Part shown: positions 1 to 64,000 of the stretch, piece by piece
Position numbering within the stretch: position 1 is the stretch's first letter
Layout of the letters: each line of letters starts with the position of its first letter
Source: Microbacterium sp. LWS13-1.2
GTDB lineage: Bacteria > Actinomycetota > Actinomycetes > Actinomycetales > Microbacteriaceae
Direction: 5' to 3'
Assembly: GCF_040144835.1 (NCBI RefSeq)
Contig: NZ_CP151632.1
Location: 2,666,001 to 2,730,000 of the forward strand
DNA: 64,000 nucleotides
The notes under the pieces: model-generated
Database searches by the model: none
What the model was told of the DNA's origin: nothing
What the model saw: only the letters and a program-made list of their open reading frames with translations
Translations under genes and position numbers: made by a program

Positions 1-207
1 GACGGCGCGACTGGAGATCTCGCCCTCCTCGGTGGTGACGCCGCTCGCGGTCAGCGCCTGGTTGTCGCGCCACGCGACCTCGAGGGCATCGGCCGCGGCC
101 GCCAGCAGCGCGTGGACCTCACTGCGGGCGTAGCCGCTGCGCTCGTCCGCGAAAGAGACTCCGCGGAGCAGTTCCGGGGTGATAGATACGGATTCGGTCG
201 CGGTCAT
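1..207 (-). CDS. DivIVA-like protein, N-terminal fragment
   Basis: The gene runs off the left edge of the window; only the first 69 codons are visible. The start is an ATG 15 bases after the stop of the flavohaemoprotein gene, so the two are probably co-transcribed. The fragment has the pattern ITPELLRGVSF then GYARSEVHALL, which resembles the N-terminal lipid-binding segment of DivIVA/Wag31-type proteins (a GYxxxEVDxLL-like motif before a coiled coil). The acidic Asp usual after the Val is replaced by His. DivIVA-like proteins sit at curved membrane and organise polar growth or division. The assignment rests on one short motif; the protein could be an unrelated coiled-coil protein. Confidence 0.45.
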   Translation of the reverse strand, partial: MTATESVSITPELLRGVSFADERSGYARSEVHALLAAAADALEVAWRDNQALTASGVTTEEGEISSRAV

Positions 208-222
208 GTTCGTGTCTGCCCT

Positions 223-1425
223 CTACTGGATTCCCCGCATGACGCCCGGCTGAACGAGTTCCGGAGGGACTGCCTCATCGCCGGCGATGCTGGGGTGCTG
301 GGTGAACGGGTCTTCGTACTTCTCGCTGCGGATGCGATGCGCGTCGAGTCCGGCACGCTGCAGGACGGCGGTGGTGTGCTCGACCATGCGCGGCGATCCG
401 CAGACCATCGCGAGGCGGTCGTCCCACGGCCCGTCCGCGGCGGCCAGGTCGCCGATCAATCCCCGAGGTCCGGGGAACGACGGGTCGTCCGACACCGCGT
501 ACCCGATGCTCAGCCAGGGCGCGTCGGCGTAGCGCTCGAGTTCGGGTTTCGCGTAGAACCCCCACGGATGCCGCACGCCGTGGTACAGCGCGACGCGGGG
601 ACCGCTTCCGCGCGCCGCGTGGCGTCCGGCCACCTGATCCAGCACAGCGAGCAGCGGGGCGAGCCCCGTGCCACCGCCGATCAGCAGCAGGTCGGGCCAC
701 TCGCTGTCGAAGCGGAGCGTCAGCAGCTCGCCGATGGGCGGCCCGAGCCGCACCCGGTCGCCCGGCTTGACGTCGCGCAGCAGCGCTCCGCTGACCTGTC
801 CGCCCGCGACGAGCTGCACGTGGAACGTCATCGTGCCGTCGGCGCGGGGCGCGTGGGTCGGCGACAGGTATCGCCACTGGCGCGGTCGTTGCGGGATCTC
901 GACGGCGAGCGACTGACCGGCCTGGAACCGGTACCTGTCATCGGGCCGGATCGTCACGGTCCCGACATCCATCCCCCGCCGTTCCGTCGCGATCACCTCG
1001 CCGGCCCAGGTGGCGGGCTCGGACTCGACCGCCTCGGCCGCGGTGATCATGGTCGTCGCGATCAGGCCGTACGCCTCGGCCCAGTCGGCAGCGAGCTCAG
1101 GGGTCCACGCGGCGCCGAGGAAGTGCTTCAGCGTCGCGAGCAGCGATGCGCCCACGGCGGGGTAGTGGCCGGAGATGGTGCCGAACTTGCGGTGATCACG
1201 CCCGAGGTCCTCGATGTAGTCGACGACGTCGCCGACGTGGTCGACGTTGCTGACCATGTGGCCGAGCGCCTTGACGAGCCGGTCGCGCTGGGCGGCCATG
1301 GCGACCGGGAACAGATCGCGGGTCTCGGGGTGGGCGAGGAAGAGGTGCGCATAGAAGTACCCGGGTACCGCGTCCCCGTGGGCCGCGACCTGAGCCCAGG
1401 TCCGCTTGAGCGCTACCGCATCCAC
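223..1425 (-). CDS. hmp: Flavohaemoprotein (globin-FAD-NAD nitric oxide dioxygenase type)
   Basis: A 400-residue protein with an N-terminal globin domain and a C-terminal ferredoxin-reductase-like FAD/NAD(P)H module. The globin part (about residues 1-135) shows a B10-type tyrosine in YFYAHLF (Tyr25) and a proximal haem histidine in LGRDHRKFG (His78). The reductase part has the FAD-binding RQWRYLSP motif (about 190) and the nucleotide-binding GGGTGLAPLL (about 255). Length and order match flavohaemoglobins that convert NO and O2 to nitrate in the cytosol. A dyad-symmetric sequence lies about 50 bases upstream and suggests nitrosative-stress control. Substrate is inferred from family; some actinobacterial members have other redox roles. 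Confidence 0.9.
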   Translation of the reverse strand: MDAVALKRTWAQVAAHGDAVPGYFYAHLFLAHPETRDLFPVAMAAQRDRLVKALGHMVSNVDHVGDVVDYIEDLGRDHRKFGTISGHYPAVGASLLATLKHFLGAAWTPELAADWAEAYGLIATTMITAAEAVESEPATWAGEVIATERRGMDVGTVTIRPDDRYRFQAGQSLAVEIPQRPRQWRYLSPTHAPRADGTMTFHVQLVAGGQVSGALLRDVKPGDRVRLGPPIGELLTLRFDSEWPDLLLIGGGTGLAPLLAVLDQVAGRHAARGSGPRVALYHGVRHPWGFYAKPELERYADAPWLSIGYAVSDDPSFPGPRGLIGDLAAADGPWDDRLAMVCGSPRMVEHTTAVLQRAGLDAHRIRSEKYEDPFTQHPSIAGDEAVPPELVQPGVMRGIQ

Positions 1426-1476
1426 CTGTGTCGTGTCCCATCCATCGGCCAGTCGGTACCGGCCGACGCTAGCGCG

Positions 1477-1509
1477 TTACAGATGTATCTGCAAAGCATT
1501 CACCTGTAA
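1477..1509. promoter_or_regulatory. Putative operator between hmp and the antitoxin gene
   Basis: Two 12-base arms, TTACAGATGTAT and ATTCACCTGTAA, form an inverted repeat with 10 of 12 matching positions around a 9-base spacer. The AGATGTAT core resembles half-sites of the nitrite/NO sensor NsrR. The position fits control of hmp, of the divergent toxin-antitoxin pair, or of both. The regulator is inferred; no nsrR gene is in the window. Confidence 0.45.
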
Positions 1510-1576
1510 GTGCAGCCGCATATCATGGATGCGTGCGGCGCTGGATCTGACGGCGCGTCACGGGTCGGGGGGCCTC

Positions 1577-2017
1577 ATGACTGTGTTGTTGAGCAACGGA
1601 ACCGTCTTCGTCGAAGAGGGGCTCCGCGGGCAGGCCGCCGAACTCGTGCGGCGCACGGAAGACCTGGGCACACTCGATTTCGCGCTGGTCGCCGGCGACG
1701 GCTCCCGTGTGGGCGTGCCGACAGACGTGAGCGCATTCCTCGTCCACGTGCTGAGAGGACTCGCCCGCGGATCCGTGTCGGTGACGACCCTTCCGGAGGA
1801 GCTGACGACCACCGTGGCGGCGGAGCTGGTCGGTGTCTCGCGGCCGACCCTGATGAAGCTGGTGCGCAACGGCGAGCTGCCCGCCCGGCAGGTGGGAAGC
1901 CACACACGGCTGCGCACCGAGGATGTCCTCGCGCTGCGCCGCACGCGCGCGCAGGATCGACGCGCGGCCCTCGACGCCCTGCGAGAGCTGGATGAGGAGT
2001 TCGAAGCGGACCGATAG
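1577..2017 (+). CDS. Excisionase-type HTH antitoxin
   Basis: A 146-residue protein whose central part (ELVGVSRPTLMKLVRNGELPA, about residues 88-110) is a winged helix-turn-helix of the excisionase/MerR-like class, followed by HTRLRTEDVLALR. The acidic C-terminal tail (LDELDEEFEADR-like) is typical of the toxin-binding region of such antitoxins. I chose the ATG at 1577 because the homologous part begins just after it; a longer in-frame reading would extend into the hmp promoter. The gene ends 23 bases before a PIN-domain gene, the usual order for a type II module in which the antitoxin represses the operon and neutralises the nuclease. Confidence 0.75.
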   Translation: MTVLLSNGTVFVEEGLRGQAAELVRRTEDLGTLDFALVAGDGSRVGVPTDVSAFLVHVLRGLARGSVSVTTLPEELTTTVAAELVGVSRPTLMKLVRNGELPARQVGSHTRLRTEDVLALRRTRAQDRRAALDALRELDEEFEADR

Positions 2018-2040
2018 GCGGCGCCAGGTAGCCTGACCTG

Positions 2041-2604
2041 GTGCTGCAACGGGTTTTCGTCGACGCCGACGTCCTCGCCGCGCGCATTCCCCTCGAATGG
2101 CTAGCGCTCGTCCGCGACGAGACCCATGCTTTTCAGCTGCACTCCTCCGCCGCGGTCGTGGCCGACGCGGTCCGGATCTGGCGGGATCGGGACCCGGCCG
2201 CCCGCGGCGCCTCCGCGCGGCGGCCGCGTGAGCTCCTCGTGGCCACGCTCGACGAGCTGGCCGAGGACGCTGACGTGGATGTCGATATCGACGCCCTCCC
2301 GGATGGTTCCACCGCACACGATGCCGCCGTGATGAGCGGCGCCCACATCCTGCTCTCGTCGCGCGCCCGCGAGACCCCGGACGCCGACCTCCTCCCGTTC
2401 GAACTCGTTACACCCGACGAATTCCTCTGCCTGGTGGACGACCTCGCCGGCGCTGCTGTCCGCAACGTCGCCCTGGAGCTGGCCCGCCGCGACGGCGCCG
2501 AGACCCGCGGTTCCGTCGATCGTCTCGCGCGCGCTCTCATCGCAGCCGGTTGCCCTGCCTTCGCCGGGCGGGTGCGTGCGCATCTGCGCACCTCGGGGGC
2601 CTAG
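2041..2604 (+). CDS. PIN-domain toxin-like ribonuclease
   Basis: A 187-residue protein that begins RVFVDADVLAARIPLEWLALV, matching the first acidic cluster and helix of PIN-domain nucleases. A later acidic stretch (DALPDGSTAHDAAVMSGAHILLSS) corresponds to the second active-site region. PIN toxins cleave RNA and are inhibited by the adjacent antitoxin. The start is a GTG 7 bases after a TAGCCT box at 2028-2033, so the mRNA may be leaderless and partly independent of the antitoxin gene. The C-terminal half is longer than a minimal PIN domain. Whether it is an active toxin cannot be seen from the sequence. Confidence 0.7.
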   Translation: MLQRVFVDADVLAARIPLEWLALVRDETHAFQLHSSAAVVADAVRIWRDRDPAARGASARRPRELLVATLDELAEDADVDVDIDALPDGSTAHDAAVMSGAHILLSSRARETPDADLLPFELVTPDEFLCLVDDLAGAAVRNVALELARRDGAETRGSVDRLARALIAAGCPAFAGRVRAHLRTSGA

Positions 2605-2619
2605 GCACCTACGGCGGAT

Positions 2620-4047
2620 TCAGTCCCGCGTCGCCCACCAGTCGCGGAGGCGCCGCTCGGCCTCGTCCGCTCCGAGGACACCCTCGTCGAGGCGCAGATC
2701 GAGAAGGAACCGGTACGCCTCGCCGACCTCACGACCAGGTGGGATGCCGAGCACCTCCTGGATGCGGTTGCCGTCGAGTTCGGGCCGGATCGAGGCCAGC
2801 TCCTCCTGGGCGGCGAGTTCGGTGATGCGGCGTTCGATGTCGTCGTAGGCGCGGGCCAGGCGCGTGGCCTTCTTGACGTTGCGGGTCGTCACGTCGGCGC
2901 GCGTGAGGATGTGGAGACGCTCGAGCTCGGCATCCGCATCCCGCACGTAGCGGCGCACGGCGGAGTCGGTCCAGGCGCCCTCGGAGTACCCGAAGAAGCG
3001 CAGGTGCAGCTCGATCAGCCGGCTGACCGTGGAGATGGCCGCGGAGTCGAAGCGCAGCTCCTGCAGCCGCTTGCGGGCGAGGCGTGCACCCTTGACGTCG
3101 TGATGGTAGAAGGTCACCCCGCCGCCCGGCTCGAGCCGTCTCGTCGCCGGTTTGCCGATGTCATGCAGCAGCGCGGCGAGCCGCAGCGGCACGTCGGGTG
3201 CGGCACCCGGGTTCCGCGTCTTCTCGAGATCGATGGCCTGGCGCAGCACCGTCAGCGAGTGCTCGTACACGTCCTTGTGATGGTGATGCTCGTCGACCTC
3301 GAGCTGAAGCGCAGGGATCTCGGGGAGGAACTCGCCCATCAGCCCGGTCTCGACCAGCAGACGGATGCCGCGCACCGGGTCGTCGGTGTTGAGGAGCTTG
3401 ACCAGCTCGGCCTGGATCCGCTCGGGGCTCACGATCTCGAGCGTGCGCCGCAGCTCCGCCATGGCCGCCTCGGTGGCGGGGTCGACGGCGAACCCCAACT
3501 GCGCGGCGAAGCGCGCGGCACGCAGCATGCGCAGCGGGTCGTCGCCGAAACTGACCGCGGGATCCGCGGGCGTGCGCAGGATGCCGCGCACCAGGTCTTC
3601 GACGCCGCCGGTCGGGTCGACCAGGGTCTGCCCCGGCACCCGCAGCGCCATGGCGTTGACGGTGACGTCGCGGCGCACGAGGTCGCCCTCGATGGTGTCG
3701 CCGAATTCGACCGTCGGCTTGCGAGTGACCCCGTCGTAGCTGTCCGCCCGGTACGTCGTGATCTCGACCTGCTCGCCGCGGACGCGGGCGCCGATCGTGC
3801 CGAAGGCGCGCCCGATGTCCCACTGCGCCGTGGAGACCGGCTTCACGATCTTGAGGATGTCGTCGGGGCGGGCATCCGTCGTGAAGTCGAGGTCGTTCGT
3901 CGGTCGGCCGAGGAGTGCATCGCGCACGGGACCGCCCACGATCGCGAGGTCGAACCCGGCGTCGGCGAAGGCGCGCGCGAGCGTGGCGACGACGGGGGAC
4001 TCGGCGAGCGCGCCGAGGCGCACAATGCCCTCGGCCATGTTGAGCAT
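2620..4047 (-). CDS. cca: CCA tRNA nucleotidyltransferase / poly(A) polymerase family
   Basis: A 475-residue class II nucleotidyltransferase. The catalytic head shows VGGPVRDALLGR then DLDFTTDA (about residues 30-55), the GG/DxD signature that binds metal and nucleotide. RDVTVNAMAL and the RxxRF motif RAARFAAQLGF follow, and an HD domain (HDIGKPATRR) lies in the second half. The enzyme adds or repairs the 3' CCA of tRNAs. This matters here because the tRNAs in the window do not encode CCA. The protein starts MLNMAEG; ATGs at 4047 and 4038 are both possible and I list the longer. In most actinobacteria a NUDIX gene separates cca from the DUF6049 gene; it is absent from that position. Confidence 0.92.
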   Translation of the reverse strand: MLNMAEGIVRLGALAESPVVATLARAFADAGFDLAIVGGPVRDALLGRPTNDLDFTTDARPDDILKIVKPVSTAQWDIGRAFGTIGARVRGEQVEITTYRADSYDGVTRKPTVEFGDTIEGDLVRRDVTVNAMALRVPGQTLVDPTGGVEDLVRGILRTPADPAVSFGDDPLRMLRAARFAAQLGFAVDPATEAAMAELRRTLEIVSPERIQAELVKLLNTDDPVRGIRLLVETGLMGEFLPEIPALQLEVDEHHHHKDVYEHSLTVLRQAIDLEKTRNPGAAPDVPLRLAALLHDIGKPATRRLEPGGGVTFYHHDVKGARLARKRLQELRFDSAAISTVSRLIELHLRFFGYSEGAWTDSAVRRYVRDADAELERLHILTRADVTTRNVKKATRLARAYDDIERRITELAAQEELASIRPELDGNRIQEVLGIPPGREVGEAYRFLLDLRLDEGVLGADEAERRLRDWWATRD

Positions 4048-4066
4048 GGGTTCCAGCCTACGGCCC

Positions 4067-4171
4067 GGTCGTTGAGCGAGCGAAGCGAGACGAAACGCCT
4101 CGAGCCAGCTCACTGCCTCCGGATGCGCGTTTCGTCTCGCTCGTTCCTCGTTCCTCGTTCGCTCAACGACC
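4067..4171. repeat. REP-like inverted repeat (copy 1)
   Basis: Two long arms face each other: GGTCGTTGAGCGAGCGAAG at 4067 onward, continuing to GACGAAACGC near 4098, and the reverse complement from GCGTTTCGTCTCGCTCG at 4127 to 4171. The right arm contains an extra CGTTCCT duplication. The element fills the gap between cca and the methyltransferase gene. The same arm sequence recurs at 33985 and 56765. Confidence 0.8.
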
Positions 4172-4189
4172 AGTGGGAGCAAGCGCGCG

Positions 4190-5725
4190 TCACTCCGCGA
4201 GCCGCAGGAATCCGGTGAAAGCGAGCTCGCGGACGCGGGGAAGCAGATCGGCACGCAGCGCCGCGGCGTCGACCTCGAGCAGGTCGGCGATCGCATCGAC
4301 CAGCACTCCGATCGGCAGGTCGCCGTCGCACGCGCCGACGAGCGCCGACAGGCCCGGGTCCACGCCCAGGGCACGGCCGAAGCCGCCGCCCTGCCGGAGC
4401 TCGATGATCGTGGGGTCCTCGGCGCCGGGCAGATGGTGCCGCGCCTCCGTGACGTCCGGTGCCACGACGAAGACGGATGCCGCGAGCCCGGCGTCGTCGA
4501 CGCCGGCCAAGCGGTCGTGGGCGTCGAGGGCGGCGGCCAGGTGAGCGCCGAGGCCGTCGCCGGCGAGCGCCGTGTGCAGCGACTCGTAGCGCGACAGCGT
4601 GGGCGCGCCCTCGGCCGGACGCCTCAGCAGCAGGTAGCCGAAGCCGACCTCGGTCACCCCTCGCGCCGCGAAGTCGTCGAGCCACGCGTCGACCAGCCGC
4701 GCGAATCCCGGCGTGCCGGCGAGGGTGCCGCCGTCGCGCACCCACAGCTCGGCATAGGACAGCGGGTCGAGGCTCTCGCGTTCGACCACCCAGGCATCCA
4801 GCGGGACCGACGACGACGCGACCCAGCCGCGCACGCGCTCGAGGCCGGGCACGCCGTCCCGGGTCTCCCAGTTGCCGAGCAGTTGCGCCACGCCGCCCGG
4901 CGCGAGATGCGCGCCCACGCCACTGACGAACGCGGCCACGACGTCGTCGCCGACCATGCCGCCGTCGCGGTATTCGTACGCCGGCACATCGGCAACCCGC
5001 GGCGTGATGACGAACGGCGGATTCGACACGATCCGGTCGAACTGCTCGCCCGCGACGGGCTCGAACAGGCTCCCCAGCCGCACTTCGATGCCATCGATGC
5101 CGTTGAGGAGCGCGTTCAGCCGGGTGAATCCGAGGGCGCGCGCGGAGATGTCGGTCGCGACGACGTTCGCCGTATGCGCCCGGGCGCGCAGCGCCTGGAT
5201 CCCGCATCCTGCGCCGATGTCGAGCCCGCGCCGGGCGGGCGCCGGCAGCTGCAGGCCGGCGAGTGTCAGCGACGCGCCGCCGACTCCGAGCACGTGGTCC
5301 TCGGGAAGCGGTCCGCCGAGCGCGGCCTCGTCGAGGTCGCTCGCGACCCACCACTGTCCGGATCCGGAGGAGTCCGCGTACGACTGCGGCCGCACCACCG
5401 CGAGCGGGCGGACCTCGCCCTCGGCGACCGTCGCCAGGCCTAGTCGCGCGAGCCCATCGGCGCCGGCGCGCACCAGCGCCCGGTCGACGAATGGCGCGGG
5501 CTGCGGCATCCCGAGCACCAGCAGTTTGCCCAGCACGGCGAGGGCGTCGTCGCGATCGCCGAGGCCGCGCGACGCCGGGGACCGCAGCCCGCGCGCAATG
5601 GCGTCGTCCGCCGCAGCGCCCCACGCGTCGCGGAGGGCCTCGGCGGTGAAGCCGGCGTCGCGCAGATCACCGGCGAGGTCACGACAGAGGCGGGTATCCG
5701 GTTCGGGGAGCACGAGTCCATTCAA
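4190..5725 (-). CDS. SAM-dependent methyltransferase with N-terminal DUF7059-like domain
   Basis: A 511-residue protein. The N-terminal third is helical and resembles the DUF7059 region that precedes actinobacterial methyltransferases. The Rossmann core starts at RRGLDIGAGCGIQALRA (about residue 163), a class I SAM-binding motif I. It is followed by FDRIVSNPPFVITP (about 230), the NPPF/Y motif of enzymes that methylate an amide or exocyclic nitrogen in protein glutamine, DNA or RNA. The substrate is unknown; rRNA or protein are the usual targets for this motif. It is read leftward, ahead of cca, with a REP-like element between them. Confidence 0.8.
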   Translation of the reverse strand: MNGLVLPEPDTRLCRDLAGDLRDAGFTAEALRDAWGAAADDAIARGLRSPASRGLGDRDDALAVLGKLLVLGMPQPAPFVDRALVRAGADGLARLGLATVAEGEVRPLAVVRPQSYADSSGSGQWWVASDLDEAALGGPLPEDHVLGVGGASLTLAGLQLPAPARRGLDIGAGCGIQALRARAHTANVVATDISARALGFTRLNALLNGIDGIEVRLGSLFEPVAGEQFDRIVSNPPFVITPRVADVPAYEYRDGGMVGDDVVAAFVSGVGAHLAPGGVAQLLGNWETRDGVPGLERVRGWVASSSVPLDAWVVERESLDPLSYAELWVRDGGTLAGTPGFARLVDAWLDDFAARGVTEVGFGYLLLRRPAEGAPTLSRYESLHTALAGDGLGAHLAAALDAHDRLAGVDDAGLAASVFVVAPDVTEARHHLPGAEDPTIIELRQGGGFGRALGVDPGLSALVGACDGDLPIGVLVDAIADLLEVDAAALRADLLPRVRELAFTGFLRLAE

Positions 5726-5866
5726 CCGCGCCGGTGCACCCGCGAGGAGCAGACCGGGCGTCGACGGCCTGCCCGGCCCGGCGTCGGGCGGGCTCGGAGG
5801 CGCTCATCGTAGAATCGCAGTCGATCGTGCGGTCAGGCCATCGCACAGGAGCGAACCCCCGACAGG

Positions 5867-8128
5867 ATGATCGTGACCCCACCGCGAGCCCCGCAGCGCC
5901 CCGCGCGCCGCGCCCCGCGTTTCGTGACCGCCACCGTCGCGGCGGTGGCGGTGGTCGCCGGGCTGCTGCTCCCAGCTGCCGCGATGGCCGCGAGCCCCGA
6001 GCCGTCACCGAGCCCCACCGCCAGCATTCCGGTGGGCACCACTGTGTTCACGCTGTCGCCGCAGGCCGACGGCATCGTGCGCCCCGGCGATGCGCTGAGC
6101 GTCTCGATCTCGCTCCAGAACGGGACGGATGCCGCCGTCACGCCGTCGACGGTGACGCTCTCGCTCGGGCGAACGCCGCTCGCCGACCGGGACGCGCTCA
6201 ACGCGTGGCTCGACGGCACGGACTCGACCGTGGCCCTCGAGCCCATCGCCTCGGACGCGCTCAGTGCCGTCGAGCCCGGCTCGTTCCAGGTGCGGGGCAT
6301 GACCGTCGCGGCCGACGACCCGGCCCTCAGCGGCCTCGCGCCGGGCGTATACCCGCTCGCCGCGTCGTACGAGGGCGACTCCGGCACGGTGAGCTCGACC
6401 AGCGCGATGGTCGTGCCGGCCGACGACGCCACCGACGTCGGCATCGGCGTGATCGTGCCGATCACCGCCGGTGCGCTGAACGAAGGGCTCCTCACCGCGG
6501 AGCAGCTGGCCGAGCTCACGGCGCCCGACGGCGACCTGACCAACCAGCTCGACGCCGTCACCGGCACGTCGGCGATCCTCGCGGTGGATCCCGCCGTGCC
6601 CGCTGCGATCCGCGTGCTCGGCACGTCGGCGCCGGATTCCGCACTCGAGTGGCTCACCCGGCTCGAGGGCATCCAGAATTCCCGGTTCGCGCTCCAGTTC
6701 GGCGACGCCGATGTCACCGCGCAGCTGCAGGCCGGCCTGCCGCAGCCACTCGCCCCGACGTCGTTGTCCGCCTACATGTCGCCGTCGAACTTCGCAGCGC
6801 CCAATCCCACCCCGACGCCCACCTCGACGCCTTCGGGCACGCCGACGCCGACGCCGACGCCGACACCGCGGCCCGGCAACACACTGCCCAGCACCGACGC
6901 GCTCCTCGCGGTCGGACCGGCCACCCGCCCGGGTGTCTACTGGCCGGCCGACGGCACGGCCGACACCGAGATCGTGACGCGACTCGGCGACCTCGGCAGC
7001 GAGGGCGCCCCCACGGCGACCGTCCTCCCGTCGGCCACGACCGAGGCCGGCACCGACGGTCGCACGGTCTCGGCGCACGGTCAGGTGGGCGACGCCGAGG
7101 TGCTCGTCTACGACAGCGACGTCTCGTCGGCCCTCGACGCGGCGTCGCAGAGCGACGTGTCGTGGCTCCGCGGAGCGCCGCTGACGACCGCCACCGCGTA
7201 CCTCGCGTTCGCAGCCGCCGAGGCGGACGGCCCGCTCCTCGTGACGGTCGGGCGCGGCGACGGACGCTCGCGCGTGGAACTCGGGGCCGCCATCTCGGCC
7301 GCCCTGTCGGCTCCGAACGTCACTCCTCGCACCATCGCCACGATCGCCGCGAGTGAGGCGCGTGAGGTCGAGCTCGCGGGCACCGAGGCATCCGCCGAAC
7401 GGGCGGCTGCGGCATCCGCTCTCGTCGGAGAGGAAGGCGAGATCGCGCGGTTCGCGACGATCCTCGATCAGCCGTCGCTGCTCACGGGGCCCGAGCGCGC
7501 CGACATCCTGCAGCTGCTCGGCGTCGCCTGGATCGGCGACGACACGTGGCCGACCGCACTCGCGGACCACCGCACCGAGACGGCCCGCACGCTCACGTCG
7601 GTCTCGCTGCTGCCGACCAGTCCCAGCGATCTCTACGGCTCGAGCGCCGCACTGCGGTTCTGGGTGCGCAACGATCTGCGGTACCCGGTCAATCTGGTGC
7701 TCTACACCACACGCGACAACCTCCGCCTGGACGTTCAGAGCGAGACCTCCGTGGTCGCGACGCCCCAGAGCAACACGCGGGTCGAGGTGCCGGTGCAGGC
7801 GAGGGTCGGGCGCGGCGACGTGACGCTCACCCTCCAGTTGCGCAGCCCCGCGTTCGTCGCGATCGGCCAGCCGGAGTCGGTCGACGTCAACGTCTACGCC
7901 GACTGGGAGGCCGCCGGCATCGCCGCGCTCGCCGTGCTCGTCGGCGCCCTCCTCGTGATCGGCATCGTCCGAACCGTGCTGCGCGTGCGCCGCCGGCGCC
8001 GGGGAACGGATGCCGGTGCCCCGGGTAAGCGCACGGGGGCGTCTGGGGATGGAGCCGGTGAAGGGGGCGTGACCGGTGAAGAGGCTGCGGTGTCCGACGC
8101 TGCTTCGAGCGACGGGCCGCGTCGATGA
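5867..8128 (+). CDS. DUF6049 family secreted/membrane-anchored protein
   Basis: A 753-residue exported protein. Residues 1-45 form a signal peptide with a basic start and a hydrophobic core (VAAVAVVAGLLLPAAAMA). A large extracytoplasmic part follows. A hydrophobic anchor (IAALAVLVGALLVIGIVRTVL) and a basic cytoplasmic tail lie near the C-terminus. A Pro/Thr linker made of repeated PT dipeptides interrupts the ectodomain at about residues 309-333. The family has no known enzyme activity; its gene sits next to murJ in most actinobacteria, suggesting a cell-envelope role. It overlaps murJ by an ATGA. A TAGAAT box at 5810-5815 is a likely -10 element. Confidence 0.8.
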   Translation: MIVTPPRAPQRPARRAPRFVTATVAAVAVVAGLLLPAAAMAASPEPSPSPTASIPVGTTVFTLSPQADGIVRPGDALSVSISLQNGTDAAVTPSTVTLSLGRTPLADRDALNAWLDGTDSTVALEPIASDALSAVEPGSFQVRGMTVAADDPALSGLAPGVYPLAASYEGDSGTVSSTSAMVVPADDATDVGIGVIVPITAGALNEGLLTAEQLAELTAPDGDLTNQLDAVTGTSAILAVDPAVPAAIRVLGTSAPDSALEWLTRLEGIQNSRFALQFGDADVTAQLQAGLPQPLAPTSLSAYMSPSNFAAPNPTPTPTSTPSGTPTPTPTPTPRPGNTLPSTDALLAVGPATRPGVYWPADGTADTEIVTRLGDLGSEGAPTATVLPSATTEAGTDGRTVSAHGQVGDAEVLVYDSDVSSALDAASQSDVSWLRGAPLTTATAYLAFAAAEADGPLLVTVGRGDGRSRVELGAAISAALSAPNVTPRTIATIAASEAREVELAGTEASAERAAAASALVGEEGEIARFATILDQPSLLTGPERADILQLLGVAWIGDDTWPTALADHRTETARTLTSVSLLPTSPSDLYGSSAALRFWVRNDLRYPVNLVLYTTRDNLRLDVQSETSVVATPQSNTRVEVPVQARVGRGDVTLTLQLRSPAFVAIGQPESVDVNVYADWEAAGIAALAVLVGALLVIGIVRTVLRVRRRRRGTDAGAPGKRTGASGDGAGEGGVTGEEAAVSDAASSDGPRR

Positions 8129-9729
8129 GCGGCATCGGGCGCGCGAGCGTCCTCATCGGCGCCGGCACGATCGTCTCGCGCCTCACCGGGTTCCTGCGCG
8201 CGGTCGTGCTCGTCGCCGCGGTCGGCTCGGTGAACAGTCGTGCCGGCGACGCCTTCGGCACGGCCAACCAGCTGCCGAACAACATCTACGCGATCATCTC
8301 CACGGGCCTGCTCACCGCGGTCGTGGTGCCGCAGATCGTCAAGGCGAGCGCTCATCCCGATGGCGGTAAAGCGTTCATCTCCAAGCTGTTCACGCTCGGC
8401 ACGGTCGTGCTGGTGGGGACGACAGCCCTGGCGACGATCGCCGCGCCCTGGCTGGTGCAGCTCTACGCCCCCGACTACACCCCCCAGCAGCTCGCGCTCA
8501 CGACCGCATTCGCCTACTGGTGCCTGCCGCAGATCTTGTTCTACGGGCTCTACGCACTCGTCGGCGAGGCCCTCAACGCACGCCGCGTCTATGGGCCGTT
8601 CACCTGGGCGCCGATCGTCAACAACGCGGTGTCGATCGCCGGATTCCTCGTCTTCATCGCACTCTTCGGCGGACCAATCACCTCCACCTCCGCGTGGACG
8701 CCCTCTATGGTCGCGCTTCTCGCAGGGACCGCGACGCTGGGCATCGTTGTGCAGGCCGTGATCCTGCTCTTCTTCTGGCGGCGCACCGGGCTCCACCTCC
8801 GGCCCGACTTCCGGTGGCGCGGCGTGGGACTCAACCACCTCGGGCGGCTCGCCGGATGGACCTTCCTCATGGTCCTCGCCGGACAGCTCGCCGGGCTCGT
8901 CCAGTCGCGTGTGCTCTCCGGCGCCTCAGGCGACGGGCCGGCGGCGATCGCATCGCAGAACGCCTGGCTGCTGTTCATGCTGCCGTACTCGATCATCGTG
9001 CTGTCCATCGGGACCCCCTACTTCACACAGCTCAGCGAGCACGCGTCGGCCGGCCGCGACGCCGATGTGCGCGCCGACATCGGTCGCAGCATCCGCACCC
9101 TCGGCGTGTTCATCGTCATCGCGACCTTCGCGCTCGCGGCGGCGGCGGTACCCGCGTCTCGCATCTTCACCAATTCGGCCGATCAAGCGGTCGCCGCGGC
9201 ATGGGTGCTTCTCGCGTTCCTCGTCGGCCTCATCCCGCTCGCCGTGCTCTTCGTGATCCAGCGCACCTTCTACGCGTACAACGACACCCGCACCCCGTTC
9301 TTCTTCACCGTGCTGCAGTGCGTCATCGTGGTCGCGACGGCGCTCATTGCGCAGGCCACGCTCTCACTGGAGTTCCTTGCGGCCGGCGTCGCGCTCGGGC
9401 AGTCGTTCGCGAGCATCGTGCAGGTGATTCTTGCCACCTGGCTGCTCCAGCGCCGCCTCGGCGACATCGCGATCGGGGCATGGCTGCTGTCCCTCGCCCG
9501 CTTCATCGTCGCCGCCATCCCGGCTGCGGGCGTCGGATGGCTGGTGTTCCTGTGGTTCGGCGGCGCTGACGGGTGGACCGCGTCCAGCCCGCTCCTCGGC
9601 GCTGTCGGCGCAGCGATCATCGGGCTGGTGTCCATCGGGGTCTACGTCGGCTTCCTGGCGCTGCTGCGCGCACCCGAGCTCTCCGTCGCCACGGGACTCG
9701 TGCGGCGGTTCCTGCCCGGCAGGCGCTGA
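8125..9729 (+). CDS. murJ: MurJ (MviN) lipid II flippase
   Basis: A 534-residue polytopic membrane protein of the MATE-like MOP superfamily, with about 14-15 hydrophobic segments. The N-terminus (GRASVLIGAGTIVSRLTGFLRAVVL) matches the first helix and SRxxGFxR motif of MurJ. It flips undecaprenyl-linked peptidoglycan precursor across the membrane. It lacks the C-terminal kinase-like extension found in the mycobacterial homologue. The ATG overlaps the stop of the DUF6049 gene by four bases, so translation is probably coupled. Confidence 0.93.
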   Translation: MSGIGRASVLIGAGTIVSRLTGFLRAVVLVAAVGSVNSRAGDAFGTANQLPNNIYAIISTGLLTAVVVPQIVKASAHPDGGKAFISKLFTLGTVVLVGTTALATIAAPWLVQLYAPDYTPQQLALTTAFAYWCLPQILFYGLYALVGEALNARRVYGPFTWAPIVNNAVSIAGFLVFIALFGGPITSTSAWTPSMVALLAGTATLGIVVQAVILLFFWRRTGLHLRPDFRWRGVGLNHLGRLAGWTFLMVLAGQLAGLVQSRVLSGASGDGPAAIASQNAWLLFMLPYSIIVLSIGTPYFTQLSEHASAGRDADVRADIGRSIRTLGVFIVIATFALAAAAVPASRIFTNSADQAVAAAWVLLAFLVGLIPLAVLFVIQRTFYAYNDTRTPFFFTVLQCVIVVATALIAQATLSLEFLAAGVALGQSFASIVQVILATWLLQRRLGDIAIGAWLLSLARFIVAAIPAAGVGWLVFLWFGGADGWTASSPLLGAVGAAIIGLVSIGVYVGFLALLRAPELSVATGLVRRFLPGRR

Positions 9730-9809
9730 CCTTCCCGGCTCGCGTCGGACGGGCAGGACGCGACGCTCGTCACCCGGCCGCTCGCCGCGCCCGCAAGGGG
9801 GCGTGGCTC

Positions 9810-9835
9810 GGAATGCCGCGCGGTTACCATGTGTT
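9810..9835 (+). promoter_or_regulatory. SigR/SigH-type promoter of trxB
   Basis: GGAAT at 9810-9814 is followed after exactly 18 bases by GTT at 9833-9835, the consensus (GGAAT-N18-GTT) of promoters read by the thiol-oxidative-stress sigma factor SigR/SigH in actinobacteria. It lies 68 bases before the trxB start, and trxB is a classic member of that regulon. The sigma gene is not in the window. Confidence 0.75.
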
Positions 9836-9902
9836 GAGGCATCCAAGGCCATCGCGTCCGTCGCGGAACGCTTCGCAAGGCTTCACGAGGAAAGGTGCGC
9901 AC

Positions 9903-10889
9903 GTGCGTCAGGTCATCATCATCGGCTCCGGTCCCGCAGGTTATACGGCGGCGATCTATGCCGCTCGGGCGAACCTGAATCCGCTCGTCGTGGCGAGTTC
10001 CGTCGAGGCTGGCGGTGAGCTGATGAACACCACCGAGGTCGAGAACTTCCCCGGGTTCCCTGAGGCGATCATGGGCCCGGATCTGATGGCGAAGATGCAG
10101 GAGCAGGCCGAGCGGTTCGGCGCCGAGGTGCTCTACGACGACGTCGTCGGGCTCGACATCGACGGCCCCGTCAAGAAGGTCATGCTCGGCAGCGGCGCGA
10201 GCCACGAGGCCGACGCGATCGTGTTCGCGACCGGCTCCGCGCCCCGCAAGATCGGCATCGAGGGCGAGTCCCGGCTGTCCGGTCGTGGCGTGTCGTACTG
10301 CGCCACCTGCGACGGCTTCTTCTTCCGCGAGCGCGTGATCGCGGTCGTCGGCGGCGGCGACTCGGCGATGGAGGAGGCGACGTTCCTCACCAAGTTCGCG
10401 ACGAAGGTGTACGTGATCCACCGCCGCGACGAGCTGCGCGCCTCGAAGATCATGCAGGAGCGGGCGTTCAAGAACGAGAAGATCGAGTTCGTCTGGAACA
10501 GCGAGGTCATTGACATCCTCGGTGAAGACGCCGTCGCCGGAATCGTCCTGAAGGACACTGTCGACGGGTCGACCCGCGAGCTCCCGCTGGACGGCGTGTT
10601 CGTCGCCATCGGCTACGACCCCCGCACCCACCTGGTGCACCACAAGCTCGACCTCACGCCCGAGGGCACCGTGTGGGTGGACGGCCGCTCCTCACGCACC
10701 TCGGTCCCGGGTGTGTTCGCCGCCGGCGACGTCATCGACCCCACCTACCGCCAGGCGGTCACCGCCGCGGGAAGCGGTACGGTCGCAGCGCTCGACCTCG
10801 AGCACTACCTCGCCGGACTCGGTGAGGCGGGCGAGCCGGATGCCGCAGGCGACCAGATCGCCGGCCTGCCCGAGGTGAGCACGGTCTGA
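9903..10889 (+). CDS. trxB: Thioredoxin reductase
   Basis: A 328-residue FAD/NADPH enzyme that reduces thioredoxin. It has the FAD-binding GSGPAG (residues 8-13), the redox-active CATC (Cys133, Cys136), the NADPH-binding VVGGGDSAMEEA (about 148-160) and the C-terminal FAD-contacting FAAGDVIDPTYRQ. The start is the GTG at 9903, where the family's N-terminus begins; GGAAAGG about 8-14 bases upstream acts as ribosome binding site. It is the first gene of a trxB-trxA pair, with a SigR-type promoter upstream. Confidence 0.97.
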   Translation: MRQVIIIGSGPAGYTAAIYAARANLNPLVVASSVEAGGELMNTTEVENFPGFPEAIMGPDLMAKMQEQAERFGAEVLYDDVVGLDIDGPVKKVMLGSGASHEADAIVFATGSAPRKIGIEGESRLSGRGVSYCATCDGFFFRERVIAVVGGGDSAMEEATFLTKFATKVYVIHRRDELRASKIMQERAFKNEKIEFVWNSEVIDILGEDAVAGIVLKDTVDGSTRELPLDGVFVAIGYDPRTHLVHHKLDLTPEGTVWVDGRSSRTSVPGVFAAGDVIDPTYRQAVTAAGSGTVAALDLEHYLAGLGEAGEPDAAGDQIAGLPEVSTV

Positions 10890-10916
10890 CCTTCCGCGGG
10901 CGTCGCGACACGCCCG

Positions 10917-10942
10917 GGAACAATCCCCCTGCCGGTGCTGTT
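10917..10942 (+). promoter_or_regulatory. SigR/SigH-type promoter of trxA
   Basis: GGAAC at 10917-10921 is followed after 18 bases by GTT at 10940-10942, fitting GGAAY-N18-GTT. It would give trxA its own oxidative-stress start inside the trxB-trxA gap. The match is slightly weaker than the one at trxB. Confidence 0.6.
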
Positions 10943-10980
10943 GACACAAACGACAGACTTCCATCGAAGGAGAAACACAG

Positions 10981-11304
10981 ATGACCGCCAAGGCGACCAC
11001 CTCCGCCACGTTCGAGCAGGACGTGCTCCAGGCCGAGGGTCCGGTGCTCGTGGACTTCTGGGCGGAGTGGTGCGGCCCGTGTCGCATGGTCTCGCCCGTC
11101 CTCGACCAGATCCAGTCGGAGCACCCCGACAAGATCACCATCCTCAAGCTCAATGTGGATGAGAACCCCGATCTCGCGATGAAGTACCAGATCACGTCGA
11201 TCCCCGCGATGAAGGTGTTCAACAAGGGCGCAGTCGAGACCACGATCATCGGCGCCAAGCCGAAGTTCGCGCTCGAGAAGGACCTCGCCGCCTACATCGG
11301 CTGA
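10981..11304 (+). CDS. trxA: Thioredoxin
   Basis: A 107-residue cytosolic thioredoxin with the active site WCGPC (Cys31, Cys34) and the cis-proline loop SIPAMKVF. It reduces protein disulphides and is recycled by the neighbouring TrxB. The strong GAAGGAG ribosome binding site ends nine bases before the ATG. The gene is 91 bases downstream of trxB and is followed by an intrinsic terminator. Confidence 0.97.
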   Translation: MTAKATTSATFEQDVLQAEGPVLVDFWAEWCGPCRMVSPVLDQIQSEHPDKITILKLNVDENPDLAMKYQITSIPAMKVFNKGAVETTIIGAKPKFALEKDLAAYIG

Positions 11305-11324
11305 GGCCACACCCACCTTTCACG

Positions 11325-11354
11325 AAACCCCGTCGGCACCACCGGCGGGGTTTT
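11325..11354 (+). terminator. Intrinsic terminator after trxA
   Basis: AAACCCCGTCGG and CCGGCGGGGTTTT pair (one G-U) around a five-base loop and end in a T run. Confidence 0.85.
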
Positions 11355-11426
11355 GTGCTCCTCATCGGGTATTCCCGTTGTATGTCCTACGGCATCCGAC
11401 TCCGGCCGCATTTTCTTGTCGATCGA

Positions 11427-11453
11427 TGTCGATCTGCGCGAAGCTTGTTCGAC
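11427..11453 (+). promoter_or_regulatory. ECF42-type promoter upstream of the DGPF gene
   Basis: TGTCGA at 11427-11432, then 17 bases, then CGAC at 11450-11453. As I recall, ECF42 sigma factors recognise TGTCGA in the -35 and CGA followed by A/T/C in the -10 region. A second TGTCGA starts 10 bases earlier (11417). The element lies 66 bases before the DGPF gene, whose family is the conserved partner of ECF42 factors; the sigma gene itself starts at 12350. Confidence 0.65.
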
Positions 11454-11518
11454 GCACAGAGTGAAGGGGCCACTCGGGCCCTCGAAACCGGGCCCAGACC
11501 CGACGGAAGGGAAACCTC

Positions 11519-11935
11519 ATGCGTTACATGCTCATCATGCAGGTCGGTGCCGAGGCGGCAGCGGCGTTCGACCCCGAGACCTACGACATGGCCGAGGCGT
11601 ACGCCGCCATGGGCGCCTACAACGAGGAGCTCCAGAAGGCCGGCGTCTTCCTCAGCGCCGAGGGACTCTCAGATGCGGCGGAGGGCTTCCGCGTCGACTT
11701 CGATTCGGTGCCGCCGGCCGTGACCGACGGACCCTTCGCCGAGGCGCGCGAGGTGTTCACCGGCTTCTGGATCATCGAGGTGGCCTCGCGCGAAGAGGCC
11801 GAACACTGGGCCCGGAAGTGCCCGCTGGGTCCGGGGACGGCGCTCGAGGTTCGGCGTGTGAACGAGATCAGCGACTTCGACCAGAGCGACGAGTGGGTCG
11901 CCAAGGAGCAGGAGTGGCGCGCCGCCAACTCGTGA
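11519..11935 (+). CDS. YciI/DGPF-domain protein, partner of the ECF42 sigma factor
   Basis: A 138-residue protein starting MRYMLIMQ, with the family signature VTDGPFAEAREVFTGFWIIEV (the DGPF motif near residue 66) in a ferredoxin-like YciI fold. DGPF proteins are genetically linked to ECF42 sigma factors across actinobacteria and are usual targets of the sigma factor; their chemistry is unknown. The upstream sequence carries a TGTCGA-N17-CGAC promoter match. It is separated from the sigma gene by one small oppositely oriented gene. Confidence 0.85.
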   Translation: MRYMLIMQVGAEAAAAFDPETYDMAEAYAAMGAYNEELQKAGVFLSAEGLSDAAEGFRVDFDSVPPAVTDGPFAEAREVFTGFWIIEVASREEAEHWARKCPLGPGTALEVRRVNEISDFDQSDEWVAKEQEWRAANS

Positions 11936-11944
11936 CCTCGAGCC

Positions 11945-12292
11945 TCAGCTCGCCTCCGCACGCACCGTCGGGTCCCACCGGCGGTGCGTGTTGGCATCGC
12001 CCAGAAGCGACCACACCGCCTTCGTCAACGGGGGATACTCCAGCGCGATCTGCCGCAGGACCCGGTAGTGACGACTGGCGTTCGGACGCGATCCGCCATC
12101 GGCGGCGATGTTCTCCGCACGCAGCAGGTACACGACGAGCTCATCGACGGTCGGCAGCTCATCCATGAACTCCCACGGGTCTTCGCCGGCTCGCAGCCGC
12201 TCGTGCACCAGCACCGAGAGCTCGTCCGCGGCCTCCGCGCGCAGCAGCTCCAGGCTCGCTCGCCGTCGCAGGGTGTGCTCCTCGTTCGCCAC
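11945..12292 (-). CDS. Small hypothetical protein between the DGPF and sigma genes
   Basis: A 115-residue protein without a family I recognise. It is acidic and helical, with the segment PWEFMDELPTVDELVVYLLRAEN and a C-terminal LLGDANTHRRWDP. The start is the GTG at 12292, six bases after a TACCCT box on the same strand, so the mRNA would be leaderless; the reading frame upstream lacks coding character. It is divergent from the sigma gene (58 bases between starts) and convergent with the DGPF gene. It could be a regulator of the module or an unrelated resident; nothing in the sequence decides this. Confidence 0.6.
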   Translation of the reverse strand: MANEEHTLRRRASLELLRAEAADELSVLVHERLRAGEDPWEFMDELPTVDELVVYLLRAENIAADGGSRPNASRHYRVLRQIALEYPPLTKAVWSLLGDANTHRRWDPTVRAEAS

Positions 12293-12349
12293 CAATCCAG
12301 GGTACGTTGCGATTCCGACACCGGGGGTCACCCCGCCTACGCTGAGAGC

Positions 12350-13639
12350 ATGACCTCCGACGACGGGCACTCCCGGCGCGCCGTCGAGGCGGTGTGGCGT
12401 GACGAGTCCGCACGCATCGTCTCGGCGCTGACCCGCCACACGGGGGACTTCTCGTGGGCGGAGGATCTCGCGCAGGAGGCACTCGTCGAAGCCCTCGCGA
12501 GCTGGCCTGTCAGCGGCATCCCTGACAATCCCGGTGCATGGCTCATGTCGGTGGCCAAGCGGCGTGCGATCGATGGATGGCGGAGGCGGGAGCGGCTGAC
12601 GCAGCGGGAACCCCTCTTCGTGACGGACGCACTGCACGCGGAGACGCTGGACACCGTGCCCGACCATGCCGACCCGGACCGTATCGACGACGACGTGCTG
12701 CGACTGGTCTTCGTCGCCTGCCACCCCGTCCTCCCCGCGCAGGCCCGTCTCGCTCTGACGCTGCGCACGGTCGCCGGCCTCACCACCGAGCAGATCGCGC
12801 GTGCCCTGCTCATGACGGTGCCGACGGTGCAGCAGCGGATCGTCCGCGCGAAACGCTCACTCGCGGACGAGGGCGTGCCGTTCGAGGTGCCGGACCGCAC
12901 GGAGCGACCGGCCCGCCTCGCGAGCGTGCTCCAGGTGATCTACCTCCTCTTCACCGAGGGGTACTCGGCGACGGAGGGGGAGGGGCTGCTGCGCCCGGAT
13001 GTGGCGCGCGAAGCTGTGCGACTCGGCCGTCAGCTCGCGGCGTTGATGCCCCGCGAACCCGAGATCTGGTCGCTCATCGCGCTGATGGAGTTCCAGTCGT
13101 CCCGGTTCCGCGCGCGCATCGACGCCGACGGTCTGCCTCTCACCCTGGAACAGCAGGACCGCCGCCGCTGGGATCTTTCGGCGATCTCGCGCGGCAACGA
13201 AGCGATGACGCGAGCGGATGCCGCCTCCCGCGGTCTCGGCTACTACGGCCTGCAGGCGGCCATAGCGCAATGCCACGCAGTGGCACCGACGTTCGCCGAG
13301 ACCGACTGGGCGCGCATCCTCCGGCTGTACGACGCGCTCGACGCCCTCGCCCCGTCGGCTGTCGTGCGGCTCAACCGTGCGGTGGCGCTGTCGATGGCAG
13401 CGGGCCCAGAAGATGCCCTCGTCGAGGTCGACGCGCTCGCGTCCGAGCTGTCGGGCTTCCGCCCGCTGCCGGCTGTCCGGGCCGAGCTGCTCGAGCGCCT
13501 CGGGCACACGGATGCCGCAGCTGCCGCGTTCCTCGAGGCCGCCGCGCTTCCGGGCAACGACGCCGAGACGGCGCTCCTGCGGCGTCGGGCAGCGCAAGCG
13601 GAGTCTTCCGCGCCGCGGCGCGCACAGCCCCACCCCTGA
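12350..13639 (+). CDS. ECF42-type RNA polymerase sigma factor with C-terminal TPR-like extension
   Basis: A 429-residue protein. Residues 1-75 form sigma region 2 (AVWRDESARIVSALTRHTGDFSWAEDLAQEA... PGAWLMSVAKRRAIDGWRR). Residues about 110-170 form region 4 (LTLRTVAGLTTEQIARALLMTVPTVQQRIVRAKRSL). A helical extension of about 250 residues with TPR character follows (ALDALAPSAVVRLNRAVALSMAAGPEDALVEVD). This architecture and the adjacent DGPF gene define ECF42, in which the extension replaces an anti-sigma factor. The ATG lies six bases after a TACGCT box, suggesting a leaderless transcript. The inducing signal is unknown. Confidence 0.88.
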   Translation: MTSDDGHSRRAVEAVWRDESARIVSALTRHTGDFSWAEDLAQEALVEALASWPVSGIPDNPGAWLMSVAKRRAIDGWRRRERLTQREPLFVTDALHAETLDTVPDHADPDRIDDDVLRLVFVACHPVLPAQARLALTLRTVAGLTTEQIARALLMTVPTVQQRIVRAKRSLADEGVPFEVPDRTERPARLASVLQVIYLLFTEGYSATEGEGLLRPDVAREAVRLGRQLAALMPREPEIWSLIALMEFQSSRFRARIDADGLPLTLEQQDRRRWDLSAISRGNEAMTRADAASRGLGYYGLQAAIAQCHAVAPTFAETDWARILRLYDALDALAPSAVVRLNRAVALSMAAGPEDALVEVDALASELSGFRPLPAVRAELLERLGHTDAAAAAFLEAAALPGNDAETALLRRRAAQAESSAPRRAQPHP

Positions 13640-13674
13640 CGCAAGGCGCTCCCGACCCGGCAGGTTGAAGACTC

Positions 13675-13691
13675 CCCGGCCTCAGGCCGGG
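13675..13691. terminator. GC-rich hairpin at the parB stop
   Basis: CCCGGCC and GGCCGGG pair around a TCA loop that is the parB stop codon on the minus strand. It sits in the convergent gap between the sigma gene and parB and could stop transcripts from either side. There is no T run, so it is a weak call. Confidence 0.35.
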
Positions 13692-14659
13692 CCGTAGCCG
13701 GTCTCTCCCAGCTCTCCCAGGATTCGGTTGAGATCCTCGATGCTCGCGAAATCGATTGCGATCTGGCCTTTTCTTGCCGTGAGTGAGATCTTCACGCGTG
13801 TGTTGAGGCGATCGCCAAGCCTTTCCGCAACCTCATCGAGGTGCGCGCGGCGCGAACCCGCCTGAGGTTTCGCCGCGCGCGTGGGCGAAGCATCCGGCAG
13901 CTTCGCCGCGGCCTCCGCGGCACGCACCGACAGATCCTCGTTGACGATCTTGTCGGCGAGGCGCTGCATTGCCGCGGCGTCCTCGAGCGACAGGATCGCG
14001 CGGGCGTGGCCGGCCGTCAGCACACCGGCGGCCACGCGCTGCTGCACCGGCACCGGCAGCTTCAGCAGCCGGATGGTGTTGCTGATCTGCGGCCGTGAAC
14101 GGCCGATGCGCGTCGCCAGCTCTTCCTGGGTGATGCCGAAGTCCTCGAGCAGCTGCTGGTACGCCGATGCCTCTTCGAGCGGGTTGAGCTCCGAGCGATG
14201 GAGGTTCTCGAGGAGGGCGTCACGCAGGAGGTGCTCATCGGCGGTGTCGCGCACGATGGCGGGGATCGAGGTGAGTCCCGCCTCTCGGGCGGCGCGAGTG
14301 CGGCGCTCGCCCATGATGAGCTCGTACTCGCCCTTGTCGTTGCTGCGGACGACGACCGGCTGCAGGACCCCGAATTCGCGCACGCTGTGCACGAGTTCCG
14401 CGAAGTGCTCGTGGTCGAAATTCGTGCGCGGCTGACGCGGGTTGGGAACGATGTCGTGCGGGTCGATATGTGCGAGCCGCGCCCCGGGGACCTCGACGAG
14501 GTTCTCCTCGGTATCAGCCGTGACCGCTTCGACTGGTGGGGCTTCGTCGACGGCGACAGCACGGGGGAAGAAGACATCGGAGGGGCGGTCGTCAGCCTGC
14601 TCGTTGGTCGGGATCAATGCGCCGATTCCGCGGCCGAGCCCTGTGCGCTTCGCAGCCAT
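13682..14659 (-). CDS. parB: Chromosome-partitioning protein ParB
   Basis: A 325-residue ParB. The N-terminus KRTGLGRGIGALIP carries the LGRG-type motif that stimulates ParA ATPase. The CTP-binding domain includes RQPRTNF and MGERRTRAAREAGL (GERR, residues about 120-130). The helix-turn-helix (TQEELATRIGRSRPQISNTIRLLKLP) binds parS. A C-terminal dimerisation region ends the protein. It would load on the parS sites present in large number from 16.1 to 24.1 kb. It starts one base after the parA stop region (TGA/ATG overlap at 14659), so it is translationally coupled to parA. Confidence 0.96.
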   Translation of the reverse strand: MAAKRTGLGRGIGALIPTNEQADDRPSDVFFPRAVAVDEAPPVEAVTADTEENLVEVPGARLAHIDPHDIVPNPRQPRTNFDHEHFAELVHSVREFGVLQPVVVRSNDKGEYELIMGERRTRAAREAGLTSIPAIVRDTADEHLLRDALLENLHRSELNPLEEASAYQQLLEDFGITQEELATRIGRSRPQISNTIRLLKLPVPVQQRVAAGVLTAGHARAILSLEDAAAMQRLADKIVNEDLSVRAAEAAAKLPDASPTRAAKPQAGSRRAHLDEVAERLGDRLNTRVKISLTARKGQIAIDFASIEDLNRILGELGETGYGPA

Positions 14660-16236
14660 CAGTCGCCCCTTTCATTCGAGGCGCTGTCGCGCCGGATCAT
14701 CTCGACAGCCGCTTCGCGGTAGGCGATGGCGCCGGCCGACTGTCCATCGTAGGCGAGAACCGACTGCCCGAAGCTCGGCGCCTCAGAGACCCGGACAGAC
14801 CTAGGAACGACGGTGTCGAGCACCTCCTTTGGAAAGTGCTCGCGCACCTCATCGGCGACCTGCTGCGCAAGACGCGTGCGACCGTCGTACATCGTCAGCA
14901 TGATCGTCGAGAGCTGCAGCCGCGGGTTGAGGTGCTTCTGGATCATGCGCACGGTGCCGAGCAGCTGGCTCAGCCCTTCGAGCGCGTAGTACTCGCACTG
15001 GATCGGGATCAGCAGTTCGGTGGCCGCGGTGAAGGCATTGATCGTGAGCAGACCGAGCGAGGGCGGGCAGTCGATCAGGATGAAGTCCAGCTGTCCCTCG
15101 TGCTTCTCGAGGTAGTCGTCGACGGCGACGCGCAGCCGGTGCTCCCGCGCGACCTGCGACACCAGCTCGATCTCAGCACCGGCGAGGTGGATGGTGCTCG
15201 GTGCGCACAGCAGGTTGGGGGACTCGGGACTGACCTGGATGATGTCAGCGAGGGGGAATTCGTCGATGAGCACGTCGTACACGCTCGGGATGTCGGCGGT
15301 GTGCGGCACGCCCAGCGCCGTCGAGGCATTTCCCTGCGGATCCAGATCGATCACGAGAACGCGGGCGCCGCGCTCGGCGAGGGCCGCCGCCAGGTTGACC
15401 GTCGTGGTCGTCTTCCCGACGCCGCCCTTCTGATTCGAGACCGTGAGCACGCGCGTGCGGCCGGTGAGCTGAACCTCGGCTTCTTCGAGCGCCTTACGGC
15501 GCGCCGTCAGATCCGCGAGTTCGCGGGCGATCGGCGAATCGTCTTCGTCATGCCCGATACTGAAGCCGTCGTGCTGCGCGATGGGGGAGTCCTCTTCCTG
15601 CGTGGCGGGGGTGCTCTCGTCCGAGGCGACGGTGGGAGCGACGTCGAGTGATACGTCGCCTGCCGGACCAGCGTATTCGTCGGTCGCGACATCGGCGTCG
15701 GCGTCGGTCGCGTCGGCCTGCATCTCGCCCGGCGTGACCTCCCCGCCCGGCGTGATGTCCTCGCCCGGCGTGATGTCATCGCCCTGCGCGACCTCCTCGC
15801 CCTGCGCGACCTCCTCGCCCTGCGCGACCTCCTCGGTCGCAGCGACCCCGGCTTCCGCGAGCTCCGCATCTGCAGACGTCGACGAGTCCTCTGCGTGGAC
15901 GTTCTCAGTGGACGCATCTGCGATGTCGGGGTCCCCGTCATCCATCTGCGGCTCGGCAGCGGACTCGAACGCGGCGTCCGTAGGTGAGACCTCAGGACCG
16001 CCAGACTGGGTCGCATTGGACCCTGCTGGTGGAGCTTCGACGCGGTCGTCCACGGAGGCTGACGGAGACTCTGTCGCCAGCGCGGTGAGTGGGCCATCGG
16101 ACGAGAAGGATGCCTGAGCCTCGGTCTCGTCGGGTTGTTTCACGTGAAACTCTCCCCTTTGCGCAGGCCGCTCAACATCGCCTTCCACCTTATCCCGCCT
16201 TCCCCCCATCCCCAGCCGCCGGAGCCAGTTGTTCAT
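14659..16236 (-). CDS. parA: Chromosome-partitioning ATPase ParA (Soj) with long acidic N-terminal extension
   Basis: A 525-residue protein, roughly 250 residues longer than usual for chromosomal ParA. The ATPase core starts near residue 262 with TVSNQKGGVGKTTTTVNLAAAL (deviant Walker A) and continues with VLVIDLDPQGNASTALG and FILIDCPPSLGLLT. The extension is acidic and low in complexity: repeats of the type VAQGEE and ITPGED occur near residues 145-175, followed by LADLTARRKALEEAE. I chose the ATG at 16236 because AAGGA precedes it at good distance; an ATG at 16284 is also in frame. Codons 29-33 (FHVKQ) are the translation of a perfect parS core. ParA moves ParB-parS complexes on the nucleoid. 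Confidence 0.9.
   Translation of the reverse strand: MNNWLRRLGMGGRRDKVEGDVERPAQRGEFHVKQPDETEAQASFSSDGPLTALATESPSASVDDRVEAPPAGSNATQSGGPEVSPTDAAFESAAEPQMDDGDPDIADASTENVHAEDSSTSADAELAEAGVAATEEVAQGEEVAQGEEVAQGDDITPGEDITPGGEVTPGEMQADATDADADVATDEYAGPAGDVSLDVAPTVASDESTPATQEEDSPIAQHDGFSIGHDEDDSPIARELADLTARRKALEEAEVQLTGRTRVLTVSNQKGGVGKTTTTVNLAAALAERGARVLVIDLDPQGNASTALGVPHTADIPSVYDVLIDEFPLADIIQVSPESPNLLCAPSTIHLAGAEIELVSQVAREHRLRVAVDDYLEKHEGQLDFILIDCPPSLGLLTINAFTAATELLIPIQCEYYALEGLSQLLGTVRMIQKHLNPRLQLSTIMLTMYDGRTRLAQQVADEVREHFPKEVLDTVVPRSVRVSEAPSFGQSVLAYDGQSAGAIAYREAAVEMIRRDSASNERGD
16136..16151. other. parS site inside the parA 5' coding region
   Basis: Perfect core GTTTCACGTGAAAC at 16137-16150. It is read through by parA as FHVK, so this site and the protein sequence constrain each other. 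Confidence 0.9.
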
Positions 16237-16879
16237 GCGTTCCTTATCGTTGCGAGCGGGACTGCCATCACCTCTAGTCAACATCGCCTGACCCCGCCGG
16301 TGGCGCTAACCCGCCGCTTCAAGGGAAGCCCGGTGCCGGATTGTGACGAAGCCAGCCGGTCCCGGCGTGCTGGAGCGAAAGCCGGGGCCGCTGGGCCGAC
16401 GCTGGCCAAGACCGCGTCCGCGACGCGACGCCTGGAGCGCGTCTCGCGCCGCGCGGGCACCGCCGGCACTGCACCCATCACCCGGTACAGCCACCGGCGA
16501 CCGGCGCCAGTGCGCGAGACCGACGTCCCCGCGCCGCCTTCTGCCGCGTGACCGACCGCTCCCCTAAATCGTTCGCACGGCTCGCGACAGCACCTTCCAT
16601 ACGCCGGCGCCCGCGCCGCGCGCCATCACCGGATCGCAGACCACACCGGTGTCCAAGCCGACACGTTGTTCTCGAGGGCGACCAGGCTCCGGTGTACTAC
16701 CGAAGATCTATCGGCTCGGCGGATCAACGTGTTCGTGAGGTGATGCGCCGCGACGGACACGTCGCGATCAGCCCGCGTCATGCGCGGCGCCTGCCATGCA
16801 CACGTTCTCCGGCGGGCCTCACCCCTACCCGCTGCCGCGCCGCCATCGGAGGGAGGCTCATCCGTGAACATGCACGGTA

Positions 16880-16895
16880 CGTTTCACGTGAAACA
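16880..16895. other. parS site
   Basis: Perfect 14-base core at 16881-16894; the flanking bases are C and A. Confidence 0.9.
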
Positions 16896-17304
16896 CTGGT
16901 GCGGCCATCCGTAGCCACACAGGACGCGCTGGCAGCGACGCGCATCTGCCGGCCGTCGGCAGGCATGGCCGGCCTGCATCCGCGGGGGCCCGCGCGGGGC
17001 TGCTTGAAACATGTGCCTGCGCTTCGGATTGCGGGGTGCCACGTCGACTCTCTCCACGACTGGCCGGCTGGATAAGAAGCGCCGACGGTTCGCGTCGGCG
17101 CGGTAGCCCATCTCGCCGCGCGGTCGGCGCCGCCGTACGCCCGGTGTCTCCCAGACAGCCGCCGCCGAGAAAGGGGGCACTGGGGGTTCACGCGACGAAG
17201 ACGATCCACCGCCGCAGCCACATCACCCGGCTCGCACCGTGATCCAAGCACCGCCGACCACGATGCCTGGTCATCGCTCGGTACGCGTCCGATGAGGGAT
17301 GGAG

Positions 17305-17320
17305 ACGTTCACGTGAAACA
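17305..17320. other. Degenerate parS site
   Basis: CGTTCACGTGAAAC at 17306-17319 matches 12 of 14 core positions; the left arm has lost a T. Confidence 0.6.
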
Positions 17321-17723
17321 ACCGGCTACGGCCCTAACGGCCCAGCTCGGCCGCCTGTTCGCAGCGGATGTTTCACGCCGCGTACTCGAGTCGCCGGTGA
17401 CGCCCCCAATGCAACAGGGTTCACCGGTGGTCCAGCACCCCGAGAGTCCCGCACGACGGCCCTCCGTTGACACTCACCGAGCGACGGGGTCTCGCGTTCC
17501 CACCCGAACCGCGACCGCCATCGGCGCAAGTAGCGTCCGGTTCCTTGTCCAAGATCGCACGGCCGGGTCACCCGCCGGGCCCCACATGGCGCCGCCGGTG
17601 ATTCACGCCGCGTATCGACTCCCAGCGCCCGCGAACACCCGACGCCCGTTCGCCCCTTCGCCCGCGCGTCACCGACAGGGTCGTCGCCACCCAACGGCAA
17701 CACTCCAGCGGCCAGGGGAGGGG

Positions 17724-17739
17724 TGTTTCACGTGAAACA
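17724..17739. other. parS site
   Basis: Perfect 16-base TGTTTCACGTGAAACA. It opens the ~247-bp repeat series. Confidence 0.93.
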
Positions 17740-17974
17740 TGCACCCCGGTCCAGCATCCGGCGAAGCAATGATCAGTTCGCACCGCCGACCTGGGTCGCA
17801 CACTCCAACCATGACCGCCGATCAGTGCGCGGATGGGTGGCAAGGAATTCACGCCCGCGTATTGGGGTCCCGCCCATCGCCGCACACCCGTCACCACTTC
17901 GCACGTTCGTCCAACGTTCCACCGACCACGGCGCGGCACTCCCGACCGTCGGTGGAACAGCACCGCGCGCGGGG

Positions 17975-17990
17975 CGATTCACGTGAAACA
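17975..17990. other. parS site, one mismatch
   Basis: GATTCACGTGAAAC at 17976-17989, with A for T at core position 2. Confidence 0.8.
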
Positions 17991-18221
17991 TCGGCCAGGC
18001 CCCGGCCCCAGCGCAGCAGCGATCGCTCGCACCGCCACCGCTCGGGTCCCCGGACCGGACGACGTCCGACGGTCGACCGCGTGTGCACCCTGGTGCGCTG
18101 GCGCTTCATGCCAGGTGTGGAGTCGCACCCACCGGCGCGACCATCAGCAGTTCACGCCCTCGTCCGAGCGATCGCGGACAATCTCGATCGCCACCCAACA
18201 GTGAGACGCCGAGCGAAGAGA

Positions 18222-18237
18222 TGTCCCACGTGAAGCA
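18222..18237. other. Degenerate parS site
   Basis: GTCCCACGTGAAGC at 18223-18236 matches 11 of 14 positions; the central CACGTG is intact. Confidence 0.55.
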
Positions 18238-18461
18238 TCGGCCAGGCCCCAGCACAGAGCGCCACAGCCGTCGGTTCGCACAGCGATCGGTCTCCCATTC
18301 CGACGACCTCTGGCGCCGGCGACAATGCTCCGCTGACGGGAGTGCTGTCAATCCCCGGCACCGGGCTCGCTGTCGCCGACGCACGGTCGGCTACCGATTC
18401 TCCGCGCGCGCCCGCGCCCATCGCGAGGGATGTCGCGAGCACGTAAGCTCAAGCGCTCGTC

Positions 18462-18477
18462 TGTTTCACGTGAAACA
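18462..18477. other. parS site
   Basis: Perfect TGTTTCACGTGAAACA. Confidence 0.93.
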
Positions 18478-19412
18478 TTCAATTCGCGCCTGCGATCAGC
18501 CACCGCGCCGGTTCTGACCGTGGGGCACAGGACTCCGCCACGACCGGATCGAACCGCAGATCAATTCCAGGTGCCCAACCAACGCCATCGCGTTTCGGGT
18601 GGCCACTCGAGTCACCGCACGGACGGTGGGCAGGCAGCAAGCGGTCCGCCCCTGACGTTCAGGGCCGCTACCGGCCGCGCCAGGTCGTGCCGATCCATCG
18701 GTCAATGCTGTCGACGGGCGAGAAGCGGGCTCAGAGGTGAGCGAGGGCCGCTCCCGCCGTCGGGCCATTCCTTCACCGGTTCGCTCCGTCGTCGGGTTAG
18801 CCCCGCGCATCGCACCAGTCACCAACAGACAGCTCGCACGTCAATCGGGGAGGGTGTCGGCACGCGGGTCCGAGCTGCGGCATCCGCACCGGTCGACGCG
18901 GCTCACACGGATCCACGTCAACACGAGCATCACCGTCATGTACCAAGCATCCGCGCCGGTCATTGCACGAGGCTGGCTCACGCGAAGATCGAGCCACGAA
19001 TGCCGCTCCGCGCAGGAGGCCACCGATTCACGCCGTCATTCGAGACAGCTGCGGCGGACATCCGCGCCGCCGACCAGATCCAAAGCTCCCTGACCGGGGT
19101 CCACGATGCGTCGTACGAGCACTTCGAGCGGGGGGCTACCCATCGCGCGCACCCGCCACCGCATCGCACCGAGATTCGCGACCGACCGACCGCGGCCGCA
19201 TCCGCCGCTCCTCAGGTCGCTTGCTCGTCTAGGGGTGCCTCACCACGATCGCACCGCCCACCAATCGGCAGCGACGCGGCAGGCGAGACGGCGTTGCGGT
19301 GCGCGACACAACTGCCGCCCTGCGCAGAGCAACCGGTCACCGCTGCGCACACCATCAGGGCTCTCACCGACCGGGGCGGCAGCTTTCGCGTGTCAGTTTG
19401 TTATGCACGAGA

Positions 19413-19428
19413 TGTTTCACGTGAAACA
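19413..19428. other. parS site
   Basis: Perfect TGTTTCACGTGAAACA. It is the most isolated site of the set, 951 bases from its left neighbour and 496 from its right. Confidence 0.93.
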
Positions 19429-19908
19429 CCCAGAGATGCATGAGTGCGCCGACGGCATCATTGGAACCGGTCTACCACCACATACCAGCGCCACAGCAGC
19501 AGGCCAACCGTCGACAACACAGCAGCTGCGGCGGGCGCATACACGCTTCCCGCGCACACGCAGCGGCGCGCAAGCCGGGCTGGTCCGTCATGCGCCGTAC
19601 CCGTCAACTCCCACCGGCAGCCCCGACTGCGCGGGGGCCAGTGTCCCGCGCAGGGGGAGACCCTAGCCCGTCGGCGGGCGGCACACCGGCTCACCAACGT
19701 TGATGCGCCGTGAGTCTCATGAGCCCGCGAACTGCCACGGTTCACAGCTCTGATCCCGCCGAGGCTCCCTCCCCACATCACCCACGAACCTGGCGCAGAA
19801 GGCGCCCCACTCCCAACCGCTGAAGCACGATGCGGCGATTGGTCGCAGAATGGAGGCAGATCGTCCGTCCGCCGCGCTGTGCACTGGCGGACTCTCGCCA
19901 CGCGTCAG

Positions 19909-19924
19909 CGTTTCACGTGAAACA
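19909..19924. other. parS site
   Basis: Perfect core at 19910-19923, flanked by C and A. First site of the ~290-bp series. Confidence 0.92.
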
Positions 19925-20005
19925 TCTACGCGCCGCGCCCGCCTCCGACCGCGCCTGCACTGCCGGAGCCGTCGGTGGCAGCGGGCAGGCGCAGCTGCGC
20001 GCCGC

Positions 20006-20040
20006 GGACCGGACCGGACCGAACCGAACCGAACCGAACC
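20006..20040 (+). repeat. Pentanucleotide run (GGACC)3(GAACC)4
   Basis: Seven 5-base units in a row inside the first ~290-bp unit; the last four are GAACC. It expands the CGGAACC motif that other units carry once. Confidence 0.9.
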
Positions 20041-20204
20041 GAAAGACGGAACCGGGGAGACGACATCCGCTCCGACCCGTCGCACCCCGCCCAGTCCGAT
20101 CCCTGCGGTCACGGCACGGCGCGGCGGGCCGTACCACGGACAATTGGTCGCAGAATGGGGCCACCGCCAGTCCGCCGAACTGGCTGACTCTCGCCCTGCG
20201 CAGG

Positions 20205-20220
20205 TGTTTCACGTGAAACA
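20205..20220. other. parS site
   Basis: Perfect TGTTTCACGTGAAACA. Confidence 0.93.
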
Positions 20221-20488
20221 GGGCCACCACGTCGGTTTCGGCCGCGAAAGCGCTTGGGGAGCTGTTAGTTGGCAACAGCCAAGGTGGCTGCGCTCTCCCG
20301 GACCAGAAGACGGAACCAGGCGCGGGGACGCCATATCGACCCGTCAGCATCGACACAGGCGAACGCGACCCGTCTCGCGCCCGGCCGCTAATGCACGACA
20401 CGGTGCGCGTACCCGGACGAGCGGTCGCAGGAGGGAATCACCGTCACTCCGCCCAACTGTGAGCTGGCCGACTCTCGCCACGCGCAGG

Positions 20489-20504
20489 CGTTTCACGTGA
20501 AACA
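20489..20504. other. parS site
   Basis: Perfect core at 20490-20503, flanked by C and A. Confidence 0.92.
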
Positions 20505-20766
20505 TCTAGCCCCCGGGTCGGCCTTCGGCCGCGCATGCGCTGCGGGAGTTGTCCGCTCGCAACAGGCAAGGTGGCTGCGTACCGCCGGGCCGGAAGACCG
20601 GAACCAGGCGCGGGGACGCGATATCGACCCGTCAAGCACGGACACGGGAGCATGCCACCCGCGCCCTTATGCACGACGCGGCGCGCGTACCCGGAGAACT
20701 GGTCGCAGATTGGGACAACCGTCCGTCGGCCCGGCTGTGCCACTGGCCGATCTCGTCACGCGTAGG

Positions 20767-20782
20767 TGTGTCACGTCAGACA
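20767..20782. other. Decayed parS site
   Basis: GTGTCACGTCAGAC at 20768-20781 matches 11 of 14 positions, and the central palindrome is broken. It is exactly where the ~290-bp period predicts a site. Confidence 0.55.
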
Positions 20783-21036
20783 TCTAGCCAACGCGCCCGT
20801 CTTCGGCCGCGCAAACGTGGGCATCGGGCAGAGGTAGATGCGCGCCGCGGATCGGATGGGCCGGAAGACGGAACGCGGGGCGGATCACATCCGATCCGCC
20901 CCGACACGGCCGCACACCACCCGTGGCGCCCTGCCGCTGACGCACGATGCGATGCGCGTCTCCGGACAAGTGGTCAAAGGAGGGACAGTCGCCAGTTCGC
21001 CGGGCTGTTAGCGGGCCGACTCACGCCGCGCGCAGG

Positions 21037-21052
21037 TGTTTCACGTGAAACA
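21037..21052. other. parS site
   Basis: Perfect TGTTTCACGTGAAACA. Confidence 0.93.
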
Positions 21053-21319
21053 CCTAGCCACCGCGTCATCGGCCGCGCGAGCGCCGCCGGAGTTGGAGGT
21101 GGATTGCGCCGGCAGACGCAAATCCGCGTGGGGGACGGCACGACTGAACCAGGCCCGAAGACGCCACCCGTCCGACCCGTCACCCCCGACGGACCCACCA
21201 CACTCCGCTCCTTGCCGCTGATACACGGCCTGGCGCGCGTCCCGCGGACAAGCGTTCACAGGATCGGCAACCGCCAGTCCGCCGAGCTGTGCCACCGGCC
21301 CGCTCTCGCCACGACAGGG

Positions 21320-21335
21320 CGTTTCACGTGAAACA
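21320..21335. other. parS site
   Basis: Perfect core at 21321-21334, flanked by C and A. Confidence 0.92.
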
Positions 21336-21610
21336 TCTCTCCACCGCGCCCGTCTTCCGCCGCGCAACGCTGACGGAGTTGTCGGTCGGGTGCGCAGGCA
21401 GAGGCAGATGAGTGTGGCGACGGGAACACTGAACCACGCCCGGAGATGCCACGCATCCGACCCGTCAGTACCGACACACCGACGGACAGCGCACACCCCG
21501 CTCCGTGCCGCCGATACACGACCCGGCGCACCCCGCGGACAAGTGTTCACAGAAGCGGCAACCGTCAGTCCGCCGAGCTGTGCCACCGGCCCGCTCTCGC
21601 CACGACAGGG

Positions 21611-21626
21611 TGTTTCACGTGAAACA
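21611..21626. other. parS site
   Basis: Perfect TGTTTCACGTGAAACA. Confidence 0.93.
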
Positions 21627-21903
21627 TCTCTCCACCACGCCCGTCTTCGGCCGCGCAACGCCTTTGAGAGTTGTCCGTTGGCTGCGCAGACAGAGACGCA
21701 GATGCGCGTGGGGGACGGCAAGCCTGAACCAGGCCCGCGGACGCCACACATCCGACCCATCAGGACCGGCACGGGCGGACACCACACACCCCGCTCCGCG
21801 CCGCTGATGCACGAACCGGCGCACCCCGCTTACAAGTGGTCACAGGAGCGGCAACCGTCAGACCGCCGGGCTGTGCCAGTCGCCTGCTCGTGCGGGGACA
21901 GGG

Positions 21904-21919
21904 TGTTTCACCTGAAACA
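21904..21919. other. parS site, one central mismatch
   Basis: GTTTCACCTGAAAC at 21905-21918: the central CG step has become CC, which breaks the symmetry of the most conserved part. Confidence 0.7.
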
Positions 21920-22193
21920 TTTCGCTATCGCGCCCGTCTCCCGCGGCGCAACGCCTGTGGGAGTTGTCGGCTGGGTGCGCAGGCAGAGGCAGCTGCGCGT
22001 GGCGACGGCAAGACTGAACCAGGCCGGGGGGACGCCACCCATCCCACCCGTCAGCACCTGCACGGGCGGACACCACACACTCCGCCCCGTGCCGCTGATG
22101 CACGGCCCGCATGTCCCGCGGACTAGTGGCCACAGGATGGGCAACCGTCAGTCCGCCGAGCAATGCCACTGGCCTGCTCTTGCCAGGACGAGT

Positions 22194-22209
22194 TGCTTCA
22201 CGTGAAACA
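22194..22209. other. parS site, one mismatch
   Basis: GCTTCACGTGAAAC at 22195-22208. Confidence 0.8.
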
Positions 22210-22487
22210 ACTTGCTGTCGCGCCGTCTCCCGCAGTGCAACGCCTGTGGGAGTTGTCGGCTGGCTGCGCAGGCAGACGCAACTGCGCGTGGCGACGGCAA
22301 GACTGAACCAGGCCGGGGGGACGCCACCCATCCCACCCGTCAGCACCGGCACGGGCGGACACCACACACCCCGCCCCGTGCCGCTGATGCACGACGCGGC
22401 GCGCGGTCCCGCGGACAAGGGTCACAGGAGTACCCGTCCACCCGCCGAACTATGCCGCTGACTGGGCTGCTCTCGCCACGACAGGAG

Positions 22488-22503
22488 TGTTTCACGTGAA
22501 ACA
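22488..22503. other. parS site
   Basis: Perfect TGTTTCACGTGAAACA. Confidence 0.93.
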
Positions 22504-22787
22504 TCGATCCACGCCCGCCAACCTTCGGCCCCTCGGCACTGCGGTCGCTGTCGTGGTCGGCGGGTAGAGGCCGATGCGCGTGAGAGAAACCGGAAGCTTG
22601 AACCAAGCCGGACCCGGTGTCAGCACACTCGATCCATCAGCATCGACACACCGGCGCACACCACCCACTCCGCTCCGAGCGGGCGGTCTACGAGCGCGGG
22701 CCTGTCGTCCTCCCGACATATTGTCCCCGGACGGTGCCAACCGTCACCCCGCCGAGCTCCATCACGGGCAGCCGCTCGCCGCACGGC

Positions 22788-22803
22788 TGTTTCACGTGAA
22801 ACA
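22788..22803. other. parS site
   Basis: Perfect TGTTTCACGTGAAACA; only 52 bases from the next site. Confidence 0.93.
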
Positions 22804-22839
22804 TCCGCCGCACCCGAAGCGCGGCTCGCCATGCGCGGC

Positions 22840-22855
22840 TGCTTCACGTGAAACA
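22840..22855. other. parS site, one mismatch
   Basis: GCTTCACGTGAAAC at 22841-22854, outside the regular spacing. It forms a close pair with the site at 22788. Confidence 0.8.
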
Positions 22856-23123
22856 GCCGTCCACTGGCGTTGCGCGGCCGTTGTCGGCTCTCAGCCAGCA
22901 GAGCCAACGGCAGATGCGCGCCGAGCGACCGTAAGACGGAACCAGACAGGGGATCGCCACGTCGTCATGTGCGATGCGTGAGAGCCGGCACGGACGCGCA
23001 CGCCCATTTCGCTCGCCGCCGGATCTACGAACGCGGTGCATGCCCTCTGGACGCATTGTCGCGGGATGGCTCAGCCCTCACTCAGCCGAGTTGCATCACG
23101 GCCCGGCACCCGCCCCGCCAAGG

Positions 23124-23139
23124 TGTTTCACGTGGCGTC
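23124..23139. other. Decayed parS half-site
   Basis: GTTTCACGTGGCGT at 23125-23138: the left arm and CACGTG are intact and the right arm is lost. It ends the array. Confidence 0.5.
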
Positions 23140-23420
23140 AGCCCGCGGGGCGGCGTCTTCGGTTGCCGTGGGCTGTGGTGCATCCCGCGTGCATCGAAGA
23201 GAGCCACAGCAGTTGCGCGCCGGGGGAGCGGGAGCCTCACGAAGGCCGGGGGTGTGCCACTTCAGCGCATCCGCTCCATGAGCACCGACACTCTCGCTCT
23301 TCGCTCCTCGACGGGCGGGAGGAGCAGACCTGCCACCTCTTGAGGGGGCGCAGGGACCGCGAGTCCGGAGGCGCGGTATCCGCACGCGTTCTCACCAGTA
23401 GACCGGCGAGGCGGCGAATG

Positions 23421-24044
23421 TCAGCGGACGGTGGCGCGGATGACCCGGGACGGCTCGGGCAGCAGACCCTCGCCGACGATCTCGACACGGGCGTTCGTCA
23501 CCTTGAAGCTGCGCAGCTGCTTCGCCGCAGCGTCGATCTCGTTTGTGGCGCTCGTTCCCTTGAGGAGAATGAGTTCGCCGCCGTCGCGCACCAGAGGAGC
23601 CGTGATCGGTACCAGGGTGCGCAACGCGCTCACGGCGCGTGCGGTCACCGCGTCCAGAACCGGCCCGCGCTTCCAGTCCTCGGCGCGCGCCCGAACCACC
23701 TCGACGTTGTCGAGTCCGAGCGTCTCGACCTGCTCTGACAGCCACGCGACGCGTCTCTCCATCGGCTCGATGAGGATCCACTCCACGTCGGGCCGGGCGA
23801 TGGCGAGCACCAGCCCCGGAAGCCCGGCGCCCGAGCCCACGTCACCGACGCGACCCGAGAACAGCGGCGCAATGACGGCGCTGTTGAGGATGTGCCGCGA
23901 CCACAGCCGCGGCGGCTCAAGGGGACCGATCAGCCCACGCTCTTCGCCGTGCGCGCCAAGTGCTGCGGCGAAGCGCCGGGCGACCTCGATACGGTCGCCG
24001 AAGATCTGCGCGGCAGCCGCGGGCTCCTGCTCGATCTCGATCAT
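23421..24044 (-). CDS. rsmG: 16S rRNA (guanine527-N7)-methyltransferase
   Basis: A 207-residue class I methyltransferase (GidB). The SAM-binding motif is VGDVGSGAGLPGLVLA (about residues 67-82), and the N-terminal region has the family's PRLWSRHILNSA (LW.RHIlds motif). It methylates N7 of G527 in 16S rRNA. The position downstream of jag on the same strand matches the conserved jag-rsmG-parA-parB order, except that the parS array now separates rsmG from parA. A parS site lies just upstream of its start. Confidence 0.95.
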   Translation of the reverse strand: MIEIEQEPAAAAQIFGDRIEVARRFAAALGAHGEERGLIGPLEPPRLWSRHILNSAVIAPLFSGRVGDVGSGAGLPGLVLAIARPDVEWILIEPMERRVAWLSEQVETLGLDNVEVVRARAEDWKRGPVLDAVTARAVSALRTLVPITAPLVRDGGELILLKGTSATNEIDAAAKQLRSFKVTNARVEIVGEGLLPEPSRVIRATVR

Positions 24045-24071
24045 CGACGACCCGTCACACTCGACAGCGGA

Positions 24072-24087
24072 TGTTTCACGTGAAACG
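24072..24087. other. parS site between jag and rsmG
   Basis: Perfect core at 24073-24086, flanked by T and G. It is the site nearest oriC (about 4.3 kb) and lies outside the gene-free region, in the 49-base jag-rsmG gap. Confidence 0.9.
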
Positions 24088-24093
24088 TGCGGC

Positions 24094-24612
24094 TCAGCCG
24101 CGACGGATCACGGTGTGACGGTCGGCGCCGTCGCCGTAGGACTCCGACACGAAGCCGCGCTCGGCGACGATGTCGTGGACGACCTTGCGCTCGTAGCTGG
24201 ACATCGCGGGAAGAGAGGCCTGCGAGGCACCGTCGTCCAGTCGGGCGATCGCGCGGTCGACGAGCGCGGTGAGCTCGTCGCGGCGCGCATCGCGCGACCC
24301 GCCGACATCCAGGATCAGGCGGGAGAATCGGCCTGTGCGATTCTGCACCGCGATACGGGTCAGCTCTTGCAGCGCCTGCACCGTGTCGGTCGCGGCGATC
24401 AGGGCGACGGACCCGCCGGCGGGCGCTTCCACCGACACGTAGGCGCGGCCGGCACGGACGTCGAGGTCGAGGTCACCGTCGATGTCGGCGATGTCGAGCA
24501 GGCCTTCGATGAAGTCGGCGGCGACGTCGCCTTCCTCTTCGAGCTGCGCGACGGTGGCGGGAACTCGCTCCTCGCGCGTATCGACGGAAGCGTACTCAGG
24601 GGACGTGGTCAT
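24094..24612 (-). CDS. jag: Jag/KhpB-family RNA-binding protein (KH-R3H)
   Basis: A 172-residue protein with an acidic N-terminus, a KH-like middle (GGSVALIAATDTVQALQELTRIAVQNRTGRFSRLILDVGG) and a C-terminal R3H domain (LPAMSSYERKVVHDIVAERGFVSESYGDGADRHTVI, with the SYERKVVHD core). It lacks the long Jag N-terminal domain seen in Bacillus, as is usual in actinobacteria. These proteins bind RNA and are linked to cell-envelope growth. It lies 27 bases downstream of yidC. Confidence 0.92.
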   Translation of the reverse strand: MTTSPEYASVDTREERVPATVAQLEEEGDVAADFIEGLLDIADIDGDLDLDVRAGRAYVSVEAPAGGSVALIAATDTVQALQELTRIAVQNRTGRFSRLILDVGGSRDARRDELTALVDRAIARLDDGASQASLPAMSSYERKVVHDIVAERGFVSESYGDGADRHTVIRRG

Positions 24613-24639
24613 GGCATGATCCTCGTGTGTGACGTCGGG

Positions 24640-25785
24640 TCAGGAACTGGAGCCGGAGCCGGCTGAGCCGCTGGAGTCGGTTTCCGCAGCGGGCGCAGCG
24701 CCGGGCTTCGGGCCAGGCTTCTGCCCCTGCTTCTTGGCGCGCTGCTTGCTGACCGGCTGCTGGCGCTTGGGCGTTGCCGCCTTCGCCTTCTCGGCCTCTT
24801 CGTACAGACGACGCTGCTCCGCGAGGTACTTCTCCATTGGCACGACCTTGCCCGATGCGTCGAGCGCCTTGCCCTTGCGCGCCAGACGCTCCTCGCGGGC
24901 CTTGGCCGCGTCGGAACCGGGCGTCGGCATCTCGCGGATGACCAGGAACTGCTGGCCCATCGTCCACAGGTTCGACACGAACCAGTAGATGACGACGCCG
25001 AGCGGGAAGAAGACGCCCGAGAAGATGAAGCCCAGCGGCAGGACGTAGAGCATGATGCGCTGCATCTGGTACGCCTGGCCGGTCTTGGCCTCGGGGGAGA
25101 GGTTCTTCGAGATGATCTGAAGCTGCGTGAAGAACTGCGACGCGATCATCAGCACGACGAGAGTGATCAGGATGATGATCGCGGGGGTGTTGCCCGTGTT
25201 GAAGGCATCGATCAGCGTCTCGTGAAGCGACGCCACACCGAACAGCTTGGCGTTGTAGAACTCGGCGGTGAGCTCCGCGTTCAGCAGGCCGACGCCACCG
25301 ATTCCGGCGTTGTAGTGCTTCGTGACGTCACTCAGCACGCTGTACAGCGCGAAGAATACGGGCATCTGCACGAGCAGTGGCAGACAGCTCGACACCGGAG
25401 TGGTGCCGTGCTTCTTGTACAGCGCCATCGTCTCGCGGCTCATGGCCTCGCGCGAGAGCTGGTCCTTCTTACCCTTGTACTTCTCCTGAACTTTCCGCAG
25501 TTCAGGAGCAATTTCCATCATCTTGCGCTGGCTCTTGATCTGGCGCACGAAGAGCGGGATGAGCGCCGATCGAACGACGATGACGAGGCCCACGATCGAC
25601 AGCACCCAGGTGATGCCGTCCGCGGCCGGCAGGCCGATGGCCGTGAAGAACCAGTGCCAGAAGACGAGCACGGCCTCGACGGCCCACTTCAGAGGCCAGA
25701 GGATGATCCCGAAGAGATCGAACCCGCCGCCCGTCGGTGGGGGTGTTGGCGAAGGCGTCGAGGCCAGGGCTGACATGAGATCCAT
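24640..25785 (-). CDS. yidC: Membrane protein insertase YidC
   Basis: A 381-residue Oxa1/YidC/Alb3 insertase. It has the conserved core with about five membrane segments, starting GLPAADGITWVLSIVGLVIVVRSALIPLFVRQIKSQRKM. That first core helix carries the Arg that faces the hydrophilic groove. The cytoplasmic coiled-coil hairpin follows (PELRKVQEKYKGKKDQLSREAMSRE). The C-terminal tail is Lys/Arg-rich and extended, typical of high-GC Gram-positives, and may bind ribosomes. It inserts membrane proteins with or without SecYEG. Confidence 0.95.
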   Translation of the reverse strand: MDLMSALASTPSPTPPPTGGGFDLFGIILWPLKWAVEAVLVFWHWFFTAIGLPAADGITWVLSIVGLVIVVRSALIPLFVRQIKSQRKMMEIAPELRKVQEKYKGKKDQLSREAMSRETMALYKKHGTTPVSSCLPLLVQMPVFFALYSVLSDVTKHYNAGIGGVGLLNAELTAEFYNAKLFGVASLHETLIDAFNTGNTPAIIILITLVVLMIASQFFTQLQIISKNLSPEAKTGQAYQMQRIMLYVLPLGFIFSGVFFPLGVVIYWFVSNLWTMGQQFLVIREMPTPGSDAAKAREERLARKGKALDASGKVVPMEKYLAEQRRLYEEAEKAKAATPKRQQPVSKQRAKKQGQKPGPKPGAAPAAETDSSGSAGSGSSS

Positions 25786-25793
25786 GTGGAGGA

Positions 25794-26150
25794 TCAGTCC
25801 TTTCCGGTGGGGGCAGGCACGACGTACCCATGACGGGTCAGTTCGTGCCGGAAGTGCTTGTGGAGCGGCACGTCATCGACGCCGCCTACGGCCCACGGGT
25901 GGCATCGGGCGAGGCGCGCTGCGGTGAGCGCTGCGCCCTTCACGGCTCCGTGCTGCTGCACCGCGCCGACGGCGTACGCCGAACACGAGGGGTAGTACTT
26001 GCAGACATCGCCGTAGGTGTGGGAGATGGTGGCACGGTATCCGTGCAGCAACGCCAGAACGACGTTGCGGGGGAGCAGCGGAACGCTCCGGAGGGAATCG
26101 GATGCCGAGAACTCGGCCTCGCCGAGGGCGTAGCCGGGCAGGACGCTCAT
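25794..26150 (-). CDS. yidD: Membrane protein insertion efficiency factor YidD
   Basis: A 118-residue YidD with the family hallmarks CKYYPSCSAYAVGAV, HGAVKGA and RLARCHPW. It is a small membrane-associated accessory of YidC. I use the ATG at 26150, whose ATGA overlaps the rnpA stop, rather than the in-frame ATG 21 bases upstream. The overlap indicates translational coupling in the rpmH-rnpA-yidD-yidC-jag-rsmG unit. Confidence 0.92.
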   Translation of the reverse strand: MSVLPGYALGEAEFSASDSLRSVPLLPRNVVLALLHGYRATISHTYGDVCKYYPSCSAYAVGAVQQHGAVKGAALTAARLARCHPWAVGGVDDVPLHKHFRHELTRHGYVVPAPTGKD

Positions 26151-26482
26151 CGGGTCCTCCGCGCCAGGCACTTCTCGACGTCGCGGCGCAGATCGGCGAA
26201 CGACGCGGATGCCGCGCTCGGCAGAGCGCGGATCACGATGTCATCGCCGGCAGCGACAATCTCGAGCGACTCGAAGCAGAGGGCTTTGAGTCGACGGCGG
26301 ACGGTGTTGCGCACGACGGCGCCACCGACCTGCCTGCTGACGATGAAACCGAACCGCGCCGGACCATCGGTCACGGCGCGGTTCACGTATGTCACGGTGT
26401 GCGCTCCGGCACACCGACGGCCCCGACGGACGACGGCCTTGTACTCCGCTCCGCGGGTGAGTCGGTTCCGCCTCCCGAGCAC
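26147..26482 (-). CDS. rnpA: Ribonuclease P protein component
   Basis: A 111-residue basic protein with the family start RNRLTRGAEYKAVVRRGRR, the strand RFGFIVSRQVGGAVVRNTVRRRLK (RNR-type motif) and a C-terminal helix. It binds the RNase P RNA and helps process the 5' end of pre-tRNAs. It lies 8 bases after rpmH and overlaps yidD by four bases. Confidence 0.95.
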   Translation of the reverse strand: MLGRRNRLTRGAEYKAVVRRGRRCAGAHTVTYVNRAVTDGPARFGFIVSRQVGGAVVRNTVRRRLKALCFESLEIVAAGDDIVIRALPSAASASFADLRRDVEKCLARRTR

Positions 26483-26490
26483 CGCTCGGC

Positions 26491-26628
26491 TCAGGCCGAG
26501 AGCTCGGTGCGCCCCTTGGCGCGACGAGCCGAGAGGATGCCGCGGCCGGCGCGCGTGCGCATGCGGGCGCGGAAGCCGTGCTTCTTGGCGCGGCGGCGGT
26601 TGTTGGGCTGGAAGGTGCGCTTGCTCAT
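26491..26628 (-). CDS. rpmH: 50S ribosomal protein L34
   Basis: A 45-residue very basic protein reading [20 protein letters not shown], then [18 protein letters not shown], the full L34 sequence. It is first in the leftward unit rpmH-rnpA-yidD-yidC-jag-rsmG. A strong promoter (TTGAGT, 17 bases, TAGCCT on this strand) lies about 95 bases upstream. Confidence 0.97.
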
Positions 26629-26721
26629 GGGAACTACTTCCGATCAGGTGTCACCGGGACGCTCGAGACCGGGGACGTGTGTACAGGGGCGACTGCCACG
26701 AAGGCATAAGTCAACCGATTA

Positions 26722-26750
26722 AGGCTACGTCGTGTCGCCTCATAACTCAA
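26722..26750 (-). promoter_or_regulatory. rpmH operon promoter
   Basis: On the minus strand TTGAGT, 17 bases, TAGCCT: a good housekeeping sigma match. Confidence 0.7.
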
Positions 26751-26831
26751 ACCGAGCGCAGAACGTGTCATTATGCACCGAGGACGCATTCGACCCTGGC
26801 ACCGACACGCAGGGCGGATCTACAGTGGAGT

Positions 26832-26860
26832 TTGCTCACGCGACGCCCGCTGACTAGCGT
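26832..26860 (+). promoter_or_regulatory. dnaA promoter
   Basis: TTGCTC at 26832-26837, 17 bases, TAGCGT at 26855-26860. Transcription would start right beside the DnaA box at 26872, an arrangement suited to autoregulation. Confidence 0.7.
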
Positions 26861-26871
26861 GGCTCCGGCAG

Positions 26872-26880
26872 TTATCCACA
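26872..26880 (+). promoter_or_regulatory. DnaA box in the dnaA leader
   Basis: Perfect TTATCCACA, 11 bases past the TAGCGT box and 57 bases before the dnaA start. Confidence 0.8.
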
Positions 26881-26937
26881 GGCCTGGACCGACGTTTCCG
26901 CGGCTTCCGGTGGAAACATCGACAACCCGGGGGGGCC

Positions 26938-28371
26938 ATGACACCGCACGAAGTTCCAGACGTTCCGGTCTGGACGGCCGTACTGGACGAACTCGTGCGC
27001 GACGATCGCATCACCCCGCAGCTCCACGGCTTCATCAGCCTGGCCGTTCCGCAGGGTGTCATGGGGGGAACGCTGTACCTCGACGTTCCCAACGATCTGA
27101 CCGCTGCGCAGTTCACCAAGCGCATGCGCGCGCCGATCCTCGAGGCTCTCACGCGGGTCGTGCAGGACGGGCAGAACCCGGCGTCGACGTTCCGTGTCGT
27201 CGTCAATCCGGATCTGGCAGACGCGCATCTCACCGCGCCGATCCCGATCCAGTCGACCACGCAGGTCATCCCGTCGGCGCCGCCCATCGGGCGCCCGCAT
27301 CTCGACGAGCCGGCGGACACGGCATCCGTCTCGCGCAGCGACACCCGCCTCAACCCGAAGTACACGTTCGACAACTTCGTCATCGGCCAGTCCAACCGAT
27401 TCGCCCACGCGGCGGCCGTCGCGGTCGCCGAGGCGCCGGCGAAGGCGTACAACCCGCTGTTCATCTACGGCGACTCCGGGCTCGGCAAGACCCACCTCCT
27501 CCACGCCATCGGCGACTACGCGCTCAGCCTGTACGCCGGCATCCGCGTGCGGTACGTGTCGAGCGAGGAATTCACGAACGACTTCATCAACTCGATCGCC
27601 AACAACCGGGGTTCGGCATTCCAGGCGCGGTATCGGGATGTCGACATCCTGCTGATCGATGACATCCAGTTCCTGCAGGGGCGCGCCGAGACGCAGGAGG
27701 CGTTCTTCCACACGTTCAACCAGCTGCACGACCACGACAAGCAGGTCGTGATCACCAGCGACGTGCCGCCGAAGCACCTGACGGGCTTCGAGGACCGCAT
27801 GCGCAGCCGGTTCGAATGGGGCCTCATCACCGATGTGCAGGCGCCCGACCTCGAGACGCGCATCGCGATCCTGCGCAAGAAGGCGCAGTCCGAGCGCCTC
27901 CACATCCCCGACGAGGTGATGGAGTATATCGCGACCGTCGTGTCGTCGAACATCCGCGAACTCGAGGGCGCTCTCATCCGCGTCTCGGCGTTCGCGAGCC
28001 TCAACCGCTCGACTCTCGACATGTCGCTCGCGCAGACCGTGCTGCGCGACATCGTCGATCAGGACGACGCCAACGTCATCTCGCCGACGGACATCATCAC
28101 GGCCACGGCCGCCTACTTCAAGCTCACCGTCGACGACCTGTACGGCTCGAGCCGCTCGCAGTCCGTCGCAACGGCCCGCCAGATCGCCATGTACCTGTGT
28201 CGCGAGCGCACGAGCCTGTCACTGCCCAAGATCGGCCAGTTGTTCGGCAACCGCGACCACACCACCGTCATGTACGCGTACAAGAAGATCAGCGAGCTCA
28301 TGAAGGAGCGCCGTTCGATCTACAACCAGGTGACGGAGATCACCGCTCAGCTCGGCCGCAACGGTCGCTGA
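26938..28371 (+). CDS. dnaA: Chromosomal replication initiator DnaA
   Basis: A 477-residue DnaA. Domain I is at the N-terminus (VPVWTAVLDELVRDDRITPQLHGFI) and is followed by a short linker. The AAA+ domain has Walker A GDSGLGKTHL (about residues 179-188) and Walker B ILLIDDIQFLQ (about 237-247). The C-terminal HTH ends with the signature NRDHTTVMYAYKKI (about 437-450), which reads DnaA boxes. It opens oriC, which lies immediately downstream. A G-rich run just before the ATG serves as ribosome binding site. Confidence 0.98.
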   Translation: MTPHEVPDVPVWTAVLDELVRDDRITPQLHGFISLAVPQGVMGGTLYLDVPNDLTAAQFTKRMRAPILEALTRVVQDGQNPASTFRVVVNPDLADAHLTAPIPIQSTTQVIPSAPPIGRPHLDEPADTASVSRSDTRLNPKYTFDNFVIGQSNRFAHAAAVAVAEAPAKAYNPLFIYGDSGLGKTHLLHAIGDYALSLYAGIRVRYVSSEEFTNDFINSIANNRGSAFQARYRDVDILLIDDIQFLQGRAETQEAFFHTFNQLHDHDKQVVITSDVPPKHLTGFEDRMRSRFEWGLITDVQAPDLETRIAILRKKAQSERLHIPDEVMEYIATVVSSNIRELEGALIRVSAFASLNRSTLDMSLAQTVLRDIVDQDDANVISPTDIITATAAYFKLTVDDLYGSSRSQSVATARQIAMYLCRERTSLSLPKIGQLFGNRDHTTVMYAYKKISELMKERRSIYNQVTEITAQLGRNGR

Positions 28372-28849
28372 CGATCCGCTTACACCCCGCGATGGGTCCG
28401 TGCGTTCCGACGCGCGGGCCCATCTCTGCATATGCCCGAAGAAGTTCTTGACAGGTGCCGCGCACAGGGCCATGATTCCGGTTCTGCACAGTGTGGAAAA
28501 CCTGTGGATAACTCTCCAAGCCTGCGGAAACCCCTGTGAGCGAGCGGGGGAAGCCTGTGGATGGATTGCGGATGCCGGGGCCGCGGCATCCGTCTTCCCG
28601 ACGTCCCTCCGCAGCCGTTCCACAACTCACACTCTTGTGGTTTCCCTGTCCCGACTGGCAACACGCAAGTTGTCCACAGTTTCCACAGTCGTTAACACCA
28701 TGACAAGAAATCTCTTTGATGAACCCGTCCGATCACCTTTGCGGTGGAGAGCTCCGAGCCGGACGGAGCCGGACTGGCAATCTCGGAGCCTGGCACTAGC
28801 ATGAGAACCCCGAGCCCGTAGCCTGTGGGCCCGCTGCAGAGGAGCGTTC
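28372..28849. other. Chromosomal replication origin oriC
   Basis: A 478-base gene-free segment between dnaA and dnaN. DnaA boxes: TTTTCCACA (28492-28500, minus strand), perfect TTATCCACA (28503-28511, minus), CCATCCACA (28556-28564, minus), perfect actinobacterial TTGTCCACA (28670-28678, plus) and GTTTCCACA (28679-28687, plus). Next to the last pair is the most AT-rich stretch (28688-28725), with GTTAACACCATGACAAG and AAATCTCTTTGATGAA, a plausible unwinding element. -10-like boxes TAGCAT (28797) and TAGCCT (28819) precede dnaN. Confidence 0.9.
28391..28424 (+). terminator. Terminator hairpin after dnaA
   Basis: GATGGGTCCGTGCG and CGCGCGGGCCCATC pair with two G-U positions around six bases, 20 bases after the dnaA stop. 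The T run is weak. Confidence 0.55.
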
Positions 28850-30004
28850 GTGAAGTTCCACGTCAATCGCGATGTGTTCAGCGAAGCCGTATCGTTCGTC
28901 GTCAAGCTTCTGCCGCAGCGCAATCCGCAGCCGATCCTCGCGGGCGTGCTGATCGAGGCATCCGCCGAGGGCCTCTCGCTCGCCGCGTTCGACTACGAGG
29001 CGTCGGCCCGCACCACCATCGACGCGACCGTCGACGACCCGGGCACGATCCTCGTCCACGGCCGGCTGCTCTCCGACATCGCCAGCCGTCTGCCGAACGC
29101 CCCGATCCAGATCGAGGTCGACGACGACGGCGGCATCCTGCTGACCTGCGGCTCCGCACGGTTCACCCTCGCATCGATGCCGGTGCAGGAGTATCCCGCG
29201 ATCCCCGAGGTCACCGGCGACTCCGGCCTCGTTCCCTCCGAGGACTTCGCCACCGCGATCGCCCAGGTGGCGTTCGCCGCGTCGCGCGACGACGTGACCC
29301 CTGTTCTCACCGGCGTGCAGCTCGAGGTCTCGGGCACGAGCCTCAGCCTGGTCGCGACCGACCGCTACCGTGTTGCACTCCGCGAGATCCCGTGGGACGG
29401 CGGCGGCACCGCCGCCGACGAGTCGACGACGGCGCTCGTGCCGGCGCGCACCCTGACCGAGGTCGGCAAGACGTTCGCGCACGGCGGCGACATCTCCATC
29501 GCCTTCTCGGGCTCGGGCGATCGCGAGATCATCGCCTTCACCGCGGGCAACAAGACCGTGACGTCGCTGCTCATCAAGGGCAACTTCCCGCCCGTCCGGC
29601 GTCTCTTCCCCGCGCAGACCGAGCACCACGCGGTGGTCAACACGGCAGAGCTCGCCGAAGCGGTGCGCCGCGTGTCGCTGGTGCTCGACCGTTCCGCGCC
29701 GCTGCGGTTCACTTTCACGGCCGACAGCGTCTCGATGGACGCGTCGGGAACCGAGCAGGCGCGTGCGACCGAGTCGGTCGATGCGACGCTCCTCGGCGGC
29801 GACGAGGTGACCCTCGGCCTCAACCCGCAGTACCTGCTCGAGTCGCTCGGCGCGGTCAAGAGCGAGTTCGTGCGGATCACGTTCACCTCGAGCGAGAACG
29901 CGAACAAGCTCAGCCCGGTGCTGATCACCCCGCAGACCTCGGTCGATCGCGCCGGTTCGGAATCGTTCCGGTACCTGCTGCAGCCCAACCTGCTGCTGCG
30001 CTGA
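28850..30004 (+). CDS. dnaN: DNA polymerase III sliding clamp (beta subunit)
   Basis: A 384-residue beta clamp made of three repeated domains, beginning MKFHVNRDVFSEAVSFVVKLLPQRNPQPILAGVLIEA and ending in FRYLLQPNLLLR, a variant of the usual P.R C-terminus. It encircles DNA and tethers polymerase III. The start is a GTG preceded by AGAGGAG. It is the second gene of the dnaA-dnaN-recF-dciA-gyrB-gyrA row. Confidence 0.97.
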   Translation: MKFHVNRDVFSEAVSFVVKLLPQRNPQPILAGVLIEASAEGLSLAAFDYEASARTTIDATVDDPGTILVHGRLLSDIASRLPNAPIQIEVDDDGGILLTCGSARFTLASMPVQEYPAIPEVTGDSGLVPSEDFATAIAQVAFAASRDDVTPVLTGVQLEVSGTSLSLVATDRYRVALREIPWDGGGTAADESTTALVPARTLTEVGKTFAHGGDISIAFSGSGDREIIAFTAGNKTVTSLLIKGNFPPVRRLFPAQTEHHAVVNTAELAEAVRRVSLVLDRSAPLRFTFTADSVSMDASGTEQARATESVDATLLGGDEVTLGLNPQYLLESLGAVKSEFVRITFTSSENANKLSPVLITPQTSVDRAGSESFRYLLQPNLLLR

Positions 30005-30044
30005 CCAGCATCCCGGCGTCGGCGCCGATCACTAGGCTTGTCCG

Positions 30045-31256
30045 GTGATCGTGGAGCACCTGAGTCTGGTCGACTTCCGCAACTATGCGGCCGCCGACGT
30101 CGAGCTCGGGCCCGGGCCGAACGTCTTCGTCGGCCGCAACGGTCAGGGCAAGACGAATCTCGCCGAAGCGATCGCGTTCTTCGCGACACTGGGGTCGCAT
30201 CGCGTCTCGAATGACGCTCCGATGGTGCGTGACGGAGCGGATGCCGCGATCATCCGCGCCCGGTTGGCGCACGGCGACCGTCGTGTGCAGCTCGAGGTCC
30301 AGGTCAACCGGCAGGGCTCCAACAAGGCGCGGGTCAACGGTGCGTCGGTGAAGCCGACCGAGTTGCCCCGGTACGCGCAGGTGGTGCTGTTCGCGCCCGA
30401 GGATCTGCAGATCGTCCGCGGCGATCCGTCGGCGCGCCGGCGTTTCGCCGATCAGCTGCTGGTGCAGCGCGCTCCGCGCATGGCCGGAGTGCTCGCGGAC
30501 TACGACCGTGTGCTCAAGCAGCGCACCGCGCTGCTGAAATCGGCGAAGGCGCGGGGCATCCGGGGCGACGCGCTGTCGACGCTCGACGTCTGGGACGACA
30601 AGCTCATCTCGCTCGGCACGCAGCTCATCGCCGCCCGACTCGCGCTCGCGACCGATCTCGCGACGCCCCTCGCCGCTGCGTACACCGCGATCGCCGGGGC
30701 CGACCATGACCCGCAGATCGAGTGGGCGCTCTCGGTCGCCGGCGCGGCGAGCGATGAGGACGGCGACGCCGGCTCCGGATCGGCCGTGTCAGCGTCCGCG
30801 GCGCCCGGCGAGCCCGCGGATTCCTCCGCCGACCGCATCGCGGATCTCTTCCGCCAGGCGCTGGCGGCGAAGCGAACGTCCGAGCTGGAACGAGGGCTGA
30901 CGCTGGTGGGTCCGCATCGCGATGACCTGCTGCTGCGCATCCGCGGACTTCCGGTGAAGGGCTATGCCTCGCACGGCGAGTCCTGGTCCGTTGCTCTTTC
31001 GCTGCGCCTCGCGTCGGCGGAGCTGCTGCGTGCCGACTCACGCCTCGGCGACCCGGTGCTCATCCTGGACGACGTGTTCGCCGAGCTCGACACCGACCGC
31101 CGGTCCCGTCTCGCCCAGCTGGCCGCCGGCTACGAGCAGGTGGTCGTGACCGCCGCGGTGGAGGGCGACGTGCCGGAGGGGCTCCGGGCCCGCATGGTCC
31201 GGGTGGAGGCCGGGCGCATCCTCGACCCCGCGGACGCGGAGGCGGCGGATGCCTGA
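30045..31256 (+). CDS. recF: DNA replication/repair protein RecF
   Basis: A 403-residue SMC-like ATPase. It begins MIVEHLSLVDFRNY and has Walker A GRNGQGKTN (residues 30-38). The ABC-type signature lies in KGYASHGESWSVALSLRLA and Walker B is VLILDDVFAELD. It loads RecA at gaps and helps restart forks. The GTG start lies six bases after a TAGGCT box (30033-30038), suggesting a leaderless transcript in addition to read-through from dnaN. It overlaps the next gene by eight bases. Confidence 0.95.
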   Translation: MIVEHLSLVDFRNYAAADVELGPGPNVFVGRNGQGKTNLAEAIAFFATLGSHRVSNDAPMVRDGADAAIIRARLAHGDRRVQLEVQVNRQGSNKARVNGASVKPTELPRYAQVVLFAPEDLQIVRGDPSARRRFADQLLVQRAPRMAGVLADYDRVLKQRTALLKSAKARGIRGDALSTLDVWDDKLISLGTQLIAARLALATDLATPLAAAYTAIAGADHDPQIEWALSVAGAASDEDGDAGSGSAVSASAAPGEPADSSADRIADLFRQALAAKRTSELERGLTLVGPHRDDLLLRIRGLPVKGYASHGESWSVALSLRLASAELLRADSRLGDPVLILDDVFAELDTDRRSRLAQLAAGYEQVVVTAAVEGDVPEGLRARMVRVEAGRILDPADAEAADA

Positions 31257-31815
31257 TCCTTCGGCCGGCCCGGGCGCCGAGCCCCAGAAGTCGCCGGATG
31301 CCGTCAGCGGCCCCGGTGCCGGGGGCGTCCCCGACCGCACGGACGTGCCCGAGACCATCGCGACGTACCTGCGGCTGCGTGGACTCGAGCCCTCGGCGCG
31401 GTCGTTCCGCAAGCGCCGCCGCCGCACCGTCGACGACGAGAACATTCCCTTCGCTCCCGGGCGCGACCCCCGCGGCGTGGGTGACGTCATCGCGGACCTC
31501 ACCCGCGAGGCCGGGTGGAATGGCCAGCTCGCCCGTGAAGACGTCGTCCGCGCGTGGGCCGAGGTCGCCGGCGAGGACACCGCACGGCACACCCGCCCTG
31601 TCGCGTTCTCGGAGGGGTCGCTGACGGTGCAGGCGGACTCCACGGCCTGGGCGAAACAGCTCCAGCTGATGCGCGCGCACATCCTCTCGGAGATCGTCCG
31701 CCGCTTCCCCGAGGCGAAGGTCGACTCGGTCCGCTTCATCGGGCCCGACGTCCCCTCCTGGAAATGGGGTCCCAGAACGATTCCAGGCCGCGGTCCGCGC
31801 GATACCTACGGATAA
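31249..31815 (+). CDS. dciA: DciA-like DUF721 protein
   Basis: A 188-residue protein. A low-complexity, Pro/Gly-rich N-terminus and a basic patch (SARSFRKRRRRTVDDENIPFAPGRDPRG) precede the DUF721 fold (VVRAWAEVAGEDTARHTRPVAFSEGSLTVQADSTAWAKQLQLM), which resembles a KH domain. DUF721/DciA proteins help load the replicative helicase in bacteria lacking DnaC. It overlaps recF by eight bases and is therefore coupled to it. The function is inferred from family. Confidence 0.85.
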   Translation: MPDPSAGPGAEPQKSPDAVSGPGAGGVPDRTDVPETIATYLRLRGLEPSARSFRKRRRRTVDDENIPFAPGRDPRGVGDVIADLTREAGWNGQLAREDVVRAWAEVAGEDTARHTRPVAFSEGSLTVQADSTAWAKQLQLMRAHILSEIVRRFPEAKVDSVRFIGPDVPSWKWGPRTIPGRGPRDTYG

Positions 31816-31891
31816 GCCACGTTCGGAGTCATCCGAGCATCTTTCATCCCCTTACAGGGGCGTAGAGCGCTGTGATCGGGCCGTTACCCGA

Positions 31892-33970
<2,079 letters not shown>

Positions 33971-33984
33971 CCGGGCACAGGCCC

Positions 33985-34016
33985 GGTCATTGAGCGAGCA
34001 CAGCGAGACGAAACGC
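33985..34016 (+). repeat. REP-like single arm (copy 2)
   Basis: Starts GGTCATTGAGCGAGC and ends GAGACGAAACGC, nearly identical to the left arm at 4067. Here it is without a facing partner, inside the gyrB-gyrA gap. Confidence 0.75.
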
Positions 34017-34035
34017 ACAGACACGAAAGAAGCCC

Positions 34036-36668
<2,633 letters not shown>

Positions 36669-36672
<4 letters not shown>

Positions 36673-37073
36673 GCACGGTAGCCGACAAGCTCGCCAAGAA
36701 ATCGAGTCACAAGACCAGCGCCAAGCAGGTGCGCCTGCGCCTGGTGTACGTGGACTTCTGGTCCGCGGTGAAGCTGTCCTTCCTCGCCGCGATCGCGATC
36801 GCGGTGGTGACCGTCGTCGCCTTCGTGATGGTCTTCCTGGTGGTGCAGACCACCGGCCTGATCGACAAGGCCGATGAGTTCTTCTCCAGCTTCTCGGACG
36901 GCAGCATCCTGCTGTCGGACTTCGTGAGCTTCCCGCAGGTGCTGGCCTTCTCGGCCGTCGTCGCGATCCTCAACCTCGTGGTCTTCACGGTGCTCGGCGC
37001 CGTGATCGCGGGCATCTACAACCTGGCTGTCAAGGTCACCGGCGGCCTGCTCGTCGGCTTCACCTCGAACTGA
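36669..37073 (+). CDS. DUF3566 two-pass membrane protein
   Basis: A 134-residue protein with a basic N-terminus ([32 protein letters not shown]) and two hydrophobic helices (about residues 40-65 and 95-120), the second followed by the [11 protein letters not shown] motif. DUF3566 proteins follow gyrA in most actinobacteria; their role is not established. It overlaps gyrA by an ATGA, so it is translated with it, and is followed by a strong hairpin. Confidence 0.85.
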
Positions 37074-37087
37074 CGCCCACGCGCCTG

Positions 37088-37132
37088 AGCGCCGGCATCC
37101 GCGGAGTCGATCTGCGGATGCCGGCGCTTCGT
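37088..37132 (+). terminator. Terminator of the gyrase operon
   Basis: AGCGCCGGCATCCGC and GCGGATGCCGGCGCT form a perfect 15-bp stem with an 11-base loop, 15 bases after the DUF3566 stop. It faces the end of the VIT1-like gene and may serve both. Confidence 0.75.
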
Positions 37133-37140
37133 GTATGCGG

Positions 37141-37854
37141 TCAGACGACCGTCGTGCCGAGCAGCGTGCCGATGAGCCAGGTGACGACGAGCGCGAGCGC
37201 GCCGCCGATCACCAGACGTGTCGCCGCGCGCAGGCGCGGCGCACCGCCGAGGCTCGCCGACACCGTCCCCGTCGCCGCGAGGGCGAGCAGCACGGCGACG
37301 AAGGTGACGGGCACCCGCCACTCTGGGGGCGGGAGCAGGATCGCCAGCAGCGGCAGCAGTGCACCGAGGGTGAACGCGATCGCCGATGAGAGCGCCGCGT
37401 GCCAGGGATTGACCAGGTCCTCCTGGTCGATGTGCAGCTCCACCTCGAGGTGGGCCGACAGTGCGTCGTGCGCGGTGAGCTCGTGAGCGACCACGCGCGC
37501 CGTCGCCTCGGACAGGCCGCGGTCGCGATACAGCTGCGTCAGCTCCTCCAGCTCCTGATCCGGCATGTCGCGCAGCTCGCCGCGTTCTTTGGCGATCAGC
37601 GCGCGCTCCGAGTCGCGCTGACTGCTCACCGACACGTACTCGCCGAGTGCCATGGAGATCGCCCCGCCGACGAGCCCGGCGATGCCCGCGGTGAACAACG
37701 CGCCGGTGTCGGTGGTCGCGCCGGCGACGCCGACAACGAGCGCGGCGACCGACACGATGCCGTCGTTGGCACCCAGTACACCGGCACGCAGCCAGTTGAG
37801 TCTCTGCCCGAGTCCGGCGCCGTGGGGCTCGCCGGGATGAGAGGTCGCGGTCAC
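37141..37854 (-). CDS. VIT1/CCC1-family metal transporter
   Basis: A membrane protein of the vacuolar iron transporter family. The first helix carries the hallmark NWLRAGVLGANDGIVSVAALVVGVAGA. Then come GGAISMALGEYVSVSSQRDSE and an acidic cytoplasmic segment (KERGELRDMPDQELEELTQLY) that binds metal in this family. Three more helices lie in the C-terminal half. Members export Fe2+ or Mn2+ from the cytosol. I use the GTG at 37854 (237 residues), just before the conserved part. An in-frame ATG at 37938 would place the start three bases from tRNA-Ile and add 28 residues. Confidence 0.85.
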   Translation of the reverse strand: MTATSHPGEPHGAGLGQRLNWLRAGVLGANDGIVSVAALVVGVAGATTDTGALFTAGIAGLVGGAISMALGEYVSVSSQRDSERALIAKERGELRDMPDQELEELTQLYRDRGLSEATARVVAHELTAHDALSAHLEVELHIDQEDLVNPWHAALSSAIAFTLGALLPLLAILLPPPEWRVPVTFVAVLLALAATGTVSASLGGAPRLRAATRLVIGGALALVVTWLIGTLLGTTVV

Positions 37855-37940
37855 GTGCCCAGTCAACCAGTCCGATTCGTGAAATCGAGCTTCGTCGGGT
37901 AAAGTCTTGGAGGTTGCGGGACGCAGTTCCGCAGACATTC

Positions 37941-38014
37941 GGGGCTATAGCTCAGGCGGTTAGAGCGCTTCACTGATAATGAAGAGGTCCCAGGTTCAAG
38001 TCCTGGTAGCCCCA
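37941..38014 (+). tRNA. tRNA-Ile (GAT anticodon)
   Basis: Full cloverleaf: acceptor GGGGCTA pairs with TAGCCCC, the anticodon loop is CTGATAA, and the T-loop is GGTTCAAGTCC. The 3' CCA is not encoded. It is paired with tRNA-Ala 11 bases downstream. Confidence 0.97.
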
Positions 38015-38025
38015 CCGAAAGCCCC

Positions 38026-38098
38026 GGGGCCTTAGCTCAGTTGGTAGAGCGCCTGCTTTGCAAGCAGGATGTCAGGAGTTCGAATCTCCTAGGCTCCA
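38026..38098 (+). tRNA. tRNA-Ala (TGC anticodon)
   Basis: Acceptor GGGGCCT pairs with AGGCTCC (one G-U), the anticodon loop is TTTGCAA, and the T-loop is AGTTCGAATCT. The CCA end is not encoded. It is followed by a terminator. Confidence 0.97.
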
Positions 38099-38108
38099 CA
38101 AAACACAC

Positions 38109-38140
38109 GAAGCCGGTTCCCGCAAGGGGCCGGCTTCTTC
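38109..38140 (+). terminator. Terminator after the tRNA-Ile/tRNA-Ala pair
   Basis: GAAGCCGG(TT)CCC and GGGGCCGGCTTC pair around GCAA, ending TTCTTCGTTC. Confidence 0.75.
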
Positions 38141-38174
38141 GTTCTCTGGAAGTCTCGCGCGGATAGGGTGAAGC

Positions 38175-38612
38175 ATGGACCTGCGTGTCGCGGCGTACGC
38201 GGTGATCATCGACGAACACGACCGCCTTCTGCTCGCCCACTGGAACGAGGGTCGCCGCGCCGCGTGGACGCTGCCCGGGGGCGGGCTCGAAGAGGGTGAG
38301 GATCCTGAGCGTGCGGCTCGCCGCGAGGTCAGGGAGGAGACGGGCTATCGCGTCACGATCGGTCCGCTGCTCGGCATCCACTCCCGTGTCATCCCACCCG
38401 GCCGCCGGTTGAAACCGGGCGCCGACCTGCCGCTGCACACGCTGCGGATCGTCTACCGCGCGCACGTCACCGGTGGCCGCCTGCGCCATGAGAAGAACGG
38501 CTCGACCGACCGCGCGGAGTGGTTCCCGCTCGCGGAGGTGAACGCACTGCAGCGCGTGAAGCTCGTCGACATCGCGCTCGAGATGGCGGCCGTCGAGCTG
38601 CCGCCCTCGTGA
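38175..38612 (+). CDS. NUDIX hydrolase
   Basis: A 145-residue protein with a complete Nudix box: GGGLEEGEDPERAARREVREETGY (residues about 35-58), containing the REVREETG catalytic core. It hydrolyses a nucleoside diphosphate linked to another group; the substrate is not predictable. The ATG lies five bases after a TAGGGT box (38164-38169), so the transcript is probably leaderless. A NUDIX gene usually sits between cca and the DUF6049 gene in this lineage and is missing there, but this one is too small to be called that gene. Confidence 0.9.
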   Translation: MDLRVAAYAVIIDEHDRLLLAHWNEGRRAAWTLPGGGLEEGEDPERAARREVREETGYRVTIGPLLGIHSRVIPPGRRLKPGADLPLHTLRIVYRAHVTGGRLRHEKNGSTDRAEWFPLAEVNALQRVKLVDIALEMAAVELPPS

Positions 38613-38627
38613 GCGTGGGCTCAGCCG

Positions 38628-39125
38628 TCAGTCGATCGGCTGCGTGATGTCGGCGACCGTCGCCCCGTAGGCGGCGATGAGGTCATCGGCGTCGACGAAC
38701 ATGCTGTAGCCGTGTGCGCCCGCGCCCATCGCGATGCGCTGGCCGACGATCTCGCTGTCGGCGTAGATCGGCCAGTCGTGGGTGCTGCCGAGGGGCACGA
38801 TCGTCCCCCGCTCGTACCCGGTGGCGGCCAGCGCGCGTGCGGGATCCGGCAGCTGCAGCTTGTTCACGCCGACGACGGCCCGCAGCTTCGGCCACGAGAT
38901 GGCCCGGTCACCCGGGACGAGCGCGAAGAGAAAGGTGTCGTCGCTGCGCTTGACCACGAGGGTCTTCACGATGCCGGACGCGGGGATGCCGAGGATCGCG
39001 GCCGCCTCGGGCAGGCTGTTCGCCGCCGGACGCTCGCGGATCTCGATCTCCAGACCGCGCGCGGAGGCCGCCGCGCGAACGCGGTCGACCCCCGTCAGTG
39101 CCTCGCCCGTGGCGGGCTCAGGCAT
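38628..39125 (-). CDS. YbaK/EbsC-family aminoacyl-tRNA deacylase
   Basis: A 165-residue single-domain protein of the YbaK/ProX family, with the conserved segments ASGIVKTLVVKRSDDTFLFALVPGDRAISWPKLRA and GYERGTIVPLG. Such proteins remove mischarged amino acids from tRNA (for example Cys- or Ala-tRNA-Pro). The ATG overlaps the stop of the upstream hypothetical membrane protein gene by eight bases, so they form a pair. The precise tRNA substrate is unknown. Confidence 0.85.
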   Translation of the reverse strand: MPEPATGEALTGVDRVRAAASARGLEIEIRERPAANSLPEAAAILGIPASGIVKTLVVKRSDDTFLFALVPGDRAISWPKLRAVVGVNKLQLPDPARALAATGYERGTIVPLGSTHDWPIYADSEIVGQRIAMGAGAHGYSMFVDADDLIAAYGATVADITQPID

Positions 39126-39690
39126 CCGGAGCGCGCAGCGGGTCGTCCGCGACCCAGAGCTCGTCGTCGGCGCGGAGCGTCTGCCATGCGGCGTAGAGCA
39201 CGCCGACCGCGGCTGCGACGCCGAGGATGATGGCGATCACGCCGCCGGCGCCCATCCCCTTCTTCTGCGGTGCGGACCGCTCGAGCTTGGCCGAGAGGTA
39301 CCGGCTCGCCTCGCGAGCGTACTTGTCGGCCTTCTTGCCGTAGTTCTTCGAGTCGGGCAGTGCGAATCCACGGCCGCTGGCGAGCTGCGCGCGCGTGTCG
39401 TTCGCCGCATCCCAGACCGACAGCGCGGAGCCGACCACGGCGCCTGCCGCGGGGATCACCGTGCTGTTGACGACCTTCTTGCCCTTGTCGACGTACGGTG
39501 CGGCGTACTTGTCGTAACCGGCCTGCATCTGCGGCTTGACCTGTTCGCGGCCGAAGTGCCCGAGCTGGCGACTTGCTTCGCGTGCGACGGATGCGGCCTC
39601 ACCGACCAGCACCTGCTGCGACTCCCACAGCTGGTTCGCCTGCTTCTGAAGCTTCTCGAGTTCCTTCTTGCGCTTGCGGCTGACGCTCAC
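39118..39690 (-). CDS. Hypothetical single-pass membrane protein with coiled-coil N-terminus
   Basis: A 190-residue protein I cannot assign to a named family. It begins with a basic helix (SRKRKKELEKLQKQANQLWES). A long amphipathic region follows with repeated Tyr/Lys/Ala (YDKYAAPYVDKGKKVVNSTVIP and KNYGKKADKYAREASRYLSAKL). A C-terminal membrane helix comes next (GVIAIILGVAAAVGVLYAAW) and then an acidic tail. The GTG at 39690 follows GGGAGGG at ideal distance. It is divergent from the cyclophilin gene and coupled to the YbaK gene. Confidence 0.75.
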   Translation of the reverse strand: MSVSRKRKKELEKLQKQANQLWESQQVLVGEAASVAREASRQLGHFGREQVKPQMQAGYDKYAAPYVDKGKKVVNSTVIPAAGAVVGSALSVWDAANDTRAQLASGRGFALPDSKNYGKKADKYAREASRYLSAKLERSAPQKKGMGAGGVIAIILGVAAAVGVLYAAWQTLRADDELWVADDPLRAPDA

Positions 39691-39785
39691 GGTTGCCCTC
39701 CCTGTCGTGGGGATGTCGTCTCCCCATCTTGCCAGACCCCCGCCGAGACGGGAGGGGTTGCAGTGAACTCTGAGACAATGTAGGA

Positions 39786-40358
39786 ATGCCGCTTCATACA
39801 GCTGTCGCAACGATCCACACCAACTACGGCGACATCGTCGTCAACCTGTTCGGAGACCACGCCCCCCGCACCGTGCAGAACTTCGTCGGGCTCTCCGACG
39901 GGTCGCAGGCGTGGACGCACCCGGCGACCGGCAAGCCGGGCGAGGGCCCGCTGTACAAGGACGTCATCTTCCACCGCATCATCTCGGGCTTCATGATCCA
40001 GGGCGGCGACCCGCTCGGCCAGGGTGTGGGCGGACCGGGCTACAACTTCAACGACGAGATCAACGGCGAGCTCACCTTCACCGATCCGTACAAGCTCGCC
40101 ATGGCGAACGCGGGCCTGCGCCGCAACGCGATCACCGGTCAGCCCGAGGGCACCAACGGCTCGCAGTTCTTCATCACCGTCCCCGGCCAGGGTGGCCGCG
40201 GACCGGAGTGGCTGCAGGGCAAGCACACGATCTTCGGCGAGGTCGCCGATGACGCCTCGAAGGCCGTCGTCGACACCATCGCCGAGGTTCCGACGGCCGC
40301 CGGCGACCGCCCGGTCGAGCCGGTCGTCATCGAGTCGATCGACATCGTCTCGGCCTGA
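39786..40358 (+). CDS. Cyclophilin-type peptidyl-prolyl cis-trans isomerase
   Basis: A 190-residue cytosolic cyclophilin with no signal peptide. Active-site motifs are visible: FHRIISGFMIQGGDP (with the catalytic Arg in FHRI), NGSQFFITV and LQGKHTIFGEV. It accelerates proline isomerisation in folding. Its position between oriC and crgA matches ppiA in mycobacteria. A stable hairpin follows the stop. Confidence 0.95.
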   Translation: MPLHTAVATIHTNYGDIVVNLFGDHAPRTVQNFVGLSDGSQAWTHPATGKPGEGPLYKDVIFHRIISGFMIQGGDPLGQGVGGPGYNFNDEINGELTFTDPYKLAMANAGLRRNAITGQPEGTNGSQFFITVPGQGGRGPEWLQGKHTIFGEVADDASKAVVDTIAEVPTAAGDRPVEPVVIESIDIVSA

Positions 40359-40369
40359 CGGTTCGCGCG

Positions 40370-40403
40370 CCGGGCGTGCAGCGGAACACCGCTGCGCGCC
40401 CGG
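40370..40403 (+). terminator. Hairpin after the cyclophilin gene
   Basis: A 15-bp stem (CCGGGCGTGCAGCGG with its complement, one G-U) and a four-base loop, 11 bases after the stop. No T run follows, so it may be a terminator or a 3'-end protecting hairpin. Confidence 0.5.
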
Positions 40404-40448
40404 GTCCGCCGCAGCCCTGACCCGACGAAACCCACAGACGGGGGCCGC

Positions 40449-41342
40449 GTGAGCACCGACGACTTCCAGCGCAACCGCGAGAACTTCTGCTACCGGCATC
40501 CGGATCGGCAGAGCTTCGTGCTCTGCCAGCGATGCCTGCGCACGATCTGCCCGGAGTGCCAGACCCCCGCCGCCGTCGGCGTGATCTGTCCCGAGTGCCT
40601 GCGCGACCAGCAGAAGTCGCAGTCGCCGGCGCAGCGCAAGGCCGAGCGCCGCTGGTCGCGTCCGCGCGCGGTGTCGGCGTCGTCGGGACAGCCGATCGTC
40701 ACCTACACGATCATCGGCCTCACCGCCTTCGTGTACCTGCTGACACTCATCCCCGGCGGAGTCGGCGATGCGGTGCAGCAGACGCTGCTCTACTGGGCGC
40801 CGTTGATGTACCCCGACGTGACCGGTCGCTTCGAGCCGTGGCGTCTGCTCACCGGCGCACTCGTGCACGCGGGCATCTGGCATGTGGGCCTCAACATGCT
40901 CGCGCTCTGGATGATCGGCCGCAGCCTCGAACCGCTCCTCGGCCGGTGGCGGTTCCTCACCCTCTACGTGCTGAGCGCCATCGGCGGCTCGGTGGCGGTG
41001 ACACTGCTCTCGTTCACGACGCCCGTCGTCGGGGCATCCGGCGCCATCTTCGGCCTGTTCGGGGCGCTGCTGGTGATCGGGCGCCACATCGGCGCGAACA
41101 TCGCCGGCATCGCCGTCGTCCTCGGCATCAACCTCGTCATCGGGTTCATCCCCGGATTCAACGTATCGTGGCAGGCGCACGTCGGCGGCCTGCTGGTCGG
41201 CCTGCTGGTCGCGTTCATCTTCACGCGCACCCGCGCGGTGCGGCAGCGCGGCCTGCAGATCGGCCTGCTGGTCGCCGTCGGTGCCGGACTCGTGGCGCTC
41301 CTCTTCGTGCCGGTGGTCTTCCCCGGCGTGGTCCTCGCGTAA
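40449..41342 (+). CDS. Rhomboid intramembrane serine protease with N-terminal zinc ribbon
   Basis: A 297-residue protein. Residues 10-55 hold a Cys/His-rich ribbon (CYRHPDRQSFVLCQRCLRTICPECQTPAAVGVICPECL) resembling a B-box-like zinc site. The rhomboid part has six predicted membrane helices, the oxyanion HxxxN-type motif in IWHVGLNM, the catalytic serine in GASGAIFGLFG and the catalytic histidine in WQAHVGGLLVG. It cleaves membrane proteins within the bilayer; the substrate is unknown. This domain order is standard for the rhomboid near crgA in Microbacteriaceae. Confidence 0.92.
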   Translation: MSTDDFQRNRENFCYRHPDRQSFVLCQRCLRTICPECQTPAAVGVICPECLRDQQKSQSPAQRKAERRWSRPRAVSASSGQPIVTYTIIGLTAFVYLLTLIPGGVGDAVQQTLLYWAPLMYPDVTGRFEPWRLLTGALVHAGIWHVGLNMLALWMIGRSLEPLLGRWRFLTLYVLSAIGGSVAVTLLSFTTPVVGASGAIFGLFGALLVIGRHIGANIAGIAVVLGINLVIGFIPGFNVSWQAHVGGLLVGLLVAFIFTRTRAVRQRGLQIGLLVAVGAGLVALLFVPVVFPGVVLA

Positions 41343-41366
41343 GGCTTCAGGCGCGCCGAGCCGGAG

Positions 41367-41445
41367 TTATCCACAGGCCCATCCACAGCCTGGGGAGAAT
41401 GACACGGGTGTAATTCACAGGTGTTAACAGAGTTGTTAACAACTC
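41367..41445. promoter_or_regulatory. DnaA-box-like cluster with a 16-bp palindrome
   Basis: Within the 206-base gap between the rhomboid stop and the crgA stop: perfect TTATCCACA (41367-41375), CCATCCACA (41379-41387), TAATTCACA (41411-41419) and the exact palindrome GAGTTGTTAACAACTC (41430-41445), with another GTTAAC at 41423. The gap is markedly AT-richer than its surroundings. The arrangement resembles oriC (DnaA boxes plus GTTAAC) on a small scale. Its function is unknown. Confidence 0.55.
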
Positions 41446-41499
41446 AGGATGCGGGCCATCACGCGGGTTCTGCCGCCGAGATGACGGTATCCGCGCACG

Positions 41500-41532
41500 G
41501 AAAAGCCCCGGTCGCCATAGACCGGGGCTTCT
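41500..41532 (-). terminator. Terminator after crgA
   Basis: On the minus strand GAAGCCCCGGT and ACCGGGGCTTTTCC pair around a short loop and end in four T residues. Confidence 0.8.
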
Positions 41533-41548
41533 CGCTCGCAGGAGCTCG

Positions 41549-41788
41549 CTATCGCCAGCGCGTCGTCATGAGGAAGCCGATGAAGGCGATACCGAAGCCG
41601 ATCACCAGGTTCCATGCCCCGATGTCGGGGATCGGGAACGCCATGCCGCTCAGGTAGAAGACGAGGATCCAGACCAGACCGATGAGCATCAGTCCGATCA
41701 TGATCGGCTTGAACCACACCGGGTTGGGTGCCGCCTCGCCTTCTGCGCGCTCGACGAGCGAGTCGTCGTCTTTGCCGGGTCGTGCCAT
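41549..41788 (-). CDS. crgA: Cell division protein CrgA
   Basis: A 79-residue membrane protein with an acidic N-terminus, then NPVWFKPIMIGLMLIGLVWILVFYLSG and NLVIGFGIAFIGFLMTTRWR, the two helices and WR end typical of CrgA. It helps assemble the divisome by binding FtsZ, FtsQ, FtsI and PBPs in actinobacteria. It is divergent from the sortase gene (54 bases between starts) and ends at a terminator. Confidence 0.95.
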   Translation of the reverse strand: MARPGKDDDSLVERAEGEAAPNPVWFKPIMIGLMLIGLVWILVFYLSGMAFPIPDIGAWNLVIGFGIAFIGFLMTTRWR

Positions 41789-41842
41789 GGGAAGAGTCTA
41801 ACTGCCAGCCGACCCCAACACTTGCTGTGCGAGAATCCCCCT

Positions 41843-42634
41843 GTGGATGAAGCGGTGTCCGGTCTGGGGCGCGCCGCGCGGAGGCAGCAGACCCCGCGCC
41901 GGCGCACGTCCGTCGTCGGTGTCATCGGCGAGGTGCTCATCACCGCCGGTGTCATCGTGCTCCTCTACGTCGTCTGGCAGCTGTGGGTCGGCGATCTGAT
42001 CTACGGCGCCGAGCGCAACGCCGAAGGGACCCAGCTCTCGCAGGAGTGGGCGGAGCAGTACGAGGGCGAGGATCCCGTCGTCGCCGCGCCGGAGCCGGAT
42101 CCGTCCGCATCGGCCGCTCCGGTCACGGCGCCGCCGCCGGTGCTCCCCGAACCCGGCGACGGCGAGAAGTTCGCCGTCATGTACGTCCCCCGCTTCGGAT
42201 CGGACTACGCGGTGCCGATGGCTGGTGGTGTGACACGTTCCCGCACCCTCGACCCAATCGGCATCGGCCACTACCCCGGCACCAAGATGCCGGGCGAGCC
42301 CGGCAACTTCGCCGTCGCCGCCCATCGCACCACGTGGGGCAAGCCGTTCAACCGCATCGCCGACCTGCACGTGGGTGACGCGATCGTCGTGGAGACGCAG
42401 GCCGGCTGGTACACCTACCGCTTCCGGACGCTCCAGTACGTCCGCCCGAACGAGGTCGAAGTGCTTCTTCCCGTACCCCAGGCAATGGACGTCCCCGCCG
42501 GCACCGCCTACATCACCCTGACGAGCTGCAGCCCCATGTACGCCATGACCGAGCGCATCGTCGCATACGGCGTGTTCGAGTCGTTCACGCCCCGCGACGC
42601 CGGGGAGCCGGCATCCCTCCAGGCGGTGGCCTGA
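41843..42634 (+). CDS. srtE: Class E sortase
   Basis: A 263-residue transpeptidase with a basic N-terminus and a membrane anchor (GEVLITAGVIVLLYVVWQLWVG). A Pro-rich linker precedes the sortase barrel. Active-site residues are visible: His in FAVAAHRTTWG, Cys in ITLTSCSPMYA and Arg in MTERIVAYG. Class E sortases anchor LAXTG-type surface proteins in actinobacteria. I use the GTG at 41843. It is the first gene of srtE, a 62-residue membrane protein and the amidotransferase, each overlapping the next. Confidence 0.9.
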   Translation: MDEAVSGLGRAARRQQTPRRRTSVVGVIGEVLITAGVIVLLYVVWQLWVGDLIYGAERNAEGTQLSQEWAEQYEGEDPVVAAPEPDPSASAAPVTAPPPVLPEPGDGEKFAVMYVPRFGSDYAVPMAGGVTRSRTLDPIGIGHYPGTKMPGEPGNFAVAAHRTTWGKPFNRIADLHVGDAIVVETQAGWYTYRFRTLQYVRPNEVEVLLPVPQAMDVPAGTAYITLTSCSPMYAMTERIVAYGVFESFTPRDAGEPASLQAVA

Positions 42635-42818
42635 TGTACGCGGCGCTGTGGCGAGTCCTTCCCGGACCGGGGTGGGTGCGGGTGCTCATCCTGCTCGTCC
42701 TCATCGCGGCGGTGCTCTACGGGCTGCTCTTCTACGTCTTCCCCTGGGTGAGCCAGTTCGTGAACCCGCAGGATGTCACCGTAGGGCTCCCCGCCGCGCC
42801 GTCGGGTGCGCCGGTGTC

Positions 42819-42822
<4 letters not shown>
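42634..42822 (+). CDS. Small single-pass membrane protein
   Basis: A 62-residue protein with one hydrophobic helix (VRVLILLVLIAAVLYGLLFYVFPWVSQFV) and a short Pro/Ala-rich tail. TGATG links it to the sortase stop and GTGA to the next start, so it is real and translated within the operon. A similar small membrane protein is common at this position in Microbacteriaceae. I know of no established function. Confidence 0.8.
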
Positions 42823-43466
<644 letters not shown>

Positions 43467-43513
43467 GCCGGCGGTGCGACGACGCCTGAGCCCGCGGCAA
43501 CCCCGCGGTCCGG

Positions 43514-45214
43514 CTATGGGCCCGTGCAGTAGATCAGCGTGATCTCCGAGTGCACCGGCACGTCGCCGGGGGTCAGCGACTGCGACTGCACGGTCGCGGG
43601 GTCGCCGCCGGCGCAGTTCGGGTCCTCCTGCGCGGTCACGGTGAGCCCGACCTCTTCGAGCTCACGTGTGGCCGCGTCGACGGTGTAGCCCCGCACGTCG
43701 TCGATCGCGACCCGGCCGGAAGCCACGACGAGGTTCACCATCGTGCCGGCGGCGACACTCGCCCCGTCGACCGGATCGCTCGAGATCACCGTGCCGGCGG
43801 CCAGGTCCTTGTCGTTCTGCGGGGTGACGGTGCCCAGCTGCAGCCCGGCGGTCGTGATGGCGGCTGTCGCGGCATCCTGCCCGAGTCCGACCAGTGTCGG
43901 CACCGTCGACATCTGCTGTCCGGTCGAGACGTACACGCTGACCTGCTGGTCGGGCGTCACCGACGTGCCCGCCTCGGGATCGGTGCGGATGACGTTGCCG
44001 GTGGCGACCTCGGTGTTCTCCTCGTCGACGCGGATCGCCCGGAGGTCGGCCTCGGCCAGTGCTTCGTTCGCCCGCTCGTAGGTCATGCCCGACACATCGG
44101 GCACCTCGCGCACATTGTCGGGCAGATCGTCGCGCGGCTGGATGGTGAGCACCCAGAACAGCAGCGAGATGAGGAGCACCGCCAGCAGGGCGACGCCCGC
44201 CCAGATCCAGGCGACCGGCGGACCGGCCTGCGTGCGCTTCATCGTCGTGTCGGTGCTCAGCTGGCGCAGCGACCGCGCGGTCTCGGCGGCCTGGCGCGGG
44301 TTGGGGCCGTACAGCTCGCTGGTGAGGGCCCCCACCTGCCGCTTCGACGGCTGCTGGCCGTCCACGGTCGCGTCGAGCGCCTCGCGGAAGCCCGCGGCGT
44401 CCTGGTAGCGCTGGAACGGGTCCTTCGCGAGGGCGCGGAGCGCGACGGTGTCGAGGGCGCGGGGCACCGTGTCGTTCACCTCGGACGGCGGCACCGGCGC
44501 CTCGCTCACGTGCTGATAGGCCACCGCCACCGGTGAGTCGCCGCGGAACGGCTGGCGGCCGGTGAGCAGCTCGTACAGCACGACGCCGGTCGAGTACACG
44601 TCGGCGCGGGCATCGACGGGCTCCCCCTTCGCCTGCTCCGGCGAGAAGTACGCGGCGGTGCCCAGGATCTGGGTGGTCTCGGCGACGGTCGACGAGCTGT
44701 CCGACACCGCGCGGGCGATGCCGAAGTCCATCACCTTCACCTGACCGGCATCCGTCACCATGACGTTGCCGGGCTTGATGTCGCGGTGCACGACACCGGC
44801 GCGGTGCGAGTACTCAAGAGCCTCGAGGATGCCGTCGACGTAGCGGACGGCATCCGTCACGGGAACGGGGCCTGCGGCGATGATCTCCTTGAGGAGCCGG
44901 CCCTTGACCAGCTCCATCACGATGAACGGGACCGGGCGGACGGTGCCGTCGGGCGACGTCAGGGAGTCCTCGCCGGCGTCGTACACCCGCACGATCGTCG
45001 GGTGAGCCATGCGGGACGCTGCCTGCGCCTCGAGGCGGAACCGGGTGCGGAAGGCGTTGTCGTCGGCCAGCTCGCGGTCGAGGATCTTGATCGCGACCTC
45101 GCGGCCCAGTGTGAGGTCGTACCCGCGGTAGACGCTCGCCATGCCGCCTCGGCCGATGGGCTCATCGATGCGATAGCGCCCCGAAAGCACACGCGGCTCA
45201 GCTGTCACGGTCAC
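43514..45214 (-). CDS. pknB: Ser/Thr protein kinase PknB with PASTA domains
   Basis: A 566-residue membrane kinase. The cytoplasmic kinase domain has GRGGMASVYRGYD (P-loop), VVHRDIKPGNVMV (catalytic loop), MDFGIA and a Thr/Ser-rich activation loop. A single membrane helix (WIWAGVALLAVLLISLLFWVL, near residue 345) is followed by four PASTA repeats (each starting VPDVSGMTYERA-like or VPTLVGLGQDAA). The ectodomain senses muropeptides or lipid II, and the kinase controls growth and division. The GTG follows GGCAGGGA. It is the last gene of the fhaA-to-pknB row. Confidence 0.94.
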   Translation of the reverse strand: MTVTAEPRVLSGRYRIDEPIGRGGMASVYRGYDLTLGREVAIKILDRELADDNAFRTRFRLEAQAASRMAHPTIVRVYDAGEDSLTSPDGTVRPVPFIVMELVKGRLLKEIIAAGPVPVTDAVRYVDGILEALEYSHRAGVVHRDIKPGNVMVTDAGQVKVMDFGIARAVSDSSSTVAETTQILGTAAYFSPEQAKGEPVDARADVYSTGVVLYELLTGRQPFRGDSPVAVAYQHVSEAPVPPSEVNDTVPRALDTVALRALAKDPFQRYQDAAGFREALDATVDGQQPSKRQVGALTSELYGPNPRQAAETARSLRQLSTDTTMKRTQAGPPVAWIWAGVALLAVLLISLLFWVLTIQPRDDLPDNVREVPDVSGMTYERANEALAEADLRAIRVDEENTEVATGNVIRTDPEAGTSVTPDQQVSVYVSTGQQMSTVPTLVGLGQDAATAAITTAGLQLGTVTPQNDKDLAAGTVISSDPVDGASVAAGTMVNLVVASGRVAIDDVRGYTVDAATRELEEVGLTVTAQEDPNCAGGDPATVQSQSLTPGDVPVHSEITLIYCTGP

Positions 45215-45302
45215 TCCCTGCCTGGAACATCAGCCACACTAGCCGAGCGAGAGCGGGTCACGCGTGCCGCGCGACCCGCTCTGCGGATTCACTCAGCCAG
45301 GC

Positions 45303-47018
45303 TCACTCGTCGTCGGCCTCGTCCGTGGGTCCGGGAGTGGGAGCGGCCTGGATCAGCACGGTGGCCTCGCCCGACTCGCCCGACGTGCGGTTGCCCGCGG
45401 TGCCGCCGCTGCAGGTCACGTTGTACGTGACGATGACCGTCTGGCCCGCTGCGTCGCCCGCCGTCACGGTCGCCGACCGCGCATTCTGCGGGAAGCTCGG
45501 CCCGTTCGTGATCGTGCCGTTCTGCACCGTGAAGGTGTAGGCGCTGACCGAGCCGGCGCCTGAGGGGCAGGTGTAGCCGTCCCACATGACGGTGAGCTGC
45601 TCCCCGGGCGCGACGGATGCCGGAGCGCCCTGGAACGTCGGGGAGCTCGGGGTCGGCATCGGGGTCTGGCCGGCGTACGCGGTCAGTTCGATGATCGTGC
45701 CCTTCGGGACGTTGCCGGTCGGGCTCACGCTGTAGACCTTGCCCACGCTCGCCTCGTCGGGCGCCGCGTTGCCCTCGACGCAGTTCGCACCGAGACCGAG
45801 GGCGTCGAGTGCCGTCGACGCGGCGGCGCAATCCTGCCCCACGTAGTCGTCCGCGACGACGTTCGCCGTGGTGGGTGTCGGCGTCGGCGTGTCGGTCGGC
45901 GTCACCGACGGCGTCGAAGTGGTCTTCGTCGGGTCGGGCGCGGGCGTGTCCTGGTTCGCCACGACCGCCCAGATGGTGCCGATGAGCACCAGGAGGAGCA
46001 GAGCGATGAGGGCGATGAGCGGCCAGGTCCAGGGGCTGCGCTTCTTCTTCTCCGCCGCCTCTTCGGCGCCCTCTTCACCGGGCGCGGGCATGATGCGCGT
46101 CGCGGCCGACGTGTCGGAGCCCGCCGCGAGCAGCTGCGTCGCCGCATCGCCCGCGGCGACGCCGGCGATGGCCGGGACCGCCGCGGCGGCTGCCGCGACA
46201 TCGCCTCGGCGCAGCGCGGTGGCGGCGCGCGCGACGGCAGCCGCGGAAGCCGGACGCTCCTCGGGCTTCTTCGCGATCATCGCCATCACGAGGTTCTGGA
46301 CCGGGACGGCGACCGTGGCCGGCAGAGGCGCCGGCTGCTCGTTGATCTGCGCCATCGCGATGGCGACCTGCGACTCGCCCGTGAACGGGCGCTTGCCCGT
46401 GAGGCACTCGTAGGCGACGATCCCGAGCGAGTAGATGTCGGTGGCCGGCGATGCCGGGTGCCCGGACGCCTGCTCGGGCGACAGGTACTGCACCGTGCCC
46501 ATCACCTGACCGGTGGCGGTGAGCGGCACCTGGTCGGCGATGCGCGCGATGCCGAAGTCGGTGATCTTCACGCGGCCGTCGGGCGTGATGAGGAGGTTGC
46601 CGGGCTTGATGTCGCGGTGCACCAGACCGGCTGCGTGTGCGGCCTGCAGTGCGGCCGACGTCTGCGCCACGATGTCGAGGGTCTTGTCGGTCGACAGCGA
46701 TCCGTCGCGCTCGAGGACCGTCGACAGCGCCTCGCCGGGAACGAGTTCCATGACGAGGAACGCGCTGCCGGCTTCCTCGCCGTAGTCGAACACGCTCGCG
46801 ATGCCTTCGTGGTTCACGAGGGCCGCATGGCGGGCCTCGGCACGGAAGCGCTCCAGGAATCCCGGGTCTCCCATGTATTCGTCTTTGAGGATCTTGATGG
46901 CGACGGTCCGTCCGATGACGTGGTCGGTCGCTTCCCAGACCTCGCCCATGCCGCCGATCGCTATGCGCGAATCGAGTTCGTATCGGCCGCCGAAGGTCAC
47001 GCCCTGCGTCGGTCTCAT
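45303..47018 (-). CDS. pknA: Ser/Thr protein kinase, PknA-like, with one PASTA-like domain
   Basis: A 571-residue membrane kinase with the P-loop IAIGGMGEVWEATD, the catalytic loop LVHRDIKPGNLLI and ITDFGIAR. Membrane helix WPLIALIALLLLVLIGTIWAVV near residue 345 is followed by a Thr/Pro linker. Next comes one PASTA-like module (ADDYVGQDCAAASTALDALGL) with a Cys pair, then a Ser/Gly-rich region resembling an Ig-like fold. The extracellular part distinguishes it from mycobacterial PknA, which lacks PASTA. It overlaps pbpA by an ATGA. Confidence 0.9.
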   Translation of the reverse strand: MRPTQGVTFGGRYELDSRIAIGGMGEVWEATDHVIGRTVAIKILKDEYMGDPGFLERFRAEARHAALVNHEGIASVFDYGEEAGSAFLVMELVPGEALSTVLERDGSLSTDKTLDIVAQTSAALQAAHAAGLVHRDIKPGNLLITPDGRVKITDFGIARIADQVPLTATGQVMGTVQYLSPEQASGHPASPATDIYSLGIVAYECLTGKRPFTGESQVAIAMAQINEQPAPLPATVAVPVQNLVMAMIAKKPEERPASAAAVARAATALRRGDVAAAAAAVPAIAGVAAGDAATQLLAAGSDTSAATRIMPAPGEEGAEEAAEKKKRSPWTWPLIALIALLLLVLIGTIWAVVANQDTPAPDPTKTTSTPSVTPTDTPTPTPTTANVVADDYVGQDCAAASTALDALGLGANCVEGNAAPDEASVGKVYSVSPTGNVPKGTIIELTAYAGQTPMPTPSSPTFQGAPASVAPGEQLTVMWDGYTCPSGAGSVSAYTFTVQNGTITNGPSFPQNARSATVTAGDAAGQTVIVTYNVTCSGGTAGNRTSGESGEATVLIQAAPTPGPTDEADDE

Positions 47019-48475
47019 TTGCCCAGCACCGCCTCCATGACCTTCTTCGCGATAGGAGCGGCGATGGTGTTGCCGCTGCCCGACTGTCCTTGCCTGCCGC
47101 CGTCCTCCACGACCACTGCGACCGCGACTTCCGGGTTCTGGGCCGGGGCGAACCCTGTGAACCAGAGGGTATATGGCTCGTCGCCGGTGTTCTCCGCGGT
47201 TCCGGTCTTTCCGGCCACGTCGACCCCGTCTATTCTTGCACCCGACGCAGCACCGTCACTGACATTGGCCACCATCATCGTGACCAGCTCATCCGCGAGG
47301 GCCGCGTCGAGAGCCCGCCCGAACTCCGTGTCGTCGAAGGTCTTCTGTACCGACAGGTCCGGGCCGATCACACGATCCACCATGCGGGGGTTCATCACCG
47401 TGCCGCCGTTCGCGATGCCGGCCGACACCATCGCCATCTGCAGCGGCGTCGCCGTCACCTGACCCTGGCCGAACCCGCTCAGCGCCGTCTGCGCGTCGTC
47501 CTGGATCGTCCGCGGGTATCCCGACGGCGTCGAGATGAGCGGCAACTCGAACGGCTGGTTGAAGCCGTACTTCTCGGCCTCTTCGCGGATGGCGGTGTCG
47601 CCGAGCTCCACAGCGAGCTCCGCGAACGGGATGTTGCAGCTCAGGCGCAGCGCGTCGGCGAGCGTGACCGTGTCGCCGCCGCCGCACGTGCCGCCGCTGG
47701 CGTTGTGGACGATGCTGCTGGACTGCGGCAGCTGGTAGGTCGCGGGGTTCGGGAGCGTCGACTGCGGCGTGTAGTCGCCGGACGCGAGGGCGGCCGAGGC
47801 CACCACGAGCTTGAAGGTCGAGCCGGGCGGATTCAGGTCGCCGGCGATCGCACGGTTCGACAGCGGTTTGCCCGGATCGGCGACGAGGGCGTCGTACGCG
47901 TCGTTCACCGCGTCCGTATCGTGTGATGCGAGGACGTTGGTGTCGTAGCTCGGGCTCGTCACCAGCGCCAGGATGCGCCCGGTCGACGGCTCGATCGCGA
48001 CGATGCCGCCCTGCAGGTCGCCGAGCGCCTCGTAGGCGGCCCGCTGCACGTCGGCGTCGAGGGAGAGCACCACGTTCGAGCCGCGCGGCGGCTGTCCGGT
48101 GAAGATCCGCTCGACGCGCGAGAAGAACTGCGAGCCGGCTGTGCCGCTGAGCTCTTGGTTCATGGCCAGCTCTATGTTCGTCGCCGAGTTCAGAACCGGG
48201 TTGATGTAGCCGGTGACGGGCGCCCACATGTCGGCATCCGTGTACACGCGCTGCCAGCTGTAGAGGTCGTCGGACGGCACCGACGAGGCGATCGCGGCTC
48301 CGCTCGCGATGATCGACCCGCGCTGCACCTCGTACGAGTCGTAGAGCGAGCGACGGTTCTCCGGGTTGGCCGCGAGCTCGTCGGCCTGGATCACCTGGAT
48401 CCAGCTCGTCGACGCGAACAGCGCGAGGAACATGACCAGCATCAGGACGCTGAGGCGACGCAGTTCTTTGGTCAT
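47015..48475 (-). CDS. pbpA: Class B penicillin-binding protein PbpA
   Basis: A 486-residue transpeptidase with a short cytoplasmic tail, an N-terminal signal anchor (RLSVLMLVMFLALFASTSWIQVIQ) and a dimerisation domain. The catalytic motifs are the nucleophile STFK in PPGSTFKLVVASA, SCN in ALRLSCNIPF and KTGTAEN. It cross-links septal peptidoglycan with its RodA partner, encoded one base upstream. The kinase genes downstream are known to phosphorylate this class of protein in relatives. Confidence 0.94.
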   Translation of the reverse strand: MTKELRRLSVLMLVMFLALFASTSWIQVIQADELAANPENRRSLYDSYEVQRGSIIASGAAIASSVPSDDLYSWQRVYTDADMWAPVTGYINPVLNSATNIELAMNQELSGTAGSQFFSRVERIFTGQPPRGSNVVLSLDADVQRAAYEALGDLQGGIVAIEPSTGRILALVTSPSYDTNVLASHDTDAVNDAYDALVADPGKPLSNRAIAGDLNPPGSTFKLVVASAALASGDYTPQSTLPNPATYQLPQSSSIVHNASGGTCGGGDTVTLADALRLSCNIPFAELAVELGDTAIREEAEKYGFNQPFELPLISTPSGYPRTIQDDAQTALSGFGQGQVTATPLQMAMVSAGIANGGTVMNPRMVDRVIGPDLSVQKTFDDTEFGRALDAALADELVTMMVANVSDGAASGARIDGVDVAGKTGTAENTGDEPYTLWFTGFAPAQNPEVAVAVVVEDGGRQGQSGSGNTIAAPIAKKVMEAVLGK

Positions 48476-48476
48476 G

Positions 48477-49871
48477 TCAGCCGATCACCACCCGGGGCCG
48501 GCTGCGGACGGCATCCGAGATGCGCAGCAGCAGCGCGACGATGATCCAGTTCGCCACGAGCGACGAGCCGCCCGCCGCCAGGAACGGCGTCGTGAGGCCG
48601 GTGAGCGGGATGAGGCGGGTGACGCCGCCGACCATGATGAAGACCTGCAGCGCGATCGTGAACGACAGGCCGGTGGCGAGCAGCTTGCCGAAGTCGTCCT
48701 GCCCGGCCAGGCCGATGCGGATACCGCGGCTCGTGAAGACCATGTACAGGCACAGGATCGCGAACACGCCGATCAGGCCGAGCTCTTCGCCCAGCGCCGG
48801 CAGGATGTAGTCGCTCTCGGCGACCGGCGTGAGGTACGGCCGCCCCAGCCCGAGCCCGGTGCCCAGGAGCCCGCCGTTCGCCATGCCGAAGATGCCGTTG
48901 ACGAGCTGGTAGCTGGATCCGCCCATCAGGTCGGGGTTGAACGCGTCGAGCCAGTTCGTGAACCGCGCGCCCACGTACGGAAGGATCCGCGACGCGAGGA
49001 ACGCGCCCGACACGGCGAGCACAACGCCGATGAGGACCCAGCTGGTCTTGCCGGTCGCGACGTAGAGCATCGCGACGAACATGCCGAAGATCAGCACGCC
49101 GGTGCCGAGGTCGCGCTGCAGCACGATGATGCCGAGCGAGACGAGCCAGATGACCAGCAGCGGCCCGAGCTCGCGTCCGCGCGGCCAGGTGAGGCCGAGG
49201 AACCGGGTGCCCGTGGAGGTGAGGCTCTCGCGTGTGCGCACCAGGTAGCCGGCGAAGAAGATGCCGAGGGCGATCTTGGCGAGCTCACCCGGCTGGAACG
49301 AGAAGAATCCCAGGTCGACCCACACATCGGCGTTGCCGCCGCCGCTGAGGCCGGGGATCACCGGCAGGATCAGCAGGGCGATGCCGACGAAGCCGAAGAT
49401 GTACGTGTAGCGGAACAGCACCCGGTAGTTGTGCAGGAACATCACCACGAGGATCGCCGCGATGAGCGCGATCGCCGCCCACGCCAGCTGCCGCGTCGAG
49501 TACGCCTCCCAGCCATGGCGCTCCCAGTTCAGGTCGAGCCGGTAGATCATCGCGAGGCCGAGCCCCGTGAGGAGCGTCGCGATGGGCACGACGAAGGGGT
49601 CGGCGTCGCGGGCGCGCAGGCGCAGCAGGATGTGCAGCGCGATCACGAGGGCGGTGAGGCCGCCGCAGTAGACCAGGAACGTCCAGTCGATCGCGCCGAG
49701 CGCGCCCAGCTGGACGAGGGCGATCGCCGACCCGTTGATCGTGAACGCGAAGACCAGCAGGGCCAGCTCGCGGTTGCGCTGGGTCTGCGGCACGCGGATG
49801 CGTCTGAGCGCCCGCACCACGGCGGTGTCGGTCGAGACGGCGTCGGTGGGTGTGCTCGTGGGGGCGCTCAT
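48477..49871 (-). CDS. rodA: FtsW/RodA/SpoVE family peptidoglycan glycosyltransferase
   Basis: A 464-residue protein with about 12 membrane helices. SEDS-family signatures include LNPDLMGGSSYQLVNGIFGMANGGLLGTGLG (near residue 325) and AESDYILPALGEELGLIG. It polymerises lipid II and works with the PbpA encoded next. Start and stop overlap the neighbouring genes (ATGA with pstP, one base from pbpA), so the unit is tightly coupled. Confidence 0.93.
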   Translation of the reverse strand: MSAPTSTPTDAVSTDTAVVRALRRIRVPQTQRNRELALLVFAFTINGSAIALVQLGALGAIDWTFLVYCGGLTALVIALHILLRLRARDADPFVVPIATLLTGLGLAMIYRLDLNWERHGWEAYSTRQLAWAAIALIAAILVVMFLHNYRVLFRYTYIFGFVGIALLILPVIPGLSGGGNADVWVDLGFFSFQPGELAKIALGIFFAGYLVRTRESLTSTGTRFLGLTWPRGRELGPLLVIWLVSLGIIVLQRDLGTGVLIFGMFVAMLYVATGKTSWVLIGVVLAVSGAFLASRILPYVGARFTNWLDAFNPDLMGGSSYQLVNGIFGMANGGLLGTGLGLGRPYLTPVAESDYILPALGEELGLIGVFAILCLYMVFTSRGIRIGLAGQDDFGKLLATGLSFTIALQVFIMVGGVTRLIPLTGLTTPFLAAGGSSLVANWIIVALLLRISDAVRSRPRVVIG

Positions 49872-51106
49872 CCGCCTCCTCCCGACAGGTCGCTGATTCC
49901 CGACACGATCTGCCGTGCGTGCGAGAGCGAGTTGGCCGAGATCGTGCCCTCCACCGTCGCACGGGCGAAGGCGGACAGCGAATCGAGCGGGATCTCGGTG
50001 TCCTCATAGGGCGTCGACAGCGAGATCGGCCCGATGTTCTGCTGCACGCCCTGATAGATCACGACGGTGTCCTCATCGGCGCCGACGAAGTAGCGCGTCT
50101 GGGTCCACTGGTAGCCGATCCATGCGGCGCCGGCGAGGAGCACGAGCACGAGGGCCACGCCGACCATCCACCCGACGCGCCGGCGGCGGGCGCGCCGCCG
50201 GTCCTCCTCGATGAGCTCCTCGAGGAACTCCGCGGCAGGCTCGAAGTGCGTCGGCTCGTTCGCCGACTGACGGTTGGGGTGCAGCCAGCTGGTGCGGCCG
50301 GGGCGGGCGGCGGGCACGTCGATGCCGGTCGGGTTGGACGCGGAGCCCACGATCGTGGGCGTGCCGGAGAAGAGCGGATGCTGCCCGCCGACGTCGACGA
50401 TGACGATCGTGACGTTGTCGGGGGCGCCGCCGTCGAGGGCCTGCTTCAGCAGGCTGTCGGCGGTGCGTCCCGGCGCGAGTCCGAGACCCATCGCCTTGGC
50501 CGTATGCGGGTCGTCGACCACGCCCGACAGGCCGTCCGAGCAGAGCAGCCAGCGGTCACCCGGCTGCGTCGGCATGATGAACGTGTCGAGCTCGGGGTCG
50601 GTGTCCATGTCGCCGAGCACGCGCATGAGCACGGAACGGCGCGGGTGGTAGCGGGCCTCTTCGGGCGTGATGCGGCCGGAGTCCACGAGCCGCTGCACGA
50701 AGGTGTGGTCGGTGGTGATCTGGGTGAGCGCGCCGTCGCGGTAGAGGTAGATGCGCGAGTCGCCGATATGGGCGATGACGGCGTACTCGTCGACCATGAT
50801 GAGCGCGCTGACGGTGGTGCCCATGCCGGCGAGCTCCGGCCGGAGGCCGACGGTGTCGGCGAGGTCGACCGCGGCATCCGATATCGCGTCGCGCAGCGCC
50901 CGTTCCGCGTCGGCCGTGGAGTCGTAGGGGCGGTCGAGCACCTGCAGCCGGGTGATCGCGATGCTCGAGGCGACGTCGCCGCCCGCGTGGCCGCCCATGC
51001 CGTCGGCGACGACGAAGAGGTTCGAGCCGGCATAGCCGGAGTCCTGATTGTTGGAGCGCACCTTGCCGGTGTGCGAGATTGCGGCGCTCGAGCCCTGGAA
51101 GACCAT
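49868..51106 (-). CDS. pstP: PP2C-type Ser/Thr phosphatase PstP
   Basis: A 412-residue membrane phosphatase. PPM motifs with metal-binding Asp residues are visible: GKVRSNNQDSGYAG, VVADGMGGHAGGDVAS, HIGDSRIYLYRDG, LLCSDGLSGVV and APDNVTIVIVDVG. A basic juxtamembrane stretch (RRARRRRVG) and one helix (WMVGVALVLVLLAGAAWIGYQW) precede a short extracellular end. It reverses the action of PknA and PknB. It lies 18 bases after fhaB. Confidence 0.94.
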   Translation of the reverse strand: MVFQGSSAAISHTGKVRSNNQDSGYAGSNLFVVADGMGGHAGGDVASSIAITRLQVLDRPYDSTADAERALRDAISDAAVDLADTVGLRPELAGMGTTVSALIMVDEYAVIAHIGDSRIYLYRDGALTQITTDHTFVQRLVDSGRITPEEARYHPRRSVLMRVLGDMDTDPELDTFIMPTQPGDRWLLCSDGLSGVVDDPHTAKAMGLGLAPGRTADSLLKQALDGGAPDNVTIVIVDVGGQHPLFSGTPTIVGSASNPTGIDVPAARPGRTSWLHPNRQSANEPTHFEPAAEFLEELIEEDRRRARRRRVGWMVGVALVLVLLAGAAWIGYQWTQTRYFVGADEDTVVIYQGVQQNIGPISLSTPYEDTEIPLDSLSAFARATVEGTISANSLSHARQIVSGISDLSGGGG

Positions 51107-51124
51107 GTGGGAGGGGTCCGCCCG

Positions 51125-51664
51125 CTACTTCCGCAGCTCGAACGTCGTCGCGCCGACCTTGATGGGCGCGCCGATGTTCACGGGGACGGGAGAAGTCACG
51201 CGGGCGCCGTCGTGCCAGGTGCCGTTCGTCGAGTCGAGGTCCTGGATCATCCACTGGTCGCCCCACAGCACCAGACGGGCGTGGTGGCTGGAGGTGTAGT
51301 CGTCGCGGACCACGAGGCCGGACTCGCTCGAGCGCCCGATGGTGAGCGGCTCGTTGCCGAGCGGGAGCTCGAGCCCGGTCTTGGGTCCGCTCGTGATCAC
51401 GATCCGCGAGACAGCGGCCGTCGTCGCCGGTCCGCCCGGCTTCGCAGGCGCTGCAGACGCCACGGGTGCGACGGGCGCGGTGACCGAGGCGGCCGCGGCG
51501 GGAACGGATGCCGCAGGCCCGGCCGCGGCGGTCGCGGCATCCGGCATCCGGCGCACCTTGACGCCGAACAGGTCGGCGCGCAGCGAGTACACGACCGCGA
51601 AGACGAACGCCCACAGCAGCACCAGGAAGCCGATGCGCAGCAGCAGAAGGGTCAGCTCGCTCAT
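51125..51664 (-). CDS. fhaB: FHA-domain membrane protein FhaB (FipA)
   Basis: A 179-residue protein. The N-terminal helix (LTLLLLRIGFLVLLWAFVFAVVYSLRADLFG) is followed by an Ala/Pro-rich linker. The C-terminal FHA domain has IGRSSESGLVVRDDYTSSHHARL and DLDSTNGTW (phospho-Thr contacts R, S, H and N). It docks phosphorylated kinase or divisome partners. The ATG overlaps the fhaA stop by four bases. Confidence 0.92.
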   Translation of the reverse strand: MSELTLLLLRIGFLVLLWAFVFAVVYSLRADLFGVKVRRMPDAATAAAGPAASVPAAAASVTAPVAPVASAAPAKPGGPATTAAVSRIVITSGPKTGLELPLGNEPLTIGRSSESGLVVRDDYTSSHHARLVLWGDQWMIQDLDSTNGTWHDGARVTSPVPVNIGAPIKVGATTFELRK

Positions 51665-52422
51665 GCCAGCGGCCCCCGCTCCTGCGGGTCGTACGCGGCG
51701 CGCGCGTCGAACACCCGCGTGGCGTCGTCGACCGGTGCCGCCGGTCGCGCGGTCGCTGCCTGCGCGACGACGCGGAACACGATGTCGGTGCGACCGATCC
51801 GCACCGTCGAGTCGGGCGGCAGCGCAGCCTCGCCGACCTTGCGGCCGTCGAGCAGCGTGCCGTTGGTGGAGCCCAGGTCGCGGACCATGGCGCGCTCGCC
51901 GTCCCACAGGATCTCGACGTGCTTGCGGCTCGTGCCCGAGTCGGCGACCGTGATGTCGGCGTCGCTGCCGCGGCCGATGACCGTGCGCGACTTCGTCAGG
52001 GGGATGCGGCGGCCCTCGACGTCCACCACGCCACGCCACGCGACGCGGCCGCCCTGGGCCGTCGTCGACTCCACCCGGAGCGTGCCGGTGGATAGTTCGT
52101 CGTCCCGTCGCAGCGAGATCGTCACCGGGCCGGCGAACGAGTAGCCCTGGGCCTTGGCGTGCGCGTGCACGAGCGTGTCGAGCTCATGCGTGAGCGCGTC
52201 GCCGAGCGCCGAGATGCGGTCGTCGTCGGCGGGCGAGAGCCGCACGGTGAAGGTGTTCGGTGCGAGGATGCGGTCGCGGCTGACCACCGCGGCCTTCTTG
52301 TCGAGTTCGCTGCGCAGGGCGGACGCGATCTCGACAGGCTGGATGCCGCTGCGAAAGGTCTTCGCGAACGCGCTGTTCACCGCGCGTTCGAGACCTTTCT
52401 CGAAGCTGTCAAGTAGTCCCAC
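51661..52422 (-). CDS. fhaA: FHA-domain protein FhaA with DUF3662 domain
   Basis: A 253-residue cytoplasmic protein. The N-terminal DUF3662 domain (GLLDSFEKGLERAVNSAFAKTFRSGIQPVEIASALRSELDKKAAVVSRDRILAPNTFTVRLSP) precedes a short linker and an FHA domain (TVIGRGSDADITVADSGTSRKHVEI and DLGSTNGTLLDG). In mycobacteria FhaA binds the pseudokinase-linked MurJ complex; this MurJ lacks the kinase-like part, so the partner may differ. First gene of the operon, with GTG start and AGAGGAG ribosome binding site. A TAGCAT box lies about 50 bases upstream. Confidence 0.92.
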   Translation of the reverse strand: MGLLDSFEKGLERAVNSAFAKTFRSGIQPVEIASALRSELDKKAAVVSRDRILAPNTFTVRLSPADDDRISALGDALTHELDTLVHAHAKAQGYSFAGPVTISLRRDDELSTGTLRVESTTAQGGRVAWRGVVDVEGRRIPLTKSRTVIGRGSDADITVADSGTSRKHVEILWDGERAMVRDLGSTNGTLLDGRKVGEAALPPDSTVRIGRTDIVFRVVAQAATARPAAPVDDATRVFDARAAYDPQERGPLA

Positions 52423-52579
52423 GGAGCTCCTCTTGAGGGGGGTGCCGGTTGCTACATGCTAATTGCACAGTCTGTGCCGACGATGGATCGTGCTGGCGAC
52501 CAGGCGAGTTAGAACCAGGCCGCGACGCATGATATCCTCGGCAAGTTGAGTTTCGCGGGATCTTCGGATGCCGTGACTC

Positions 52580-52663
52580 GCGCGAGTGGCGGAATAGGCA
52601 GACGCGCTGGCTTCAGGTGCCAGTGCCCGAAAGGGCGTGGGGGTTCAACTCCCCCCTCGCGCA
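52580..52663 (+). tRNA. tRNA-Leu (CAG anticodon)
   Basis: Class II tRNA: acceptor GCGCGAG pairs with CTCGCGC, the anticodon loop is TTCAGGT, there is a long variable arm (TGCCCGAAAGGGCGT), and the T-loop is GGTTCAACT. CCA is not encoded. A terminator follows. Confidence 0.96.
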
Positions 52664-52672
52664 CAGCGCATC

Positions 52673-52701
52673 GAAAGCCCCCGGGTATCCCGGGGGCTTT
52701 C
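52673..52701. terminator. Bidirectional terminator between tRNA-Leu and the GNAT gene
   Basis: GAAAGCCCCCGGG and its exact complement with a TAT loop; AT-rich stem ends allow function in both directions. Confidence 0.85.
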
Positions 52702-52707
52702 GGCGTC

Positions 52708-53208
52708 TCAGCCGCCGCCGAGTCCGTCCAGCGAAGGCACGAGTGTGAACACGATCTCTTCGGTGTCGCGGCCGAGACCGGGGGCGAAGTCGACGTTGCG
52801 CGACACCTCGGTGAACCCGACCTTCGTCAGCACCGCGATCGAGCCGGCGTTGTGCGCGGCGGCGCGGGCGAAGAGCGGGCGGATCGGCTCTCGCGAGATC
52901 AGCAGACGCAGGGCCGCGGTCGCCACGCCCCGGCCCCAGGCGTGGCGGGCGATCCAGTAGGTGACCTCGCGGTCGCCGTCGATCGTGAATGTCGCGGCGG
53001 TGCCGGCGAACCCACCGTTCTCGGTGACCACGAACGAGAGGACGTCCTGGTCGGCGCGCTGGCGCGCGATCCACGCGTCGAACGCGCCGCGATCGTCGGG
53101 GTCCTCCGCCGTGAAGGCGGCCATGGCGATGGCCTCGCGGTCGCGCATCATCTCGAAGATCGCGTCGAGGTCGTCGTCATCCAGAGCCCGCAGCTCGATG
53201 TGGTTCAC
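52708..53208 (-). CDS. GNAT-family N-acetyltransferase
   Basis: A 166-residue acetyltransferase of the RimJ/RimL type. It starts IELRALDDDDLDAIFEMM and includes TYWIARHAWGRGVATAALRLLI, in which HAWGRGVATAAL is the acetyl-CoA-binding loop, and ending AVLTKVGFTEV. The target is unknown. I use the GTG at 53208, seven bases after a TAGCGT box on this strand (likely leaderless); an ATG ten codons upstream is also open. Confidence 0.85.
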   Translation of the reverse strand: MNHIELRALDDDDLDAIFEMMRDREAIAMAAFTAEDPDDRGAFDAWIARQRADQDVLSFVVTENGGFAGTAATFTIDGDREVTYWIARHAWGRGVATAALRLLISREPIRPLFARAAAHNAGSIAVLTKVGFTEVSRNVDFAPGLGRDTEEIVFTLVPSLDGLGGG

Positions 53209-53286
53209 GCGATACACGCTAGCCACGGCACCCGTCACTGAGAAGAGTGCGCACCGCCGACGGGAGCGCGGTGCAGACGGCGGGAC

Positions 53287-53919
53287 TCAGGACAGGCCGT
53301 GGATGCTGCGAAGCAGCGTCTCGGCGCGGTTGCCGTCGCGCCCCTGGAAGGCATCGCGGAAGTTCTCGTAGGCCGCGGTACGGCCGAGCGGGCACCCGAT
53401 CACCGGCTTCCAGCCGACCATGTCGCGCCGGATGGCGATCTCGTACTCGCGGATGAACTGCAGCAGGGCGGCATTGCCGCTGGCACGGGTGACGACCGTG
53501 AAGAAGGCATGGCTGGCGGCCACCAGCCCGTCGGAATCGTCGGCACGCGATGCCGCGATGACGTCGTCCAGTCGCTCCAGCGCGAGATCCATCGCCTCCG
53601 GGTCTGCCCGTGCCGAGGTCATCCGCACGGCGATGCCCATGTTGTAGGCGACCAGTTCGATGGTGTCGCTCTGCCGCCGCGGTTGCGACACGCGCGTGTA
53701 GCGGTGCGGCGAGACCTCGACCAGTCCCACGCGCTCGAGTCTCTGCAGCGCTTCACGCACCGGCGTGCGCGAAACTCCGAGCCATTCGGCCAGCTCATGG
53801 TCGCGCAGGCGCTCCCCCGGCGCGAGGCGGCCGTCGAGGATCGCTTCGCCCAGATGCTCGTAGACCTCGTCTCCGAGGACGGCTCGGCTCGGCTCGAGCG
53901 GGACGAAGGGGGCAGTCAT
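53287..53919 (-). CDS. GntR-family transcriptional regulator (FadR/FCD subfamily)
   Basis: A 210-residue regulator. The N-terminal winged HTH reads [47 protein letters not shown]. The C-terminal helical FCD-like domain (about residues 95-205) shows the scattered Asp/His expected of a small-acid or metal pocket. Targets are unknown. The start at 53919 is ten bases after a TACACT box, giving a very short leader. No neighbouring metabolic gene suggests a ligand. Confidence 0.85.
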
Positions 53920-54280
53920 GAGTGGCACCAGTGTACGCCGGACGATTCACGCGCATACACCCCTGATCCGGGCCGATTCCGACCCGGTCGCAGCCTTCGG
54001 AATCCCGCTCATCCTTTGGACCGCGACCCTCGCTCTTGCGCTGATATATCGGTACGATGTCCCTGTCCACGTCTCCGACGTGGCCTATCCGGGGGGATCC
54101 GTCGACGCCCGGGCTTTCGAGCCTTGCTCAGCCCGGGCGTACGATGGGCCGGCTTTGCGATCGCGGCGGTGTGCAACATTTGTGTCACCATCCGAATTGG
54201 GTCTCGCCGCGCGCCTGCCTCTTCACTACGTTGGAGTCAATCGCCGCAATCGCGGGGAGATCAACGAAGAACGGCAAGTA
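53920..54280. other. Long leader of the cold-shock gene
   Basis: A 361-base stretch between the divergent GntR and cold-shock genes. It contains AT-rich GATATATC (54043-54050) and TACGAT (54053-54058), plausible -10 material, followed by over 200 untranslated bases. Cold-shock genes typically have such long structured leaders. I see no protein-coding gene. Confidence 0.5.
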
Positions 54281-54487
54281 ATGAGCACGCAGGGCACCGT
54301 CAAGTGGTTCAACTCGGAGAAGGGCTTCGGCTTCATCGCTCCCGATGAAGGCGGCGCAGACGTCTTCGCGCACTACAGCGCCATCGAGTCGAGCGGCTAC
54401 CGCTCCCTCGAAGAGAACCAGCGCGTCGAGTTCGAGATCGCGCAGGGACCCAAGGGTCTCCAGGCCGAGAACATCCGCCCGATCTGA
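54281..54487 (+). CDS. cspA: Cold-shock protein
   Basis: A 68-residue single cold-shock domain: [32 protein letters not shown], with both RNA-binding motifs (KGFGFI and VFAHY, RNP1 and RNP2). It binds single-stranded RNA or DNA and melts structure. The ATG follows a GAAGAACGG-type weak ribosome binding site. A hairpin at 54514-54559 may terminate the transcript. Confidence 0.95.
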
Positions 54488-54513
54488 TCGGCGGACCGAT
54501 CGCTTCACGCGGT

Positions 54514-54559
54514 CGAAGCCGCGGTACTCCGCCTCTCTGAAGCGGGTGCCGCGGCTTCG
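54514..54559 (+). terminator. Hairpin after the cold-shock gene
   Basis: CGAAGCCGCGGTAC and GTGCCGCGGCTTCG pair (one G-U) around an 18-base loop. No T run. Confidence 0.4.
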
Positions 54560-54636
54560 TCGCGCCTGGCGGCATCAGTCCGGCCTGCCGAACGCGGGAT
54601 GAGCGCCGGGTCGCTTCGGTCGCTTGCCCGACCGCC

Positions 54637-56712
54637 TCAGTCGCGCTCACCGCGGACGAGCTCGATGCCCGCCCCCGCGAACTGACGCAGCGTCGCGTCC
54701 GGCAGGAACGCCCGCGTGAGTGCACCGCCGATCCGCGTGAGGTCGCTCTCATCGCGGAAGAGCAGGTACATCGTCTCGTAGCGCGGGTGGAACTTCTGCT
54801 TGAACCGGTGCAGCGACTGGAACCCGTAGACGGGCTCGAGGGCGTCGGCGAGCCGTTCGCTCAGCGCCGCGATCATGCCGGCATCCGCGGGATAGTCGTG
54901 GGCCAGCGGCGCACCGGACAGCGACATGATCTCGGCGCCTTCCTCGGAGAACAGCCGCGCCGACGAGCCGATGAGGTACTCCATCACGGGGCCGAAGCCG
55001 CCCTCGCGGCGGCGCATGAGGTCGAGCGTCCACCCGCGCACCGTGCCGCCGGCGCCGTGCACCGGCAGCCACGAGAGGAATCCGTCCACGTCGCCGTTGG
55101 GCGCGATAGCCAGGGCGAGCCGCACCTCGGGATCCTCTGCCTCGACGAGCGTGCCGAGTGTGAAGCCCATCTCGGGCAGTCCCTTGTCGCCGACCCACAT
55201 CTCCGAGATCGCCCGCAGCTGCTGCTGCACACCCCACGATTCCTCCTTCAGGCGGGTCATGCGGAACGTCATCTCCTCGCGACCGGCCCGGTTGAGCGAC
55301 GAGCGCACGGAGTTCCATTGCTTGCCGGTGAACTCGAGACCCGGAAGGTCGACGATCGTGTCGTCGGCGACCACGAGACTGCGCCATGACGACGGCACCG
55401 CCGCCCGTGTCGCCTCGTCGGAGCTGAAGAAGCAGGGCACGAGACCGGCGCGTTCGGCATCGTGGATGAACTCCCGAACGGATGCCGCGCGCGACGCCGC
55501 AGGTCCCAGCGGGTCGGCGAGGGCCAGGGCCACGCCCGCTCGCCGCTGGTAGGCGACGATGCCGTCGGCGGTCCGCGCGTAGCTGTTGCCCTCCCACGTG
55601 GTCATCCACGACAGCGTGCCGCCGCCGTCGGCGTGCAGCATCCGCTTCACGTCCGCGACCGCCGGCGCCGGCTGCCGGCCGATCCGCGACGACCGGCGGG
55701 CGCGGAAGGCGCGGCGCACCCAGATCAGGTACACGAGCATCAGCAGCCACATCGCGCCGCTCGCGAGGGCGAGCTCGGTCTCGCCGTCGATGGTGGCCTC
55801 GACCCTGGCCTCACTCGCGAGGACGATGAGCCCGGCGATGAGCAGCGCGAAGAGCACGTTGATGACGGCGAGGACGACGGCCACCACCCAGGTCCACCGT
55901 CTACCGCGTCGCAGTCCGTTGGCCACGATGAGGATGACGACGGTGTCGATGGCGAAGTCGATGAAGCCGCCCGACGCCGGCTGGGTCGGGCCGAACGGGC
56001 CGTCGGTCGGGACGAGGATCGTGACGACCTGGATCGCGCCGAGCACCAGCACCGCGATGAACGCGATGAGCCGCTGCTCGCGGATCGTGGTGCGCTGGAT
56101 GCGCAGCGACCGGTCGACGAACAGCACCAGCAGCACGGCCAGCAGGTGCTCGAGATCGGCGAGCGAGCCCCAGAACAGCATGGCGACGAAGACGAAGCCG
56201 AGCAGCACCAGCCATGCCCGCACCCGCCAGGGACTGCGGAACAGGCCGACCGCGGCGGCGATGCACGCCATCGTTCCGCCCGACGCCCCCACGTCGAGCG
56301 CTGCCGCCTGGGTCTGGGCCCATGCCCACGGCAGCTGCGAGAAGCCCCACAGCAGCAGGGCGGTCGCGAGGATCGCGAACAGCTGCCCGACCCAGTAGTA
56401 CGCCAAGGCGACCCGCGTGCCCCGCCGGAACTCGAGGTACGCCATGCCGACGAACCCGGTGATCGTGAAGAGGTACACCCATGGCTGGTTGACGAAGAAG
56501 GTGCCGGTGACCGGCGTCCACCACCGTCCCGCCTCGAGCGCGGGCAGACCGTAGGCGACGACGTCGTAGAGGTCGGACTCCTCGAACGGCCGCCACAGCC
56601 CCTGCCACACCACGCCGACCACCAGGATCAGCGCGATCATCGTCAGCGTGGCCGGCACCCGCCGCATGACCGCGAGCACGCGGTTGGTTCTCCGAGTCGC
56701 CCCGTCGCTCAT
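54637..56712 (-). CDS. Rhomboid-like / phosphatidylglycerol lysyltransferase-domain (DUF2156) fusion
   Basis: A 691-residue membrane protein. The N-terminal half (about residues 15-230) is rhomboid-like, with VTGTFFVNQPW at the position of HxxxN, the serine motif GASGGTMACIAAAVGLF and LEHLLAVLL at the position of the histidine. Further helices follow. The C-terminal half (from about residue 345, RMLHADGGGTLSWMTTWEGNSYARTADGIVAYQRRAG) is the MprF-type DUF2156 double-GNAT domain that transfers an amino acid from tRNA to a lipid. The ATG lies six bases after a TATCGT box, so the mRNA is probably leaderless. The lipid substrate is unknown. Confidence 0.85.
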   Translation of the reverse strand: MSDGATRRTNRVLAVMRRVPATLTMIALILVVGVVWQGLWRPFEESDLYDVVAYGLPALEAGRWWTPVTGTFFVNQPWVYLFTITGFVGMAYLEFRRGTRVALAYYWVGQLFAILATALLLWGFSQLPWAWAQTQAAALDVGASGGTMACIAAAVGLFRSPWRVRAWLVLLGFVFVAMLFWGSLADLEHLLAVLLVLFVDRSLRIQRTTIREQRLIAFIAVLVLGAIQVVTILVPTDGPFGPTQPASGGFIDFAIDTVVILIVANGLRRGRRWTWVVAVVLAVINVLFALLIAGLIVLASEARVEATIDGETELALASGAMWLLMLVYLIWVRRAFRARRSSRIGRQPAPAVADVKRMLHADGGGTLSWMTTWEGNSYARTADGIVAYQRRAGVALALADPLGPAASRAASVREFIHDAERAGLVPCFFSSDEATRAAVPSSWRSLVVADDTIVDLPGLEFTGKQWNSVRSSLNRAGREEMTFRMTRLKEESWGVQQQLRAISEMWVGDKGLPEMGFTLGTLVEAEDPEVRLALAIAPNGDVDGFLSWLPVHGAGGTVRGWTLDLMRRREGGFGPVMEYLIGSSARLFSEEGAEIMSLSGAPLAHDYPADAGMIAALSERLADALEPVYGFQSLHRFKQKFHPRYETMYLLFRDESDLTRIGGALTRAFLPDATLRQFAGAGIELVRGERD

Positions 56713-56764
56713 GCGATCACGATAGCGGCGGCTGCCCAACACCCGCGCGGTAGGGCGGCTCGGG

Positions 56765-56864
56765 GCGTTTCGTCTCGGTCGCTGGCGCTCCCTCGCTCAA
56801 CGACCGGGACCATTCCTGCCGGTCGTTGAGCGAGCTTGCGAGTCGAAACGCAGAGACGAAACGC
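56765..56864. repeat. REP-like inverted repeat (copy 3)
   Basis: GCGTTTCGTCTCGGTCGCTG to CTCAACGACC (56765-56805), then GGTCGTTGAGCGAGC to GAAACGC (56821-56851), then a second GACGAAACGC (56855-56864). The arms face outward compared with copy 1. It lies in the 181-base gap between two leftward genes. Confidence 0.75.
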
Positions 56865-56893
56865 CTGCGCCCGGCGCAGACGCCGGGCGCTGC

Positions 56894-58162
56894 TCAGCGG
56901 GCGGACGACAGCCGGGCGTAGTCGGCGAGGGCCTTGGCGTCCTCGGCGTCGCGCAGGGCGCGGCGGGCGGCGTCGAGGGCGGCGACCGGGTCCCCGGCCT
57001 GGCGCGCGCTCGCGAGCTCCCGCTGGGCCGACAGCAGTCGCGATCTCGCGTCGGCGCCGGCATGCGACCGCGAGACCGACGCCTCGGCCTGTGCCAGGGC
57101 GCCGCGCGCGGCGGCGACGGTTCCGGGCAGGGCCGTGCGGGCGCCGCGCAGGCGCTGCTGCGCCGTGCGGGCGTCGCCGAGGGCGAGGTCGAGGCGCCCG
57201 CGCAGGCGCGCGATGGCGTCGACCGTGCGGGTGGGGCGGCGCGCGGCATCCGATTCGATGTCGTTCAGCTCCTGCGCGATCGCGTGCAGCTCGGCCCCGA
57301 GTCGCTCGGCGTCGGGCGCGGCGAGGTGCTCGTGGGTGACGGAGGCCTGGCGCAGCGCCGTGCGAGCAGCCGCGATCTCGTCGGGAACGGCCTGCGCCGC
57401 CTGCAGGACCAGGCGGTGCGTCTCTTCGAGGTTGCGCGCATCGGCCTCGGCCTGGCGCAGTGCGCGTTCGGCGGCGGCGAGATCGGGCAGCGCGCTGAGC
57501 GAGGGGTCCTCGGCACGCGCGGCGGCGGCGTCCAGGTGTCGCTGCGCGATAGCAACCTGCGACAGCGCCGCGTGCGCGGACTGCGAGGCCTCGCGCCACT
57601 CGTCCTCGGCGAAGCGCGACGACAGCTCCGCGACGAGTGCCGCCGGATCGCCCATCGAGGCGTGCAGCCCCGCGAGACGGCGGCGTGCGGCATCGATCTG
57701 ACCGGCGGCCGACACGTTCGCGGTGACCCACGCGCCATGCTCGCGGCGGGCGGCCGCCACGATGGCGAGGGCTTCGCCGGTCTGTCGGCCGATGCGCGCC
57801 GAGACGCGGCGAACCTCGTCCGGCGAGGCGGAGCCGTCGCTGATCGCGCGGTACTCCTCGAACGCGTCGTCGCGGGCGTGCTGCGCGGTGAGGCGCGCTC
57901 GCCGGAGCGACGCCGGCGCCTCGCCGCCGTAGAGCGCCCCCGACAGCCCGACCTCGAGCTCGAGCTCGCCCACCTCATCGTCGAGCTGGACGAGCGTCGC
58001 ACCGGCCTTCGCCCGGGCGTGCTCCGCCGCGGCGCGGGCACGGGGCGAGCGGCGCGCCTGCCGCACCCCCCACACGATCATGGCGACGGCGATCGCCGTC
58101 ACGCCGAACACGACCAGGGCCGGCAACAGCCATCCCAGGATCGAGGCGGCGGACTCAGGCAT
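56894..58162 (-). CDS. Coiled-coil protein with N-terminal membrane anchor
   Basis: A 422-residue protein without a named family that I recognise. One membrane helix (ILGWLLPALVVFGVTAIAVAMIVWGVRQARR, residues 8-38) is followed by about 380 residues of Ala/Arg/Glu-rich helix in heptad-like repeats (AAERALRQAEADARNLEETHRLVLQAAQAVPDEIAAARTALRQA). It is a probable long coiled coil facing the cytoplasm. The ATG overlaps the HAD gene stop by eight bases. Possible roles are envelope scaffolding or stress response; nothing proves either. Confidence 0.75.
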   Translation of the reverse strand: MPESAASILGWLLPALVVFGVTAIAVAMIVWGVRQARRSPRARAAAEHARAKAGATLVQLDDEVGELELEVGLSGALYGGEAPASLRRARLTAQHARDDAFEEYRAISDGSASPDEVRRVSARIGRQTGEALAIVAAARREHGAWVTANVSAAGQIDAARRRLAGLHASMGDPAALVAELSSRFAEDEWREASQSAHAALSQVAIAQRHLDAAAARAEDPSLSALPDLAAAERALRQAEADARNLEETHRLVLQAAQAVPDEIAAARTALRQASVTHEHLAAPDAERLGAELHAIAQELNDIESDAARRPTRTVDAIARLRGRLDLALGDARTAQQRLRGARTALPGTVAAARGALAQAEASVSRSHAGADARSRLLSAQRELASARQAGDPVAALDAARRALRDAEDAKALADYARLSSAR

Positions 58163-58937
58163 CCGCGACCCCGATGGGTTCACTCGCACCCGCCGCACGC
58201 CCGTCGGTCCCGGCGCTCACCGCGCCTGCGGGCTGGTCTGCCGGTTCGGCGTCGGCACCCGTCGGCTCACCCACCAGCAGCAGCGCGCGGAGCTGGTCGA
58301 CGTCGTCGACCACCGCCTGGGCGCCCTCCGCCTCGTGGGGCCAGCTGAAGCCCCAGCGCACGAAGATCACCGGCACATCCTGGGCGGCACCGCCTTCGAC
58401 GTCGTGATGGCGGTCGCCGACGAGCACCGGGCGGCTCGTGTCGACGCCGGCGGCACCGAGCCGGCGCAGCGCCTCGGCGACGATGTCGGATTTCGCGCTC
58501 AGGGTCCGCTCGTCCGCTGTGGCGCCGACGATGGCGGTCAGCGAGGTCGACAGATCGAAGTGGTCCATCAGGGCGGCGACCTGCACCTCGGGCTTCGAGC
58601 TCGCCGTGGCCTGTGGGATGCCGGCGGCGGCGACATCCGTGATCAGCTCTCCCATGCCGGGGAACAGCTTGGCGCCTGTCGCATAGCCGTCGAGCTTGTT
58701 GAGGCCGCGGTAGAAGGTGACGGCCTCGGACGCCTGCTCCGGCGTCATGCCGACGTTCACCTGGAACGATTCGTACATCGGCGGACCGATCCAGTGCACG
58801 AGCTCCGCGCGGGTCGGCGGACGCTTGCCGAAGTGCTCGAGGGCGATCGTGAGGCGGCGGAGGATGCCGTCGGATGCGTCGACGATCGTTCCGTCAACGT
58901 CCCACAGCACACAGGTCCACGGCGATCGGCTCGGCAT
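58155..58937 (-). CDS. HAD-superfamily hydrolase (phosphoglycolate phosphatase-like)
   Basis: A 260-residue protein. HAD motifs: VLWDVDGTIVDASDG (Asp nucleophile, residue 13 region), QATASSKPEV (motif II), KSDIVAEAL (motif III Lys) and VLVGDRHHDVEGG (motif IV). The cap between motifs I and II is of the alpha type, as in Gph/PGP. The substrate is unknown. The C-terminal 45 residues are a low-complexity Ala/Gly/Pro tail beyond the fold. The ATG is seven bases after a TAGGCT box (leaderless). It overlaps the coiled-coil gene. Confidence 0.88.
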   Translation of the reverse strand: MPSRSPWTCVLWDVDGTIVDASDGILRRLTIALEHFGKRPPTRAELVHWIGPPMYESFQVNVGMTPEQASEAVTFYRGLNKLDGYATGAKLFPGMGELITDVAAAGIPQATASSKPEVQVAALMDHFDLSTSLTAIVGATADERTLSAKSDIVAEALRRLGAAGVDTSRPVLVGDRHHDVEGGAAQDVPVIFVRWGFSWPHEAEGAQAVVDDVDQLRALLLVGEPTGADAEPADQPAGAVSAGTDGRAAGASEPIGVADA

Positions 58938-58997
58938 GGGACCAAGCCTAAGCGGAGGCGGCCCGCCGCTCCGAAGCAGACCCCTGGCGGGGACGTC

Positions 58998-59495
58998 TCA
59001 GCGATCGCGCCGGTGCACCCGCGCGAGGCGCGCCATCATCCGCCGGAGCTCCTCGATCTCGGCCGGCGACCAGTCCGAGAGCAGTGCCTGCATGTTCGTC
59101 TCGGCGGTCGTCATGATCCGCTCGCCGATGCGGCGCCCCTCGTCGGTCAGGGCGACCAGCACGCCGCGGTCGTCGTCGGGCGCGGCGACGCGCAGCGTGA
59201 GGCCGGCCTGCACGAGCCGCCCGACGATCTTGCTCATGTTGGTCGGCGTCATGCCGAGCGCGAGCGACAGGTCGACCGGTCTCATCGCGCCGTTGTACGA
59301 GAGCTGGTTCACGACGAGGAACATGCCCATGTCGTCGATCGGGAACGCGACCCTCGCCATGACGTCGCGCCGGACGCCGGTGCTGTCCGCCCAGTGCACG
59401 ATCGATGCGAGCGACAGGCGCAGGTCGAGCGGGTCGGCCGCGATGACGGGACTCAGATCGGCGGAGGTGTCGGGGTCGACGTCACCTCGGGCCAT
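58998..59495 (-). CDS. MarR-family transcriptional regulator
   Basis: A 165-residue winged-helix regulator: MGMFLVVNQLSYNGAMRPVDLSLALGMTPTNMSKIVGRLVQAGLTLRVAAPDDDRGVLVALTDEGRRIG contains the recognition helix and the DxRxxxVxLT wing (DDDRGVLVALT). It binds DNA as a dimer and usually controls its own operon. Its start lies inside the end of a truncated glycosyl hydrolase gene (43-base overlap), and a three-half-site operator lies in front of that gene. It may therefore autoregulate. Confidence 0.85.
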   Translation of the reverse strand: MARGDVDPDTSADLSPVIAADPLDLRLSLASIVHWADSTGVRRDVMARVAFPIDDMGMFLVVNQLSYNGAMRPVDLSLALGMTPTNMSKIVGRLVQAGLTLRVAAPDDDRGVLVALTDEGRRIGERIMTTAETNMQALLSDWSPAEIEELRRMMARLARVHRRDR

Positions 59496-60226
59496 CGGGC
59501 GACCTCGGCGCGCAGCGCCGGAGTCAGGAGGACGTCGTCCCAGTAGGCGATGACGGCGTCCACGCCGTCGCAGTCGAGGTAGTTCACGGTGTAGTTGACA
59601 CTGGCCGAGGGCGACGCCGTCTGCCCGGTGCCGTGCATCCAGTACGCGAACAGCCGCCATTCGCGCTCGTCCGGTGCGGTCCAGTCGAGCGCCTCGCCCT
59701 CGACACGGGCGGTGAGATCGACGACGGATGCCGCATCCAGCAGCCCGTCTCCGGCGACGCGCGCCGCCACGACGGCGACGAGGTGCTGCCGCGTGATGGT
59801 GCCGCGATGACCCGGCAGCGTCGTCTCGGCGATGGGCGCCGCGAGGTCGATGCGCGCAAGTGGGCCGGTGCGCGATCGACCGGCCGCGAGCGTCTCGTGC
59901 ACGACATCGAGCTCCTGCGCAGCGGCGCGCTGGTCGGGGTCGATCGTCGGGAGGTTCGCGTTGGACCAGTTCGTGCCCGACGTGAAGCTCACCGACATGC
60001 CGCGGCGCGTGGTCTCCTCGACCACGATCTGCGAGTCGTGCACCCACTCCTCCGAGCCCCAGCCAGAGCGCGCGTGGTCGATCGCGCCCTCGTCCATCGC
60101 GAGGAACTCCATGCCGCCGAAGCCGAGTCGGTGCGCATCCTCGATCTCTCGTCGCAGCGTCGCATCGCTGTGGAGCCCTTCCGCGAGCCACCAGCGCAGC
60201 TCGGGGCGGAAGTCGTCGAGCGTCAT
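59453..60226 (-). pseudogene. Truncated glycosyl hydrolase (GH106/alpha-L-rhamnosidase-like N-terminal part)
   Basis: 257 codons that look like the N-terminal part of large glycosyl hydrolases: FRPELRWWLAEGLHSDATLRREIEDAHRLGFGGMEFLAM (the RWWW/GFGGxE pattern), then GMSVSFTSGTNWSNANLP. Relatives are typically several times longer. Here the frame stops after VARWPEVTSTPTPPPI, where the MarR gene begins. Most of the catalytic part and any carbohydrate-binding domains are missing, so it is probably a remnant left by a deletion; a short functional protein cannot be excluded. The ATG at 60226 is listed; in-frame ATGs upstream overlap the operator. Confidence 0.6.
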
Positions 60227-60245
60227 CGCGCGATCCGGGTAAGAA

Positions 60246-60274
60246 ACTGTCTCCGCGACAGTATGTACTGTCGC
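60246..60274. promoter_or_regulatory. Operator with three ACTGTC/GACAGT half-sites
   Basis: GCGACAGTA and TACTGTCGC form a perfect 20-bp inverted repeat (60255-60274) around TG. A third half-site ACTGTC lies at 60246-60251. The half-sites recur 10-11 bases apart, one helical turn. On the minus strand a TTGTAT (-35) and a TACATA/CATACT (-10) overlap the palindrome, so a bound regulator would block transcription. The MarR protein encoded downstream is the obvious candidate. Confidence 0.65.
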
Positions 60275-60436
60275 CATGACGTAATACAAGGCCGGGATCG
60301 CGCTTCCGCGCCGCTCACATCGGCGAGACCCCACTGGAAGGCCGAGACCGTGGGAATTCCCCGCGGTCTCGGCGACCCGTTGAGGTCTCGCGGTCGGAGC
60401 CGCGGACCGAGGATCGCGGACGGGCCAGCCCGGGCG

Positions 60437-61132
60437 TCAGAAGAGGCGCGGGGCGCCGGACTCGATGCCCTTCATGCCCTCGTAGTCGAGGGTGACGCAG
60501 CGGATGCCGCGGTCGGTGGCGAGCACCTTCGCCTGCGGCTTGATCTCCTGGGCCGCGAAGACGCCCGTGACCGGGGCGAGATGCGGGTCGCGGCCGAGCA
60601 GTTCGAGGTAGCGGGTCAGCTGCTCGACGCCGTCGATGTCACCGCGGCGCTTGACCTCGACGGCGATCGTGCCGCCCTCGGGGTCGCGCAGGAGCAGGTC
60701 GACGGGACCGATCGCGGTCGGATACTCGCGGCGGACCAGGGTGAGGCCGTCGCCGATGACGTCGACCTGCTCGGCGAGGAGACGCTGCAGGTCGGCCTCG
60801 ACGCCGTCCTTCTGCAGGCCCGGGTCCAGGCCCAGCTCGTGCGACGTGTCGTGCAGCACCTCGTAGATGCGCACGAGCAGCGCGTCGCCGCTCTTCGCGT
60901 GGGTGACGCGCCAGTGCTCGAGCACTCCGGCGGCGGCGGATTCTGCATCCGGAATCTCGACGTCCAGGCGGCAGGGCGGGCTCATCCAGTTGAGCGGCTT
61001 GTACGAGCCGCCGTCGGAGTGCACCAGCAGCGAGCCGTCGCCCTTGTGCACCAGCAGGCGGGTCGCGAGCGGCAGGTGGGCATTGAGCCGTCCCGTGTAG
61101 TCCACGGAGCAGCGGGCGATGACGAGACGCAC
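60437..61132 (-). CDS. nucS: Mismatch-specific endonuclease NucS
   Basis: A 231-residue NucS/EndoMS. The N-terminal DNA-binding and dimer domain starts [20 protein letters not shown]. The C-terminal nuclease has [43 protein letters not shown], giving the D...ExK catalytic set in GPVDLL and VEVKR. It cuts both strands at G-T and similar mismatches and is the actinobacterial replacement for MutSL, relying on the beta clamp. The GTG lies six bases after a TAGGCT box on this strand, so the mRNA is leaderless. That promoter lies in the first copy of a 70-bp tandem repeat. Confidence 0.95.
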
Positions 61133-61385
61133 CCGACGAGCCTAGCCCGCGGCCGCGCCGCGAGGATCCGATGAGCCGTTCCCGCGGTCGTGCCGTCGGG
61201 ACCCGACGAGCCTTGCCTGCGGCCTCGTCGCGAGGTCTCGATGAGCCGATCCCGCGGTTGTGTCGTCAGGACCCGACGAGCCTGGCCTGCGGCCGGACCG
61301 CGAGGTCTCGATGAGCCGATCCTGCGGTTGTGCCGTCAGTACCCGACGAGGGTAGCTCGCGGCCTCGTCGCGAAGTCTCGGCGGT
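61131..61385. repeat. 70-bp tandem repeats at the nucS promoter
   Basis: The word ACCCGACGAG recurs at 61131, 61201, 61271 and 61341, exactly 70 bases apart. Each unit continues with GCCTxGCC(C/T)GCGGCC, CGCGAGGTCTCGATGAGCCG and CGCGGT(T/C)GTGxCGTC. The fourth unit is partial. Unit 1 includes the nucS -10 box and start codon, and units 2 and 3 carry altered versions of the TAGGCT box. No gene is visible in it. Confidence 0.9.
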
Positions 61386-61548
61386 GCCTTCCAGGAACGG
61401 TCGACTAGCGTGAACATGCACGGCGAAAGCGTGGCCGAGGCCCGCGCTCGCCCTCCGATGGGCTCTCGCCGGCCCACTCGCCTGCCCTGACCGGCCGCCG
61501 CCTTCTGCCGCGGCCGGCATCTGAAGCCGCCGCTGCGGAGGAGAACCG
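61386..61548 (+). promoter_or_regulatory. Leader of the ParA/MinD-like gene
   Basis: TAGCGT at 61406-61411 is a likely -10 box for rightward transcription. Four bases later an ATG opens a 24-codon Arg/Pro-rich frame that ends before the main gene; it may be chance. The main gene has a clear GGAGGAG ribosome binding site. Confidence 0.45.
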
Positions 61549-62988
61549 ATGAATTCACGCCGCCCCGATGCGACCGTCCACTTCCTGACGAGCACGACCG
61601 CCGAGCTGCACGTCGGCACCGATGTCGAGGAAGTCGTCGCTCCCGACAGCCTGGCCCTGCGCGACCGCGTCGTCGAGGAGATCCGGCAGCTGGCGGCCTC
61701 GACGGGCGAGCCCGCGCACGCCACCCTCGTCGAGGGGTCGTCGAGCTGGCCGCTGGTCGTGCACCCCGACGGCACATGGGCGGAGTCGCTGGATGCCGCG
61801 ACCGCCGACCCCGTTCCCGCCCCGGCGTCCGCATCCGCTCCGGTTGCGCCCGTCCCGGCGGTCGCTTCGGTTCCCCCGATGCCCGCCGTCCCCGCTGCGA
61901 CGCCCGCGACCGCGCACGCCGCGCCCCCCGCGCCGGTGGCGGCGGAGCGGCGCGAGCCGGCGGCATCCGTCCCCCTGCAGCGACGCGATCCGGCGACGCT
62001 GCCGCTCCCGGAGCCGCACGAGACGCCCGCGCCCGTCGCCCGGCGCGACGCGGGCAAGCCGACCGTCCAGGACCTGCTCGAGTCGCGAGGCGGCGCCAGC
62101 CGCACGCGCGCGACGTCGGGGTGGCAGGGAGCCGTCCGCCGGGCGACCGGCGGCCTCGTCTCTCCCGCACCCGGCCGCGCCGAGCGCGACCGGCTCGATC
62201 GCCAGAAGCGGGTGCAGCGCCGGCTCGACGCGCCGAGGACGATCGTGGTGCTCAACCCGAAGGGCGGCGCGCACAAGACGACGAGCACGCTGCTGCTGGC
62301 CGCCACCTTCGGGACGGTGCGCGGCGGTGCGACCCTCGCGTGGGACAACAATGAGACTCGCGGCACGCTGGGCTGGCGCGCGCAGAACGCCCCGCACCAC
62401 CGGACCGCCGTCGACCTCCTCGAAGACATCGACGAGTTCTGGAACCCGAGCGGCTCCAGCCTCGCTGCACTCGACACGTACGTGCGCACGCAGGTCGACG
62501 CCCGCTTCGACGTGCTGGCGTCGGACGAGGACGCCGCGGCATCCTCGACGATCGACTCCGCCGCGTTCGACCGGCTCCACTCGCTCCTGCGTCGCTACTA
62601 CCGGCTGATGATCGTCGACACCGGCAACAACATGCGCGCCTCGAACTGGGTGGCGTCGGTCGCGGCGGCCGACCAGCTCGTGATCGTCTCCACTGTGCGC
62701 GAAGACACCGCCGCCAGCGCCGCGTGGCTGCTCGACGGCCTCCGCGAGAAGGGGTTCGGCGACAAGATCGATGACGCCGTCACCGTGCTCACCGCGCCCT
62801 CGTCGCGCCCCGACCGCCGGCTCGAGGACCGCCTCACGCGTCACTTCGAGCAGGTGACCTCTGCGGTCGTCAACGCGCCGTTCGATCCGTCCCTCGTCGA
62901 CGGCGGCCCCATCGACTTCGACGCTCTCGCGCCCGAGACCCGCGACGCGTGGCTGACGGTGGCCGCCACCGTCGCGGATCGCCTCTGA
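61549..62988 (+). CDS. ParA/MinD-like P-loop ATPase
   Basis: A 479-residue protein. An N-terminal domain (residues 1-80, TVHFLTSTTAELHVGTDVEEVVAPDSLALRDRVVEEIR) is followed by an Ala/Pro-rich disordered linker (about 85-215) and a C-terminal MinD/ParA ATPase. The Walker A is unusual, NPKGGAHKTTST (about residues 237-248): it keeps the signature Lys of the deviant motif but has AH for the usual VG. Other motifs are TLAWDNNETRGTLGWR and LMIVDTGNNMRASNW. Similar proteins in actinobacteria resemble the EspI-type ATPases linked to type VII secretion, but no ESX gene is visible. Its role is unknown. Confidence 0.75.
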   Translation: MNSRRPDATVHFLTSTTAELHVGTDVEEVVAPDSLALRDRVVEEIRQLAASTGEPAHATLVEGSSSWPLVVHPDGTWAESLDAATADPVPAPASASAPVAPVPAVASVPPMPAVPAATPATAHAAPPAPVAAERREPAASVPLQRRDPATLPLPEPHETPAPVARRDAGKPTVQDLLESRGGASRTRATSGWQGAVRRATGGLVSPAPGRAERDRLDRQKRVQRRLDAPRTIVVLNPKGGAHKTTSTLLLAATFGTVRGGATLAWDNNETRGTLGWRAQNAPHHRTAVDLLEDIDEFWNPSGSSLAALDTYVRTQVDARFDVLASDEDAAASSTIDSAAFDRLHSLLRRYYRLMIVDTGNNMRASNWVASVAAADQLVIVSTVREDTAASAAWLLDGLREKGFGDKIDDAVTVLTAPSSRPDRRLEDRLTRHFEQVTSAVVNAPFDPSLVDGGPIDFDALAPETRDAWLTVAATVADRL

Positions 62989-62995
62989 GCTGACG

Positions 62996-63027
62996 CACGC
63001 CGGGACATCTCCGGATGCCCCGGCGTG
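62996..63027. terminator. Hairpin between the convergent ParA-like and MFS genes
   Basis: CACGCCGGG/CATC and GATG/CCCGGCGTG pair around TCCG with small bulges. Confidence 0.55.
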
Positions 63028-63035
63028 GTCCCGCC

Positions 63036-64000
63036 CTAGCGGTGGTGGCCGGCGCCGACCTGCGAGCCGGCGATCGGCTTGGCCGCGCCCGAGGCGAAGC
63101 CCGAGAGGGCGATGAGCGCCACGAGGATCCAGAGCGTCGGCAGCAGCCCGATCTGGTGGCTGATCCAGCCGAGGATGGGCGGGCCGCACAGGAACGCGAC
63201 GTAGCCGATGGTGGCGGCTGCCGAGACGGACGCGGCAGCCTTCGCCGGGTCGTCGGCCGCGGCCGACATGCCCAGCGGGAAGCCGAGGGACGCGCCCATG
63301 CCCCACAGGGCGACGCCGATCAGGGCGATCGGCATCGAGGGCGCCAGGATGAAGATCACCAGGCCGCCGCCGGCGAGGATCGCGAGGATGCGGAGCGTCC
63401 ACACGCGTCCGAAGCGGTCGACGAGCGGGCCGCCGAGCGCCCGCACGGCGGTCATCGCCACCGAGAAGACAGTGAGCGCGATCGCGCCCTGCGCCTCGGT
63501 GCCGCCGTGTCCGTCCACCACGCTGAGGGGCAGCCAGTCGTTGGCGCCGCCCTCGGCGAACGCCATGCCGAGCATGATCGCGCCGATCGCGTACGTGCGC
63601 GGGTCGCGCCAGACGGCGATCGCGGCGGCGAACTTCTCGCGCCGGGTGGGAGCATCGGCGGCGTCGGTCGGGTCTTCGTTCACCTCTCGTCGCGGCACGA
63701 AGGTGACGGCGACGGCGCCGCCGACCACGACGAGGCAGCCCACGATCCAGAGGTGCGGGGCGACGCCCACCTGCCACGCCGTCATCGCCACGCCGACCCC
63801 GGCGCCGGCGACCGTGCCCAGGCTGAACAGGGCGTGGAACAGCGGCATGATCGTCTTGCCGCTCGCCTGCTCGATCGCCGCGCCCTCGACGTTCATCATC
63901 ACGTCGGTCGCGCCCATGCCGAGTCCCATCACCGCGAGCCCGGTGGCGGTGAGGGCGAAGGATGCCGTCATGTCGGCGCCGAAGCCGACGAGCACGATGC
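63036..64000 (-). CDS. MFS transporter, C-terminal part
   Basis: The 3' portion of a major facilitator superfamily gene; the 5' end lies beyond the right edge. The visible ~321 residues contain about ten hydrophobic helices and MFS landmarks such as GLGMGATDVMMNVEGAAIEQASGKTIMPLFHALFSLG and GPLVDRFGRVWTLRI (the D-R-G-R loop). The pattern NVEG...PLFHALFS is typical of the FucP/YbjJ-like group that moves sugars or drugs. The substrate is unknown. It is convergent with the ParA-like gene. Confidence 0.85.
   Translation of the reverse strand, partial: IVLVGFGADMTASFALTATGLAVMGLGMGATDVMMNVEGAAIEQASGKTIMPLFHALFSLGTVAGAGVGVAMTAWQVGVAPHLWIVGCLVVVGGAVAVTFVPRREVNEDPTDAADAPTRREKFAAAIAVWRDPRTYAIGAIMLGMAFAEGGANDWLPLSVVDGHGGTEAQGAIALTVFSVAMTAVRALGGPLVDRFGRVWTLRILAILAGGGLVIFILAPSMPIALIGVALWGMGASLGFPLGMSAAADDPAKAAASVSAAATIGYVAFLCGPPILGWISHQIGLLPTLWILVALIALSGFASGAAKPIAGSQVGAGHHR

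Follow-up and report, generated by a model that had tools for sequence, protein, structure and literature searches.

The parAB-rsmG locus

The analysed DNA, called the window here, is a 64,000-nucleotide stretch of the Microbacterium sp. LWS13-1.2 chromosome. Its parB and parA genes adjoin each other, and a long non-coding gap carrying many parS sites separates parA from rsmG. The features are as follows, numbered from the first nucleotide of the window; parS lines with no other remark come from a motif scan.

13682..14659, minus strand: parB; TIGR00180, 198 bits (cut-off 58.45); E=1e-50 to PDB 6sdk, Stage 0 sporulation protein J
14659..16284, minus strand: parA; ATPase core 14659-15474 and clade-specific N-terminal extension 15475-16284
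16137..16150: exact parS within the parA frame, read as FHVK; stretch conserved in relatives
16285..23420: non-coding parA-rsmG gap; 7,136 bp, 68.6% GC, 16 parS with at most one mismatch
16881..16894: exact parS
17306..17319: decayed parS, two mismatches
17725..17738: exact parS
17976..17989: parS, one mismatch
18223..18236: decayed parS, three mismatches
18463..18476: exact parS
19414..19427: exact parS
19775..22961: parS satellite, 11 head-to-tail units (TRF, alignment, nhmmer)
19910..19923: exact parS
20206..20219: exact parS
20490..20503: exact parS
20768..20781: decayed parS, three mismatches
21038..21051: exact parS
21321..21334: exact parS
21612..21625: exact parS
21905..21918: parS, one mismatch
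22195..22208: parS, one mismatch
22489..22502: exact parS
22789..22802: exact parS; shares a 26-nt inverted pair with the site at 22841
22841..22854: parS, one mismatch
22981..23252: decayed twelfth satellite unit with a parS remnant at 23123 (nhmmer E=2.2e-7)
23421..24044, minus strand: rsmG; TIGR00138, 123.5 bits (cut-off 99.5)
24073..24086: exact parS between rsmG and jag
26938..28371, plus strand: dnaA; TIGR00362, 519 bits (cut-off 343.9)

The locus ParB belongs to the Spo0J/ParB family. For parA, the best NCBIfam matches were ParA-type partition ATPases, all 25 matches listed lying below their cut-offs; the ATPase core is 100% identical to that of the sister locus L001, and both ends of the N-terminal extension are conserved in the seven relatives whose sequence was read. 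The genome has one full-length copy of SMC. Exact copies of what we take to be the DnaA box, at 26872 (plus strand) and 28503 (minus strand), mark the origin region.

A parS cluster confined to 8 kb

A sequence-only reading of this DNA had counted 14 perfect parS cores, four with one mismatch and four more decayed copies, and our recount of positions 16137-24086 was identical: 14 exact GTTTCACGTGAAAC cores, four with one mismatch (17976, 21905, 22195 and 22841), one with two mismatches (17306), two with three (18223 and 20768) and a fourth decayed copy at 23123, which has four mismatches as judged by eye and brings the total to 22. The placement of the sites between the parA 5' end and the jag-rsmG gap holds in general, but one site, at 16137, falls within the parA frame and another, at 24073, between rsmG and jag. 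The parA-rsmG gap proper contains 16 of the 18 sites with at most one mismatch, 12 of them exact.

At up to two mismatches, 19 sites were seen in the 64-kb window versus a mean of 0.10 in its dinucleotide shuffles, and none of 100 shuffles reached 19. The whole complete 4.33-Mb chromosome has 18 parS with at most one mismatch, every one within these 8 kb; the reversed pattern, used as a control in the genome-wide scan, gave no sites. T was preferred before the core and A after it, matching the 16-mer parS. These multiple matches to the canonical 14-16-bp palindrome, next to adjacent parA and parB and close to dnaA, support the earlier suggestion of a probable origin-proximal ParB centromere beside its own parAB.

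The sites could instead mainly control parAB, those at the parA 5' end letting ParB repress its own operon or titrating ParB. One parS does lie within the N-terminal portion of the parA coding sequence, which is conserved, with others up to 1.5 kb upstream, and one of the very few stretches of the gap that blastn aligned to relatives is the 70-85 bp or so just upstream of the parA frame (L001, L013). However, the dense satellite described below is 3.5-6.7 kb distant, and in many loci of the genus the sites are spread across the gap. We regard control of parAB as an improbable main function.

Content of the gap

The report of about 7.2 kb with no recognisable gene was borne out. None of ten long frames of the gap region reached its Pfam cut-off (the sole match at E≤0.1, DUF6584 with 14.2 bits against a cut-off of 27, is weak), and an Rfam search of the gap gave no match. 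Codon periodicity was 0.078 in the gap, compared with 0.079 when shuffled and 0.35-0.5 in genes, which amounts to no codon signal. A sigma-70 scan of the gap returned no promoters, and it has five terminator-like sites versus 3.5 by chance.

Parallel to this, parA and rsmG had been said to lie close together elsewhere; in the other genera looked at, the gap was indeed below 0.5 kb in most fetched loci, which means that DNA was gained here. This DNA might be what is left of a mobile element, or of dead genes, that carried or acquired parS, but we consider such an origin very improbable, given that the gap shows no Pfam or Rfam family and no codon signature, that its spacer resembles itself and hardly any other fetched locus, and that the same gap has expanded repeatedly in the genus. 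Of the two origins first offered, inserted or grown, growth fits better because a good part of the spacer is internal duplication; no foreign gene indicative of insertion was found.

A parS-bearing satellite

About half of the gap, some 3.2 kb, is a diverged, non-coding, head-to-tail tandem repeat, a feature absent from the sequence-only reading. Its units are about 270-330 bp long, typically about 290 bp, and carry one parS each, that of the unit at 20768 being decayed; the last (eleventh) unit has two. TRF on the gap gave 5.5 copies of a 293-bp unit and 2.3 copies of a 278-bp unit. An nhmmer profile built from ten of the same units with parS masked matched the 11 units with E-values from 8.8e-70 to 1.3e-16, or 12 units counting the decayed one. 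With this profile the unit was absent from 169 other loci, sister species included, where the best match was to L045 at E=8.1; the unit of the window's array is in this sense specific to its species, which is represented by one strain.

The broader statement that every array is species-specific was rejected. Tandem arrays with three or more parS occur in 21 loci of the genus; 14 of these arrays show some match elsewhere, and seven, the window's included, match no other fetched locus. Matches between arrays run through a palindromic repeat that frames parS in the three species whose units were read.

In ten satellite units, pairwise identity was 0.93 in the parS core versus 0.68 over 267 spacer columns, the alignment of the units on parS being a bias that favours the core; windows of 14 columns that avoid the core reached 0.82 at most. 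Neighbouring units were the most alike, identity falling from 0.735 for adjacent units to about 0.63 for those far apart (rho -0.50, 45 non-independent pairs), a pattern of local homogenisation. Very young duplicates would be exact even without selection; here, however, the surrounding spacer has diverged. As far as the sequences indicate, the novelty of the locus lies in its mode of evolution, with a parS-bearing satellite unit seen in none of the relatives examined.

An assembly artefact is an unlikely source of the array because the genome is a single 4.33-Mb contig, the units differ from one another even when adjacent (at the mean identity of 0.735 given above) and similar gaps occur in separately assembled relatives. 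Tandem repeats are assembly-prone in general, but we find it hardly credible that one repeat was multiplied by assembly error in this case.

The same gap across Microbacterium

Across 124 distinct Microbacterium loci, the gap from rsmG to the ParA core ranged from 231 to 10,948 bp and held 2-18 parS. The window's locus is second by parS count among the 124, and its genome, with 18 sites, is second of 366 Microbacterium genomes (G220 has 19). It is not unique in the genus, for 28 of the 124 loci, window included, have gaps above 4 kb. Relatives with few sites have 2-3 parS in a gap of 0.2-0.4 kb and 3-5 in the whole locus. Gaps above 4 kb arose repeatedly on the Microbacterium tree (FastTree only, support under 80 on 37 of 127 inner branches), which indicates repeated expansion of the gap within the genus.

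The 124 gaps contained 753 exact sites and 98, 26 and 30 sites with one, two and three mismatches, respectively, compared with 0, 0, 1 and 7 in one mononucleotide shuffle per gap. The contrast of 753 exact sites with none after shuffling implies that the majority of sites stay free of mismatches. Gap length and site number were strongly correlated (rho 0.90, 124 loci; r 0.69 in phylogenetic contrasts with sites counted over the whole locus), and crowding was rare, with 2.8% of 727 spacings below 50 bp versus 11.5% at random. The gap also rose with chromosome size, rounded to 0.1 Mb (rho 0.65 for 106 loci; in phylogenetic contrasts r was 0.32, with p 8e-4), a trend that may have a neutral cause. 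As a control we used a dnaA-dnaN spacer proxy, a rough one in which the longest frame after dnaA is probably not the true dnaN frame; its rho was 0.50 with chromosome size (n=33) and 0.42 with the gap (n=49).

These data bear on the possibility that the centromere is genuine and its size a by-product, with recombination making short repeats in the origin-near non-coding DNA grow and shrink and few of the sites being of importance. This is compatible with a ParB-loading platform and denies only selection on site number. In its favour are the wide range of gap lengths and the slight rise of the dnaA-dnaN proxy with chromosome size and gap, so that the size trend may be partly general. Moreover, a single parS is enough in Corynebacterium glutamicum, according to the available text of PMC7083940, and a high parS number cannot be essential since one suffices in that species and relatives live on 2-3 in the gap. 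Against it, exact sites far outnumber the 154 that carry one to three mismatches in the gaps of the genus, and the core is better kept than the spacer in the window's units, which together argue that most parS copies are kept; longer gaps also have more sites. We hold the by-product explanation to be possible, if somewhat doubtful.

Individual sites were compared in alignments with parS masked. Five parS coincided in three of eight pairs of relatives (L081/L082, L013/L083 and L004/L011; random expectation 0.19-0.23, largest 2). The other five pairs had just one or two coinciding sites, which leaves long-term conservation of individual sites unsupported in those pairs. Among them, the pair of the window's locus with its sister L001 had one coinciding site (random expectation 0.23, at most 2), as did L008 with L009 (random largest 4). 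An unmasked alignment that placed eight window sites on those of L001 was dropped, because parS itself drives such an alignment.

The data lend only partial support to faster-than-neutral evolution of the spacer. At fourfold-site identities of 0.55-0.9, the median alignable spacer was 0.0 in 60 pairs with both gaps above 4 kb and 0.57 in ten pairs with both gaps below 2 kb, where species are shared among pairs and the reference is short parA gaps, not neutral DNA. Zero alignable spacer was also seen in two of the ten short-gap pairs, L136/L149 and L136/L150, and in the closest long-gap pair, L081/L082, the spacer was alignable over 68% and 48%.

The array as a probable centromere

Read from its sequence, the locus combines parS sites found nowhere else in the genome, non-coding spacer, tandem units and a parS that is much better kept than the spacer. 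We think it likely that the array serves as the sole parS centromere of this chromosome, and that it is a non-coding platform for loading ParB, placed between parAB and the origin genes and grown partly by tandem duplication of units with one parS each. This centromere reading is based on the 18 sites in 8 kb, the Spo0J/ParB-family ParB and the single full-length SMC, as well as on the difference in identity between core and spacer, the mostly exact sites of the genus, their rare crowding, the coinciding sites of three masked pairs and the rise of site number with gap length. Points against it are the four decayed copies in the window's gap, the sufficiency of few sites in C. glutamicum and in relatives, and the small number of coinciding sites in the other five masked pairs.

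In the proposed mechanism, ParB-CTP clamps would load at each exact site and from there slide out over spacer that contains no genes. With some 14-18 loading sites, clamp density would become high enough for one compact partition complex, which ParA would move, segregating the origin. SMC would be loaded from this single place, so that the arms zip from one point. The spacer would be free to turn over while damage to parS sites is removed by selection, and unequal recombination would change parS number and expand the platform. One very large ParB condensate at the array is plausible, since ParB condensed DNA in vitro with 7, 13 and 26 parS, and not with 1, 2 or 4 (available text of PMC8299390). 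In Bacillus subtilis, SMC collisions became noticeable when strong parS were moved far apart, as described in part of PMC8357415.

A wider proposal, quite possible though still tentative, is that Microbacterium has satellite centromeres, in which parS units arise, spread and are replaced in each lineage faster than the short form of the gap changes, selection acts on the total of intact ParB loading sites and not on single sites, and array size tracks chromosome size. The window's array has the look of a bacterial equivalent of centromeres built from repeats.

Between one and four parS are present in the majority of bacterial species, as stated in the part of PMC3899335 consulted, and the locus bears on the question of why some keep 15-20. 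With 2 to 18 parS between the same two genes, Microbacterium offers a natural series in which effects of parS number on ParB condensation, origin segregation and SMC loading can be tested. Should array size indeed track the size of the chromosome, the centromere would be matched to the load that it carries. Tandem units in which the protein site is kept and the spacer is replaceable would demonstrate that centromeres can evolve through repeats even where eukaryotic chromatin and meiosis are absent; if the satellite-centromere reading is true, the Microbacterium arrays would be a bacterial version of the rapidly evolving eukaryotic centromere.

Comparison with known systems

The belief that no such compact array had been described was mistaken. 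In Myxococcus xanthus, 22 parS are packed into 3 kb that lie about 4 kb upstream of parA (PMC3899335, in part; 24 parS according to part of PMC3778016), compared with 18 sites with at most one mismatch in 7.95 kb here, and the ParB of that species shifts DNA of the parS cluster in vitro (PMC3899335). By these descriptions that cluster is likewise near the origin and parA; it differs in its consensus, TGTTCCACGTGGAACG, and in being denser, and the available text of the two papers describes no tandem units or turnover between species. C. glutamicum shares with the window's organism its actinobacterial affiliation, origin-near sites and, on the proposed mechanism, a ParB complex with SMC loading, but its ten parS, nine of them intergenic, are spread over 35 kb, 73 kb from oriC, and no repeat array is described in the same portion of PMC7083940.

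The other Microbacterium parA-rsmG gaps have the same place and the same parS but differ in that nhmmer did not find the window's satellite unit in them; several species have units of about 110-150 bp instead, some framed by a palindrome absent from the window's array.

Eukaryotic satellite centromeres can carry a conserved protein-binding box, as alpha satellite does with the CENP-B box. The likeness is one of outline, in that both have lineage-specific head-to-tail units, each setting a short conserved protein site in quickly changing spacer. There is no homology, and eukaryotic arrays have thousands of units compared with 11-12 in the window. Unlike the eukaryotic case, the parS of the window's array would itself be the sequence-defined loader.

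parS sites and gene order in the window

The contig that carries the window is single (4,326,447 bp). From left to right, the locus reads:

13682-14659 (-), parB
14659-16284 (-), parA
15475-16284 (-), N-terminal extension of ParA, within parA
16285-23420, the parA-rsmG gap, 7,136 bp
23421-24044 (-), rsmG
then a jag-like gene (scoring below the cut-off of its family), yidC, further origin genes and dnaA

Between 16137 and 24086, the 14-nt parS core occurs 14 times exactly, four times with one mismatch, once with two and twice with three, and an additional remnant at 23123 was identified by eye. These counts agree with the 14 perfect, four one-mismatch and four decayed copies claimed from the sequence-only reading. 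At up to two mismatches the window holds 19 sites, compared with 0.10 in shuffled windows, and a genome-wide search found no site at ≤ 1 mismatch beyond this array. The gap proper contains 16 of the 18 sites at ≤ 1 mismatch.

The same reading had described about 7.2 kb without a recognisable gene, and the gap indeed behaves as non-coding DNA. None of ten long frames in the gap region attains a Pfam cut-off, a search of the gap against Rfam gave no match, and GC periodicity is 0.078 (shuffled, 0.079) compared with 0.35–0.5 in the parA core, parB, rsmG, yidC and dnaA. At 368 codons, the longest stretch without a stop is no longer than mononucleotide shuffles allow (their 95% point is 408). A terminator-like hairpin of nine pairs (eight G-C) lies between the array and parA at 17079-17101 (-); it might stop read-through, and such sites are no more frequent than chance.

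Judged by open frames, whose starts may be placed too early, ParA of all 17 loci in the window's clade is extended at its N terminus by 188–470 residues. The eight extensions read (the window, L001, L004, L005, L013, L081, L082 and L083) share a conserved start, MNxWLRRLGMGxRRD, then a parS site translated as FHVK, next an acidic region, variable from species to species and in several of them repetitive, and lastly the usual ParA start. A protein search with ParA residues 1-250 gave seven matches.

A satellite repeat carries part of the array

TRF reported units of 278 bp (20177–20814) and 293 bp (20932–22512); when aligned on parS, the units are about 290 bp and run head to tail. A profile of ten parS-masked units detected 12 units at 19775–23252 (E 8.8e-70 to 2.2e-7), ten of which had built the profile. 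Against 169 other loci it gave no match better than E 8.1 (L045). The loci without a match include that of M. psychrotolerans (L001), the window's sister in the tree, with 98% identity across the three proteins used for the tree. Neighbouring units resemble each other most: identity is 0.735 for adjacent units and drops towards about 0.63 with distance (rho −0.50 over 45 non-independent pairs). The parS core has a pairwise identity of 0.93; the 267 spacer columns have 0.68, and no 14-column stretch outside the core does better than 0.82. Anchoring on parS somewhat favours the core in these figures. Decayed copies at 20768, inside the ten units, and 23123, outside them, show that parS loss does happen.

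At the satellite end facing rsmG (22783-22860), two parS sites 52 bp apart lie within 26-nt inverted arms that are 92% complementary. A separate 70-bp tandem repeat (3.6 copies) is found at 61131-61380.

Gap length and parS number in relatives

A survey of gap length and parS count in relatives had been proposed from the sequence alone and was carried out here. Named loci were fetched by RsmG (best 80 of 219 candidates), and 100 further stretches (78 from the window's genus, 22 from other genera of its order) came from the best RsmG matches, so that the sample is tilted towards the window's kin. With the window this made 181 loci, 172 of which have parA downstream of rsmG. Nine loci were excluded for contig ends or too short a flank (L012, L017, L027, L030, L044, L047, L109, L137 and L170), the place of L012 being recovered in longer form as L100. 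Once identical gaps were removed 170 loci were left, 124 of them counted as Microbacterium on the basis of record title or genus code, with L038 assigned by tree position. The records of L030 and L038, titled Planococcus sp. and Stenotrophomonas maltophilia, have a Microbacterium-like rsmG, and L038 falls inside Microbacterium in the tree; both are probably mislabelled or contaminated.

Across the 124 Microbacterium loci, rsmG and the ParA core lie 231–10,948 bp apart (median 1,840), with 2–18 parS sites at ≤ 1 mismatch in between (median 6), and the two quantities are correlated (rho 0.90). The window, with 7,946 bp and 17 sites (the parA-frame site included), is second in parS number. Gaps exceed 4 kb in 28 of these loci, and this state takes nine changes on a FastTree tree of 130 loci, so expansion occurred several times. 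The largest long-gap clade has 17 loci, the window among them, 16 of which exceed 4 kb. At least one parS is present in 357 of 366 Microbacterium genomes, where the window's species, with 18, is second to G220, with 19. The window array is an upper-end member of a genus-wide series. In fetched loci of other genera the gap is mostly < 0.5 kb, but it is 1.2–3.6 kb, with 4–12 parS, in five Leifsonia loci and in L169, L172, L178, L179 and L180.

In M. allomyrinae (L007), 14 sites at ≤ 1 mismatch lie in the 20-kb locus, five of them up to the ParA core, with several variant sites beyond, which suggests a second cluster. The genome of L119 (G136, same order as the window) has 21 such sites, the highest among the genomes listed, with eight in the fetched locus and two in the gap; its layout is perhaps dispersed.

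Retention and turnover of parS sites

The 124 gaps contain 753, 98, 26, 30 and 97 sites with zero to four mismatches, compared with 0, 0, 1, 7 and 47 after one mononucleotide shuffle per locus; since about half of the four-mismatch sites are expected by chance, old remnants cannot be counted. Close spacings are rare (727 spacings): 0.1% are < 30 bp and 2.8% < 50 bp, compared with 5.3% and 11.5% at random. For exact sites not belonging to the window's clade (503), an ungapped comparison of the flanks up to 75 bp singles out only a T before and an A after the core; 151 sites of the window's clade show the same, plus a weak A at −2.

Between the window and L001 the spacer is alignable over 9–11%, at 77% fourfold-site identity. 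At fourfold identities between 0.55 and 0.9, pairs with both gaps > 4 kb align over a median share of 0.0 (60 pairs, not independent), and pairs with both < 2 kb over one of 0.57 (10 pairs, not independent, two at 0). In the closest long-gap pair, L081/L082, alignment still covers 68% and 48%. In parS-masked alignments, L081/L082, L013/L083 and L004/L011 each share five coinciding sites, where random placement gives about 0.2 and at most 2; L099/L107 share two, and window/L001, L008/L009, L024/L094 and L086/L087 one each. Single-site retention is therefore seen in three of eight pairs. We read these mixed results as suggesting that sites are kept for a while and then replaced.

Possible routes of array growth

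Tandem arrays with at least two parS occur in 28 of 124 loci and with at least three in 21; their periods, taken from the unit given for each locus, are 58–304 bp. Among these 21, seven have no match in other fetched loci and 14 do. In the three species whose units were read (L143, L132 and L026), parS lies between inverted copies of a palindrome:

parA-rsmG gap of L143, L132, L026 and seven other loci, palindromic element GGTGGTTGAGTAG-stem-TATCGAAACCACC

A loose pattern for it matches within the gap in 10 of 170 loci, none of them among the 17 of the window's clade; in the fetched stretches 58 copies lie in gaps and two elsewhere. A stricter pattern was found nowhere in the window's genome. 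Among six genomes searched, all 11 strict copies of G277 are at the array, and most of the 52 palindrome copies of G405 are away from it. Arrays therefore look as if they expand by two routes with one result, duplication of plain spacer in the window and of palindrome-framed units elsewhere.

Gap length also increases with genome size in the 106 loci for which that size is known (rho 0.65; contrasts r 0.32, p 8e-4), as does parS number in the locus (contrasts r 0.21, p 0.03). A rough control spacer beside dnaA, 349–546 bp in 47 of 49 loci, has a weaker size trend too. We regard scaling of the array with chromosome size as a lead.

Comparison with known systems

The window array is real and, by its sequence, looks like a functional centromere array. 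Its ParB is an ordinary family member, and SMC is encoded in the genome. In the available parts of the cited papers, ParB loads at parS and then slides until halted by road-blocks, and DNA was condensed with 7, 13 or 26 parS and not with 1, 2 or 4 (PMC8299390); one parS is enough in C. glutamicum, yet the wild type with ten has more ParB per cluster (PMC7083940); and in B. subtilis SMC collisions became noticeable when strong parS sites were moved far apart (PMC8357415). A compact, gene-free array would offer many ParB loading sites and a single SMC start point simultaneously, and may be kept for this reason.

A search of titles and abstract openings, mostly of open-access papers, found no report on parS in Microbacterium, on parS units in tandem or on how such units turn over. 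The view that no compact array had been described does not hold, as a parS cluster in M. xanthus is already published (PMC3899335, PMC3778016, from the parts available). The compact parS centromere is known as a kind; what is new is a variant with an unusual, testable mode of evolution.
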